NCBI RefSeq assembly: GCF_041381155.1 | Contig: NC_091142.1 | Location: 38,117,604-38,181,603, forward strand | Source: Argopecten irradians | Lineage: Eukaryota > Mollusca > Bivalvia > Pectinida > Pectinidae | Direction of reading: 5' to 3' | Length of the DNA: 64,000 nucleotides | Part shown: piece by piece, positions 1 to 64,000 of the stretch | Position numbering within the stretch: the first letter of the stretch is position 1 | Layout of the letters: each line of letters starts with the position of its first letter | Translations under genes and position numbers: made by a program | The notes under the pieces: model-generated | Databases searched by the model: none | Seen by the model: only the letters and a program-made list of their open reading frames with translations | What the model was told of the DNA's origin: nothing

Positions 1-1165
1 TACCCTGGGCCTTCTGGTTATTGAGAAGAAGTCGTTTAAAGATTTTAGTATTTTTGACCACTGTGACCTTGAATGAAGATCAAGGTCATTGATTTGAATA
101 AACTTAATAGCCCTTCATCCCAGCAGTCAGGGGCCCAATATCAGGTGTCTAGGCCTCTTAGTTATTCACAAGAAGTTGTTTAAAGGTTTTAGCCTATTTG
201 ATCCCTGTGACCTGAAATGAAGGTCAAGGTCATTCATTTGAACAAACTTGGTAGTCCTTCATCCCAGCATGCTACAGGCCTAATATCAATACCCAGGGCA
301 TTCTGGTTCTTGAGAAGAAGTCGTTTGAAGATTTTAGCCTGTTTGACCCCTGTGACCTTGAATGAAGGTCAAGGTCATTCATTTGAACAAACTTGGTAGC
401 CCTTCATCCCTGCATGTGAGACGCCTAATATCAGGTCTCTAGGCCTCTTAGTTATCACAAGAAGTTGTTTAAAGGATTTTAGCCTATTTGACCCCTGTGA
501 CCTTGAATGAAGGTCAAGGTAATTGATTTGAACAAACTTGGTAGTGTTTCATCCCAGCATGATACAGACCTAATATCAATACCCTGGGCCTTCTGGTTCT
601 TGAGAAGAAGTTGTTTGAAGATTTTAGCCATTTTTGTCCCCTGCGACCTTGAATGAAGGTCAAGGTCATTCATTTGAACAGACTTGGTAGCCCTTTATCC
701 CAGGATGCTACATGCCCAATACAGTACCCTGGTCCTTCTGGTTATTGAAAAGAAGTCGTTTAAAGATTTTAAGATTTTTGACCCATGTGACCTTGAATGA
801 CCTTGAATGAAGATCAAGGTCATTGATTTGAACAAACTTAATTGCCCTTCATCCTAGCACGTGAGAGGCCCAATATCAGGTGTCTAGGCCCTAGGCCTCT
901 TAGTTATTCATAAGAAGTTGTTTAAAGGATTTTAGCCTATTTGATCCCTGTCGTTTGAAGATTTTAACCTTTTTTGACCCCTGTGACCTTGAATGAAGGT
1001 CAAGATCATTCATTTGAACAAACTTGGTAGCCCTTCATCCCAGAATGCTACAGGCCAAATATCAGTACTCTGGGCCTTTCGGTTATTGAGAAGAAGTTGT
1101 TTGAATGAAAAGTTTACACATGGTGAAGGGCGCACGGCGCATGATGACAATAGGTCATCCTAACC
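1..1165 (+). repeat. Interspersed repeat built of ~145-bp tandem modules with nuclear-receptor-like palindromes
   Basis: About seven diverged copies of a ~145-bp module follow one another; the anchor TGACCTTGA recurs near 64, 208, 353, 498, 644, 788 and 984. Most modules carry TGACCTTGA, seven bases, then TCAAGGTCA, which is an everted pair of extended AGGTCA half-sites. The last module runs into a tail at about 1100-1185 with GCATGATGACAATAGGTCAT and a small hairpin (TAACCCTACGGGTCA). The array starts before the window. Diverged copies at 1870-2215 and 29285-29480 show that it is a dispersed repeat. Confidence 0.85.
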
Positions 1166-1187
1166 CTACGGGTCAGATGAACTCAAA

Positions 1188-1334
1188 AGGGCAACAGTTC
1201 CGCTATATAAGAAGACACAACACGAATATATCAGTCTATCAAAACACGCACCACACCATATACACGAGAGGCCGTCCTTACATGACCTCAGCTGTTAATA
1301 GGTCGCTAATTAATCAAACAAACAAACAATAAGG
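1188..1334 (+). mobile_element. SINE 3' part
   Basis: The segment contains the motifs CTATATAAGAAGACACAACA and ATGACCTCAGCTGTTAATAG and ends in a (CAAA)n tail at 1314-1331. The middle matches the repeats at 15500-15755 and 57210-57470. The final ~45 bases resemble the 3' end of the LINE at 10863-10914, which suggests that LINE mobilises it. It is fused directly to the preceding modular repeat. Confidence 0.6.
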
Positions 1335-1869
1335 ATCTCTCCACAATGTCATAGGAAGTTTCTTTTGATCCTTACAGTTGTGGTAATAGCAATTTGGAAA
1401 ACCACATGGCTGATAAATAATTATCCTGGATTTTGACGATAGAAGTTCTTATCACTTTCTCAGAAAGTACTAATTACTAGTAAGAGGTTCAAATGTTGAA
1501 TATTGTTAACTTGTATACAAATTGTACCTTAATGGCAGTGCCCATGTAGACCCAAGTAATTACACTAATGGGCTGTAGTACAAAGTCAACATATGTTCAT
1601 AAATCAGCTCCTGAATAAAGTCGTAGTAATAAGAAGAGGCCAACAGTAGTCTTACGATCAAAACATCATTAAATTGGTAAATGCATATTTCTTCTAAAAC
1701 TAATGACATCAAGATGACACATTTGTTACCATGTCTGTGTTACTTGTATTGTATAGTGGAATGTATAGACAAAGAAAGATAGTTATCAAGTTCTGCCTAG
1801 ATCAAAGAAGCAGAAGTACTTAAATAACCTTGAAAGTGTGCTTCATCCATACAAATCTAATGTTTGAAT
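1335..1869. other. Unassigned AT-rich spacer
   Basis: I see no open reading frame of note, no RNA gene and no clear repeat here. Confidence 0.5.
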
Positions 1870-2215
1870 AATTTAGGCTTTTATAACTTACAGAGAAATC
1901 GTTTGAAGATTTTCACCTATTTGACCCTGTGACCTTGAATTAAAGCCAAGGTCATTTATTTAAGCAATTCATGTCGGCATACTAAATACCCAGTATCAGG
2001 TCTCTGTCTCTCTTAAGTTATTGAAAAGAAGCTGTAGAATAAATCTATTTTATCCTTGTGACCTTAAATGAAGGTGAAGGTAATTAATTCCAACTTATTT
2101 GGTAGCCCCTCATCCCAGCATGCTAAAGGCCAATATTATTTCTGTGGCTATCAGTTATTGAGGCAAAGTTGCTTTAATGATAAGTTTATGCACAGTGCAC
2201 AATAACAGACGAAGC
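1870..2215 (+). repeat. Diverged copy of the 145-bp modular repeat
   Basis: Two modules are recognisable by GACCTTGAATTAAAG near 1930 and GACCTTAAATGAAGG near 2070, by the phrases CATCCCAGCATGCTAAAGG and GTTATTGA, and by a tail with GCATGATGAC near 2214. It is much more degraded than 1-1165 and so is probably an older insertion. Confidence 0.7.
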
Positions 2216-2254
2216 ATGATGACTGAAAATATAAAGACAACTTCAAAATCTGTC

Positions 2255-3084
2255 CTGGCATTACACAATTCTTTATTGTTTCATACACATAAAATTTATC
2301 TTATTTTAATTTTTCAAATATACATACATAAACATACACATAAAATTTATCTTACTTTAATTTTGCAAATGTGTAAATGTTTAACTTGTGTGTATAATGT
2401 AGACCAAAATACTGAAAATTTAAATATATTTGAAGTCCTTTTGCATAATGCGTAATTGTTGAATAACTCCATGTAAGATCTCTACCTGATGACAATAGAG
2501 TTTCGTATCTTAGGAGGTGATTAACTGCTCCTGATGAACATTTATAGGACACAGCTGTTATAATGACTTGACACAAGACATTTGGTTGACACTTCAACAG
2601 ACAAACAAATGAGCTGATGTTCTGATGTTTGAATATGTTATATTGATATCATACTTTGACAATGGCACATCAGATATTTTGAGATGTCAAGTTAATGTTG
2701 AAATCAACACCAATGTCAAGCAGTTTAGATTTGATTGACAAGCACCAAGATGTCATATTGGTATTATTACAGTCTGAATTCCTTAAGCTGACATTGAAAT
2801 GACTTTGTAGCTAGCACTAAAACCAAACACTTCAGACATTCATAACTGACAGTGTAGTGTCTTGCAGCTGTCAATGTTTGAAACTGCCATTCTGTTCCAA
2901 AGTAATTGAGTAAATATCTTGCATTTCAACAATTGGCAATTCTGTCCGGATCCAAGCACATCAAGACATTTGTAACTGACAGCGCAGCAATGCCTTGCTG
3001 GACAACCTTCGCCCATGTCATTCTGTGTTCCTAACAGATTCAGTTGATGACTGTTTCTAAGTGACATTTGACACTATGTTGATG
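2255..3084 (-). other. MED21: MED21 3' untranslated region with AATAAA signal
   Basis: Downstream of the MED21 stop on the minus strand, the first clear AATAAA lies at 2277-2272 (TTTATT on the plus strand). That gives a 3' UTR of about 800 nt. No better signal is seen between it and the stop. The extent is inferred from the signal alone. Confidence 0.5.
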
Positions 3085-6000
3085 TCATGTGTTGGACTCC
3101 ATAGCCTGACACTGTAATTGACACTGGGCAATGTCTCTAAGTGCACTTTGTATTTGCTCCAAAAGTCCTTCACCTTTACTAACAATGTCTTCTAAATTTT
3201 TGGCTGTGTCTTGATTTTCTGTTTCTAACTTCTTTAGAGTTGCTACCTGAAAGTCCACAAAAAAATACAATTTTATTTTCAGTAAAGAGGTTATGTATTT
3301 CTTAGTAATACTCCCATTCAAACTGTCTATTTGTATAAGGTATACAGCAAGTTTCAAAACATACATGTAGACCTAACTACTGAAAAGGCAATTCAGGTAT
3401 AACAATTGATGTCAACTTGTATCATATAAAGTTAAAAAGAAATACCAGAAAGTTTTTTTCTTTGTGTGTGAAAATTCTATGGTCTGTTTTATTTTGTGAC
3501 CACAGGTCTTTGGTACACTGAATTCTTATAAAGGTCAATTGTTCTGATAAAACATATTTGTCAAGTGATTCTAGCTGTTCCAACAAGTTTTCTGATGCCC
3601 GAAACTTATATTTATAAACAATTCTGAACATTTCTGTCATGTTCCTGTATTTCCTGTTAATATTTTAATCATGCTCTTGTATTTGATGGAACTGATTTAC
3701 AATTATCCATGTTTGTAATAAATTATTTTTACCACACATGTATATTTGATGGGATTATTTTCCATGTCCCCATGTTTGTAATACATATTTTTACCACGCC
3801 GTATATTTGATGGAATTATTTTCCATGTCCCCATGTTTGTAATACATATTTTTACCACGCCCGTATATTTGATGGAATTATTTTCCATGTCCCCATGTTT
3901 GTAATACATATTTTTACCACGCCCGTATATTTGATGGAATTATTTTCCATGTCCCCATGTTTGTAATACATATTTTTACCACGCCCGTATATTTGATGGA
4001 ATTATTTTCCATGTCCCCATGTTTGTAATACATATTTTTATGACCCCTGTATATTTGATGGAATTATTTTCCATGTCCCCATGTTTGTAATACATATTTT
4101 TACCACGCCCGTATATTTGATGGAATTATTTTCCATGGCCCCATGTTTGTAATACATATTTTTATGACCCCTGTATATTTGATGGAATTATTTTTCATGT
4201 CCCCATGTTTGTAATAAATTATTTTTACCACACCCGTATATTTGATGGGATTATTTTCCATGTCCCCATGTTTGTAATACATATTTTTACCACGCCGTAT
4301 ATTTGATGGAATTATTTTCCATGTCCCCATGTTTGTAATACATATTTCTACCACGCCCGTATATTTGATGGAATTATTTTCCATGTCCCCATGTTTGTAA
4401 TACATATTTTTACCACGCCCGTATATTTGATGGAATTATTTTCAATGGCCCCATGTTTGTAATACATATTTTTATGACCCCTGTATATTTGATGGAATTA
4501 TTTTCCATGTCCCCATGTTTGTTATACATATTTTTACCACGCCCGTATATTTGATGGAATTATTTTCAATGGCCCCATATTTGTAATACATATTTCTATG
4601 ACCCCTGTATAATTGATGGGATTATTATCCATGTCCCCATGTTTGTAATACATATTTTTATGACGCCCGTATATTTGATGGAATTATTTTCCATGTCCCC
4701 ATGTTTGTAATACATATTTTTACCACACCCGCATATTTGATGGAATTATTTTCCATGTCCCCATGTTTGTAATACATATTTTTACCACACCCGCATATTT
4801 GATGGAATTATTTTCCATATCCCCATGTTTGTAATACATATTTTTACCACACCCGTATATTTGATGGAATTATTTTCCATGTCCCCATGTTTGTAATACA
4901 TATTTTTACCACGCCCGTATATTTGATGGAATTATTTTCCATGTCCCCATGAAAGCTGGGTCCACGTCCCGAGACTGGGTGCACTGCTCTCATGCGGATG
5001 CACACCACTTTTGGGGGTGTGATGTGCGTCCGCTTGATATCAGTGTAGCTGAAGGCTTTCACAGTAGCTCCAATTTGAGCCAACCTGTTTGCCGTGGGTT
5101 GCATCTCGTATCCGGGGGAAGAAGGTCCTGGTGGTTGAATAGGTTTTGCTCTTTTTTCTTCCTTTTTTTACTGCTACACACTACTTTGGCTTCAGACTCC
5201 GGTTAGACGAGAGGTAATATGGGCCCTGTATTATCAATCGGCTGGTCATGCCGAGCCCTTGGTTCGTAGATCTCCAAGAAGGCGGTGGCTTAGGGTCAAT
5301 CGTGAGTTTAATTTGGATTGTCTTGATTCTGATCGATCTTGCAGGTGTACAATCTTGCGAGCGTGCTGTCGCAAGCTTGATTTGAATTATGTTTGTTCGA
5401 AATATTCTTCCGAGTATACTATCTGTGTAACCCTGACACTTTGACATTGGATATCCATGTCATCATGAGTGTCCCCCTGTTGGGCTCCGAGGTGGGTGGG
5501 GGCACAGCTAGCGAATTGTAATTAACTCTAAAAGATGGCTTCCAAAAACAAACAAAATGAACTACAACCAAAATCTCCCCAAAAGGAATCAACCACAAAT
5601 CAACAAACAAAAAGCGGTACAACAAACACATTCCCACAGTTTCTGGTCATGTCCTCTACACAGAGTGGCAAGACCACTGCAGGTTTATCACCCTTAATAT
5701 TGCGAAAGGGCATCAAAGGCATTGCTGGAGATGTCAAATCTGTGAAGCCTTTGGGATCGGGTGATCTCCTAATAGAGGTTTTCCGCAAGCAACAAGCGGA
5801 GAACCTCCTTGGAACCAACAGTTTTGCCGGCCTCAGTGTGTGTGTAAAACCACACTCATCATTAAATTGCAGCAAGGGGGTAATCAGGTGCCCAGCCTTG
5901 CGCAATGACAATGAGGCTGACATACTGTCATACTTCCAAGAGGAGAACATTCCGGTCTCTCATGTTAAACGCATCATGACGAGAAAAAGTGGGAGCTTGG

Positions 6001-9000
6001 TCCCAACACACACTTTTATCTTAACATTCGCTACACCAACATTACCACAGAGCGTAACTGTTGGATACCAACGTTACAATGTCACTGTCTACATCCCTAA
6101 TCCATTGAGGTGCCGTAACTGCCAGAGGTACGGCCATCATGAGAACAATTGTAGACGGAAAATGGTATGTCAGCACTGTGGCCGTGAAGGTCACGACGAA
6201 AAAGACGAATGTGACATTGTCAACCGTCACTGCGTCAATTGCAGGGGTGACCATGCTGCGTCTGCTCGCACCTGTCCTGCCTGGACTCGGGAGAGGGAGA
6301 TATTACGGGTCAAATATACCCGAGGTGTCTCCTTCCCTGAAGCTAGGAGGATAGTCGAGTGTTCAGACCTGAATGTGGCAACCTATGCCCAGATCACCCG
6401 CGCAAAGACGCCTGTTGACAGTGTCACCGTCAAACATGCGTCGGTCCAGGCCTTGGTTGACAAGCCTAACTGGGACAATGATGTCCCAGATATGGCTGAT
6501 GCTAAGGCCTGCAAAGTAATCATGGGGGACCCGAACAGGTTCAAGTCAGGTCCATCTAAACCACAACAAAAACCACCTGGAGCTAAAACGCCAATCCCAC
6601 CGGCGTCTCCAGGACTTACACAACACCAAATTCAAACACCGAACATCAGAAAAAAAGTTACCGCCGCTCGTCATAGACGTGCTACATCTTCACCGTCTAT
6701 TGACGTTAAAAAACTCCCTGAGATAAAGCAAAGCGTCCAGCAAATACACCACCGCAGGAGCAACGCCAGACAAAAACCACCAAGGTAAAGCTGGCGAGGC
6801 TCCCTGCACTAAACAACAAACCCAGTAAGGGATCAGATGACCCTATCCTTGGACGGAACATCTATGATGTTCTATCGGACGACAGCGAGTTTGGTGACAA
6901 TACATTTATCGCCACCAAACAACCTACTTCGAGTAGTCCTGTCGGTCCGACAAACTATCCTCAAGGATCAACATAGAGACAAACACTATCATACAATGGA
7001 ACATACGCGGATTTAAAGCGAACATAGAAGAATTAAAACATCTTATACAAACAAAAAACCCATCCATATTCTGCCTTCAAGAAATAATGCTGAAAGACAC
7101 CATCAATCTCCGACAATTTACACTATACACCAAAACTCCAACAACAGGTGGCCACCCATCAGGTGGTGTGGCGGTGGCGGTACATAAAAACGTTCCTCAC
7201 AGACACATTCAGCTAAATACCACCTTACAAGCTGTTGCTGTAAGCACAACTCTTCACCGAAAAATAACAGTCTGTTCTATATATTTACCTCCAAATACTC
7301 CATTTAGTTGTGATGAACTGAGTAACATCGTATCACAACTACCAGTGCCATATATTATCATGGGTGACTTTAACGGTCATAATAGCCTCTGGGGATCCCC
7401 AGGCACTGACGATAGAGGTAGACGTATCGAAGATTTTATTAATAAAAACAGCTTATGTCTTTATAACACCAATGCCCCAGCATATTTACACCCTGCCTCT
7501 GGCTCGCTTACCCACATTGATCTATCGTTGTGCCATCCATCAATTCTTCTGGATTATGATTGGATGGTCAACGATGATCTCTGTGGGAGCGATCACTTTC
7601 CAATTATACTTAAAAACATAGGGTCACCAAAACTTGAAGAGCCTATTCCTCGTTGGAATCTACATAAGGCGGACTGGGTTCAATTTAAAAATTTGTGCGC
7701 AGAGGAGCTCATTGAGGATAAATTTTTTGAACCTCGATGACCCCATTAAAATTTTCACAGAAGCGCTCACTTCTATCGCTACAAAAAATCATACCAAAAT
7801 CCGTGCCAAAACCTACAAAGTTTCGTCTCTCAAATGATTCATTTATCAATAGATCTGGTAGAAATTCCGCTCTGAGGCGGTACTTGGCTTCGCCAACCGT
7901 CTCAAACTATAACAATTTTAAAATATGGAGAGCAAAAGCTCGAAGGTCTATCAAATCACACAAGAAAAGTACTTGGAAAGAGTACGTCTCAAAAATTAAT
8001 TCCAATACATCTTCGAAGAAAGTTTGGGAAATGATTGGTAAAATCAGTGGGAAAAGAAAAGCAACACCATCCTCCCACCTCATTAACAACAATAAAATAT
8101 TTTCTTCAAAATCCGAAATAGCTGACGCCTTTGCCAAAAATTTTGCTAAAAATTCATCCATCAAAAATCATTCCAAAAGATTTCAAAAATTTAAAAAGGA
8201 AAAGGAAAAGAGACGTCTTAATTTTAAATCCTCCAATAGTGAAAGTTACAATAGGCCTTTCGAGTTACCAGAATTGCTCGAGTCCCTTGAGAAATCAAAG
8301 GACTCGGCAGCTGGACCAGACGAAATTCCATATGTGTTTTTAAAACAATTACCAGACTCTTCACTAAAATGTCTTTTAACTATATTTAATCAAGTTTACT
8401 CTTCTGGCAAAATTCCCGAGTCTTGGAAGGAATCTACTATTATACCCCTTCCGAAGCCCGGGAAAGATGCTACTGATGCCAATAACTATCGTCCTATTTC
8501 ATTGACGAGTTGTATTTGTAAAACTCTAGAACGTAATGATACATACCAGATTAGTTTGGTTCCTGGAATCAAACAATATTTTAAGTCCTTTGCAAAGCGG
8601 CTTTAGAAACCGCAGGGGAACGGTAGACCACTTAGTTAGACTAGAAACATTTATACGAGAAGCATTTGCCAAGAAAGAACATCTTGTGGCCGTATTCTTT
8701 GACCTTGAAAAGGCATACGACACAACTTGGCAATATGGAATCATGAACGATCTCCATGATATCGGTATACGTGGTAATTTGCCAAAGTTTATATCAAATT
8801 TTATATCTGACAGGCATTTCAAAGTTCGAACGGGTTCAACTTATTCAGAAACAGAAACACAGGAGATGGGCGTCCCTCAGGGTGGAATCTTGTCCGTCAC
8901 ACTTTTTGGACTAAAAATTAACAGCATAACCAAATGTCTTGGCCAATCTACGGAAGGATCTCTATTTGTGGATGATTTCTTGATCTGTTACAGATCAAAA

Positions 9001-12000
9001 AACATGCACACTATAGAACGGCAACTACAACAATGTTTAGGCAAATTACAAAATTGGGCTGACAAAAATGGCTTTAGATTTTCAAGATCAAAAACTGTCT
9101 GTATGCACTTCTGTCATAAACGAAAACACAATGATCCTGACCTCACACTCAATGGAATTAAAATTCCAGTAGTTGAACAAACTAAATTTCTTGGATTAAT
9201 ATTTGATTCGAAACTGTCCTTTGTTCCACATATCAAACATCTGAAGGATAAGTGCTCGAAGGCGCTGAACATTCTACGAGTTCTTTCCCATTCTGATTGG
9301 GGTGCAGACCGTGAAATGCTTCTACGTATCTATCGGGCACTTATTAGATCAAAACTTGACTACGGCTCTATTGTCTATGGATCGGCTCGCAGCTCCTATC
9401 TACAGATGCTTGACCCTATACAGAATCAGGGACTGCGTCTCGCACTTGGAGCTTTTCGAACAACACCTGTGAAGAGTCTCCATGTGGAAGCTAATGAGCC
9501 ATCTCTAGACGATCGACGAAAGAAATTATCCTTACAGTATGCTGCTCAACTGAAATCCAACCCCAAAAATCCTGCATTTAACCTTGTATTCAATCCACAA
9601 CATCAAGAAATATTTACACAAAATCAAAAGCTCATACTAACATTTGGCATCAGAATTTCAAAATTTTTACTGGAACTTAATATAACTTTCGACACCATTG
9701 ACGAGTACACCGTATCGGATGTACCACCATGGCTCATTCAAACACCTGATATCAATTTATCTCTACATGAGAGGGCAAAATCCAGTGCATTACCCGAAGA
9801 ACACAAATCCTCCTTTCGGGAGTGCATTAGGGCTTTCCCTGACCATGTTCAGATCTACACTGACGGATCAAAAGATGGTGATAATGTTGCGGCAGCATGC
9901 TGTACATCTAATCACTGCTCCTCTATCCGACTCCCGGATACTGCCTCCATTTTCTCTGCGGAAGCATGTGCTATCGGTCTGGCGCTTGACCATATCGAAG
10001 AACACCGCATTGAAAAGGCAATCATCTGTTCAGACTCTCTTTCGGTTCTTCAGGCTTTGAAATCAAGAAGCCCTAGAAATACTCTAATCCAAAATCTTTT
10101 AATCCGAACATTTCGATTATCTTCTAAAACTCAAATTACTTATCTCTGGATTCCCAGTCATGTGGGTATAAAGGGGAATGAACAGGCTGATAAAGCAGCT
10201 AAGACTGCTCTTCGCCTAGCACAAACAGATTTGAAACTACCATACACCGACATCAAACCTTCAATTCAGTCAGCCATCAAACACCATTGGCAACAAAGGT
10301 GGTCTACCGAAACAAACAATAAACTGTTTAAAATTCAACCTACACTTAATCCTAAACTGTCCAGTCAGAAAGACCGCAGAGAGGAAGTTGTTCTCTCTCG
10401 GCTCCGAACTGGACACACATATTTTACACATTCCTATCTATTGAGAGGGGAGGATCCTCCCACATGCCATGCATGTGATTCTCCTCTCACAGTGGAGCAT
10501 ATTTTATTGCATTGTATTGATTTTAAACACATACGAGATAAATACTACGATGTCTCCGACATGTACACTTTGTTTCATGCCGTGAGACATAATCGTATTT
10601 TTAATTATCTCAAAGAGATCGGTATTTTAAGCAAAATATGAACGTTTTCTCATCATACATCGTATCAACTCAACATTTCATCGTTTCATCAACTTTTTGC
10701 ATGAGTTTTCTCATGTGTTTTAGCCAAATTTATTTTATCCCATGCAAACCTTTTTTTTTTTTATCAAATTAACGTTTACAATCTGTGTTTTAGTCCTTAC
10801 TTGCTTTTTCTTACCCTGAACTTTTATCCTGATATTAATGCATGACTTGTAGTTTGGCCCTAAATGACCTTAGTTGTCGATGGGCCGTAAAACTCAAACA
10901 AACAAACAAACAAATCCATGTCCCCATGTTTGTAATACATATTTTTACCACGCCCGTATATTTGATGGAATTATTTTCCATGTCCCCATGTTTGTAATAC
11001 ATATTTTTATGACCCCTGTATATTTGATGGAATTATTTTCCATGTCCCCATGTTTGTAATACATATTTTTACCACGCCCGTATATTTGATGGAATTATTT
11101 TCCATGGCCCCATGTTTGTAATACATATTTTTATGACCCCTGTATATTTGATGGAATTATTTTTCATGTCCCCATGTTTGTAATAAATTATTTTTACCAC
11201 ACCCGTATATTTGATGGGATTATTTTCCATGTCCCCATGTTTGTTATACATATTTTTACCACGCCCGTATATTTGATGGAATTATTTTCAATGGCCCCAT
11301 ATTTGTAATACATATTTTTATGACCCCTGTATAATTGATGGGATTATTATCCATGTCCCCATGTTTGTAATACATATTTTTACGACGCCCGTATATTTGA
11401 TGGAATTATTTTCCATGTCCCCATGTTTGTAATACATATTTTTACCACACCCGCATATTTGATGGAATTATTTTCCATGTCCCCATGTTTGTAATACATA
11501 TTTTTACCACACCCGCATATTTGATGGAATTATTTTCCATATCCCCACGTTTGTAATACATATTTTTACCACACCCGCATATTTGATGGAATTATTTTCC
11601 ATGTCCCCATGTTTGTAATACATATTTTTACCATGCCCGTATATTTGATGGAATTATTTTCCATGTCCCCATGTTTGTAATACATATTTTTACCACGCCC
11701 GAATATTTGATGGAATTATTTTCCATGTCCCCATGTTTGTAATACATATTTTTACCACGCCCCTGTATTTATGATGTGTTGTGTCTTTGTGACTTTTACC
11801 TGGAGCTCCAGTGATGAGTCCTCAATAGGAAGTGACTCTATCAGGACATCAATGTCTTTAGCTGTTCTGGCAATCAGCTTGGCAAAAATGGCGGCATAGT
11901 CTAAAATCAGGGAGACATATCAATGTATATAACCACTAAAAGTAATGACTTTTCATCTGAGTTCAAATTTAATTTAAATGAGTATGTATGTATTAATCAT

Positions 12001-15000
12001 GCAAACTGCTTTTTATGATCTAGCTAATAAAATACCAAATTAATAGGACAAATAAACAAATTTCATTATCTTATGAAGTTATGATAGTAATACCTTCTTG
12101 TGCATCATTGGGTGATTTTCCAAGTTGTTTCTCAAAGCCAGCAAAAGTACTTGGTGGTGAACACTGCTGGAGTATTCCGACACTGTTACAGAACTGGTCA
12201 GCAAGCTTAAAATCATTAAAAACAATAATTGTTCAATTATAAATGAGCTTTTTCATAATCATTTATAAATACCAAGTACATGTATATACATGATTATGAA
12301 CCTTTTTTGATATTCCATGAAATACATTTTGCGGGGGATAATGACTCCAAAACTGTTCAACTAAGCTCAGCAATGTATGTAGGATTTTTTAAGGGGAGTC
12401 CAAAACACTAATTTCAATTTTTGATTAGCAACAACACAAAGAAATATATACATGTATAGAGGGTAACATTCTCAACATTTTGGCGAGTCCCACAAGAAAA
12501 TCATTCCAGGTTTCATCTAGACAAGTCCCATAAATCACTGTTAGCTCCTTGAAACTATTTTTTTATACTTTTTGACACACAAACTAATCTTATTTCAATG
12601 TTTAGTTTAGAGGTTTAGTAACAAATTCATGCTCCATTATGATGCTCTACATTACGCTCCAATACAAGATCTAACAATGCCCCGTTTCGGGGTCACCTAA
12701 GTCAGTGTTATGAATAATGTTTGCCTACTTGCTCATTTTCAGCTGACTTTTTAAAATTCCATCATTGCAATTATTTGGTATCGATCATCACTATTCCCTG
12801 GTAACAAACCTGTAGCGAGTCAATCAAAAATGGCGTTGTTGTGTTGTATGCAGATAAGCATGCACCTGATGAAGATTATGTGGTGAAGGTGCGTTGGAGC
12901 ATGCAGATCCGGTGCAAAATTGACCATGTGATTAGTCAGCTCATAAACAACTAGATAAGTGGCATATTTCAAATGGAAAACTTGGATTTTGTATCTTTTT
13001 CATCAGAACATGAGGATAAATGGATGCGAGTACCAAAAAATGCAATGATGGATTTTTAAAAACTCACCGGAATTTATCTTAGATGACAAAAATATTTTGT
13101 TTTGCCGATTCTCAAGATTCGTCATTCAATTTTTGATGAGTACGCTGATTTTGTGAGCAGGTATGTCACTTCTGTTTACCTTTGTCCACTATACGTGTAG
13201 TCAGATCTAGCTTTTTAGCCAGATTCAGTGGTGCTACCGGACCTGATCGTGGCTACAACAGTAGTAGTTTGCTATCAGTCAGAATTTTGAGTCTGCATTA
13301 TAGCAATCATGGCTAGATTTAGCGAATTACAACAGTAGCTACTCTACTGAGTACATCTGATCAGGGCTCGAATTTCAGGATGTTTTACTTGCTTTTTGCA
13401 AGTAGGTATACCAGAGTAGCAAGTGAAAAAAATATGCACTTGCTTATTTTAGCAAGTGGTTTTTATCAGGGACAACTGTAAAAATGGCATAATGATTGTG
13501 AAAAATTGTTGTAATGGAAAATATGGGGGCCCAGTTCTTACAATAATGTTGTTGATATACGCTATGTACTTATACACCTCACATCATCATGCAAAAATAA
13601 AGGATTTTATATATAACATAACTGTAATTTGAATACGGATATTAATTATAAGTAAAAAGTATATTTTAGCAAGTAAAAATTTATGGCACTTGCTATTTTT
13701 AGCAAGTGGCAAAAAATGTAAAATTCAAGCCCTGTCTGATAGGGACCAATTTCACATTAGCAGGGTCGTTTTGACTAGTGTCGATATGACAGTATTTGAG
13801 TAACCAGGTAACTAGTCTGCTAAAACTGACCATAATCGCAGACTCAGAATTCTGACTGATCGTGTTAACAAGCGATCAGTCAGAATTTTGAGCCACTAGA
13901 CACACCCATTCATATGCATACAGACACATCACAGCCACAAAGGATACATTTAAGTATTCCTTCTTCCCATACACCATCACACGCTGGGATCTCCTCCCTG
14001 TGGCAACAGTACAAAACAAAACACTACACTGGAGGGCTTCAAGGCAAACATAAACAATGTAGCCCTTGAAGCCCCCTCTCACAAATAAACACCTCATTTT
14101 TATCAAGTTTTCAACCTATCTACTTTTATCTATTCCAGCACCAGGAAAAGATGCACTGTATATAACCCCCTCCCCCACACCACCTCACCTATAATCGTCA
14201 CTTTTGACGGATGGTGACAAACTAAAGAAGAAGACGAACTAGCAAGCAAGTTGGGCCGAGCGTCCGTATGACAATATGGCCGTTTTGTCTAAGCCCAATA
14301 TGACAATAACAGGATGAAATAAGGCTTTACTTTTTTTAATGTTGGATGTTGCCTGTTTGAAGTTTCAAGTCGCTGAAAATCGGGTCGATAGTCTACTAAC
14401 TAGGTTAATTTTGACTGGGCTGAAATCAGGAAGGGTCACACTTAATAACGACAACAAACGACAAGAAACGACAACAAACGACAACACGTTAAATATAAGG
14501 AAAAGTTAGTGACAACACAAGATATGTTATTCAGTACATTAAAATGAATATTTCTACCAAGTTTTATGAAGATTGGTGCAAAAATGAAGGAATTAGAGCG
14601 ATTTTAATATTCTGAAATCGGCCGCTGGTCAACAATAGATCGAGTGACAAGAGGTTTGCCGTGACGGTATACCGACAACACGTTGTAACATCGAAAATGT
14701 TTTAAAAACCTAAGGACAACAGAAGATGTGTTATTTGTCATACTATAATGCATCTATGTACAAATTTTCATTAAGATTGGAATAAAAATGAAGACTTTAT
14801 ACCTGTTTTAATGTTACGAGATCGGCGAATGGTCAGGTCTACTACCGACAACAGATTGACGACTCACACACGCCTGTACACGCGTGTGTACGAGTGCATA
14901 TAGGGTCTCGATATTGTTTTTCTAAGCCATTATTGTGTAAACATCATTATAGTCGGTGTAGAACTCTAGGCCATACTCAATACACGAGTATGTTTTCAGA

Positions 15001-18000
15001 CCCTACGTGACGCTACCCAAATTGGAACACTTTTTGAAGATAATTGTAAAATCAAAGTACTGAAAGTACTGAAGGAGGCGTAGCTCAGATTCTAGACAGG
15101 GTAATGATATATTGAAATATTAAAGATATATCATAAAAGTAATAGTACATGTTCAGGTTATTTTCAATCAATATGGATTGAAATATCAGATTGAAAATTC
15201 TGTACTTTCGCAGAATGACTGTTGTTTATTATAGAATAATGTGGATCAAGTATTTGCAAATTGATTAAATCATGGAAATGTTTAATCTTATAAAGTTGTT
15301 AAAAACAAATGCTCCAAAGATCTTGAAAATATTGTATGCGAAATAAATATGAACAATGACTAATGATATAGAATAAAAATGATGCAAGACTAATATATAT
15401 TCCTTTTGAAAGTTTGTGTTGGTTTTTACATGTTTTGAAATTTCAATCATGGTTTGAACTTTCTACCATCTGGGCAAAGTGTATGAAAGTGGTAGTTATG
15501 CTCCTGCTGAGCTCAGCATATACTGGCAGTAGAACGACTGGCTGACCCATTGTCAGTTTAATGTGACAAGGTGTGTTGGGATGCTTGGGTGTCTTCAGCG
15601 GCATGTTCCAGTGATATCATAATACATGTAGCACAATGAAAGGGCAAGAGTTCCACTATACAAGAAGACCCAACAAATACAGCGCAGTCTGTGCATGCTA
15701 CACACAACATACATTGGAGGCTGTCCATGCCATTAATGAACCCAACAATCAAATATTGCCAAATCCAGTGTCAATCTGTCAATGTTAACAACAGCGTAAG
15801 GTGAAGTTGAAATCAATGTCCAATTTCCTCTCAAGGGATATTCCATTAAAACATCTAACCCAACTCAGGATATTATAAACATTGATACCCCTGATTTCAA
15901 TTTCAGAAGTTAATACTGGATTGGAATATTACATTTTGTTGCAATGAAAGTACTAGTTAAAGGAATTGTGCAGTCAAAAATTATAATTTCAGTTTATGCT
16001 GGAAATGGCTTTATTAGCACGTGTAGAAACCTCTCCGTGCCGCGCGCGACCGGAATAACCTGTAAACCGTCGATATCGAGGTCCAAACTTCTGACCGCCC
16101 GATTATGCATATTTTCTAGCTCTAAACCGTGTGACATCATAATAGTCCGTGGCTTATAGCTGTACTATAACTGATGTGCTATCACTTACATCGACGGTCA
16201 CAGGAAAAGCCGATCAACGATTTTTTTTATGATTACTTTATACAATAACTTTGGCTCGAATGTAAATAACTAAAAGAGTGAAATTCGATGTTTCAAATAC
16301 TCTAATTTATGCTCTAATAACAGGTATCTTCGTGTAATTATGACAGAAAATCCACACAGAAATAAAAGTTTCGATTTTTTTTGTCGAGGAGTTCAGCAAC
16401 GAATAAGCTTTAATTAGATAATATTTTCCTGTAGTCTGTATCTTTGATACATTGTGAATTACAAAGTTTGTGACTGTAAAATGAAATTTTATGAAACAAT
16501 TTCAGAAATCCTTTATTAAAGTATTGACGTACATACCAGAAACATATATACATATATGTATACGGTGTATATGTTTCTGTACATACACACCGATGATTGA
16601 TCATTACAAACATTGTGTTGTGTGTTGCTAACCGAATAAATTGAGATACATTTATTACAATACCGTAAAACGTTTCAACATATGGTAGAAAGAATTTATT
16701 TTTGATATTATAAAAGATCTAAATATTGAGATATTAGCAAAACAAACTATTTTTTTCAGACTGTGTGGTCGCTTTCAATTTTTAATCGATATACGAGTAG
16801 ATATCCCTATACAGATATATAATTAGCCATGTCTTTGGTTTGATGGTTATGTAATACCTGGGCCAGGATGTTGTTTACCTGTACCAAACGCCATTCATCG
16901 AACTCACCTGTAAGTACCTGGCCGCGGGCAATTTGCTATTCGGTGGACTATGTCGGGTATTTGCTATTGTCTTACTGTCAATCAGGTTAGGACATCCGTT
17001 AATTGGATTGTGACTTGAATTATGGAAACCCCGTACATCTATGCTCTAGGTTTTTTTATTGTCACCTCCATTTTTAAAATGAAGATGTAAAAGCAAATGG
17101 AAATAAAATATCCCTGATCATACATGTACCTAGGAATATATATTACATATATATATGCCGTACACAGGTAAAACAATAATGGAAGTTGACTTATTCAGAA
17201 ACAAAAATGGTTCTAAGAACTATTTCAACTAAAGATTTAACCTTAAAAATTATTCCAGTCTAGTACTGTAATTACGGAATCGTGGAATATAGCAATCACC
17301 CGTAATTTCTAAGGTTTTAGGAAAAATTCTAAGCATGTATTTTCATAGCCGCAATATTGTAGCTCAAAAGACTTTTTGACAGAAAATGGTGTCGTCTTTA
17401 GAAAGGTATAGTAGGCCGGGTACGTATATTCGTTCTAGTATTTTCACCGTTTCGAATCTACATGTATAGTCATACAAGAAGGGTTACAGCATTACCACAC
17501 TAAATATACTTATTTAAATATCACCAAGTATAATTTTGAAAAGGTACAACATTTCATATCTATTTATGATGCCTGTATACAAGTAATTTCATTTTTCATT
17601 TGAACACTATATGTGGTTACTTTTTGGATAATACGATAAATGTTCATATATCATACTATTAAATCTCGGTATGATATACAAAAGGATCGACAATGGATAT
17701 ACTATTTTAAGGATTTAGTATAATTTTGAAATTATGAATTTAAATCTACACTTATACTGTAATTTAGAAACACATATCAGAAATATCATTGATGTATTTC
17801 TTCTTTTTAGTAAATGTTATGGATAAAGTTTCAAAGGCAACAATATAGATATACATATTATTTTCGGTATAAGTTTGGTATTGTCACTCCAATATCACAT
17901 AACTAATAAACCGTCCACATTTTACTTTTACTCAAAAACTGTGACGTATTTGCATCGTTATGGTAGAAGTTTGAAATAAAAACAATAATAAGTAATAAGA

Positions 18001-21000
18001 TAGCGTTGCATTATACTGGTTTTTTTTTTATTACAGAGAAATTTATATAATATGCTATCTAAATCTCAGTCCAGACTGATCCGAACATCATTTTGATATC
18101 GCTATCAAATTGGACAGAATATCTAATCTAAAGTTAGATATATGCTTGTTTGAATGTTTGAAATGGTGTAAATGGATTGTTTTGAAACTGAAAATATCTA
18201 CATCATTATCTCATTATCTCTGAACCGTAGTCGACACTACCCGTAAATCACGACCAAAACCAACCGATAGCGCTAAAAGCTAGGCGATTCGTTGGGTGGG
18301 ACTTAATTTTTCATTCATCAAAAGCAATATCCTGACGTATTATCAAAAAAATATTTTGGCTGCACAAATCCTTTAATATCTTAACGGAATATCCCTTTGT
18401 ATAGAATATGCAACATCTGCAAATAAACAAGATATTGTTAAAAACAAGAAAAAAATATATTTCACCTTACATAAAAAAAAAATTTTTTGTCTTACATAAA
18501 AAAAAACATTTTTCGTCCCACATAAAAAAAATATTTTTCACTATACATAAAAAATATTTCTTGTCTTACACAAACTGTTTTACGTGAGCACGTAAACGTT
18601 TTACGTGCTCACATAATAAGTTTTACGTGAGCACGTAAAAGAAAAAATATTTTTCACCCTACATAAAATCTTTTTTTTTGGTCCTACATTAAAAAAAAAA
18701 AATTTTCGTGTCACTTCTGTGCCGCCGTACTTTTATGTTTATTTTTGAGAAATGTTTTGTTAATAATGTTGCTTCAGAATGAATCAAATTACACAGTGAT
18801 GCTATCATTTCCAAATATTATTCGACATGAGGTCTTCAAAAATTAATTAAAACGTTTACATGTCAGAAAATGGGCGATTTTCTATGTCGGAAATACTCAA
18901 AATATTGCCGATTTTTTATAACTTAAAGGGACAATTCACTCAGGCTAATTCTTTTACATAACCAAAAAGCAAAATATGGCATAAATGTATTGTTTTACAT
19001 TTCTTATGAAACATATAACATAAAATATTGACAAATTCCACGTCATTGTTTAATATTTTAATTAATATCGTTGAAATATCAATTCGTTGATCAATACGAT
19101 TAACAGGCACAATATGGACGTTGTACCCATACCCGAGCCAAAGTCACGCACGTTAAACAAATAAACTACATAACCCCTGAGAAGGTGATAAAATGATTTT
19201 TAGGCAAGACAATTCGCCTAATAAGGTAAACACACTACTGTCAGAGCGATTTGAGCAGTTCTAGACAAAAGTTGCATTACTCTACGAGCAAGGGACAGGG
19301 TTCGGCATACAAGAAGTTCGACCACAATGTGTAATGGCGGACAGCGAGCGAGTTTGAACATCTACACACATGTCACAACCATGGGCTTTTCAGGCATATC
19401 ACAGTAAAAACGACTGATCTAATTTCCATTAGAACTGGGTTTTTTTTTCGATATTATGTACAAATTTTAATGTTTTCTTGACTGAATTGTCCCTTTAAAA
19501 ACAATATATGCGCAAATTACCTGAAATATCGTAAACAAACTAATCAATATTTGTATCATGGCTCCATCAATATATTTGCTCTGTAAAACACTGTTATTTC
19601 TGCTTTGTCCGTGCCGATTCACCGTCCGTTCACCGCTTCTTTCACTTTCTATCGTTCCGAGTAGTGTGTTTATTGTAGGATGTTAGTACATTATTTGCCG
19701 TTGAAAAATGCACGAAAAATAATCTGATCAACTGTAAATGAAACATATTAAAGGATTATTGAAGTTTTGACAACAAGTTTTTAACAAAATTATCAACACT
19801 CACGGCTGTAAACTCGCCAGCCATTCCAGGACCAACACGGCGTCATGATCAGGTAATGGCGATAGTACGGGACCTCGCCGTTTTTCATGTACGTCAGATT
19901 TTCGTTCGGTCAAATTGAATAAAAAAATCGTCAAAATCATTGTCAGATTATATCCTTTTAGGCCTGTGATATTTAAATATCATGACATCGTACTTATAAT
20001 TACAAATATATACCGTAATATCAACAGCAGAAGCCATGATGGCGTCCCCGGTAACATGAGTGAAGCAGTGAACACAAGTGCGTCGGCAGAGTTTGTAACA
20101 GTTGTCTCCCTTTGTACGGACTGTTCTTTTTGACATGTTCGTTAGTTTGGGGAATTCTAGTTCATTTTTATAAAATATTAGTGGATAGGCCTAGCAATAT
20201 TCGATTAAATACCCGTAATTGAAAAGGCATTTATTTTCAGTTGAATTATTTTACTTACAAACAAGTTCATATGCAATTACTGTTAGATTCGCGGTTTGCA
20301 AGTTAGTCTGCCGTAGGTTAGTAAGGCCAACAGATCTAGATGCAGCGCACTCACTAGTATAAGTACCGATATTGAGACACACTTTCGGTTAGAATAATCA
20401 ATAACTAATTGTAACATTGAAAATAAGTCTAAAGTAATAAAGTAGGAAATTATAATGTGACTGAAACATGTAATCAACGGAGAACCTCTGACTGCTGTAT
20501 AATACACAACGTACGTTGCAATACACAGTGTAAAGTTATCTCCCGTAGTTCCGGAAACTGTCGATAGGATTACCAAGGTATAGTGTTCCGGTGATAATTG
20601 AAAACCAGAGTGATTACATGATGGCAGGCTGCGCCTCCATAAAAAATCTTACATGTGGTTGAATCCAGATTTTTTTCTTAACATTCCACAAATAGATGCT
20701 TTTATTATTAATTTCATGATTTGTTTACTTGTCAGCCCTGTGTTTCAGCAGATTTGAGTACCCAAACGGAACACCTCCTAAATAAAGTTTGATTAATAAA
20801 TGTCCAGGCATGATAAAAAAATGTTTGAATTGATTTAAATAAAGTTCAAACGTATTTTAGTTTATTCAGGGCACATGTCTTTCAAATATATTCCATTCAG
20901 CATTTATTTTTCTCATTTTAAAATATATGGTGTTTTTAGGGTTGTCGCACGACGTCGTTTCCCGGAGTTTTTCAAAATTTCATTATTTTCATTTTTAAAT

Positions 21001-23590
21001 ACAAATAATAAGCAACTGGAAAGAAAATGACATATCAAAATTGTCACTGTTATTAGTCAGCACCTTAATTTTTGTTCAAGACTTTTATTGTTAGTTTAGA
21101 TTGTAAACTGAAAATTCTGTATCACATATTTTAAAATTGTTTCATTTTGGGTAGCGTTCCAAATTGGGTAGCGTCACGTTAGTTTTTTTGTGTGTGTGTG
21201 TATTTTTAGCTGCGTAAATATTTTTATATTAATTCACTTTTTTATTTACGCGGTAACTTTGACTTTATTTAATATGTTTTATTTGAAAGATTAAGTTTTA
21301 ATATCTTGAATCCCGTCTTGCGTGCACACAAGATTTCGCTTGCGTATCGTAAGTTTTAATTTCGGGAAGCTTACAAATATTACGTTTATTTAACATTTTT
21401 TATTACTGAACTTACATATTTTATTTATTGAATGATTTTTACTGACACATACATACGTGTAATTCATTTGAAAAGTATTAGAAGGTAAACAAATTTTAAC
21501 TGTTAAAACATCTTGAATCCCGTCCTGCGGGCACACAAGATATTTCGCAAACATATCGTAAAATGTCCAACTGATAATTTCGCAAACGTATCGTTTAAAG
21601 TCTAACTGTTAAAGAGAAACACAATCCTTAAATATCTTGAACTCCGTCCTGCGGGCACACAAGATTTCGCTAAGACATTTTTTTCTGTTTAGACGGACCG
21701 TGCGATTCTGTTCATTTCCACGCACCCGTTTTCGTGTATCCGGTTTTTTCGCGATGGCTGCAGTTTTTGGAATAGTTAGCATTCCATTAGTGGAAGATAT
21801 ACCTTCCTTTTTCTGCTTCACAAGTTTCATAAACTTGTGCACTTTCCGTTGTCTTTCTACAACGGGCAGTTCTCTCCAAAATACTGAACTTATTTTTAAA
21901 AGTTGCGCATGCGGAGCTAATTCGTACTCTTCTATTCCGTGACGCGATCTGCGAACGTGGTTGTACTGCGTGTTTTGTATGTCCTCTAATCGTTTTATCA
22001 AATCTGGAACTTTCGAAATTTTCCAGTCACCAACAAGCTTTATGATGTGATTCATTGATTCGCTGTTGTTGTTTTTCCAGTCTTTGGGTATATGGGGGCA
22101 TCGTACTCGGGCCTCAACCACCCTGCGCCGGATAGTTGGTAAAGTTTTTTCAGACCAATATGTACCCATACCTTCACCATACATATCGTCGATTTTGCTT
22201 GATACTGAATCAGATTCTTTGATAGTATCCGAATTGATCAGTCCATCCTCGCCAGAGATAGACGACATTATCGGTGCTTTTTCTTTGTCGTTCATTCATG
22301 TTCTCGAAAATATACGCAAATATTTTATACAAAAATGTACAATAAAAAAAAAAACATATAATAATGTATTCCTTAAGATAACATATGGGAAGTATATATA
22401 CACACCATATGTTTACATAACAATAAATACAATCGCGAACTGTAATCACACTGATAATATACACATGTGTGTGCATACACGTACGAATACTGTATGCAAG
22501 CCGTTGGTCTACTGAGAATTTCAATGACCATTACTCATTCAAATCTTCATCAATAGTCATTACAATTGACATGAATTACTTTCTTTAGATATAGGTTACA
22601 TATATTATTATTTGCGGTAACATTACTGCGTAATTTCGTAAAATAGTTTGTGTTGTCGGTCGGATCTAGATCTGTACATGTAAGCTTGGCTTACACACAT
22701 GTATACACTCTGCGTCTCTTCATATTTGAAATCGTCATTACTCCGGTATTTTTTCTCCAATCTTAATGAAATTTTGTACAGAGATGCATTTAGCTGCGAT
22801 GACGTAGCTCTGAACGACGGACGGAAGAACCGGAGTGGAGGCAGGGTATGATTATTCGTTCTAAGATGCATTATGGTATGAAAAACAACATATCTTATGT
22901 TGTCGTTAGGTTTTTGTAATTTTTTTAATGCTATGATGTGTTGTCGGTAATACTGAACATGTACACACTCGCGATATAAACCTGACCAGTCGCCGATCTC
23001 GTAACATTAAAACAGGTATAAAGTCTTCATTTTTATTCCAAACTTAATGAAATTTTGTACATAGATGCATTATCGTATGACAAATAACATACCTTCTGTT
23101 GTCGTTAGGTTTTTAAAACATTTTCGATGTAACAACGTGTTGTCGGTATACCGTCACGGCAAACCTCTTGTCACTCGATCTATCGTTGACCAGCGGCCGA
23201 TTTCAGAAAATTAAAATCGCTCAAATTCCTTCATTTTTGCACCAATCTTCATAAAACTTGGTAGACATATTCATTTTAATGTACTGAATAACATATCTTA
23301 TGTTGTCACTAACTTTTCCTTGTATTCAACGTGTTGTCGTTTGTTGTCGTTTCTTGTCGTTTGTTGTCGTTTTTAAGTGTGACCGATCAGGAATGATGAA
23401 ATTAACTGGGCACATTGGAACCTTTTTCGCGGAGATTCGATCGATGCATGATGATGAGACTAATTCTGTGTATGAGCATAAACTCTCAATATCGGGATGA
23501 TGAAACAACAGAACAGAAACGTGTTGAATAGCATCGACAATAACAAACCTGATTAACAGCATCCTGCAACTGTGTTAGTCTGTCGGCCAT
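3085..23590 (-). CDS. MED21: Mediator of RNA polymerase II transcription subunit 21 (four coding exons)
   Basis: This small Mediator middle-module subunit pairs with MED7 and helps link activators to RNA polymerase II in the nucleus. Coding exons are 23590-23549 (starts [14 protein letters not shown]), 12205-12094 ([19 protein letters not shown] follows the human protein closely), 11900-11800 ([16 protein letters not shown]) and 3246-3085 ([20 protein letters not shown]). All junctions have GT/AG and the phases agree. The sum is 417 nt, or 138 residues, against 144 in human. The C-terminal part is a predicted helix/coiled coil. Intron 1 is 11.3 kb and holds a MULE-like transposon. Intron 3 is 8.6 kb and holds a minisatellite and a LINE. 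RPLP2 lies head-to-head upstream. Identity is from remembered human MED21 and is firm across all exons. Confidence 0.95.
3247..3699 (-). other. MED21 intron 3, unique part next to exon 4
   Basis: The branch/acceptor region (minus strand GTGGACTTTCAG, exon begins at 3246) is followed by AT-rich sequence without further features up to the minisatellite. Confidence 0.6.
3700..4951 (+). repeat. 62-bp minisatellite, left part (about 20 copies)
   Basis: The unit contains CGCCCGTATATTTGATGGAA and CCATGTCCCCATGTTTGTAA and repeats every 62 bases. Variants alternate, for example CCACGCCCG or TGACCCCTG, and GTAATACATA or GTAATAAATTA. The rare GTAATAAATTA variant recurs at 3715 and 4211, exactly 8 units apart, so higher-order blocks have been copied. 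The array sits in MED21 intron 3 and continues after the LINE at 10915. Confidence 0.97.
5535..6788 (+). CDS. LINE ORF1, gag-like nucleic-acid-binding protein
   Basis: This 417-residue frame begins [15 protein letters not shown] and shows three zinc knuckles around residues 195-250: [29 protein letters not shown] and [15 protein letters not shown]. In this LINE group ORF1 coats the RNA and chaperones it to the target. The C-terminal part is basic and proline-rich. The last part of the protein seems to continue in another frame from about 6785 to a TAG at 6974-6976 (segment [15 protein letters not shown]), so a one-base slip lies near 6785. ORF2 begins right after. Confidence 0.85.
   Translation: MASKNKQNELQPKSPQKESTTNQQTKSGTTNTFPQFLVMSSTQSGKTTAGLSPLILRKGIKGIAGDVKSVKPLGSGDLLIEVFRKQQAENLLGTNSFAGLSVCVKPHSSLNCSKGVIRCPALRNDNEADILSYFQEENIPVSHVKRIMTRKSGSLVPTHTFILTFATPTLPQSVTVGYQRYNVTVYIPNPLRCRNCQRYGHHENNCRRKMVCQHCGREGHDEKDECDIVNRHCVNCRGDHAASARTCPAWTREREILRVKYTRGVSFPEARRIVECSDLNVATYAQITRAKTPVDSVTVKHASVQALVDKPNWDNDVPDMADAKACKVIMGDPNRFKSGPSKPQQKPPGAKTPIPPASPGLTQHQIQTPNIRKKVTAARHRRATSSPSIDVKKLPEIKQSVQQIHHRRSNARQKPPR
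6931..7740 (+). pseudogene. LINE ORF2 part 1: AP-type endonuclease
   Basis: The frame is open from 6931 with no ATG before 7087. It contains [50 protein letters not shown] and GSDHFPI. These are the successive signature blocks of the apurinic-type endonuclease that nicks target DNA in most LINEs. The missing start suggests translation coupled to ORF1 (re-initiation or frameshift). The frame breaks near 7725 at a T-run. The protein then continues in frame 2 ([20 protein letters not shown]) and, from about 7830, in frame 3. Confidence 0.85.
7737..8535 (+). pseudogene. LINE ORF2 part 2: start of the reverse transcriptase
   Basis: The frame contains [43 protein letters not shown] and [18 protein letters not shown], the N-terminal RT blocks of I/Jockey-like LINEs. 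It begins within a basic linker ([19 protein letters not shown] onwards). At about 8535 the reading moves to another frame, which continues [20 protein letters not shown]. Confidence 0.85.
8536..10641 (+). pseudogene. LINE ORF2 part 3: reverse transcriptase palm and RNase H
   Basis: This 701-residue open frame has RT blocks [41 protein letters not shown] and the catalytic FVDDFLICY. The thumb region with [14 protein letters not shown] follows. An RNase H domain comes next: [33 protein letters not shown] and [19 protein letters not shown], with the usual D, E, D, D residues. The end ([20 protein letters not shown] and [17 protein letters not shown]) is a CCHC-like tail typical of I/Nimb-type ORF2. 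It is unbroken over its whole length. Confidence 0.92.
10915..11765 (+). repeat. 62-bp minisatellite, right part (about 14 copies)
   Basis: It continues the array of 3700-4951 beyond the LINE. The GTAATAAATTA variant occurs at 11180. With the 5977-base insertion (LINE plus duplicated target) removed, this lies 992 bases (16 units) after the copy at 4211, keeping the 8-unit rhythm. The array ends 35 bases before MED21 exon 3. Confidence 0.97.
12206..13361. other. MED21 intron 1, unassigned part
   Basis: There is no gene and no clear repeat in most of it. Near 13280 a stretch reading ATCAGTCAGAATTTTGAGTC recurs inverted and direct near 13830-13900. That hints at an old inverted-end element around the hAT-like insertion at 13362-13734. 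Confidence 0.45.
13362..13734. mobile_element. Non-autonomous hAT-like element
   Basis: The 373-bp segment starts CAGGGCTCGAATTT and ends AAATTCAAGCCCTG, inverted ends of the hAT type. It has internal inverted motifs ACTTGCTATTTTTAGCAAGT. The flanks share TCTGAT (13356-13361 and 13735-13740), shorter than the usual 8-bp hAT duplication. The assignment rests mainly on the ends. Confidence 0.65.
13890..14240 (+). mobile_element. LINE 3' fragment (end of a reverse transcriptase ORF plus 3' UTR)
   Basis: On the plus strand the segment reads [20 protein letters not shown], matching the KxSFFPRTIxxWNxLP block that ends many CR1/L2-like ORF2 proteins. A 3' tail follows with ATAATCGTCACTTTTGACGG and GAAGAAGACGAACT. 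It is a 5'-truncated, degraded copy. Confidence 0.6.
14433..14838 (+). repeat. Left terminal inverted repeat of the MULE-like element
   Basis: It consists of a short ACGACAACAA-rich tip and about two related subunits, each with CCGACAACACG or similar, a phrase like GAAGATGTGTTATTTGTCAT, and TTTTCATTAAGATTGGAATA. It pairs over its full length with 22980-23385. Confidence 0.9.
15500..15755 (+). mobile_element. SINE-like repeat nested in the MULE-like element
   Basis: The motifs GTTGGGATGCTTGGGTGTCT, CAGTGATATCATAATACATG, GGGCAAGAGTTCCACTATAC and AGAAGACCCAACAAATAC match the SINE copies at 57210-57470 and, in part, 1188-1334. The 3' end is decayed. Confidence 0.55.
15961..18372. mobile_element. 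2.4-kb element with 13-bp inverted ends and TTAA target duplication
   Basis: The left end TTAA-AGGAATTGTGCAG and right end CTGCACAAATCCT-TTAA are inverted repeats with one mismatch, each flanked by TTAA (15957-15960, 18373-18376). TTAA targets are typical of piggyBac-type transposons. There is no transposase frame inside, only AT-rich sequence and short frames, so it is non-autonomous. It is nested in the MULE-like element. Confidence 0.7.
18465..18712. repeat. A/T-rich tandem repeat with TTTTACGTGAGCACGTAAAA palindromes
   Basis: Irregular copies of CACATAAAAAAAATATTTTT alternate with three near-palindromic stretches of TTTTACGTGAGCACGTAAAA type at about 18570-18640. It lies inside the MULE-like element, between two TTAA elements. 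Confidence 0.7.
18927..19494. mobile_element. 568-bp TTAA MITE, copy 1
   Basis: It begins AGGGACAATTCACTCAGGC and ends GACTGAATTGTCCCT, flanked by TTAA on both sides (18923-18926, 19495-19498). A second copy lies at 27694-28260 in the opposite orientation and matches along its length, including GACTTTGGCTCGGGTATGGG and CTTGTATGCCGAACCCTGTC. It has no coding capacity. The TTAA target suggests movement by a piggyBac-like transposase. Confidence 0.9.
19499..21302. other. Unassigned interior of the MULE-like element
   Basis: AT-rich sequence with short frames only. No domain is recognised. Confidence 0.5.
21303..21675. repeat. Three direct copies of a ~37-bp motif at the end of the transposase frame
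   Basis: The motif TCTTGAATCCCGTCCTGCGG followed by GCACACAAGAT occurs near 21303, 21511 and 21636. The third copy lies within the last ~20 codons of the minus-strand frame 21609-22295, so the end of that frame is repeat-derived. Confidence 0.75.
21609..22295 (-). pseudogene. MULE-type transposase fragment (C-terminal region)
   Basis: The frame is 228 codons. Residues 45-150 ([55 protein letters not shown]) follow the segment after the catalytic core in many animal MULE transposases, as I remember the family (a TNNxCESxNHxLK block, then WK and a QxxDVxRA-like stretch). The catalytic DDE core and any DNA-binding domain are absent, so it cannot cut DNA. The N-terminal 45 residues are acidic and serine-rich. 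The C-terminal 70 are lysine/arginine-rich and could bind nucleic acid. The last ~20 codons come from a local direct repeat. It could be a relic, or a small domesticated or regulatory protein of the element. Confidence 0.65.
22620..22979 (-). repeat. Extra subterminal unit inside the right inverted repeat
   Basis: Read on the minus strand, this segment has a further copy of the subterminal unit (CCGACAACAC, AACGACAACATAAGATATGT, AATGCATCT, TTTCATTAAGATTGGAGAA). The right end therefore has about three units against two on the left. Confidence 0.75.
22980..23385 (-). repeat. Right terminal inverted repeat of the MULE-like element
   Basis: It is the inverted counterpart of 14433-14838 and the same length (406). 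It ends GTTGTCGTTT repeats then AAGTGTGACC, followed by the 8-bp duplication. Confidence 0.9.
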
Positions 23591-23856
23591 TTTTAACAAA
23601 GTGCGCGTCTGGGTCACTTGTGCGTTTGAATGCGAAGTGCTTTTTAATGTATTCACATGAGCGTTTACACTGTTGAAACGACCATGACCTTTTTTTCTAA
23701 TTTATAAAATTAATAAGTTGACAATTTCCACTTAATTGCATTTTTTAAAACTTAATCTTTAATCGTTAAATAAATACAAGCTACACTTATTAGTTAAAAG
23801 AGAAATTTCCTAAACATATGTAGCTTTTCAATATTACCCAGAATTCCACACAGCAA
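23591..23856. promoter_or_regulatory. Probable shared MED21/RPLP2 promoter
   Basis: The MED21 start codon (minus) lies at 23590. The proposed RPLP2 transcription start (plus) lies at 23857. About 265 bases separate them, with a GC-richer patch (GTGCGCGTCTGGGTCACTTG) next to MED21 and no obvious TATA box. This is the layout of a bidirectional housekeeping promoter. It depends on the RPLP2 first exon being right. Confidence 0.5.
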
Positions 23857-23924
23857 CTTCCTTTCGACATCTTTGAACATTGACTGTGGTTGGTTCTACG
23901 TTTCGTGTCAAACCAGACTTAAAT
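23857..23924 (+). other. RPLP2: Candidate non-coding first exon of RPLP2 with 5' TOP tract
   Basis: RPLP2's first coding exon begins one base after a splice acceptor (TTCTCTTTCAG, then C and ATG), so a non-coding exon must lie upstream. The best candidate starts with the pyrimidine tract CTTCCTTTC (23857-23865), as ribosomal-protein mRNAs do for mTOR control of translation. It ends at AAAT|GTAAGA (23925). Inferred, not proven. Confidence 0.45.
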
Positions 23925-24114
23925 GTAAGAATAAGTAAAGATCAGAACAACATATATATATGACAAACAAATTATTTATTGTTCATTCTATCGACAGGAA
24001 AACTATTTTTGACCAGATAGCGCTAAATAAAGCCAGTTTGAGCAACTTTTGATGTATCGTGTCAACCACGTGGTTTCGCGAAGACTGCATGAAGTTGCAT
24101 TTCGTTGTGACACC

Positions 24115-24597
24115 TAGGGCTGGGTATTGGAAGGTCTAAACGATACGATACGTATTGACAATACACTGAAACAATACACGATACGTATTGACGATATACT
24201 GGACCTCTTTTTTTCAAATTCAGTTGACCATTGTGTTTTGAATATTGTGATGATAAAAGACAATTTTGATAAAACATTCTATAACCTGGCAAAAACCTAC
24301 CAAACATTTGATTTGGTTCACCATTTATGTAGATTAATTTCTGTCAATTCATATTCTTAGCTATGCAAAAAACATTTCTAATCCATCTAGGTGACACATG
24401 CTTTAAACACTTCCTTTTGATTGAAATGCTTTTACTTGAATGATGTTTAAGTATAAATTTTGTTTGGAATTTCCTCTTTCTATAATAAAAAGAGTAGGTT
24501 GAGGTATTAAAACGATACAGCATGTTTGCGTATCGATATTCGATACGCTTATGAAAACCAATACATATCGGTATATCAATATATTGATCCTGCCCTA
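24115..24597. mobile_element. 483-bp hAT-like non-autonomous element in RPLP2 intron 1
   Basis: The ends TAGGGCTGGGTAT and TGATCCTGCCCTA are imperfect inverted repeats. A perfect 8-bp duplication GTGACACC flanks it (24107-24114 and 24598-24605). Inside are direct copies of GATACGTATTGAC. The 8-bp target and the GGGC ends fit the hAT group. Confidence 0.85.
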
Positions 24598-24605
24598 GTG
24601 ACACC

Positions 24606-25800
24606 ATGTAGAAAATAGGAAGAGATTAAACCGTTTTATGAATTTTGATTATAGAAACGGTCGATATACACAAAAAAACGATGCTTTTATGTTTTGTAAC
24701 GGTTGTATTCCCTTTACCTGTTTGACGACACTCCCGTAATATGTGAAATAGTGTAGAGTGGTGGACCAGTAAGGAGTCTAGTTTACGGCACCAAATGTAA
24801 CAGGGCGAGAGAAGTGTGCCGCCAGCCGACTGTACTACTAAAAAGGACCCCTTTCCCATAGCGCGAAGCTAGAAGACGACCGCATTACCATTTACAATTT
24901 GATATTATACATAAACAGCTTTTACATAGAAAAGTATTCTGCCCTAAATAAAACCCAAAGATAACTGATCAACGCAGAAATTATGGCAAATACACTCCGT
25001 ATATTGTCAAAGTAGTTTGAAAATGAAATATATAACACTAAGTATGGATTTAAACAAAATGTCTAATTTACAACTGATGTTTGACCGACTAAATAAAAGG
25101 TCAGACGAGACCTCAACACTAGGCTGTCACATATCGCAATACTGACAATATTAAACCATATCAAACTGAAAGTGGGCAATGTGCCAAAAATACCCACATA
25201 CAGGACTTTGGATATTGTGCTAAGATATTAATTGATTGGTGATTGCCATTCATAATCAAATTTTCATGCCTGGTTGCTGTTTTGCATCCATATCTTGGTT
25301 AGTTTACCTGCATTCTCAGGCAGCCGACTCGCCTGTCATGGATGTGTTTGATTACAAATTCCAAAAGTCATGGGACAATTTTTAGACCAATCTAAAATAT
25401 TTTCAGATTGGGGAAAATTCTAGCCTAAATCTCATTGGGAATGGGGCCGAATATCGGCCTCTGAGAGACCATAGTAAAAGCCCTGCCATCGCATAAAAAG
25501 TGTGCTTGGAGCATACTAAAACCTTAATGATTATGCTGCAAATTAAAATCTAGGTCTTTCATGCTGTCCATTCACTCAGGTGCATGAGTCAGTCTAAACA
25601 AGAAGTTGTAAAATGAGTTTGGTACTTAAATATGTTTCTGAAATCCATCTAAAGAATAACATCTTATTATAATGGTGAACCACCACATTTGGAAAAGCTT
25701 GTCCAAAAAGATGAAAATGAATCTGGCATCATTCAAAGATTACTTTTCGTAATACTACAGCTCAATTCTATCAGCATTCATTGACATGATATTGTTGTAT
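24606..25800. other. RPLP2 intron 1, unassigned
   Basis: No gene or clear repeat is seen. The polypyrimidine/acceptor (GTTGTATTCTCTTTCAG) at its end defines the first coding exon. Confidence 0.5.
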
Positions 25801-25811
25801 TCTCTTTCAGC

Positions 25812-27160
25812 ATGCGTTACGTAGCAGCCTATTTGCTTGCAAGCCTTGGAGGCAATGCATCCCCATCAGCTGCCGACCTTGAGAAGATCATTGGGTCCGT
25901 AGGCATTGAAGCAGAGGCTGACAAGATCAAAAAGATCATTTCTGAACTGAAGGGAAAGAACATTGAAGAGCTTATTGCTGCAGGTAAAACCGTGTCTTTG
26001 TAACATTACTATTCTAAACAAAGAATTAAATGCTAATGGCTACGTCATGAATGATTATTGGCTTAGAGAAACAACTTGATCAGTTTGAGCAATAATTATA
26101 CCAATCCTCAGGGGTCTCGCTGGGTTGTTTTTGGGTCCGATTTTCCGCCCTAATCTAAAATACCCATGTTTTTTCATAGTTCCTCAAGATGATTTTCACA
26201 ATCACATTTGTGTCCGGAAAAAATCAAAAGGAAGGTCAAAAGAAAGAAAAGTAAAAACTCAAACTTCTAAAATACTAGTTCTAAAGTAAAGCCGAAATGA
26301 ATTGCTTGAAATAAATGAAGTTTTCAGTTGTTTTAGTTAATTTGACAGTTACCTGTGGTCAATACTGTGATGAATTTTACAATTCTGAACGCTCGGCCTC
26401 ATCCACACAAAGTGAGAGAGAGCCCTGATCTCGTCTCTGGTGATTTAATACTTGATGTAAAGAAATTTGGGTAATCAAAGGAAGCTATTGTCTCCATGAC
26501 TTATTTGTTGGAAGCGTGTGGATTACTTGTGGATTAAGTCTTGTATTAATTAGATTGTTGTATGAACTAGAAGCGAGACACTAATAATATTTCCTTGTGT
26601 ATCAGGAACTGCCAAGCTTGCATCTGTACCATCTGGTGGTGGTGGTGGTGCCCCTGCTGCCGGTGGAGCTGCTCCAGCCGCTGATGAGAAAAAAGAAGGT
26701 GGGTATAGAAAAAGGATATTTCTGTTGATTAATGAGTTCTCGGTTACATCTTGTTTTACTGTTGTGACAGAATTTTGATAATAACTTCTTTCATTCTAGT
26801 GTAGTTGCTGAAATATTGAGTGTTTTAACAAAAAATGGTCAAATAGAAATATCCATTGATTTTGTGGCTAGGGAGCAACAAATGGAAATGAACCTACCGA
26901 GTATCCCGTCTGATCCCAGTATACTCTGTTCATTCTCATTTTGAGAAAACTGGTAATGTATTAGTAGCATAGAATAAGAATTCTTGTGGGTACATTTTAA
27001 TTGGTAGGTCATGGTTATTTTTAAGAATTTGATCACAATTTTCTGTGTTTATATTTTCTTTATATCTGGATTTTTGTAAATTTCAGAGAAAAAAGAAGAG
27101 AAGAAGAAGGAAGAATCCGAGGAGTCGGATGATGACATGGGCTTCGGTCTCTTTGACTAA
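25812..27160 (+). CDS. RPLP2: 60S acidic ribosomal protein P2 (three coding exons)
   Basis: P2 pairs with P1 on P0 to form the stalk of the large ribosomal subunit, which recruits and activates elongation factors in the cytoplasm. Exons are 25812-25983, 26606-26698 and 27087-27160, with GT/AG borders and consistent phases, totalling 339 nt or 112 residues, the usual family length. Residues 1-58 (MRYVAAYLLASLGGNASPSA, KIKKIISELKGKNIEELIA) form the helical dimerisation domain. A Gly/Ala/Pro hinge follows (SGGGGGAPAAGGAAPAA), then a charged stretch. The protein ends ESDDDMGFGLFD, the conserved tail that binds elongation factors. AATAAA follows at 27190. A non-coding first exon is expected upstream. 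Confidence 0.97.
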
Positions 27161-27189
27161 TTTTTTACTTCCGTGCAAAATGCGGTCTT

Positions 27190-27195
27190 AATAAA
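27190..27195 (+). terminator. RPLP2: RPLP2 polyadenylation signal
   Basis: AATAAA lies 30 bases after the stop codon, giving a very short 3' UTR as expected for a ribosomal-protein gene. Confidence 0.8.
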
Positions 27196-27290
27196 AATGT
27201 AAAAAGCCCAGTTACTTGTTGGTGTTATAGCTGTTATAAGAGGTGATTCTGCACAAATTTTATAATTGTGGTAAAATGACAAATTGATTT

Positions 27291-28670
27291 TTAGCCCACC
27301 ATTATCAGATGGTGGGCTATTCAAATCGCCTTTCGTCCGTCCATCCGTCCGTTAACAATTCTTGTTACCGCTATTTCTCAGAAAGTGCTGAAGGGATCTT
27401 TCTCAAATTTCATATGTAGCTTCCCCTAGGACCCTAGGTGTGCATATTGCATTTTGGGACCAATCGGTCAACAAGAGGCGGCCATCTTGGATTTTGATAG
27501 TTAAAGTTTGTTACCGCTATTTCTCAGAAAGTGCTGAAGGGATCTTTCTCAAATTTCATATGTAGCTTTCCCTAGGACCCTAGTTGCGCATGTTGCATTT
27601 TGGGACCGATCGGTCATCAGGATGGCCGACAGGCGGCCATCTTGGATTTTGATAGTTGAAGTTTGTTACTGCTATTTCTCAAAAAGTGCTTAAAGGGACA
27701 ATTCAGTCTAAGAGAACATTAAAATTTGTATATATATCAGATAAAACAAGTTCTAATGGAAATTAGATCAGTCAGTTTTACTGTGATATAACTGAAACGC
27801 CTATGGTGGTGACACGTGTGTGAAATATTCAATCTTTCTCGCTGTCCGCCATTACACACTGTGGTCGAACTTCTTGTATGCCGAACCCTGTCCCTTGCTC
27901 GTAAAGTAATGCAACTTTTGGCTAGAACTGCTCAAATCGTTCTGACAGTAGTGTATTTACCTTATTAGGTGAATTGTCTTGCCTAAAAATCATTTTATCA
28001 CCTTCTCAGTGGTTATGTAGTTCATTTGTTTAACGTGCGTGACTTTGGCTCGGGTATGGGTACAGAGTTAATATTGTACCTGCTTAATTGTATTGATCAA
28101 CGATTTGATATTTCAACGATATTAATTAAAATACTTAAAAATGTCGTGGAATTTGTCAATGTTTTACGTTATATGTTTCATAAGAAATGTAGAACAATAC
28201 ATTTATGCTATATTTTGCTTATTGGTTATGTAAAAGAATTTGCCTGAGTGAATTATCTCTTTAAGGGATCTTTCTCAAATTTCATATATAGGTTCCCCTA
28301 GGGCCCTAGTTGTGCATATTACATTTTGGGACAGATCGGTGAACTGATAGTTAAAGTTTGTTACCGCTATTTCTCAAAAAGTGCAGAAGGGATCTTTCTC
28401 AAATTTCATATACAGGTTCCTCTAGGACCCTAGTTGTGCATATTGCATTTTGGGACCAATCGGTCAACAAGATGGCCGACAGGCGGTCATCTTGGATTTG
28501 GATACTTAAAGTTTGTTATCGCTATTTCTTAGAAAGTACTATAGCGATCTGTCTCAAATTTTATATATAGTGTGTTTGAAAAAGTTTGAAAAGTAGGGAA
28601 AAGATCCCTCTTTCCATTGTCAGACATAGATCATTCTTTGGTGGGTGCCAAGATCCCTCTGGGATCTCTT
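27291..28670 (+). mobile_element. Interspersed modular repeat (AGCCCACCAT hairpin family), copy 1
   Basis: It opens with a hairpin, AGCCCACCATTATCAGATGG paired to the following TGGGCT. Four modules follow, each with TTACCGCTATTTCTCAGAAA, GAAGGGATCTTTCTCAAATT, GGACCCTAG and CGGTCAACAAGATGGCCGAC. It closes with AAAGATCCCTC, TTTGGTGGGTGCCAAGAT and the short palindrome AGATCCCTCTGGGATCT. The same layout in reverse is at 30186-30815. A TTAA MITE (27694-28260) is inserted in module 3. No coding sequence. The end hairpins suggest a Helitron-like or foldback mover, unproven. Confidence 0.8.
27694..28260. mobile_element. 567-bp TTAA MITE, copy 2 (inverted to copy 1)
   Basis: It starts AGGGACAATTCAGTCT, ends CTGAGTGAATTATCTCT and is flanked by TTAA (27690-27693, 28261-28264). 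It is the reverse complement of 18927-19494 along its length, with scattered substitutions. The host repeat continues on both sides (AAAAAGTGCT before, AAGGGATC after), showing clean insertion. Confidence 0.9.
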
Positions 28671-29284
28671 GTTAATTCATTTTCTTAAATTATTTTCAAA
28701 ACAAATGGTAGAAACATGAAGTCAGATTGTTAGAAAATATATTTATTTATTTGTATATCTTTGAAGAATTTTCCGATTATGTATCGGGTATTCAAATAAT
28801 ATTTTTCATTAAAGAAAAATTAAGGCTGGAGGTGAATAAGATTTGATTAAAACATCAATTGATATTCAATTCCATTCTCCTTGTTCAAGTATAAGCTTGG
28901 TTGCCATGTAATCAAACTTTGCTGAAGTCTTGTATATTTGTGCATAGTTCCTCTTTTTCAAAAATAAAGGAAAATTGCAATCACTGGGGACTTCCAAGGT
29001 TTAAATAGGATCGATTGAAACAGGTTTTCGATGCGCAAAAAAAAAAAAAAAAAAACCCAAAAAATCAGTATTTTTAATTATTTTTTTTGTTCGTCGTAAA
29101 CCCGTGATTGAAATGATGAATGCATCTTGATATTGCTCTGAATTCCATAGAACAAAAAAAAAAAATCGGAATGGCCGTAAATGAGCTTCCATACGTATTG
29201 AACTTTATTTCTAAACAAAAAACTTTCTCTCGCCTTCTGTCTGGGTATGATGAATACATGTATTATAGGAATACAATAGTAAAA
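28671..29284. other. Unassigned AT-rich spacer with homopolymers
   Basis: A run of 18 A lies near 29037, with further A- and T-runs near 29080 and 29155. No gene is recognised. Confidence 0.5.
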
Positions 29285-29480
29285 AGAACAAACTTGGGAG
29301 TCCTTCATCCCAGCATGTGGCAGGACCATCATCCGGTCTCTAGGCAGTGGTTATTGACAAGATATATAAAATTTTAGCCTACTGGACCCCTGTGACCTTG
29401 AACGAGGGTCAAGGTCATTCATTCCAATATGCTATAGTTCTAATATTTGGTCTCTAGGGCTTTGTTATTGCCACGGTGTT
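29285..29480 (+). repeat. Single diverged copy of the 145-bp modular repeat
   Basis: The phrases AACAAACTTGGGAGTCCTTC, ATCCCAGCATG, GACCCCTGTGACCTTGAACG and GGTCAAGGTCATTCATT match the array at 1-1165. Confidence 0.75.
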
Positions 29481-30185
29481 TGAATACACTGTGTATATAA
29501 TATTGTATTATATTAGGTGTTAAAACTACATGCACTGTGTACTGTCTGAATTCACCTTTATAATATTTATATGTATAATAAAAGACTGCACGTGGTCGGT
29601 GAGGTTAGGGCAATGCATAGAGTCAAATGACTGTAAATTAATTGTTATTTCTAAATGCAATATATAACTAGTCAAGATAATCAAGAGGCATCACCACAAG
29701 CTACTACTAGCTTCCTTTGATGCAAAGTTCAGCCAAAGTTGGGTTTTACATTGGAACAGAAATTGCCCTAAATGTTTTAAGTGACTAGACAATGCAGACC
29801 TTATGTTTTTGACAGGATGTTGTTCACTGCAAATATTTACAACTTTTGATCATATCACCCTCGACTTTCTTTCTATCATACAAACAAATCTGTTATAAAT
29901 AAATATATCAAACTGTTGTAAAATCTTAATGGATCTGAAAGGGTTTTGAGGCGATTCATACAAGTACATAAATAAAACTTTGCCATTTTAGGATATGACA
30001 AACCGAAAAACAGTGAACATCACCTAATTTTAATTATCTAGCATTGCCTTCCTTTTTCATGTGTTAGTTGTACTGAATTGATATGGCACCACTCAAAGGA
30101 ACCTGTTTTTTTTCAATATGGTGGTACCCATTTGAAAGATATGCTTCAAATTCAAAAACATTACAGATGTAAAAGCAGTACTCAA
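29481..30185. other. Unassigned spacer
   Basis: No supported feature is seen. Confidence 0.5.
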
Positions 30186-30815
30186 ACGAGAGACCCCAGA
30201 GGGATGTTGGCGCCCACCAAAGATTGACCTGTGTCGGGATCTTTTCTCTGCTTTTCAAACTTCAAATATCAAAAATAGTGGTAACAAACTTCAATTATCA
30301 AAATTCAAGATGGCAGCTGGTTGAACATCTTGTCGTCCGTTCGGTCCTAATTGCAATATGGAAAACTAGGGCCCCAGTGGAACCTATATATGAAATTTAA
30401 GAAAGATCCCTTCAGTACTTTCAAAGAAATAGCAGTGACAATTTGTAACTATGGAAATCAAAGATGGCGGCCTGTCGGCCATCTTGTTGACCAATTGGTC
30501 CTAACATGCAAAATGCACAACTAGGCCCCAAGGGGAACCTACGTATGAAATTTAAGTAAGATCCCTTCTGAACTTTCTGAGAAATAGTGGTAACAAACTA
30601 CCAAAATCCAAGATGGCGGCTGGTTGGCCATCTTTGTTGACCGATCAGTCCCAAAATACAATATGCACAACTAGGGCCTTTAGGGTACCTACATTGGAAG
30701 ACAAATCCCTTCAGTACTTTCTGAGAAATAGCTGTAACAAGAATTGTTAACAGACAAACCAGGAAAACAGACAAAGGCAATTTGAATAGCCCATATGATG
30801 GTGGGCTAAAAATAA
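30186..30815 (-). mobile_element. Interspersed modular repeat (AGCCCACCAT hairpin family), copy 2, reverse orientation
   Basis: Read on the minus strand it opens with a hairpin (TAGCCCACCATCATATGGGC) and has three modules (TTCTCAGAAAGT, GATCCC, CAATATGC, GATGGCC). It ends with TTTGGTGGGCGCCAACATCC and CTCTGGGGTCTCTCGTTTG, paralleling 27291-28670. Confidence 0.8.
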
Positions 30816-32394
30816 GGAAATTCTGATGATAATTGATCCAATTGGTATGTTTCACAAAACAAACCACTTGTACCGGGTTTGATACGACTGGTACGATTAG
30901 CTGACATATTACATTTCGAATACAGCAGATTCCTACCTGTACAACTGGAACACGGTAGGTGGGTTTTCTCCCTTCTTGTACCAAGAATATCAATGAAGCT
31001 GATGTCGGCGAGTTCTGTATCAAACATTATGGTATCACAACTCAACACATTGAATTAAGATTGTAAATTATTTTTATTGCAAAACAAAAATTGCCCATAC
31101 CACCCAAGTGGCTATTTCATTTAGCACAATAACATTTGTAGAAGAGATAATTTAGGCTCAGTTTGCTGTGTTTGAGAGATAACATATTTTGTACCTGAAA
31201 TACATGTTCCAGTTAAATTTCTACCACTCCACCTTTGTATTCCTCATACAAACATACTGTTTTTCCCTTGGTAATTCAGTTAGTAGGTAATACCATACAC
31301 AACAAAACACACTGTAACCTGTTATAAATTCTAAACAAAAGATGAAAATAATGAAGTTTTGCTATAAATTATGATGTAACCCTGGTACATATTTTTTTTC
31401 ATTTACATAGTAATCCTTTGTATTGCTACATGTATTTTGAAAGTCATTTCTTATAAATTAACAAAACATCACCACCCACAGACACCAAGTATTGATCCTC
31501 TGTAATTCATAATTACAATAGTAAACATCACCAGTTACCCTTGTATTTAAGCCTACACTATGTCAGTATGTTGTAGATATAGACAGAGCGTAGTTGAGTT
31601 TAGACACTGTGGTTCAGAGACGTAGTTGAGTTTAGACACTGTGGTTCAGAGACATTTTTTATCAATCTTTTCCAACTCTTCCCTCCTTTTTTGTAATAAT
31701 TTAACCATGGTCCCACACTTTCAGCATCAAAAAACTACCAAATGCACTTTTTTTTTGCTTGCAGAAAATTCATCAATAATTGAAATAAAATTATTTTGAA
31801 AATTCAAAATCAATTACATCAAATTGTACAACAATTTATCCCTTTCAGCACTAAATAGAAGCACATTTTGACTTCTTGTATTTGATTTGGGCTGGTGCTG
31901 TAATAAAGAATAATACATGAATATCTGTACATGTATTGATAAAAGACAGATTGATGTCAATGAAGTTACTGGTAACTAGACAAGTTATGAGAAGTATAAT
32001 GGTTATCAAAATATAAGAATATCGAAGATTTTTAGAGTACATAATTGTCTTATACATGGTAAATAATAAACAATTTCTGATTGCAGTTATAATCTTATGT
32101 ATGTAGTTTGACTACTGAAAGTATAATGATCTGTGAAGGTGGTAAAATAGAAATTATGTTGACAAGAGGTTGTCTAAGTGTGAAAAGCATATATCTGAAA
32201 TAACAAGAAAACATTCATATAATCTGAGAACTCCAAATGGGCGACAACATAAAATCACACACTTGATGGACTTTAGTTTACAAATAACAATGTCAGACCA
32301 GAAATACAATAATGAAATGTTTATCTCCATTTTGTTCACATTTTAAAGTTGACTCATTATCTTTCTTTTAATTTCAATTTAATTGAAAAATCAG
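30816..32394. other. Unassigned spacer with a 33-bp direct duplication
   Basis: ACGTAGTTGAGTTTAGACAC with the following TGTGGTTCAGAGA occurs twice in tandem at about 31590-31655. Nothing else is recognised. Confidence 0.5.
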
Positions 32395-32669
32395 TTTATT
32401 CATGTTTTCTTTGTTTTAGTCTGATGTAACAAATGAAAATAATGATAAATAATATTTATACTACAAGTTTTATACAGGTAGTCCACAATTCATCATGTTC
32501 AGGCTGAATCAGAATTAATATACTTAAAATCTCATAATTAAAGCAAGAACTGCTTTCTCCTATTTAAAACCATAAATGTAGGAAAAGGTGCATTTTATAT
32601 CAAAATCTAATTTCAAATTTTGTATGAAAATTGTAAAAAATACAAAAGAAGAGAAAATCTTAGAAATGT
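32395..32669 (-). other. ERP29: ERp29 3' untranslated region with AATAAA
   Basis: On the minus strand AATAAA lies at 32400-32395, about 270 bases past the stop. The extent is inferred from this signal. Confidence 0.45.
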
Positions 32670-34852
32670 TTAAAGCTCATCACGCTGAAGTAATTGAAAT
32701 GAAGTTAAAATATTCAGTCGCTCATTTAATTGTTCTTTCTTTTTATCACTCACTTTTCCATCTTTCAATTTTTCCACCCTTGTGACTTCTGAATCAATAA
32801 AATCTGTTCCCTTTTCTACAACCTTTTTCATTGTTTTAACATAAATATCAGCAGATTTTTTCTTTGATTCATCGGTTTCCTTGGCAGCTGCTTCCTCTGT
32901 TGATGCTAAAATTTCTGCACGCTTCTCAGCACTTGCCTTCAAAAATTCTTGAACTCTTTTGTCATATTCTTCCAGGCACGAGGGTAGACCAAGCCAAAGA
33001 CCTAAAATATAAAAAAAAAGAAAAAACAATATGTAAATGACAGCAAACTTGTCAGTGGAAATAATGATCACAAATAGGTTCATCCTTTCCTACCTACCCT
33101 CACAAAACAACCCCTACCAAAAATATTTTGATATACGTAATGTTCTGTTTTTTATGCAATACAGAAAAAGATAATATTATAAAATTCATAATCTAAATAT
33201 ATTTAGTTTGATATATTTTATATTTTAAAATTTCTGCTTTCTGACTGTTAATTCTGATATATACTAACATGTAATATTATTTTAGCTAGAGAAGTACATG
33301 TTTAACATCGGTATTCAAAATTTCTTACCAACAAATTGATCTGTTTATATCTGTCTGACATCAAACTGATATAATACGTCTGATGAAAAGTAATTATCAT
33401 TAGACTAGATTCCATAATCTTATTATAACTTTCTAACCTGATTCCCTAATTAGGAACTTCTTAACATCATCAGCGTTTTTGGGATTGCCTAAGAATTTCT
33501 TTGGGTTTTCTGCATCTCCAGATAAAAACAGGAAATAGACGGGAAAGTCCTCCTTAGTCACACCGAACCTTTCAGCCAAGTCTGCATTCTCTTTATCACC
33601 ATAGTCTGAAAGCACATAGATATTGAAAAGGCACTAAATTTCTTTTTTTTCTCAAAAAATGGATTGAATTAGAAACAAAATGCAACATTTTCGCTGTAAC
33701 AAAGTACATCTATTTTATTGTTCTGCCTCTTTACAATGCATGGTTAACTTATAATATTGATTGTTGTATGATTAATTATTAATTTAATTAATTAATAAAC
33801 TTGGATTGGATGGATTGCAAGCTTACAATCTCAAATTTCAGTTGTACTTACAACTAGCTGATTTATGAGTGACATCCACCATTAAGTAAGTAAAATGCAG
33901 TGTGACAGTGTTAGAATATATTACAAAAAAGTTTATGCTTAATGATCATGATTTTGACCACATAATTGTTCCTGAATAATGACAGCTGCACATGGAAAAT
34001 GTTGTGGCTACCTTGGACTTGAACCTCGGCCACCAAAACTTCATCCTGAGACAATGTTGCTTCAGCAACCTCTTTGAAAGCATCCTGTTTTTCACCATAT
34101 GGGTAAGTTTCATCAAATTTCACCAAAACTGCCTTGTGTTTCTTCAGTATCTGAAAAGATAAAAAATGACGGGAAATTAAATTTAGTATTTAAGTTGAAT
34201 GTGCATATAGATTGTATAGTATTATAGTTGAATGTGCATATATATTGTACAGAGATCTGACAATGTTGGAAATAATCCTTCAAATTATTGGGCTCAGTCA
34301 GACAATGGAAATTAAAAAGTTTGTGATATATATATATATATTTTTTTTTTTCATTATCTATTCGTCTATTCAGTTACTGTGTTTTTATACGTATCCGTGT
34401 CTTATAGTGAATTTTTGTGATATTGTTTTTCATGTAGCTTAAGCATTGTCAGCTTAACTAATGCATGTTCTTTTCTATTTCCTTATTAATCAAAGCATTG
34501 TTATTTTTACTAGTTACGACAGTTTCGAAATTGTTGTTCTTTGATAAGAAATTAGCATAAAATTTCAAACTATTACGATTTAGAGATGACTGAAAATAAG
34601 ATACTGATGACTCTCATGACCATATGTCACATTTAAGATCACAATACACGTTATTTTGTCAACATACATAAAAAGAATACAAAGAACCAAAGGCATTGTC
34701 AGCTTTATTAGGCTTGACAAAAATCTGCTTACCTTCTCGAAGACGCCCGAATTAAGTTGCACCGATCCTTTAACGCCATCAGCGTTTATTGTTTGGAAAA
34801 GCGCAAACACAACTAACAGGCCGGCGACAACCGTGCTATTCGACGCCATCAT
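32670..34852 (-). CDS. ERP29: Endoplasmic reticulum resident protein 29 (four coding exons)
   Basis: ERp29 is an ER lumenal, redox-inactive PDI-like escort for secretory proteins. Coding exons are 34852-34733, 34150-34012, 33605-33438 and 33001-32670, with GT/AG borders and matching phases, summing to 252 residues (human 261). Residues 1-24 form a signal peptide (hydrophobic VVAGLLVVFALFQTINA). The thioredoxin-like domain has VLVKFDETYPYGEKQDAFKE and DYGDKENADLAERFGV, closely matching human, without a CxxC motif. The all-helical C-terminal domain (SCLEEYDKRVQEFLKAS to LNILTSFQLL) ends RDEL, an ER retrieval signal (human KEEL). The start at 34852 is preferred over 34876, which lies only 12 bases from the TATA box. 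Firm. Confidence 0.96.
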
Positions 34853-34887
34853 TGTCTCTGTGATGAAGTGGCCCAATCAAAAATCAG

Positions 34888-34895
34888 CTTATATA
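34888..34895 (-). promoter_or_regulatory. ERp29 TATA box
   Basis: The minus strand reads CCCGGGGTATATAAGCTGAT, with TATATAAG at 34895-34888. A start site about 30 bases downstream would fall near 34860, just before the ATG at 34852. A CCAAT motif (ACCAATCAAA) lies upstream near 34950. Confidence 0.65.
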
Positions 34896-35226
34896 CCCCG
34901 GGAAATAAATTACAAATGCGCCACGATTGATTTATCTTGGTATTTGATTGGTTAACAGAAGAAGTCATTCGGTTCTCTCTGGTTTTTGCCATTCAAAGCA
35001 TTTAATGTTTACATGCGTGCTGTTGCTTGTGTTTCCATCCATTGAAAAGGAGTTCAACAGGTGAGAAAATACCTGCTGAATAACAACTGACTCACGTGGG
35101 AAAGGTAAAGATGTTTTCATAGTAATGATACACTGTACAAGTACTGTAAAATGCCAGTTGTATGTTATACGACGTTGAACATGTAGCAATATATATTATA
35201 TCAGCCATTATTTATCACCATCTAAA

Positions 35227-35353
35227 CACAGGCGTTTGTAATATATAATGAATATTAATGATAATCAAAAATCGGATCGAATCATGCTTTCTATATGATT
35301 CGATCCGATTTTTGATTATCATTAATATTCATTATATATTACAAACGCCTGTG
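35227..35353. mobile_element. 127-bp foldback element with 59-bp perfect arms
   Basis: The arms 35227-35285 and 35295-35353 are perfectly complementary around a 9-base loop. Ends are CACAGGCG and CGCCTGTG. A 7-bp duplication ATCTAAA flanks it (35220-35226 and 35354-35360). Perfect arms imply recent insertion or recent conversion. It lies about 375 bases upstream of ERp29. Confidence 0.9.
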
Positions 35354-35360
35354 ATCTAAA

Positions 35361-37027
35361 CTTAGATAATGTTAAAAAGGTGATAAAAACAGAAGGGACA
35401 TGGAAAATGAGATAATACGCTAGAAACATTTGTATGTCCTATTAAAACATATATCAGTTTGATATTTGCTTATATTTTGTCTCTAAATAGTAAAATTAAT
35501 GAAATCAATCTTCACATCTTTTTGACGTCAGATTTTTTTCTATGACTTACCTCCCTTGAGTTCCGATGAGTTGTGACGTCATCTGAGACAATCAACTACC
35601 GGAAGCCGGTGTGCCGATCGCGGAACTGTCAACATGCATATGGATTTTAGCCACAGGTCTTAGGTCTTACACACGGAGAAAAATATGTTATATTCCGACT
35701 TATTGGGTAGCATGTTTATCCCCTACATAATGACACATTATTGACGTCATAACCTATAAAATGACGTCACTATATGTAAATGATGATGTCATTAATGTCG
35801 AGTACATATATCATGTAGAGTATCATGATCATGTGGGAGTTAAACATAAGGTAATTTTTCACGAATGAATAAGTATTACTTTCCTATTCAGTCCACCCTG
35901 GAGTAATACGACTGTGCATGTATGTAATTTATAGTTTACACATAAAATTAACCGGGGAGTTTCAATATACATACTGGTCATTTTATGTGCAAAATAAGAT
36001 TGTAGTGAAAATGGACAATTATTGCGGCCCACCTCCTTAGACCTACGTTTTGATGAAAAAAATCATCCGTTACAAACATACGCACATGATTAAAAGAAAA
36101 AACAAAGGGTCCTCCTGCACAGTTTTCATACTTCCTTTTAGAGATTTTACTACATGTATATAAAAAATGTGTATAAGTCTTAGCAAGACAATTAATTCAT
36201 TATTAGATTTCTTTGTACATGTACTTTGAGTTACACAACAATGTGCCGATGGTGTGAAGCCGGTATGTTCAGATCGAGCAGGGTTGCATAATGATATGAC
36301 GACATTCACAATATTATCATTATATAAATGCAGGTAATTTAAAATCGAAAAATTACAATGTTAAGAACGCTTTAAAATCATCATAATACATCGCAAAACT
36401 CGTTACAGCCATTGTAAATAGTATGCTTGCCAATTTCGCCCGCAATTTGCGTACTCATTAATTTCCTGTTATATTCTTCATAGTACACTTGCGTATATGT
36501 AGAATACGATTTTTACCGATTTTTTTTTATCTAGACCCCTAAATCGTCTCATAATGGTCAATAGGCTATCTAGCGTGTCCATATTGATACAAACTAATTC
36601 TCAAATCCCTGTGGACTGTTCGTATACTTTTGAAATTTTCCAAAACTGCGCACGGTTAGATAATACAATGAAGCGGTCTTGTAAATGATTTGTCTTTTAT
36701 AAGAAATAGGTTGTTTCATGGCCCTGTGTTAGTTGAACTATTAAACGTGCATATCTTGTCCAGGAGTACATGTCATGCATATTTGGCCATTGTATCTTGT
36801 ATCTATGTTTTGTCCCGTCTTTTTTTATCGGTCGTGCGTGCATTATTACTACTGTACATGTTATTCTATTTTCGTACATGGAAAGCCCCGAAATTTTATC
36901 GAATAAATCTGTAAAAAATTATTACAGAACTTTAAAAAATAAATAAGCCTAATCCTTTCTGCGCGGTGTGTTCTGAAGGATTTCCAAATCGGAAATAGAG
37001 GTATGTAGTACTTACATACATGAGGCG
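35361..37027. other. Unassigned intergenic sequence
   Basis: No coding or repeat feature is supported. Several TGACGTCA-like motifs lie in 35520-35790. Confidence 0.5.
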
Positions 37028-37036
37028 GGAAAGGGG

Positions 37037-37224
37037 TAGTCCGCTAAACCTGCCTATATCATTAGGCTTTTCCGGCATTGCATGGACGTTATATTAGAAA
37101 TATACCGCTGACGTAGCGTAGGCCTAATCTGTCCTACGATTTCACATTTTTAAGAGGTACCGCGAGCTGACTATATATGAAGCAAAAAAAAAAGCCTAAT
37201 AATATAGGCAGGTTTAGCGGACTA
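37037..37224. mobile_element. 188-bp MITE with 9-bp target duplication
   Basis: The ends TAGTCCGCTAAACCTGCCTA and its complement GGCAGGTTTAGCGGACTA extend to arms of about 33 bases. GGAAAGGGG is duplicated at 37028-37036 and 37225-37233. A 9-bp target suggests mobilisation by a MULE-type transposase. Confidence 0.85.
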
Positions 37225-37233
37225 GGAAAGGGG

Positions 37234-38399
37234 CACGTTTGTCGCGGTATGATAGGGTTTTAGAAAGGGTATGAAGGATGTCGGGGTCTACTTTTATAAA
37301 TATCCATTATATGTATGTACATGTAGCATATGTAGTGTCATTTTTGTTTTGGTCCATTTTCTTGTAAACTTTTATTTCTTCTTGTTGATATTAAAGATGC
37401 TCCACCGCCGACAGAGCATAAATGATATTCATTATTTGAACAATTATTTGTGAAAAATCGTGTATATAAAGGTATAATTATCACATAAAATAACATAAAC
37501 TAATTTATTTTTCCTTTGGTGCATGCGCAATCAATACTTCATTCCATATAGAATATAGTGCCACAGATTTTTTTCGGGATGCAATTAATTCTTTTTCATA
37601 TTTTTAACTTGAAGTAAAATTAGAAGCTCAAACTTTTCAATGGTGGTAATGGTGTAAAGTAAGTAAGTTTAGTAACTGAAGAAAATACTACATCGTCTAC
37701 TCCTACTTTTGATAGTGAAAAAATACCATTTGTCAGCGGTGGAGCATCTTTAACTTTAAAGTGTATGTTTAGAGTTTTAATTTATAGACAAAAGTCAACC
37801 GCAACCTCCTCGAACCTGAGTTGACACACACGGACACGATGTCAAATGCCTTTTGACCTAAAGGACATAACAATTTTATAGCCCAGAATATAACGATTAG
37901 AATGAGTAAACGATCGTTTTTATTATATCAGGATGTGTTATAGATTGTATACTATATATACGGATACATTTCCACTTATCAATATAGCAACTACACGTAG
38001 CGCGACTGTTTTATATATTTATAATCGCCAATACCGCAACACTGTCCCATTGAATTTCCCGGCTCTTGTCACAGCTGTTGGTCTCAGATGACGTCACGAA
38101 CCTACGGCCACCTGGTGATATCAGGGGCGATAAGCGATGCGATCGTTCTAGACAAGGGTCGTTGTGGACTTCGTTTCAAGCACATTTTATAGAAATTACG
38201 TCAAATACAACCTGTATTTTTTGTTGGAAATCATAAAGTGCACCACAATAAACTAAATATCAACACAAAAATAGCATATTAAAATCTGTTTTTATCACCT
38301 TTAATCATATAAAATATATACTGAATCACAGTGATTTCATTTGAAATGTTGAATAGGGACAGATAGAGATTAGTAACACTGGGAAAATAGCTCATTGCC
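37234..38399. other. Unassigned intergenic sequence
   Basis: No supported feature is seen. Confidence 0.45.
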
Positions 38400-40790
38400 A
38401 GTAGAGATCACTGACAGACACTGAAAGACAGGCTTCATGAGGGCCAGTGCCTACAAGAGACACTAAAGATGGAGATTGCCAAGGAGAACAAAATCCCTGT
38501 AAGGGAATACATGTATAATATAGGAGAATGTGAGAATGTCAATCACAAACGGACACATTTTATTGATCATAACTATTATTAGGTGATCATTCATTTAATC
38601 AAGCAACACAAAATGGAGACCAAATGGAAAAGTAGAGATTTGCACGGTCATAAAGCTAATAAGAATACCATAAATGTGGTTAAAGGACCACTTAATGGCA
38701 ACGCTCTGTTCAAGGAGAAGAAAACCCAAGTTAAAAAGCAAATTATACCACGATGACTGCTTTCATGACAATTGCTGGACCAAAGGCAGAAAAAGAAAAC
38801 CTGGAATAGTTTTTGGAATAGTCAAGTCGGTATTCTAGATACAGCATACAGAGGAGTTAGGGTCATTGACGACTTTCATGTATAGCAGAGAAAGGGAATG
38901 ACTTAGGAGTTGTACACAAGCCCAAGTAAAAGTAGACATAAGTGTATGCTTAATATACGAGAAAAGATTATGTGACAGTCAGAAGGTGATATTATCTTAT
39001 AAGCAATAAAAAGCGACATATAATGAGAAGAATATCATTGCTGATATATACTCGCTTTACTATTACAGCATATTGCAAAATTAAGGAGAGTTGAGACGGC
39101 AAAGCAAGACTAGAACAGGAATGGAGGATCCGTTCAGATTCACAAAAAAGTTCCTAAGTCAGAAGCTTTGCTGTTCAAAAGCAGAAGTGGAGAGACACAT
39201 CTGGACTAGGAGACTCTATTCTACGTTATCAGAAACCGCATAGTCTGTCAAAGAGAAGTAAATGTGGACCTGTACGAGGTCTAATGAATTAAAGAGGAAG
39301 GGTCAAGATTGTTCCAATCAGATACCACTTAAGGCATAAACGTTAAATTAAACGATCCAGCGTCTGATACAGCGTCTGATACAGCGTCTGATACAGCGTC
39401 TGATACAGCGTCTGATACAGCGTCTGATACAGCGTCTGATACAGCGTCTGATACAGCGTCTGATACAGCGTCTGATACAGCGTCTGATACAGCGTCTGAT
39501 ACAGCGTCTGATACAGCGTCTGATACAGCGTCTGATACAGCGTCTGATACAGCGTCTGATACAGCGTCTGATACAGCGTCTGATACAGCGTCTGATACAG
39601 CGTCTGATACAGCGTCTGATTGCACATGAGCGTAGTGACTAAGACTGCAGAAATCGACAACAAGATTATATCTCGCCAAAAGGCAAGCTGTTTGTTAGCT
39701 GCAATGGACGGGTGCCTCTTGGGATGTCAATGAGTTATAATCTTGTGAAGTATAGAGGCTGGTAATTTTAGACACGAGATGAAGCAATTCTAGCACTAGT
39801 AACAAGTCCCTACTGAGAGAATCAAGTGATTTCTTGACTATTTATCGGTTTACTATCTGTAAACCTGTAAAAACCACACTGCCTCAAGCAAGATCTTGGA
39901 TAAAGAAAGTGGATGGAAGCTCAGACTTGACGGGAAGTGCAAAACCTGGGAAAAACTGGTGTAAATTATGTTGATTCACGAAAGTCTGCAATATCTAGCA
40001 ACTACCCGAGACAATGGCTGAAAGGGGAGTCCCACGATGACTGTTTTACAAAGTAAATCTAGTTGTCGATTGTTCCGCTCTTGTCACGGTATTTAAAGAG
40101 ATTCCTTAGAGTACAATGTTTAGGGTCGGTCTCAAGTGATCAGCATCTACATATTTTAGTCTAAATCTAATGTACGACTGGGAGCTGGCTTTGGAAAAAT
40201 TAGAAGAGGAAGGAACGTACAAGTAGATTAAAGCACCGGCAACAGAGAAGTAATACATAGTGAAGCAAGTGAGAAAGTATCAATACAATTTGGCTTTGCA
40301 GAACAATGAATGATGCATTATAGTCAATTTTTTTTTATCATTTTAGCTATCCGAAACCCCTAGTTGTTATCTGTGTGGAAATTGAAAGATACTGGTCAAT
40401 TATACGCGTCGTGTTTAGGATATTGGAAGGAATTGGCGAAAAGAGGTGGATTGTTTGACAAATTCATATGCGAGCTGGCTATGAAATAAGAGGATGACAG
40501 AGAAAAGAAGCGCATGTGGTCAACAGCAGTGGAAGAAAAGATTGATGAGAGAAAAAGAGAAAAACTAGTTACAAAATATTATTATTGAGGACTAGAATCG
40601 GATGGTGATGGTACCTTTGTGTTTCTAGGCATTAAGTTGTATTTAGGACTCCATTATTGTCGAGGAGGCACATGGACGAAAGAACCGAGGGATGTGACCT
40701 GGGTTCGCTTGTATAAAACTACTTAATTGAGATTTACTGATCTCCAACTATATATAGCGTGCATTCTTTTAGAGTTCCCTCCTCTTTAAG
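38400..40790 (+). pseudogene. Degenerate coding relic, probably retroelement-derived
   Basis: Plus-strand frames are interrupted but protein-like in places. Near 39120 one reads DPFRFTKKFLSQ, resembling the NPFQFTSQLLGSKGSG block of the R2-like LINE fragment at 44457-45980. Near 40440-40600 frames read GGLFDKFICELAMK and EKKRMWSTAVEEKIDERKRE, which I do not recognise. Composition is more purine-rich than the neighbours. A 12-bp minisatellite lies inside. The family assignment is tentative and more than one element may be present. Confidence 0.35.
39359..39620. repeat. 12-bp minisatellite (about 22 near-perfect copies)
   Basis: The unit GATACAGCGTCT repeats without visible error over about 260 bases. 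As 12 is a multiple of three, several frames stay open on both strands, giving spurious SDAV or YQTL repeats. The perfect copies point to recent expansion. Confidence 0.97.
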
Positions 40791-41640
40791 ATGTATTCTA
40801 CAAATGGGTAAAAATGTCAGCCTGCATGCACAAGGACTTGAAGGTCGAGGTCAGCTACACAGGTAATATATCTTAGGTCATTTTGACCTGAAAAAAATCT
40901 TGACCTTAAATTGACCTGAATTTACCTGAAGACATATTGCTGTATACAGCAGGTCCTCGGTTCAGTTATTGGAAATGTTTATGATACATATGATTGCTGG
41001 GTATGACCAAGTCACCGGCATTGCGTGGGAGGATTTAATAAAGAATCAAAAGACATCATACAGCAGATGACAAGGTCTAAGCTATAAAGACTGGAAGCCA
41101 AAATCCAGTGAGCAGCTACATAGTGTAACTTGACATGACCGATTAAGGATCATACATCCGAACAAATAATACATGTATGATAATGTCTATTTTGTGAGAT
41201 TGGTTCTTGATTCCCATCAGTGGATGGCTGATTGTGTTATACACGTGTGGACTTTATAGCCTGTATCTGTTGTGGAGAATAGGACCAATATCACAAAATA
41301 AACAACTATTATACCATGACGGAAACTGTCAATTGAACACCGAAAAGGAGATAGGATCATGTATCTGCAGAGGGTGACAGAAGAATGGTAGTGGACTGGA
41401 GGTAAGTGACCATTTAAAGAGAATATATATTTTATAGTATCCCATATTTCATTCTTCATTATTTGTTAGGAAAAAGAATAGTATAACCCTTTGTTGCTGT
41501 GGGGGTGTGACAACAAACTCTAAACCCGAGGAAATTTTATGAACGTCTAACAGGAGGCTTGCTGAGGGTTTTCCATTGACTGTTGAGATTTCGTTGTCAA
41601 ACAGTTTGGCTGTTCCAAGAGTAGCTATGAATAACTGATT
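40791..41640. other. Spacer with a cluster of AGGTCA half-sites
   Basis: At 40840-40925 are GGTCGAGGTCA, AGGTCATTTTGACCT (40875-40889), TTGACCTTAAATTGACCTGA and more. Otherwise nothing is recognised. Confidence 0.5.
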
Positions 41641-42630
41641 TATTATCTCTATATGCTATAATGCAGGAACTGTATATGCTATAATACAGGAACTTTATAT
41701 ACTATAATACAAGAACTGTATATGCTATAATACGGGAACTGTATATACTATAATACAGGAACTGTATATACTATGATACAAGAACTGTATATACTATAAT
41801 ACAGGAACTGTATATGCTATAATACAGGAACTGTATATGCTATAATACAGGAACTGTATATACTATAATACAAGAACTGTATATACTATAATACAGGAAC
41901 TGTATATGCTATGGTACAAGAACTGTATATACTATAATACAGGAACTGTATATGCTATGGTACAAGAACTGTATATACTATAATACAGGAACTGTATATA
42001 CTATAATACAGGAACTGTATATGCTATAATACAGGAACTGTATATGCTATGGTACAAGAACTGTATATACTATAATACAAGAACTGTATATACTATAATA
42101 AAGGAACTGTATATGCTATGATACAAGAACTGTATATACTATAATAAAGGAACTGTATATACTATAATAAAGGAACTGTATATGCTATGATACAAGAACT
42201 GTATATACTATAATACAGGAACTGTATATACTATAATACAGGAACTGTATATGCTATGGTACAAGAACTGTATATACTATAATACAGGAACTGTATATGC
42301 TATGGTACAAGAACTGTATATACTATAATACAGGAACTGTATATGCTATAATACGGGAACTGTATATGCTATAATACAGGAACTGTATATACTATAATAC
42401 GGGAACTGTATATACTATAATACAAGAACTGTATATACTATAATAAAGGAAAGGGACTGTATATGTATATGATATAATACAGGAACTTTATATACTATAA
42501 TACAAGAACTGTATATGCTATAATACGGGAACTGTATATACTATAATACAAGAACTGTATATACAATACAAGAACTGTATGTACTATAATAAAGGAACTG
42601 TATACTATGATACAGGAACTATATATGCTA
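41641..42630. repeat. 23-bp minisatellite, left part (about 43 copies)
   Basis: The unit is AGGAACTGTATATGCTATAA followed by TAC, with variants GCTATGGTACA, ACTATAATACA and TAAAGG. The array is interrupted at 42631 and resumes at 44256. Confidence 0.95.
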
Positions 42631-43058
42631 TATTATTATTTTTCTGGATTTTTTGTCACTTCTCATTGGTCAAAAACACGCCACGTGATCACCGATAAAA
42701 ACTTTCTTTCATACCTACACGTGTAATACTGGCTGGTCTAGGGCAATACACTCATGTCGCCTGAGGCTGTATTGCATGTCTACCCATGCAATAAAGCCTC
42801 GTGACGTCACGGCGTCAACAAAATCTCTATTTCCTCGGTAAAATTGTAACATTTTTTTCACAAAATTGACTGGTTTTACTATAAAAGATGCAAGCAACGG
42901 AATTTGTGTTGAAAATATCACGTAATTTTTCATGTATGGAAATTGACTTCCAGTCGTGGATTTCTTCGAATTTATTTCAAAATGGCGGGATATTATAGTT
43001 GTAAAATTGCAGTAAAACGTCGTGGTATGAAAGAAAAATACTCTTTCATAAGTGGATA

Positions 43059-43172
43059 TGAAGGATAGGGATATTCTACCCCCGGGATCAAAAAATGTTG
43101 CAAAACCCTCGCCAAGCCTCGGGTTTTACTACATTTTGTGACCCTCGGGTAGAATATCCCTATCCTTCATAA
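43059..43172. repeat. Foldback repeat, about 114 bp
   Basis: The arms GAAGGATAGGGATATTCTAC and GTAGAATATCCCTATCCTTC, continuing imperfectly inwards (ATCAAAAAATGTTGCAAAACC against GGGTTTTACTACATTTTGTG), flank a short centre. Confidence 0.8.
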
Positions 43173-43354
43173 TTGCACTATTTTTCCGGAAGTAGTTTAT
43201 AGAAAAAGTATATTGCACGGTTATTTTAAGCTTTGTGTTCCTGGCGCTTTTAAACAAACGCTTTGATGACCTGAATTTGAAGCGTAACCACAAAATGTGA
43301 CAGAAGACGTTGATTGTTTCGGTTTCCATCAAAGATGATGATGACTTCCAGCTG

Positions 43355-43438
43355 CAACTTCGCTAGCCAAGGGTATTAGTCCGCTTCTCTTTCTAGTAAG
43401 GAGAGAATCGGACTTAATACCCTTGGCTAGCGAAGTTG
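43355..43438. mobile_element. 84-bp MITE with 9-bp target duplication
   Basis: The ends CAACTTCGCTAGCCAAGGGT and ACCCTTGGCTAGCGAAGTTG are perfect inverted repeats, continuing to about 35 bases with small mismatches. TTCCAGCTG is duplicated at 43346-43354 and 43439-43447. Fits a MULE-type MITE. Confidence 0.88.
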
Positions 43439-43591
43439 TTCCAGCTGATGACTGCAGTTTAATATAAACACGGTAGGAGAGTACGAAATAATCGAATAAC
43501 ATTCATTAAGCGTCTGGAGCCATTGAATAGTGAATACGTTTGATATTTATTTTAAAATTCCACCTAGGCTACTTACAACATTCGGCCTAGG

Positions 43592-43700
43592 CACAGGGCC
43601 TCGTTACTAATGATGATATATATAAGATAGGTCACGTCTATTTACATACATTACACGTGACCTATCTTATATATATCATCATTAGTAACGAGGCCCTGTG
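43592..43700. mobile_element. 109-bp foldback element with 46-bp perfect arms
   Basis: The arms 43592-43637 and 43655-43700 are perfectly complementary around a 17-base loop, with ends CACAGGGCC and GGCCCTGTG. GCCTAGG flanks both sides (43585-43591, 43701-43707), but that word is nearly self-complementary, so the duplication is less certain than at 35227. Confidence 0.85.
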
Positions 43701-44112
43701 GCCTAGGCTAATCCTACTGTATGTATACGATTTTTACTTTACGGAATGGAGTACTAAGCATAAGAGAATGTATCTTAATGTCTATCTGAATCTGTTAATA
43801 TATGTTTGACGTCGAAGTTTATTATTTCAACAGAGAACAGCTATACATTTAATTGACTGTGTCCTAAAGCCATGGAGCTACATGTCTAATAGAGTACATG
43901 TATGCAATTTACAAACACGCATGCACCGAGTGCATGTAATAAAAGCTTGAAGTGCATCAATTGATACTGCTTTCATATGTTGTTTTTAAATGAAACTTGT
44001 TACAAAATCTTAAGATTGTAACTGTCATCACGAAGCAGAATTTACAATACGATGCTTATTTACTTTAACACCCATTTCAAAATGAAAAAAATCCAGAAAA
44101 ATAATAAAACAA

Positions 44113-44250
44113 TTATAGCATTTTGATTTAGGTCAATACATGGTTATATCGACCACAGAAAAAAACCATAGACCTCAGGCTACGTCCTCGGTCAATATTT
44201 TTTCTTTGGTCGATATAACCATGTATCGACCTCACCAAAATGCTATATTT
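44113..44250. repeat. Foldback repeat, about 138 bp
   Basis: The arms AATACATGGTTATATCGACC and GGTCGATATAACCATGTATC, with outer parts TATAGCATTTTGATTTAGG and CTCACCAAAATGCTATA, form a long imperfect hairpin. Confidence 0.8.
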
Positions 44251-44255
44251 GTATA

Positions 44256-44456
44256 ATACATTAACTGTATATGCTATAATACAGGAATTGTTTATACTAT
44301 AATACAGGAACTGTATATGCTATAATACAGGAACTGTATATGCTTTGATACAGAACCTGTATATGCTATGATACAGTAACTGTATATGCTATGATACAGG
44401 AACTGTATATGTTATAATTTAAGAACTTTATATGCTATAATACGGGAACTGTATAT
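44256..44456. repeat. 23-bp minisatellite, right part (about 9 copies)
   Basis: The units resume after the foldback nest and are more diverged than on the left. They stop where the R2-like LINE fragment ends. Confidence 0.9.
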
Positions 44457-45980
44457 TTACAGAACCATTGGTAATACTCCATGTTGGTATATCCAGCTCT
44501 TGTATTTTCCTGGATAACCACTCCTGTCGATAGTGTCCATCCATTTCTCAAGGTGCCTCTGTGTGTTGTTAACGTTTCCAGTATCGCTGAGTGAGTCGTC
44601 CAAGCATTTCCCCAGGCACTTAACTGGCATCTCTAAAACTGTTGGAATGGTTTCCTCTGCAGTCTTGAATGCTTCGCTCTTGATATTCCCCTTCTTCAGA
44701 ACTAGACTTCTGGACTTGGATGGTTTTTTAATTTTCTGAAGAGTCCATCTTGCCTCTATGACTGTCTTTGTGTTGATGGTCATGTCATCCATAAATGCCC
44801 TTACTGGGGGTTGTCTAACTCCAGCTCTCATCCATGGTCCCTTACTCATATTCTCCATTAGGTTCATGACTGCAGCAAAAACAATCACTGATACCGTACA
44901 GCCAGTGACTATCCCGACATCTAAACTTTGCCACGATGTTGTGTTGTCCTGGACTGTGAATCTAAGCTCTAGCTTGTCAAAGTAGCTTTCTAGCAGATGT
45001 CGTGTCTTTTATGGCACATGATACGTGTAAGTTGGACCAGCTTGTGTGGCATGGGACCCTATGTATTTGCTAGGTCTAGCCAAATGACAGCAAGCTCGCC
45101 TTTCATCTCCTTTGCTTCTCTGATAATGTGCGTCAAGACGCTGGTATGTTCCACACCTCCTGACACACATGGAACCCTTCCTTTCTCTGTAACGACATGT
45201 CGATAAACTTGCTATGCAGCATGCAATTAGTCATTCTCTTTGCTAGTATTGCAAGTACTATCCTTCGATGTTCAATATAAATTATATGGTCTGGCATTGC
45301 TTGAGTGTCTCAGATTGTTCCTCTTTTGGTATGAAGCATCCCTCTGCCTGGTGCCAACAGTTATCTAGCTTTCCTCTTCTCCATACTATCCTCATGAGCT
45401 GCCACAGTCGCTTTGTCATTCTCGGGCAATTCTTATATACTCTATATGGCATGCCGTTGGGACCTGGTGATGATGTTGTTCTTGCTTTCCTGATGATCTT
45501 TTTCTGCCTTCAACTCTGGTTTAGACTGATCAAACAAATGTTCTGTTTCATCTGGTCGAATGAGTTTTTCGTTGTTCTCAAGCTCCGCATCCCTCTTAGA
45601 ATCGCTGTGCATGTCGTTCAGATGCTTATCGACCTCTTCCCTCTCTGCTTTCAAGGTTCCAGACCCTTTGCTGCCAAGAAGTTGTGATGTAAATTGGAAA
45701 GGGTTAGATATATTTGATCGAGAACTTTGTAGTTGTTGTACGGTTTTACTCCTGTCATTGATAACTATTCTTAGCATTCTTTGTAACCTGAACAGTTCAC
45801 TATTCCTTTGATGATTTCTACTCTTTTAAATGTTCTGGATAATTCGCGTTTGCTGTCGCTTTTGATATCTTTTTCTAGGTGCTCTTGAAAACAGTCAGAT
45901 TTATCCACAAAATATTTTTGTTCTATTACATTTAGGGACTGTCTGTTTCTGTTCGATCCTTTAGCATTTTTCATGAGTCC
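44457..45980 (-). pseudogene. R2-like LINE fragment (reverse transcriptase relic)
   Basis: Minus-strand frames run in LINE order: a basic region (45974-45771), NPFQFTSQLLGSKGSG with VDKHLNDMHSDSKRD (45777-45442), then after breaks FMDDMTINTKTVIEARW (the catalytic FxDD box), KSRSLVLKKGNI, PVKCLGKCLDDSLSDT, IDRSGYPGKYKSWIYQHGVLP (44888-44457). These blocks match a reverse-transcriptase family I remember as common in molluscs, amphioxus and corals and related to R2. Frames are interrupted several times. The 3' end is cut exactly where the 23-bp minisatellite begins. Confidence 0.75.
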
Positions 45981-48333
45981 CCAACCAGTTATCTAACATG
46001 GGTGTTATTTTATTTTTGTGTAAATAGACTATGACCTTCAACATAGTGTGTGTTGCTTCAAGAAACCCTGTTCTTATCTGAGGAGTTCATCACAAAGAAT
46101 AAATTTCAATATCTTTACCGGTCGTTTGCTGACTTATTAAATCTGAAATAATTTTAGAGTTGAGATTATGATACCTATAGTCATGTATCATATCATTTTA
46201 AAGTTTGATATACAAGACGCATTGCGCCATCGTCCGTGTTCTTAAGATATAATTTAAATCTAAACTTTGGTATAAAGATATCTAGAAATTAAAGCGCGCT
46301 AACTTCATTAAAATTTGTTTTATATTCTGATTTAAATAGCTTCAATCGGCTGGTTAGTGTTCCCTGAAGCTCTGTCTGGGATAGCCATCTGGTGAAAGAT
46401 CAGTGGAGACTGGGATATGTTGGTCACAGGGATGCAAGCAGGGTGAAAGCGTGCATACAATTCACCCGAATGTACTCTGGTCTTGATATCACACTTGTAT
46501 GATATTTCGACATTTAGATATCAAGTGTAGACATCTACAGACATCTATCTACTAGACATATTCCTGTCTCAGATCAAAGCCTTTTATTTCTTAAATTTTC
46601 TGTCTTCGGGCTGGGAAGTATGGTTTATGTGATGATGTAATGAACCAGTAAATATTTCATGTGTGACGTTTCGATGACTTAGTAACGAAACGCCACACAT
46701 TTAGAGTTTTTACTTGTTGCGTAACATTATCATTACGAAAAAGGTAAATGCCAAAGTCTGTTGTCGTGACCTGTACTAGGGAAATGATTCTTTCTTAATG
46801 TTTTTGTGTTCATCTAAGAGTGTAGTCAGTAAGTCACTAAGACATCTCAATATAATTATGCAATGCCGAGCTACATATGAAATTCATAGTGTATAAAAAG
46901 ACATATTATTATTTATTTGTTATTAAAAAGAAACATTTGACTGTGAACTGCAATAAAGTTAAAGATAAAAAGTTATAATCACAACACCATATTTTGGGTA
47001 GAATTTATACTCGTTTATGGTAGACGTACATGTATGATTGTAAATATAATATTGTTGAATCTTTGTTAATGCTTTCGATTTTACATCGATTGTATGTATA
47101 TATAATACTTAACAATCAGTATGATAATATGTTGTGCTTGATATTGCTTACCATGTTTACTAAATGAAATGTCTTGTTTTAAGAAATTAATATAAACATA
47201 TGTTTTCAAAAGCATGCAATTTTCAATTGCTTTCAAATGAAATAAAAGGTTTAAAATGTTCTAAAATCGTTCTGGCACATTATTAATTAGGAGCTTATAA
47301 ATGTTAATGTCTACTATACATTCTGTTAAATTAACGCCATCAACCGTCGTGTCTTTGAAGATTTTCATCAGTTCATAGACTTGATGAAAAATCATTACGT
47401 TCACAAATCGATCCAGTCGATAAATTCTATAGTATAAATTCAATAAAACCTTTGGGATAACCTTGACCCGTATCAAATTAATAATTGTATCTTTACCTGC
47501 AATCTTGATTTGAAAGTCTATTGATTATTATGACGAGGTGTTTTGACGAGTTGATCTGTAATCACAGAGCGAAAAGTGATTAAAATCCAAGCTGGAATTA
47601 TTATTTGATCGAGATTTCAATAGGACTGTATGAATTGGGGTAAGCGCTTTAGCTGGAATAGGGTTAATAATCTCGTGAAGATCAACAGTTTATACATACG
47701 GTATATAATCATGGCGATCAATCCTTCACTAATACATACTTAATACAAGTGTCAATATCACAATACACACTTGACGGGTGTCAAACCTGATACCGGTATT
47801 ATAGCTGGTGTTTAACACCGGTCAGTTAAACGTGGAAACTGGCAAAGAAATCATTCGCAGCTTCACCGTGAATTACATTAAAGCTCGAAAATCAGTCAAA
47901 TCCTGTCAATGAACGGTTATCTCATCTCCGTATTTACGCAGGGTTGCCAAATCTCACGCTTTTTGTGTGAGACTCACAATCTGCATTGCCTTTCTCTCAC
48001 GATGACAGGTCTCACGGATTACAAGACATGTCAAATTATTGTCAACTAATTATTAAAATATGTAACTAATTATGGCCCCTACAACCCTCAGTTATCAAGA
48101 GAAAACAAAATTACCAAATTCCATATGAAAAGCATAGTATAAATGAAATGATTTTCTCTGTCATATAACAAATGTGTTTTAACATTTTACTGCGATTATT
48201 GTTCAGCGGTTTGCGTCAAGGAAATGACAATTTTTAGTAAGGATGCAAAATCAGTGTCAATGTACATGTATGCACCAAACAACTCTATGGAAAAATATCA
48301 TTATTCAAGTGAAATAAACCTGCATTCCAAATC
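45981..48333. other. Unassigned intergenic sequence
   Basis: No gene is seen. A short stretch at 47940-48020 with repeated TCTCACG/CGTGAGA words looks like a small interspersed repeat. A 14-base hairpin (GTGACGTTTCG against CGAAACGCCAC) lies near 46665. Confidence 0.45.
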
Positions 48334-48860
48334 CGGTATCTTCGATGAAGTTTATTAAACTATCCGGTATCTTCGATGAAGTTTATTAAGCTATCCGGTA
48401 TCTTCGATGAAGTTTATTAAGCTATCCGGTATCTTCGATGAAGTTTATTAAGCTATCCGGTATCTTCGATGAAGTTTATTAAGCTATCCGGTATCTTCGA
48501 TGAAGTTTAGTAAGCTATCCGGTATCTTCGATGAAGTTTATTAAGCTATCCGGTATCTTCGATGAAGTTTATTAAGCTATCCGATATCTTCGATGAAGTT
48601 TTTTAAGCTATCCGGTATCTTCGATGAAGTTTATTAAGCTATCCGGTATCTTCGATGAAGTTTATTAAGCTATCCGGTATCTTCGATGAAGTTTATTAAG
48701 CTATCCGGTATCTTCGATGAAGTTTATTAAGCTATCCGGTATCTTCGATGAAGTTTATTAAGCTATCCGGTGTCTTCGAGGAAGTTTATTAAGCTATCCG
48801 GTATCTTCGATGAAGTTTATTAAGCTATCCGGTATCTTCGATGAAGTTTATTAAGCTATT
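48334..48860. repeat. 31-bp minisatellite (about 17 copies)
   Basis: The unit TATCCGGTATCTTCGATGAA then GTTTATTAAGC repeats every 31 bases with very few changes. All copies are nearly identical, so expansion is recent. Confidence 0.97.
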
Positions 48861-49164
48861 TGGTGCACATTAACTCAATATCAGTTAAAAAAACGATCCG
48901 ATTTTACACACCAATTTTATCTTTCTGTGAAACGTAGAAAAAAAAGTTGATACGTTAGAGATTTGTCAGAAATCATGACGACGTAAATAATTATATTGTG
49001 TCACATCCGATCAAGGCATTATCTAGGGCTGAATCAATTTTGTTGAAGATTGGTTGCGTCCAGAGAAGTAACAATGGTATCAATCATTAGTAATCTTTGG
49101 TAGAACTAATTACCATTAGCACCATTGGATGACTGGTTTTTTAACAGATTTTAACTTACCAATG

Positions 49165-49462
49165 GTAGCATACTTGCCAATGGTACCAACGGTAAGCCAA
49201 TGGGACCAATGGTAAACCAATGGTACCAACGGTAAACCAATGGGACCAATGGTAAACCACTGGTACCAGCCATAAACCAATGGGACCAATGGTCAACCAA
49301 TGGTACCGACGGTAAACCAATTGTACCAACGATAAACCAATGGGACCAATGGTAAACCAATTGTACCAACGGTAAACCAATGGGAGCAATGGTAAACCAA
49401 TGGTACCGACGGTAAACCAATGGTACCGACGGTAAACCAATGGGTCCAACGTTAAAGCAATG
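49165..49462. repeat. 20-bp minisatellite (about 15 copies)
   Basis: The unit GACCAATGGTAAACCAATGG alternates with TACCAACGGTAAACCAATGG, giving a 40-bp alternation. Related words ACCAATGGTA occur outside it at 49085-49130 and 49680-49725, suggesting the array grew from a dispersed motif. Long minus-strand frames here are artefacts of the repeat. Confidence 0.93.
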
Positions 49463-50409
49463 GTAAACATTTTAGAAAAAAACATGCCATCAGACAACTG
49501 CTAATAGCAGGGATTGTTTGGAATCCCCTGTATGATCAAAATGAGAGGAAAAACTGCCGCGACAACATCTGCACATGGAGGTCGCCATCTTTAAATTACG
49601 TCATTACCGAACTTACCAACGCAGAGTTCTAGACCGCTGCACAAAAAGTTGAAAATTTTTGTTGGTTGACATTGGCACCATGGGTATACCATTGGTAACT
49701 AATTTTACCAATGGTAAGTCTAAGGTACTAACGGATTAAGTATAAGTATACGTTTTATCATATATTCACATATTAAAAAGAACTGTTAATGAACAGTAAT
49801 TCATTTGTTCGTAATTTTATTTGAATTTAACAAGCACAATGTAATATAACAGTTATCTAGAAATTTGTCACAACAGTTATTAGCAATGATCAGACATTGG
49901 TCAATTACTTTGTTTTGTTAAAGTCAGTTTATTTAAGATTATGACGCCAATACAAATCGTTTTGTATGACGACACGACATCCAATACGTAGAACAGCCTC
50001 TTCGATACAATATAGACACACACAACAGTACTTGCTATGCTTGACAGTAGAACTGGATTAAATAAATAACGACACGATCTGTCATCATACATGTATCAAT
50101 TTTTTCCATTACATGGATTCGATTAAAATAAAACACAGTAAAGTTCCAATCGACCAAGTTATTGAATTCACAGTTGAGCACTTGGAAGCAGATTCCTAGA
50201 TCATCACAATGTGTCGATTTAATTAACTTTGCATGCTTTCAACAAACACAGTTTACGATCTAACTTTCCTGCTATTTTGGAAACCATCTTATTGTCAACG
50301 AAGTGCCATACCATTCCGCTATTAAGCTTACACACTTGACAACCTCCCAGAGTTCTTTGTTTCCGTTAACAAGGCACTTTTGGATATATATAACATTTGA
50401 GAACCAGCC
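49463..50409. other. Unassigned sequence, in part the 3' side of the gene at 50731-51354
   Basis: No supported feature is seen apart from the scattered ACCAATGGTA words. Confidence 0.4.
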
Positions 50410-50730
50410 TCACACCATTGTTTTTGATCGTCTCAGCATGTTGATTGGTGGAAGTTGGTTCAGTGACGACTCGTGCATCGTCGTCTGCGGTTTGATTATA
50501 TCCTTTCGCACAGGTAATGTTGACATAGACGGGGCTGTTTTAGCTGACCTCGCCGTTTGTGGCACCGCTCTAGCGGATTTAATTATGTCAATACTAACAT
50601 TAGGGTCATCAGCAAAGTTAGCACGAAGTCGAAATCGAAACAATGGATTTTTCGAAGTAAGTCCTTCGCGTATCTTTTTCAAAATGTTTTTCGTGATAAG
50701 TGACTCGTGTTTTACTTTTTGATCACGAAT
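50410..50730 (-). other. In-frame continuation after the stop of the hypothetical gene
   Basis: After the TAA at 50733-50731 the same frame stays open for 106 codons to a TGA at 50412-50410. It reads basic, Ser/Pro/Arg-rich sequence (IRDQKVKHESLITKN, NPLFRFRLRANFADDPNVS, INMLRRSKTMV). It has no ATG near its beginning. Either the ancestral protein was about 313 residues and this allele carries a premature stop, or the open frame is chance, or the base call is wrong. Confidence 0.4.
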
Positions 50731-51354
50731 TTAATTGTTGACCCATGTGGTATCAGCAAGGGGCCACAACTCTTCTTCTATAACCGGCGTTTCCGGTTCC
50801 GGAGTTTTGACCTTTATTTGAGAGTTTTTACCAACACCAATCGGTTGAAGTCGTATCCGTGTAATTCCTCGACGACTCATCAACTCAGCGGCCTTTTCTT
50901 CATCTGTTTTCTGTCTTTCTTTCTCTTCCTCGTCCTCCTCTTCTTGTTTTTCTGCCTCAGAATTCAGACCGAGAGCATTTTCTTTCATACCGACTGATGA
51001 CTCTTTACGACCTCCAGAATCTACATCTTCTATGGCTCGAGTCAGAAGCATGTCGAATTCCCGAATAGATTCGTTCATAGATTTCTGTTTTTCGAACACC
51101 AGGGCCCAACGCCTAAGCGTTGTCCGCTTTTTAGAGTCATATGTACTGTTCAGATGAAGCCGCGCCTTTTCAAATCTTTTGATCTGACGTTGAAGTCCTT
51201 CATTTTCGAGCTTGTTGCTCCGATAAATGACCTCGCCCGTTTTGCTTTTAGAAACACTGATTGCTCCCTTCATGACCCGGATAGTATTTAGCGTTTTCTG
51301 TTTGTTACTATCTCCATCAATCTTAAACAGGGAGCTCACCATTTTGGCGTTCAT
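50731..51354 (-). CDS. Hypothetical protein, 207 codons, function unknown
   Basis: I do not recognise this protein. It begins MNAKMVSSLFKIDGDSNKQK in one exon. Residues 50-110 are helical and basic (LQRQIKRFEKARLHLNSTYD, KKRTTLRRWALVFEKQKS). Residues 130-160 form an acidic, charged stretch (SEAEKQEEEDEEEKERQKTD) likely to be coiled coil or disordered. The end is EEELWPLADTTWVNN. There is no signal peptide or membrane segment. A splice acceptor (TTCTCTTTGTAG) lies about 55 bases upstream of the ATG and a TATA box at 51692-51684, so it looks like an expressed gene with a short non-coding first exon. One stop separates it from a further 106 open codons in the same frame. Probably nuclear or cytoskeletal by composition, but that is a guess. 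Confidence 0.6.
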   Translation of the reverse strand: MNAKMVSSLFKIDGDSNKQKTLNTIRVMKGAISVSKSKTGEVIYRSNKLENEGLQRQIKRFEKARLHLNSTYDSKKRTTLRRWALVFEKQKSMNESIREFDMLLTRAIEDVDSGGRKESSVGMKENALGLNSEAEKQEEEDEEEKERQKTDEEKAAELMSRRGITRIRLQPIGVGKNSQIKVKTPEPETPVIEEELWPLADTTWVNN

Positions 51355-51683
51355 ACTGAATGTCTTGGAGTAATCCGACGACTAATGTTTGCGTTTCCTT
51401 AAACAACTGCATCTACAAAGAGAAAAAAAATAGTCCTTGAGAACATAAAGTATAAATTGTCGAATATGAAATGTTTTTAATTACATACTGCTTAAGTGAC
51501 AAGCACTATACAATATTAATACCACAGTATACACACAAACATAAAACACATTATGCTTTGGGTAAAACACACCTCGTTTCCTATACAAATAAAAAGTAAT
51601 GTAAGTAGAAATCGTACCTAGCCGAGAATATCAACAACAAAGCTGTGATTTAGTGTGAGTAAAGTAGGACTAAGAGCAGTCAA

Positions 51684-51692
51684 TATTTATAA
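51684..51692 (-). promoter_or_regulatory. TATA box of the hypothetical gene
   Basis: The minus strand reads ACATTATAAATATTGACTGC. A start about 30 bases downstream (near 51655), a first exon to a GTACGA donor near 51618, and the acceptor near 51411 would give a ~208-base 5' UTR intron. Inferred from signals only. Confidence 0.45.
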
Positions 51693-51699
51693 TGTATTT

Positions 51700-52550
51700 G
51701 GCCTTTTGAACCATCTGACACGTGGCCTATTACAAAATCGACACAATGAAATCTTTGCATTATCATATCATTGGCCGCTATATCTACCAAACTTAAATAA
51801 CCAGACAGTGTTGTGGAATTCATTTTAAAAATAGTATGAATAATTTGTCGTCAAACTGCGAACACTTGTATGTAAAGAATCCTGTAGACTGGATGTCTTC
51901 ATCAAATTCACATACATGTGTACGACGTCGCTGTTGTACTGGATGACTTGGATATTTAGCTACTATTTAATTTCTTGTACAACTGGTGTTTGAACTTAAC
52001 ATAGTTATAAAGTATATATTATTTTAAAAAAGAACGTGCTCAAGTCGTGCTGTACTATCAGTATGCTTTGATGACATTTTAACGACAATCTTTTGATGAT
52101 TGATACAGAGTTTGTTTTTTATGAAATTGATACAGAGTTTGTTTTTTATGTAAAGATGGGGCCACTGCAAGTCTTTAAAAAGTAATAAATACTTTCAATA
52201 TACATGTTTCAGCCAACAAACTTTCATAATGTTATGCGAGGATTTGGTATCTTTTTCCTGTAAGAGAAAGGTGAGGAAAATGTAGTATAGGGATAGACAT
52301 GGTTTGAATCCAGCACACTTACGTAAAGCCAGGTATTTTCGCGATTTTCGCAGCACATTGCTATGGTCGCAAAAAATAACATGTTTTCTGATAATAAAAA
52401 AGCAAACCATAGAAATCATTCATTCGATATATGGCCATGGGTTTAAAGCTATTTTCTATAAAACATATAACTGCATAAGGTATGTAAATTAAGGGATGTG
52501 TACTGATAACCTACAAAAAAAACACCCACTGTAATTAAGTCATTAGAGAT
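51700..52550. other. Unassigned sequence
   Basis: A direct repeat TTGATACAGAGTTTGTTTTT occurs twice near 52100-52145. Otherwise nothing is recognised. Confidence 0.45.
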
Positions 52551-52554
52551 GTTG

Positions 52555-53480
52555 CTTTAAGTTATAGACAAAAGATTACCATTTACCTTTTTCAAGTTTA
52601 GACAAACCAGATTTCACATTACCTTTTAATTGACAATCCTTAGCTACCATTACTTTTTAGATGTTATAGACAAAGATTTTCCTCATTAGCACTGTACTAT
52701 AAGTTTTTAGTACAAACTATAGAATCGTTTCAATTTACCTCTTTTTAAAGTTTTTATGAAGTCACTCTATAATAAAGATTAACTAGTTACCTTATTTAAG
52801 TCTATTGACAAAAGATTACCATTACCTTTTTAAGTTATAGGACAAAAGATTACCATTACCTTTTTTAAGCTTATAGACAAAAGATTACCATTACCTTTTT
52901 AAGTTTTATAGACAATAAAAAAGATTACCATTACCTTTTTAAGTTATAGACAAAAGATTACCATTACCATTTTTAAGTTATAGACATAAAAGATATTACC
53001 ATTACCTTTCTTTAAGTTATAGACAAAAAGATTAACATTAACCTTTTTAAATTTATAGACAAAAGATTAAGTTACTAGACCAAAGTTTACATTACACTTT
53101 TCTAAGGTATAGACAAAAGTAATTACCATTACTCCTATATTTAAGTTGAAAGATCAAAAGATTACCATTACCTTTTTTTATAAGTTATAGACATATATAT
53201 AAGATTTAACATTACCCTTTTTAACGTTATAGTACAAGAGCGATCACCTTACCATTACCTTTTTCTCAAAAGACTGTCTATTCTTTTTAAAGTTATTGCT
53301 AAAGATGCCGCTTTACACTCCTTAGTTTTATGACAAATTTTCCGCATTACCTTTTTTAAGTTATACCAATATTATTTATGTTATGCAACTGTACCCTTAT
53401 AACCTTTTTAGCTATATGATCAAATGTTACCATTTCCTTTTATAAGTTATTGAAAAAAGATTACATTACTTATATGTTTT
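52555..53480. repeat. Degenerate ~33-bp tandem repeat
   Basis: Irregular copies of AAGTTATAGACAAAAGATTA then CCATTACCTTTTT run for about 900 bases. Units vary widely in length through small insertions, often of single T or A or of TA. It looks like an old array, or a poorly resolved assembly of one. Confidence 0.85.
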
Positions 53481-55159
53481 GACAATGAATATCTCATTAA
53501 CGTTCGAACTATATCCCTACACACTCAATAATCGTTACACTGTGCTCCTGTTCTTTCTAGTGCTAGTGGATACTTTTAAAGTCGTGCCCCCTACACACTC
53601 TCGTACACTGTCCCCGACAACCCACCTCGTCAAGGCAGTGGGTTAAACCCCGAACGCCACACAGGACAGATTTGGCAATTAATCCTTCTTAATAGATTAA
53701 TATGTTTGGATATTTCAGTAACTCTTGATTGTTGTGCAGTGGAACTCACACCCAAGAAGAATAACATGTCTTAAACCAAGGATTGTGGTCCTGTTTGTTT
53801 CAATGTTCGTGTAATTTCTATTATCCAATATCCGAGCTTATGTATCTAAAAAATGTTAAAGAAAAATGCTAAAATATGTAGGTGTGTTCTCATTACTCGC
53901 CGATATTCTAAAGGGAACTAACACAGTCCGTCATAAAATGTTGTATATTGAGATTAGAGACCTAAGCTCTACACTAACAATAATGTTTGCGTTTTCACAA
54001 ATTCAAAATTTACTTTTGCCGACAATGATCGCTTTTTATTACTGATTAAAAGGTTGTCAAATATAATATTTTAAATCGCCAAAATCTCGCCCTACCTGAC
54101 AAGCTTTGAACTAAACATAATTATGCACTAAGGTCATGGCATCATCAAAATACAGCAGTAATATATTTTTGTATTTTTTAGTTTAATCTCTTAACACTCA
54201 GTACTATGACTATATATCGGCATGTTAATGACTTAAGGTTGAGTTTTTCTTGTCCATTAAATCAATGTCGTCTAAAAGAGTCAAATTTCCACAGCCATAC
54301 ATTTATAATTGAGATTTCTGTGTGGTTCTTAAACGAACTAATATACCATACATATGTAATTTGAATATAAATATGACATCACTTGGACTATCATATCAAG
54401 CCATAGAATTTATCAGTTAAATGTGGTCATCATGGGATAGTTCCTGTCTAAATAAGCTGCGTCATGTGAATGCTGTGTTTTTCGGCAGGCATTTTTGTAA
54501 AGTTTTGTCGAAGTCTTGGGCCGTCCCATAATGAACCAAAAAGCGAAAATTGAACCTAATTATAAACTAAAACCTGACGTCGTAATCTCCTCTTGAAAGC
54601 GTTGCAAGGGAAAACAAAATACTGTCCTCCGGATTAAAATAAGACTTTAACTCGGATTATATTTCACACACTAATTAAAAGAGAAACTGTGTATGATGCT
54701 AGTAAATCAACAACCTGAAATCTCGATTAAGTATTGTTCAGTGGAATACGCCCATAAGATACCCAGAAAAGTATTAAGAAATAAAGTCAAACATCGGGAA
54801 ATATAGAAAATCATAACTCCTGCTGTAAAATAATTCCCTGTCGACGGTTCTATCTAAGAAAATTAAAACCAAATTGACTTTAATTTAAGAAAGAATACTT
54901 TGCTTAATGTTGTGTTGGAGGATTTTATTCACCAACCAATTAAGTATTCTTGTATTTCAATCGTGATTCTTAGATAAAAGGAAACTATTTTTATTAGCTT
55001 TGTCATGGTAAATTGTTGTGACAAAATGTTCCTTCACTTAAACTATGACCAGATTAATGAATTCCTGTTTAAACGTTTAATTTTAATGTTTAACCGCGTT
55101 AAATGTTTAACCAAATGCATTCCTAAAACTTTGTGATTTGTGTGTGAATTTTTTGCCTA
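53481..55159. other. Unassigned intergenic sequence
   Basis: No supported gene or repeat is seen. A GC-richer patch at 53560-53670 has no recognisable structure. Confidence 0.45.
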
Positions 55160-55735
55160 TAGTAAACCGTGCGATATATTTTCTACGAATTTCGTGATCA
55201 AAGTAAATTCGCGAAAGTTTCCCTCCGCGAATTGATATATATTTACACAATTCTTGCACAATTAAATTCAAAGATATTTCCATTCAATTTTATATCCGCG
55301 AAACTCAATCTCCGCGAAAAATATTTTGAAACAGAAATCGCGAAATTTTAGTAGCCAGGAAAGAAATTTGGCTTACTGTGTCTGGACTGTCGTTCTCCCC
55401 CCAATTCATGATACATGAAAAAAAATCTTGTTGAGTGCACATATCATAGTACGCCAGAAAAGCATCCCCATATACTATGTTGTAAAGATACTATATTCAA
55501 ACTTCAAAGCCGGTTAATTTTCGCGGGTATAAATATTTCGTTTATTTGAACTAAAAACGAGAAACTTACAAATTTATAGCTGTTTGAAATGTTATTTGAA
55601 TCGAGCACTTCTTTGGCTATAAATATTATTCGACCATTTCTCTATATTTCGCGGATCAACTTTTCGCGATCAGAGGCATGTCCTGCGAAATCGCGAAAAT
55701 ATCCTGTCCGCGAAAATAATCGGTATACAGTATAA
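55160..55735. repeat. Interspersed repeat rich in TTCGCGAA/TCCGCGAAA words
   Basis: Many words such as AATTCGCGAAAGTTTCC, TCCGCGAAACTC, AAATCGCGAAATTTTAG and GTCCGCGAAAATAATC lie here. It ends GGTATACAGTATA and begins near TATAGTAAACC, weakly complementary ends. A degraded relative is at 58600-58760. I recall such repeats from bivalve genomes. The mechanism is unknown. Confidence 0.6.
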
Positions 55736-56443
55736 TAGTCTAGATCAATTGTAGAATTTTCTTATATGTTTTAGGTTTTTCGAGGGAAGAATTTACGAGT
55801 TAGCTTATCGGAGTAGGCACTGGAATGATTTTAGTTAATGAAATTATTACTGGTCTTCTTGATTGGGTAGACCTTTTTGCTATAAACATTATAAACTCTC
55901 CTATTCTCAATCCAGGCCAATATATCATGAAACAGTTTTTACTTGGCCAATCACAGATGATGTTACGAAAGGTTACATCATTTTTGATTGGCCAAATCAA
56001 ACCTTTCATGATTGTTTCAAGATCTTGGGGTCGGATTGTGTCATGGAACTCCGTACCCTTCATTAAAACATAAGATAGGTAATGTTTCGGAGCATCTTAG
56101 CCGCTTTGCCATAACATCATATTTTCTGTTTTTTACATATCTACTTTGCAACATTGTTGATTGAGCACCAGGTCAGAAACAATCTACATAAGCTGTAAGT
56201 TATCCTCATCATTCGGTTATGTATGCAGTTGGTGTTAAACAACTTCTATTTATTCTTTAGTTGATTTACTTTTTGGATTCAATACAATTTACTGTTTACG
56301 GCAACATCCTGGCTATTGCCCCACATAGGTCTCGAGCATGCAGATCCTAGTGTTTAGAAGGCTGCATCTGTGGTAATGGAATGCACAGTGGAATATCGAG
56401 TCACAAACTACTAGTAATCTATACTATGGGGCTGCGGTGGCCG

Positions 56444-56600
56444 AGTAGTTCAGATGTCTCGACATATTAACAATAAGCCCTTCACCTCTGGATTGCGAGT
56501 TATAAATCCTAGTCATGTTGGGCCTGACCCTGGCTTTACATATGTGTAGGACGTTAACGAAAACGAAACGAAAGGTAATATAATACTGTCGCTATATATT
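56444..56600 (+). mobile_element. tRNA-derived SINE
   Basis: It starts GGGGCTGCGGTGGCCGAGTA with an A-box-like TGGCCGAGTAGTTCAGATG and a B-box-like GCGAGTTATAAATCC about 65 bases on, as in a Leu/Ser-type tRNA. A non-tRNA body follows and a tail GAAAACGAAACGAAAGG. The B box is altered (TATAAATCC for TTCGAATCC), so this copy is probably silent. Confidence 0.75.
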
Positions 56601-57209
56601 AATGCTGATATAAACACTATCTAGAACATTAATGATAAGAATAACAGAGCCAAATATCATTGGCTTCATGAGCTTGTAATCTATTCTGATGTTTTAGCTG
56701 TTTCCCGGTACGTTATTTTATCGAACGATAAATGCACCACACAAACTAGCACGTTTTCATGTGTTTAACGAAAAAAACTAATCACACCAGGAATTTAAAT
56801 CATGACAATTTTGAATCCTCTCACGCAGCAGAGTTTTCGATGAGTTTGTGTTCGTATTCATGCCTCCACGGGAGCTGGTAGGAAAGTGATGTGCCAAATC
56901 GTATAATATATTATGTATGTACAGTAGCTTATCCTCCCGTCAGAAGGTTATGTGAAGTACAGATATTATCAGTTACCAATTAGCAGACGTCTGCTATTGA
57001 TAGGCCCGACATAGTTCAGTAGTCAATTCACTGATGGCAGGTATATTATTTGTCGATCACTGATAATTGTTTATGATTTTTTAAATTATTTTTAATGCAG
57101 ATTTTTATCACTGATTATTACTGTGTACTTGTCCAAAGGTTGGTTAGGGGAAATTGTAACGCTAAAAAATGTTTTCGATGAGCATAAAGAAAGTGGTATC
57201 ATATAACCC

Positions 57210-57470
57210 GGGCAGGGTGTACTGATCGGCGTTCTTTATCGACATGCTTCAGTGATAAGATAGCACTATGAAAAGGGATAAGGTCCCAATATTTACAAGG
57301 AGACACAACATAGATATACAGCAGACTCCCAAAACATACAGACATCCACATATACAAAACACATCACATACAGGGGATGCTCTTCCTTGAGAAAAGTTAG
57401 GCTGTTACTAGAACGTTAATTTCAATACAGCCAATCAATTCTATAAAGATAATACAAGCATAACTATAAC
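57210..57470 (+). mobile_element. SINE-like repeat
   Basis: The motifs CATGCTTCAGTGATAAGATA, GCACTATGAAAAGGGATAAG and AAGGAGACACAACATAGATA match 15500-15755 and 1188-1334. The 3' end has GTTAGGCTGTTACTAGAACG. Confidence 0.6.
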
Positions 57471-60449
57471 TGGTGCACAACTTTTTTTCAAAGCCTTTCT
57501 ATGGCCATGTTAATATGATAATGAACAGCTAAATATTAAGATTTTTCGTCTCCAAAGTTAACACTTAATATCTCGCAATCCTAATATTCAACCAACAGCA
57601 TAAATAAGATATTAATTAAAATACTAAACTAGAACCGTGTTAAAATAGTAATTAAATTTCAAGTAAAGGGAAATACATTTTCAAAGCAGCTCTATCCACG
57701 ATTTTCTTTACCATGACACCATGGTATTATCAAAGTGTTCGTTGACCTCGAAAGAATTATCTTTAAATACAAAATTACAAATTAATGAATCGCGGTATCA
57801 GCCATATTGTCTTACCTTCAAAAGCATGTGCAGATCATAAAGCAGAATCGTCAGTTCCAACAAAATGGACACGCGTGTTGGGGAATTAGAAACACTTTTG
57901 AAAATTTAAATCGAATACTGTCACATTTGATTGATTTTTAAAACTCTTATCAAACCGGTCTTGCTTAGCTGGTCACGTGACAGGGGTTTATACTTACATA
58001 TTTGGAAAGGTTTAAAGATTTAGTTTTTATCAATACTGATTGTAGGTATAGCCTCCTTAAGCTGGAATCTGGTAGACTTGAGGGGGATGTTTATAGAAAG
58101 ATTTTATTATTTTATAGGATTAGCTTATTGAATTCACACACACATGAATGGTTTAATTGGTGTAAAACATCTAATCTAATACAAATAATCAAATGGTAAC
58201 CCTTGGAACCATAAAAGTACGATTTCGTTTTCAGCAAAATTGTTTCTTTCATACCGATTATTTATTATCAAATATATTTTCGTAATACCGAGGTGGTAGC
58301 TGCCAATTTTTAAATTGAACACAAAATAGAACCGCTTGTTCACCTTCTAAAAGATGAAGACGATGCAAGAAATTTTTTCCATTTCTTTTTTCATTTTTTT
58401 GCAAGATTATTTTTTTTCATTTTTTTTTTACTCAAGACTTGCATGGTAATGAGGTACTAAACGAGACTTTGAAACTAACTGGTTGCCATCCCCATAGAAG
58501 CTTTGAAATGATGAAATAAAATCTTCAATCCCCAGTGTATTGAATATATTTGTAAACCATTTTTTCTTTCGTGTGCGATTTATCTAATATCTGTAAGGTA
58601 AATTCCCGAAGTTTTATCTCTCTGGCGAATTCAAATTTTCCTACCTAATAACTGAAAGCACCTCCTATTCATTAATTTATTCGCGAAAGATAATTTCTGT
58701 GAATTTGATTTGATATGGAAATCGCGATATTTAACAGTCACGAAAGATCGTTGGTTTCCAATATATAAGTATATTATAGTTTTCATGTTTTAATATTCTA
58801 TTAATTCCTATAAATGTAAACTACTTTGTGGTGTGTCAACAAGCTCAGTAACACTTTTTGGTTTGCATTTAATATTTATTTATGTCAATTTTTTTTGATA
58901 TACCCAGTCCCCTAATCAGGAAGAAATGAAAATTTGAATGGTCTGTCTTAATAATAGGTTGTCTGTCAGATAGGGGTCGAATTCCTTTGGTGACCATTTC
59001 TATGTGTTCTTAGTGAGAACTTTTTTATCGATGATAATAGCGTGCACGCTCCAGCGCCTGTACCCACTTCTGATCCACAGAACTATGAGACGTCGTTCTG
59101 TAGGTATGTCGTACATGGAAGTCGATAGAATTATTGACATAATAAAGTAACTCAAGGCTTCGTCTAATAATCCCAGTGGACAAGGAACTCGGTGACTACT
59201 TTTACAGAATATATAGAATAAACATCTCCGTAGGACAATAAGAAAACATTGGTAAAGAATGTTAATTAGATATCCTTTGAGTTAGTGATCAGAACCGTGA
59301 TAATTATATATTTTATATTAGGAGATCCCAGTACAGAGTTGACCTACTTTCCACCTACCTGTGACAATACCTCTCACGAAAGTGTAGTATAATGTATAAT
59401 TATCAATTTATGAAAATCTGCGTTCTCTATCAGGTCTATTTTTCACTTTGGTTTTTTTACTGGTATTTTTTTTTGTCAATAATGACTCTATTGTAGCATC
59501 ATGTACATGTAACATGTAGGCAACTTGGACGAGTAAAGAATCTTGAAATCTTGAAGATAGTGATTTTTTGTCTATCAAAACCCTTTTTTTAATCCTCGTA
59601 AAGCTATCGCCCCAAAACAGAACACCATGATTCTTTATTAATCTATCTAATACTGTGTGTAATAATTATATATTGTATTCACTTTGGTGCGAAAAGACCA
59701 CAGGTACAGACTTCCACACCAAGGAAATCGTACAGTAATGAAGTCAAGTTCCTCATTGTTCATAAATTAAAATAAAAAATAATGCATTTTTTACCAATAA
59801 AGAAATACGACGGGATTGTCTTTGTTCCTTAAGTTATAAACTTTTCCGATTCTGATCTATGATATCAATATATTTCTAGACTACTACCGATATCTATCAT
59901 TAAACGATGTTATGCTTCTGAGATTTCACGGCCCCGTTGAAGTCTCAATTCAACAAAGACCAAGTAAGTAATGAGATTATTTCAAATACCATTTATTCAA
60001 AACTCTAGCAAGATGGCAACATTTTGTCAAAAAATTACATATCTGTTTGTTATAATAGATTTTTTATATACGAGGATTTTATAAAGAAATGGTCCAATAT
60101 GGCGGCCATTTTGGAGAATTAATACATTTTTGCGCTATTGAGTAGTAGCCACAGTTTTAACCATTTCTTTAAAAGACATTGATTGTTTACTTAAATCATC
60201 AATGCGTCAGCATTTTTAGCTGTATCGAGCTGATTTTTGCTTTAAATCTTTACTAGCGCTGTGTTTGTTTCACTAGGTAAACTTAAACATTATCTGAGCA
60301 TTTATGTGTGATATTAGACTGAAATGAGTACACCTTTGTTCACTTTATATTTTTTACTATTTCATGCGGTAAGTTAGCATCACTTTTATTTTTTACTCTA
60401 CAATATTAGAAATAGTAACAAATATTCAAATGGGCAAAAATTAAAGCAC
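57471..60449. other. Unassigned intergenic sequence
   Basis: At 58600-58760 lie cgcgaa words like those of 55160-55735. T-runs are at 58380-58430. No gene is recognised. Confidence 0.45.
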
Positions 60450-60459
60450 NNNNNNNNNN
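60450..60459. other. Assembly gap (10 N)
   Basis: Ten Ns in the sequence. The number is probably a placeholder and not a measured length. The LINE fragment begins just after it, so a repeat may have caused the break. Confidence 0.95.
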
Positions 60460-60489
60460 AATCCATTCGGCCACCCGAACCGGTCCTTG

Positions 60490-61275
60490 AGAAAACTTTC
60501 TCAAGACGCACATGATAAAAACTTACAGTAAGGCTACAAAATCGAGAATAATAAAGCACCAAACTATCTCCATTCATTTTCTTTGTCCAAAAGTCGCTGA
60601 TGCTTATAACTATGATTTAAGAACTAACAGCAATTATGGAATTCCTCTTCACAGACTTTTTCTAACTAAATCTTCTTTTATACATTCTTCTCTGCATATA
60701 TGTTGAATGACTTGGATGAAGCGACTTGACTATTATCTTCCTTAGCAATTTAAAAAAATATATATATGTCATGTAATTATGATGAAAAAGATCCAGCCTA
60801 CTACATTTTTTGGTGACACGAATACAAATGTTGTGCATGCAAATTTAAGACATCGGTGCAGTCAGTTAAACTTGTTTCGTGCAAAACCTCATCAACAGTC
60901 TAAATTGTTTCTGTGGTCATAAGTGTAAGAGTGAATTTTTTCCAATGTAATAAATATTTGAATGGCAGAATTATTTTATAAGATAACTTAAGAAACCTGA
61001 ATGTTGATATAAATTTGAAAATTTCACTACGCGGTTAGCTTGCTATACTCTGGTCATATAATCCAAAGTATTTTCAGACACGTGCATCAATTTATAAAGT
61101 CCTGCAAAAGATTTAGGTTTTATAAAAAAATGTATTTAATGTCATTGTCAATACCTATTGTCTCTTCTTTCGTCTTTGTATGTTACGAGAAGGCTTTTTA
61201 AAGTTGTAATAACTTTTTGCCTGATTTCTTTTGTGTGTATTGAATTGACAATAAAATATGTTTAAACAAATTTTT
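60490..61275 (+). mobile_element. LINE 3' fragment
   Basis: At 60590-60700 the plus strand reads AYNYDLRTNSNYGIPLHRLF then LTKSSFIHSSL, the block that ends many mollusc LINE reverse-transcriptase ORFs. Near 60835 a broken frame reads NVVHANLRHRCSQLNLFRAK, the cysteine/histidine-rich tail region. The 3' end TTGACAATAAAATATGTTTA closes it near 61275. The 5' part is lost or lies beyond the gap. Confidence 0.6.
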
Positions 61276-63028
61276 TTCAATTTTCTCAACATTCCTATCT
61301 TTGACTATCCAGAGTGGCGACGTATCTATATATATAGATGTACGTATTGTCGGGAAATTTGTTCTAATATTCGCTGACGTTATATGTCATCTGACGAAAA
61401 AGATTTGTATATATATCATCAGACAAACATTTTTTTATACAATTTTACAACTTATTTATTATCTTAATGATAATTAGCGATATTGAGGTCACTATGAGCC
61501 GTACACCTCATTTGCTATGAGCCGTACACCCACCAAATAAGATATCAGCTATGAACCGTACACCACCGAGATATTACATTGCTCCCATAACATAAATAGA
61601 TGGGGCTATGAAATATTTTTTTCCTGCGAAATCTACCCTTACATATAGGATTTGATTGAATTTCGTTTTATATTAACCATGTCTTGTATGGAGCAATTCC
61701 TCTAAGAATATATTCAATATGGGGCGCTAACGCTCACAAGACTTTTTATTTATAGTTTATGAAATAAAATCGTCATTTGAAAGTGACGTAATTATTCAAT
61801 AAAAGTTGGTCAAAAGTGGGAGGAGCTTACTCAATTGAACAGCGAATGAAGACTCTTCACGTAAGATAGAATTATTGATCCGCGACGACAAAAAAGTTCA
61901 ATATTTTAGTGTAAAAATAAACATGACAAGTAAATTTCAGAGATAATTTGATTTAATCAGATCAGAACTATAAATATATAATTCAATTTTGCTAAAAGTT
62001 ATATATAGCTTAATAACAAAGTTTTTTGTACTCGGTTACATGTGTGAACTCGGTGACCGTTAGGCTATTGTGCAGCGAGGCGAGGCTGGAGTTTGCCGAA
62101 GTTTTCAAAACACCGCTGTTCAAGTAGCTAAATTTGTTTGAGATTGTCGTCTGACTTGACGATATTAAATCCTTGGGAGCCACGTGATTATGTAATCTAC
62201 GCTTAGATCCTTCGCCATCGATAGATGGAACAACTTCACTTGTGTTCGATGGGATACAATGTATTTGTTTGGTGACGCGTAACAGTCAACACGTGGGATT
62301 ACTAGCGGTGCATCTTTATAATACACACGATTAAATTCTCAAAGAACAAAGACAAGAGGATATGTTTATAACTGACCTCTGTCAAAGGGTCTCACGCCCG
62401 ACGGTCCACCCCAAAGACTCGCGATCGCAGGACGAACACAGACACAGAGGTAATGTTTACATTTGACATCCATCATTTTTAACAAAAAAATTGAAAAGCA
62501 CTGCACGTGTTATTTTTTCCCGTTTCCGATTTTAAAAATGTTTGTAACGGTAATTCTATTTAGTAAAATTCAAAGCCGGTTAAAAAAGTCGAATATTTTC
62601 ATACGCAAGTTCAAAGTTCAATGTACCATGCTGGTCGGTGATTAGTAAAAACGTTTCGTCCCGCGGTCGGGTAGTAACGCCGCGGGGTAGTGACGTGTGA
62701 ATATTATGGGATGGACGGCATGGCGTAACAGGAAAACAACGCTGAGAAGAGTAAAGATGGAGTTTGATAAGCTTCCTAACTATGGAACATAATCGTTGGT
62801 GCACAGGTTATTTGTACCTATAAGGCACAAACTGTTGATAACATCTAGTAATGAAGTAACACAGGTAGGCTCGTTATATTTGAATATTGATGTCGGTATT
62901 GGCCAAGCATTGTTGGCAGCCTGCGGTATGTACTACCTGGAATGTTACGGCGAACTGTTCAATAAATGTGTGCTTTTAGCGTTACATACCTTGTGCGTTA
63001 TATATATATATGTGTATGCTGTGTAATC
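61276..63028. other. Unassigned sequence, with a small direct repeat
   Basis: CTATGAGCCGTACACC (or CTATGAACCGTACACC) occurs three times between 61493 and 61562. AATAAA at 62960 might belong to the 5' long terminal repeat of the element that follows, but the repeat borders cannot be set without its 3' partner. Confidence 0.4.
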
Positions 63029-64000
63029 ACTGGCGACTAATGGTCCACCACATCTGTACAAATAACCTTCATGACCTACGCCTACGTAGTGATGAAAAAT
63101 AATGTGAAACATGAACAATGAATGACATTTATTTTGAATGAACTGGTATGTTGAATCATATGTAAGCACGCTCGTCAGTGAGATATAGGATTCCCCCACT
63201 CACATAGAATTGAACTGTTAATACAAATACTAGCACTGATTACTATTCGTAACAGTGTGTGCTATGGCTATGGAAACAAAATCTAAGGGAGATAACCCTC
63301 GTGACACAGAATCGGGTAGGCAAAGGGTACCTAACACTAAGATAAATTCTGATGATCATATACGCGAACAGCTTTTACATCTGTACAATTCTCGTGCTGG
63401 ATATGCTGGTTCAGTTACTCGTAAACTGCATAAATTTGACTTGTCAATAAATAACAGTGATATTGACTTAGTATCTCTAGATGGTCATTTGGATAGTCTA
63501 CAAGATGCATTCAACAAATTCGAAAACATACACCTTCAATTTGTGAACATGGCGGTTGATCATGATAAGGAAAAGGTAGATTCGAGTGAGAGACAGTTTG
63601 CTGAAGTGCTACAAAAGGTCCAGGGCACACACGCAAAATTCCAGATAATAGCGCATCGCGAACATATGGAAACTAATGACCTAGTAAAACCTGAGGATAG
63701 TGTTTCTAAAGTATCTTCAAAACGTTCGAAGGCTTCATCTGCATCTAGTGCCCTAGCAAAGGCCGCAGCAAAACAAGCCATGCTTGAGGCGAAGGCTGAG
63801 TTTATCAACGCAGAAATGGATCTAGAATATCAACAGTTTCAGGTTGAGCAGAAAATGAAAAGACTTAAACTCCAAGCCGATATTCAAGCTGCCAACGCAG
63901 AGAGAAACGCATTATCCAAGTACGCGAAATCATGCGACAGCCTAGGTACGGAATACTTTGCCGTTAAGCCAGATATCGCCGAATCAAATATGCTCAACCC
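63029..64000 (+). mobile_element. BEL/Pao-like LTR element, 5' part (continues beyond the window)
   Basis: The visible part is a leader with a possible primer-binding site near 63030 (TGGCGAC) and the N-terminal part of a gag-like frame. It looks whole as far as it can be seen. Family is judged from the gag-like protein's composition and helical Ala/Lys/Glu-rich segment. The 5' long terminal repeat should lie just upstream, but its limits are not determined. Age cannot be judged without both long terminal repeats. Confidence 0.55.
63264..64000 (+). CDS. Gag-like protein of the BEL/Pao-like element, N-terminal 245 codons
   Basis: The frame is open from the ATG at 63264 to the window edge. The start follows an in-frame stop at 63237. 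Residues 30-100 are helical (HIREQLLHLYNSRAGYAGSV). Residues 145-165 are serine-rich (VSKVSSKRSKASSASSALAK), and 160-220 form a long Ala/Glu/Lys helix with heptad character (AKQAMLEAKAEFINAEMDLE). This arrangement is typical of structural proteins of invertebrate BEL/Pao elements as I remember them. Capsid-like and zinc-knuckle parts would lie beyond the window. Confidence 0.6.
   Translation, partial: MAMETKSKGDNPRDTESGRQRVPNTKINSDDHIREQLLHLYNSRAGYAGSVTRKLHKFDLSINNSDIDLVSLDGHLDSLQDAFNKFENIHLQFVNMAVDHDKEKVDSSERQFAEVLQKVQGTHAKFQIIAHREHMETNDLVKPEDSVSKVSSKRSKASSASSALAKAAAKQAMLEAKAEFINAEMDLEYQQFQVEQKMKRLKLQADIQAANAERNALSKYAKSCDSLGTEYFAVKPDIAESNMLN

Follow-up and report, generated by a model that had tools for sequence, protein, structure and literature searches.

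Target-site duplications of 8–11 bp and long terminal inverted repeats (TIRs) are standard for MULE transposons (PMC6446971), and termini starting in G or C have been noted for them (PMC13359780). According to the same arthropod source, full-length MULEs range from 1.4 to 10.0 kb, mostly 2.5–5.0 kb, with TIRs of up to 1,193 bp (PMC13359780). Two mollusc groups are listed, MULE-Cg (group 15, with TIRs of 48 and 296 bp) and MULE-Mollusca (group 19) (PMC6446971, Table 1), and a survey of bivalves provides 39 curated full-length MULE consensus elements (PMC10294476). Rehavkus elements, which form the outgroup in Dupeyron et al. 2019, are marked by a minisatellite that precedes the 3' TIR and by a PHD finger, with TIRs that measure 26–400 bp; they are listed from arthropods and annelids with duplications of 9 bp (PMC6446971), and the passages of the Rehavkus literature at hand name no mollusc family. 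Phantom elements of aphids, too, are described as having a minisatellite behind the transposase ORF (PMC6446971).

Here we describe an element in the first intron of MED21 in a 64,000-nucleotide stretch of Argopecten irradians DNA, the whole of which we call the window. We consider it, with a probability of roughly 0.93, to be a non-autonomous MULE (in the broad sense that includes Rehavkus) from a multicopy family, with an internal deletion and a nested insertion that it received later. Its inverted arms (14434-14841 and 22977-23384) are 408 nt long and 96% complementary, and exact 8-bp copies of ATCAGGAA flank it on the left (14425-14432) and on the right (23386-23393); arms, duplication and the first base on each side together place the element at 14433-23385. 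The left TIR (14433-14841, plus strand) starts with GGGTCACACTTAATAACGACA and includes a tandem of the 10-bp unit AACGACAACA as well as a module, weakly repeated, with 182-nt spacing; the right TIR (22977-23385, minus strand), 96% similar to the left one, starts in reverse complement with CGGTCACACTT. MED21 runs on the minus strand: the coding part of exon 1 (23549-23590) ends at 23549 next to a GT donor, and an AG acceptor precedes the start of exon 2 at 12205. Intron 1 thus measures ∼11.3 kb and contains the element, whose end lies 163 nt from exon 1. An Rfam scan of 14400-23400 returned no family at threshold. The first-pass annotation had drawn the element's borders exactly to the base, as the arms and the ATCAGGAA duplication show, and it was right about the two inverted ends (given as 406 bp, here 408 nt at 96%) and, on the exon and splice borders, about the location in MED21 intron 1, 163 bases from exon 1. 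Its description of an 8.95-kb MULE-like transposon holds for the MULE-like character and the clean ends and fails for the size, of which 5.6 kb is a nested insertion; the long ends, which it had called unusual, are not, and neither is the superfamily, given that TIRs of hundreds of bases and MULEs of animals, molluscs and bivalves had already been published (PMC6446971, PMC10294476). As an intronic passenger, the element would now be cargo that is removed with the intron by splicing.

The trace of the C-terminal side of a MULE transposase that had been noted in the element is indeed there: a 228-aa ORF (21609-22295, minus strand) is recognised through its relatives L073 (35% over 194 aa) and L074 (48% over 161 aa), in both cases on the C-terminal side, and keeps the region of the presumed catalytic E, with both D regions gone. 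Pfam searches with eight ORFs of the element, this one included, gave chance-level matches only (E 0.0045 to 0.14), and the 228-aa ORF has no match among solved structures. L073 (C8:16004800-16010800) has an intact 1100-aa ORF at 529-3828 with a MULE domain that scores 29.0 bits in the genome search (cut-off 27.6) and 23.6 bits, under the cut-off, in hmmscan; no long inverted ends were seen within the 6 kb read. Its N-terminal side also has sub-threshold PHD and OTU matches. L075, for which a frame of 356 aa had been indicated as open, has a single ORF of at least 120 aa, which is 238 aa long and has no Pfam match. Among viral contigs, a search with the 1100-aa L073 protein gave two pattern matches and no relative.

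What the ancestor of the remnant may have looked like can be seen in L116 (C13:2600793-2605273), a 4.4-kb copy that has the same ends and is flanked by the duplication AGTAGTCA; it is the complete relative with a DDE transposase between such ends that the first-pass annotation had suggested looking for, though its reading frame is broken. Its transposase pieces match L073 residues 473-1095 in three stretches, spread over two frames (summed E 3e-113), with at least two frame changes, and carry the motifs GNDRTF, IGSDEEK, CTRH and NNNCEPMNH, which by analogy with MULE transposases we take to mark D, D and E. The open piece, which includes both the second D and the E, reaches 21.3 bits with Transposase_mut (cut-off 21), that is, 0.3 bit above, and 26.0 bits with MULE (cut-off 27.6), that is, 1.6 bits below, and this sub-threshold MULE score on L116's best piece counts against our main reading. 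Pfam gave no match on the two other pieces, including the one with the first D.

Compared with L116, the window copy lacks 1,358 bp (L116 positions 2096-3453), mostly transposase coding, at the junction 22297|22298. This stretch is matched by 34 distinct fetched copies, of which 32 run through the junction without a break; the exceptions are L116 itself, which holds coding sequence there, and L017, in which a different deletion removes the site. L117 (C11:5713601-5718112; 4.4 kb), one of the 32, carries a separate insertion 18 bases on (1799-3490, 1.7 kb) that is mostly a 155-bp tandem array with an ACGG run; it was considered as a second complete relative and rejected, the extra 1.7 kb having no L073 match N-terminal to residue 860. 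A genome search with the missing 1.3-kb coding segment gave nine matches including itself. The other eight are all partial, among them C8:30135348, situated 1.3 kb from a listed end and matching at 92% over bases 1043-1311 of the query, and C2:47173143, which lies in L074, and this search turned up no frame-intact transposase with the ends of the window's family.

Behind the transposase remnant are the remains of a minisatellite (21299-21678), with 49-nt units at 21299, 21506 and 21630 and a 35-nt tandem pair at 21542-21611. L116 has an array directly behind the C-terminal end of its transposase (951-1465, period 181, with subunits of 73 and 108 bp), together with seven 55-nt units at 777-1479 of the same kind as the three in the window, and in L073 a 195-bp unit is repeated 5.9 times directly behind the ORF (3860-5011). 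These arrays bear on a narrower form of our main reading, with the same working, in which the family sits in the Rehavkus branch, sister or outgroup of the canonical MULEs. The published Rehavkus marks (PMC6446971) have counterparts in the placement of the L116 and L073 minisatellites and possibly in a match of L073 over the whole PHD profile, at 22.5 bits against a cut-off of 24. Set against this are the duplications, 8 bp in 27 of 31 pairs versus the 9 bp listed for Rehavkus, the lack of any PHD match in the three pieces of L116 (whose match starts at L073 residue 473), the lack of a tandem array in L074, and the minisatellite that Phantom of aphids likewise has behind its transposase (PMC6446971). 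On balance, we regard a place in the Rehavkus branch as possible but doubtful; if true, it would extend Rehavkus beyond arthropods and annelids. Still less probable, in our estimate, is the fuller proposition that this is a Rehavkus-like lineage, in a host group without listed Rehavkus and with 8-bp rather than 9-bp duplications, from which a single deletion derivative of GGG/CGG polarity spread until recently and may be moved by a relative's transposase. The last point is suggested by the broken state of the sole un-deleted copy read and by the partial nature of the other matches to the missing segment.

The body of the element consists of a left part (14433-15051), collinear with L010, L011, L014, L017, L026, L050 and L114, among others, and a right part (20641-23385), which in relatives such as L011, L014 and L026 follows directly after 15051 (in L050 to within ∼1 base). 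Because relatives are collinear across 15051/20641, the DNA between is foreign and the native element comprises 14433-15051 plus 20641-23385, or ∼3.36 kb. Judged by these empty sites, where the relatives have an A/T run, 15052-20640 is a foreign insertion. From 15050 on, the window DNA belongs to a repeat for which a first look gave 3,074 candidates; the 40 that were scored are the window and 39 places at 91–99%, 33 of the 39 beginning between 15043 and 15054; for its other end (19900-20640), the best 40 of 273 candidates were scored. The left and right junction patterns (≤3 mismatches) each occur once in the genome, in the window, and for this reason the nested insertion would have come later than the arrival in MED21. 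That a single 8.95-kb MULE moved as one unit, with the whole interior its own, would agree with the one 8-bp duplication that flanks all 8.95 kb, but with relatives that run on from 15051 into 20641, an interior that is present elsewhere with other flanks and two junctions that occur once each, we give this very little credence.

The nested high-copy repeat (15050-20645, minus strand, borders uncertain by a few A bases) is ∼5.0 kb without its MITE, which is long for a HINE. No genes or coding sequence were recognised in 15052-20640. The MITE (18923-19498, 0.58 kb) has 20-nt inverted ends and TTAA on both sides; at that place of the repeat it is lacking in L067, L069, L070, L071 and L072 and present in L066. 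Read by eye, the repeat itself has subterminal inverted repeats GGAGGCGYAGC, namely GGAGGCGTAGC (15074-15084) and GCTGCGCCTCC (20628-20638), an AGTACT..AGTACT stem at 15056-15070 near one end and A/T-run borders. This plan of subterminal inverted repeats, a stem near one end and T-run borders resembles the one described for Helentrons and HINEs (PMC4067079), and it is this likeness, shared down to the lack of recognised coding capacity, that leads us to call the repeat Helentron-like, a tentative label; its 3' subterminal repeat lies ∼24 nt from the end, versus 38–60 bp in the mite families described (PMC4067079). Around the insertion, the native element has a subfamily-specific internal segment of ∼0.58 kb (15008-15051 plus 20641-21178, within 15005-21179), whose inverted arms of 27 nt lie at 15005-15031 and 21153-21179. 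Among copies that reach across it, 23 have the segment in whole or in part and 8, including L116, lack it; copies without it have short other sequence in its place (7 of 8 read).

The ends themselves define a family across the genome. A search with the left end gave 240 candidates, of which the best 40 scored show 94–100% identity, and a 20-base end pattern (≤2 mismatches) has 166 occurrences, 80 of them forward and 86 reverse, compared with 7 for the reversed-pattern control. Duplications were tabulated for the window and for 30 inward pairs found among 100 ends listed of the 166, all with 0-mismatch ends 0.26 to 6.7 kb apart. An exact 8-bp duplication is present in 27/31 pairs, an exact 9-bp duplication in 1/31 and none in 3/31 (C5:7752659, C4:18373547 and C13:18836155); the first-pass annotation had proposed such a tabulation, with 8–11 bp expected for a MULE. 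When the left and right flanks of different copies are cross-paired, 0/930 match. The numbers of ends relative to the control and of exact 8-bp duplications relative to the cross-pairs show that the arrangement is not due to chance, and 8–9-bp duplications around paired ends, the absence of which from every other locus had been named as fatal to the proposed family, are found besides the window at other tabulated pairs.

One end starts with GGG and the other with CGG in 30/31 pairs; the remaining pair, GGG/AGG, is one of the three without a duplication. In 23/24 GGG/CGG pairs with a known remnant strand, the 5' half of the transposase gene is on the same side as the CGG end, and we read this polarity as inherited from the founder copy. 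The sole pair of the 24 with the opposite polarity relative to the remnant strand, C9:17669553-17671353, may hold an inverted interior. Outside the table, L015 has TCAAAATC on both sides, the left one out of register by one base. L031 (C2:52500953-52503804) lies within another copy of the TTAA MITE known from 18923-19498 of the window, and its flanks overlap by window positions 19280-19287, CTCTACGA, the complement of the L031 duplication TCGTAGAG; here, the 8-bp duplication can be read by comparison with an unfilled paralogue.

Three further arrangements of ends were observed. Five very short copies (0.26–0.88 kb), at C6:7553072-7553326 (L088), C13:979659, C3:55992432, C3:11058022 and C11:22109076, consist of little beyond end sequence, and each has an exact 8-bp duplication; if they moved at this size, little beyond the ends would be needed in cis. 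At C9:36356628-36371488, five end fragments of the family lie on one strand at a spacing of ∼3.6–3.8 kb; in L113 (C9:36356500-36360500), 253 bp are repeated at 100% with an offset of 3748, so that an end seems to have been caught in a tandem array. Finally, two end starts on the same strand lie 77 bp apart at C3:67748316 and C3:67748393.

Duplications of this length are also made by other superfamilies: hAT, P and Merlin elements give 8-bp or 8–9-bp duplications, and the element could be assigned to one of these on that feature. None of these families is among the Pfam matches listed, and Transposase_mut scores above cut-off on L116; such an assignment is accordingly most improbable. A reading of the two ends as parts of separate elements, with flanks that match by chance, is refuted by the 31 pairs arranged in this way, of which 28 have an exact duplication, and by the 0/930 matches among cross-pairs.

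Bodies were aligned for 26 copies, four of the 30 given (L003, L012, L023 and L117) having been left out as too short. Over up to ∼1.18 kb, the median pairwise identity is 0.959, and the copy nearest to the window is L011 at 0.975. L030 and L031, which stand at sites whose duplications differ, have bodies with an identity of 0.999, which suggests that part of the family has probably moved recently.

Taken together, these data are consistent with the following course of events. The ancestor would have been a longer element of ∼4.4 kb, as in L116, with a D/D/E Mutator-type transposase between inverted ends of ∼400 bp. One copy presumably lost 1,358 bp of the transposase gene, and this derivative would then have multiplied in trans through the transposase of undeleted siblings or relatives, probably, to judge from the anatomy, by cut-and-paste movement, with a staggered cut giving rise to the 8-bp duplication at each new site. 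One ∼3.36-kb copy inserted into MED21 intron 1, as its ends and duplication show, and a ∼5.0-kb Helentron-like repeat with its TTAA MITE landed inside, probably after this arrival, bringing the total to 8.95 kb. One genome thereby displays most of the chain, from an un-deleted copy with a broken transposase through the founding deletion (32/34) and the 8-bp duplications to the nested insertion. The last more than doubled the element's apparent size, a warning that the DNA between clean ends can be mostly foreign.

How does the family compare with known systems? With MULEs at large, it shares the 8-bp duplications and 408-nt TIRs with G or C as first bases (GGG/CGG in 30/31 pairs); a D/D/E Mutator-type transposase is represented in the family by the frame-broken L116, and the window copy has the E region alone. 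MULE-Cg and MULE-Mollusca are mollusc MULEs like the family described here, placed beside it by description rather than by sequence, and the Table 1 passages give no duplication length for either (PMC6446971). The 39 bivalve consensus elements, likewise compared by description, belong to the same superfamily but, unlike the deletion derivative in the window, are autonomous and full-length (PMC10294476). Phantom/Muta (group 20) is similar in comprising animal MULEs with duplications of 8–10 bp where given, TIRs of 18–613 bp and, in aphids, a minisatellite after the ORF; its listed hosts are flatworms, crustaceans, arthropods, tunicates and an ichnovirus, and the likeness is again one of description (PMC6446971). 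Plant MULEs with multiple long TIRs share repeated end sequence with the pair at C3:67748316/67748393 but differ in that the repeats of the present family are mostly internal to each end (PMC3310237). Rehavkus, also likened by description, differs in its 9-bp rather than 8-bp duplication, in its arthropod and annelid hosts and in the PHD finger, of which L116 has no match; it resembles the family in the minisatellite behind the transposase (L116 and L073), the weak PHD match of L073 and TIRs of up to 400 bp, and Rehavkus-1_TC has repeats within its inverted termini, as the window's family does (PMC10218199). The family is thus a well-bounded and largely ordinary representative of an already known kind of element, useful for annotation and of bearing on the reach of Rehavkus-type elements.
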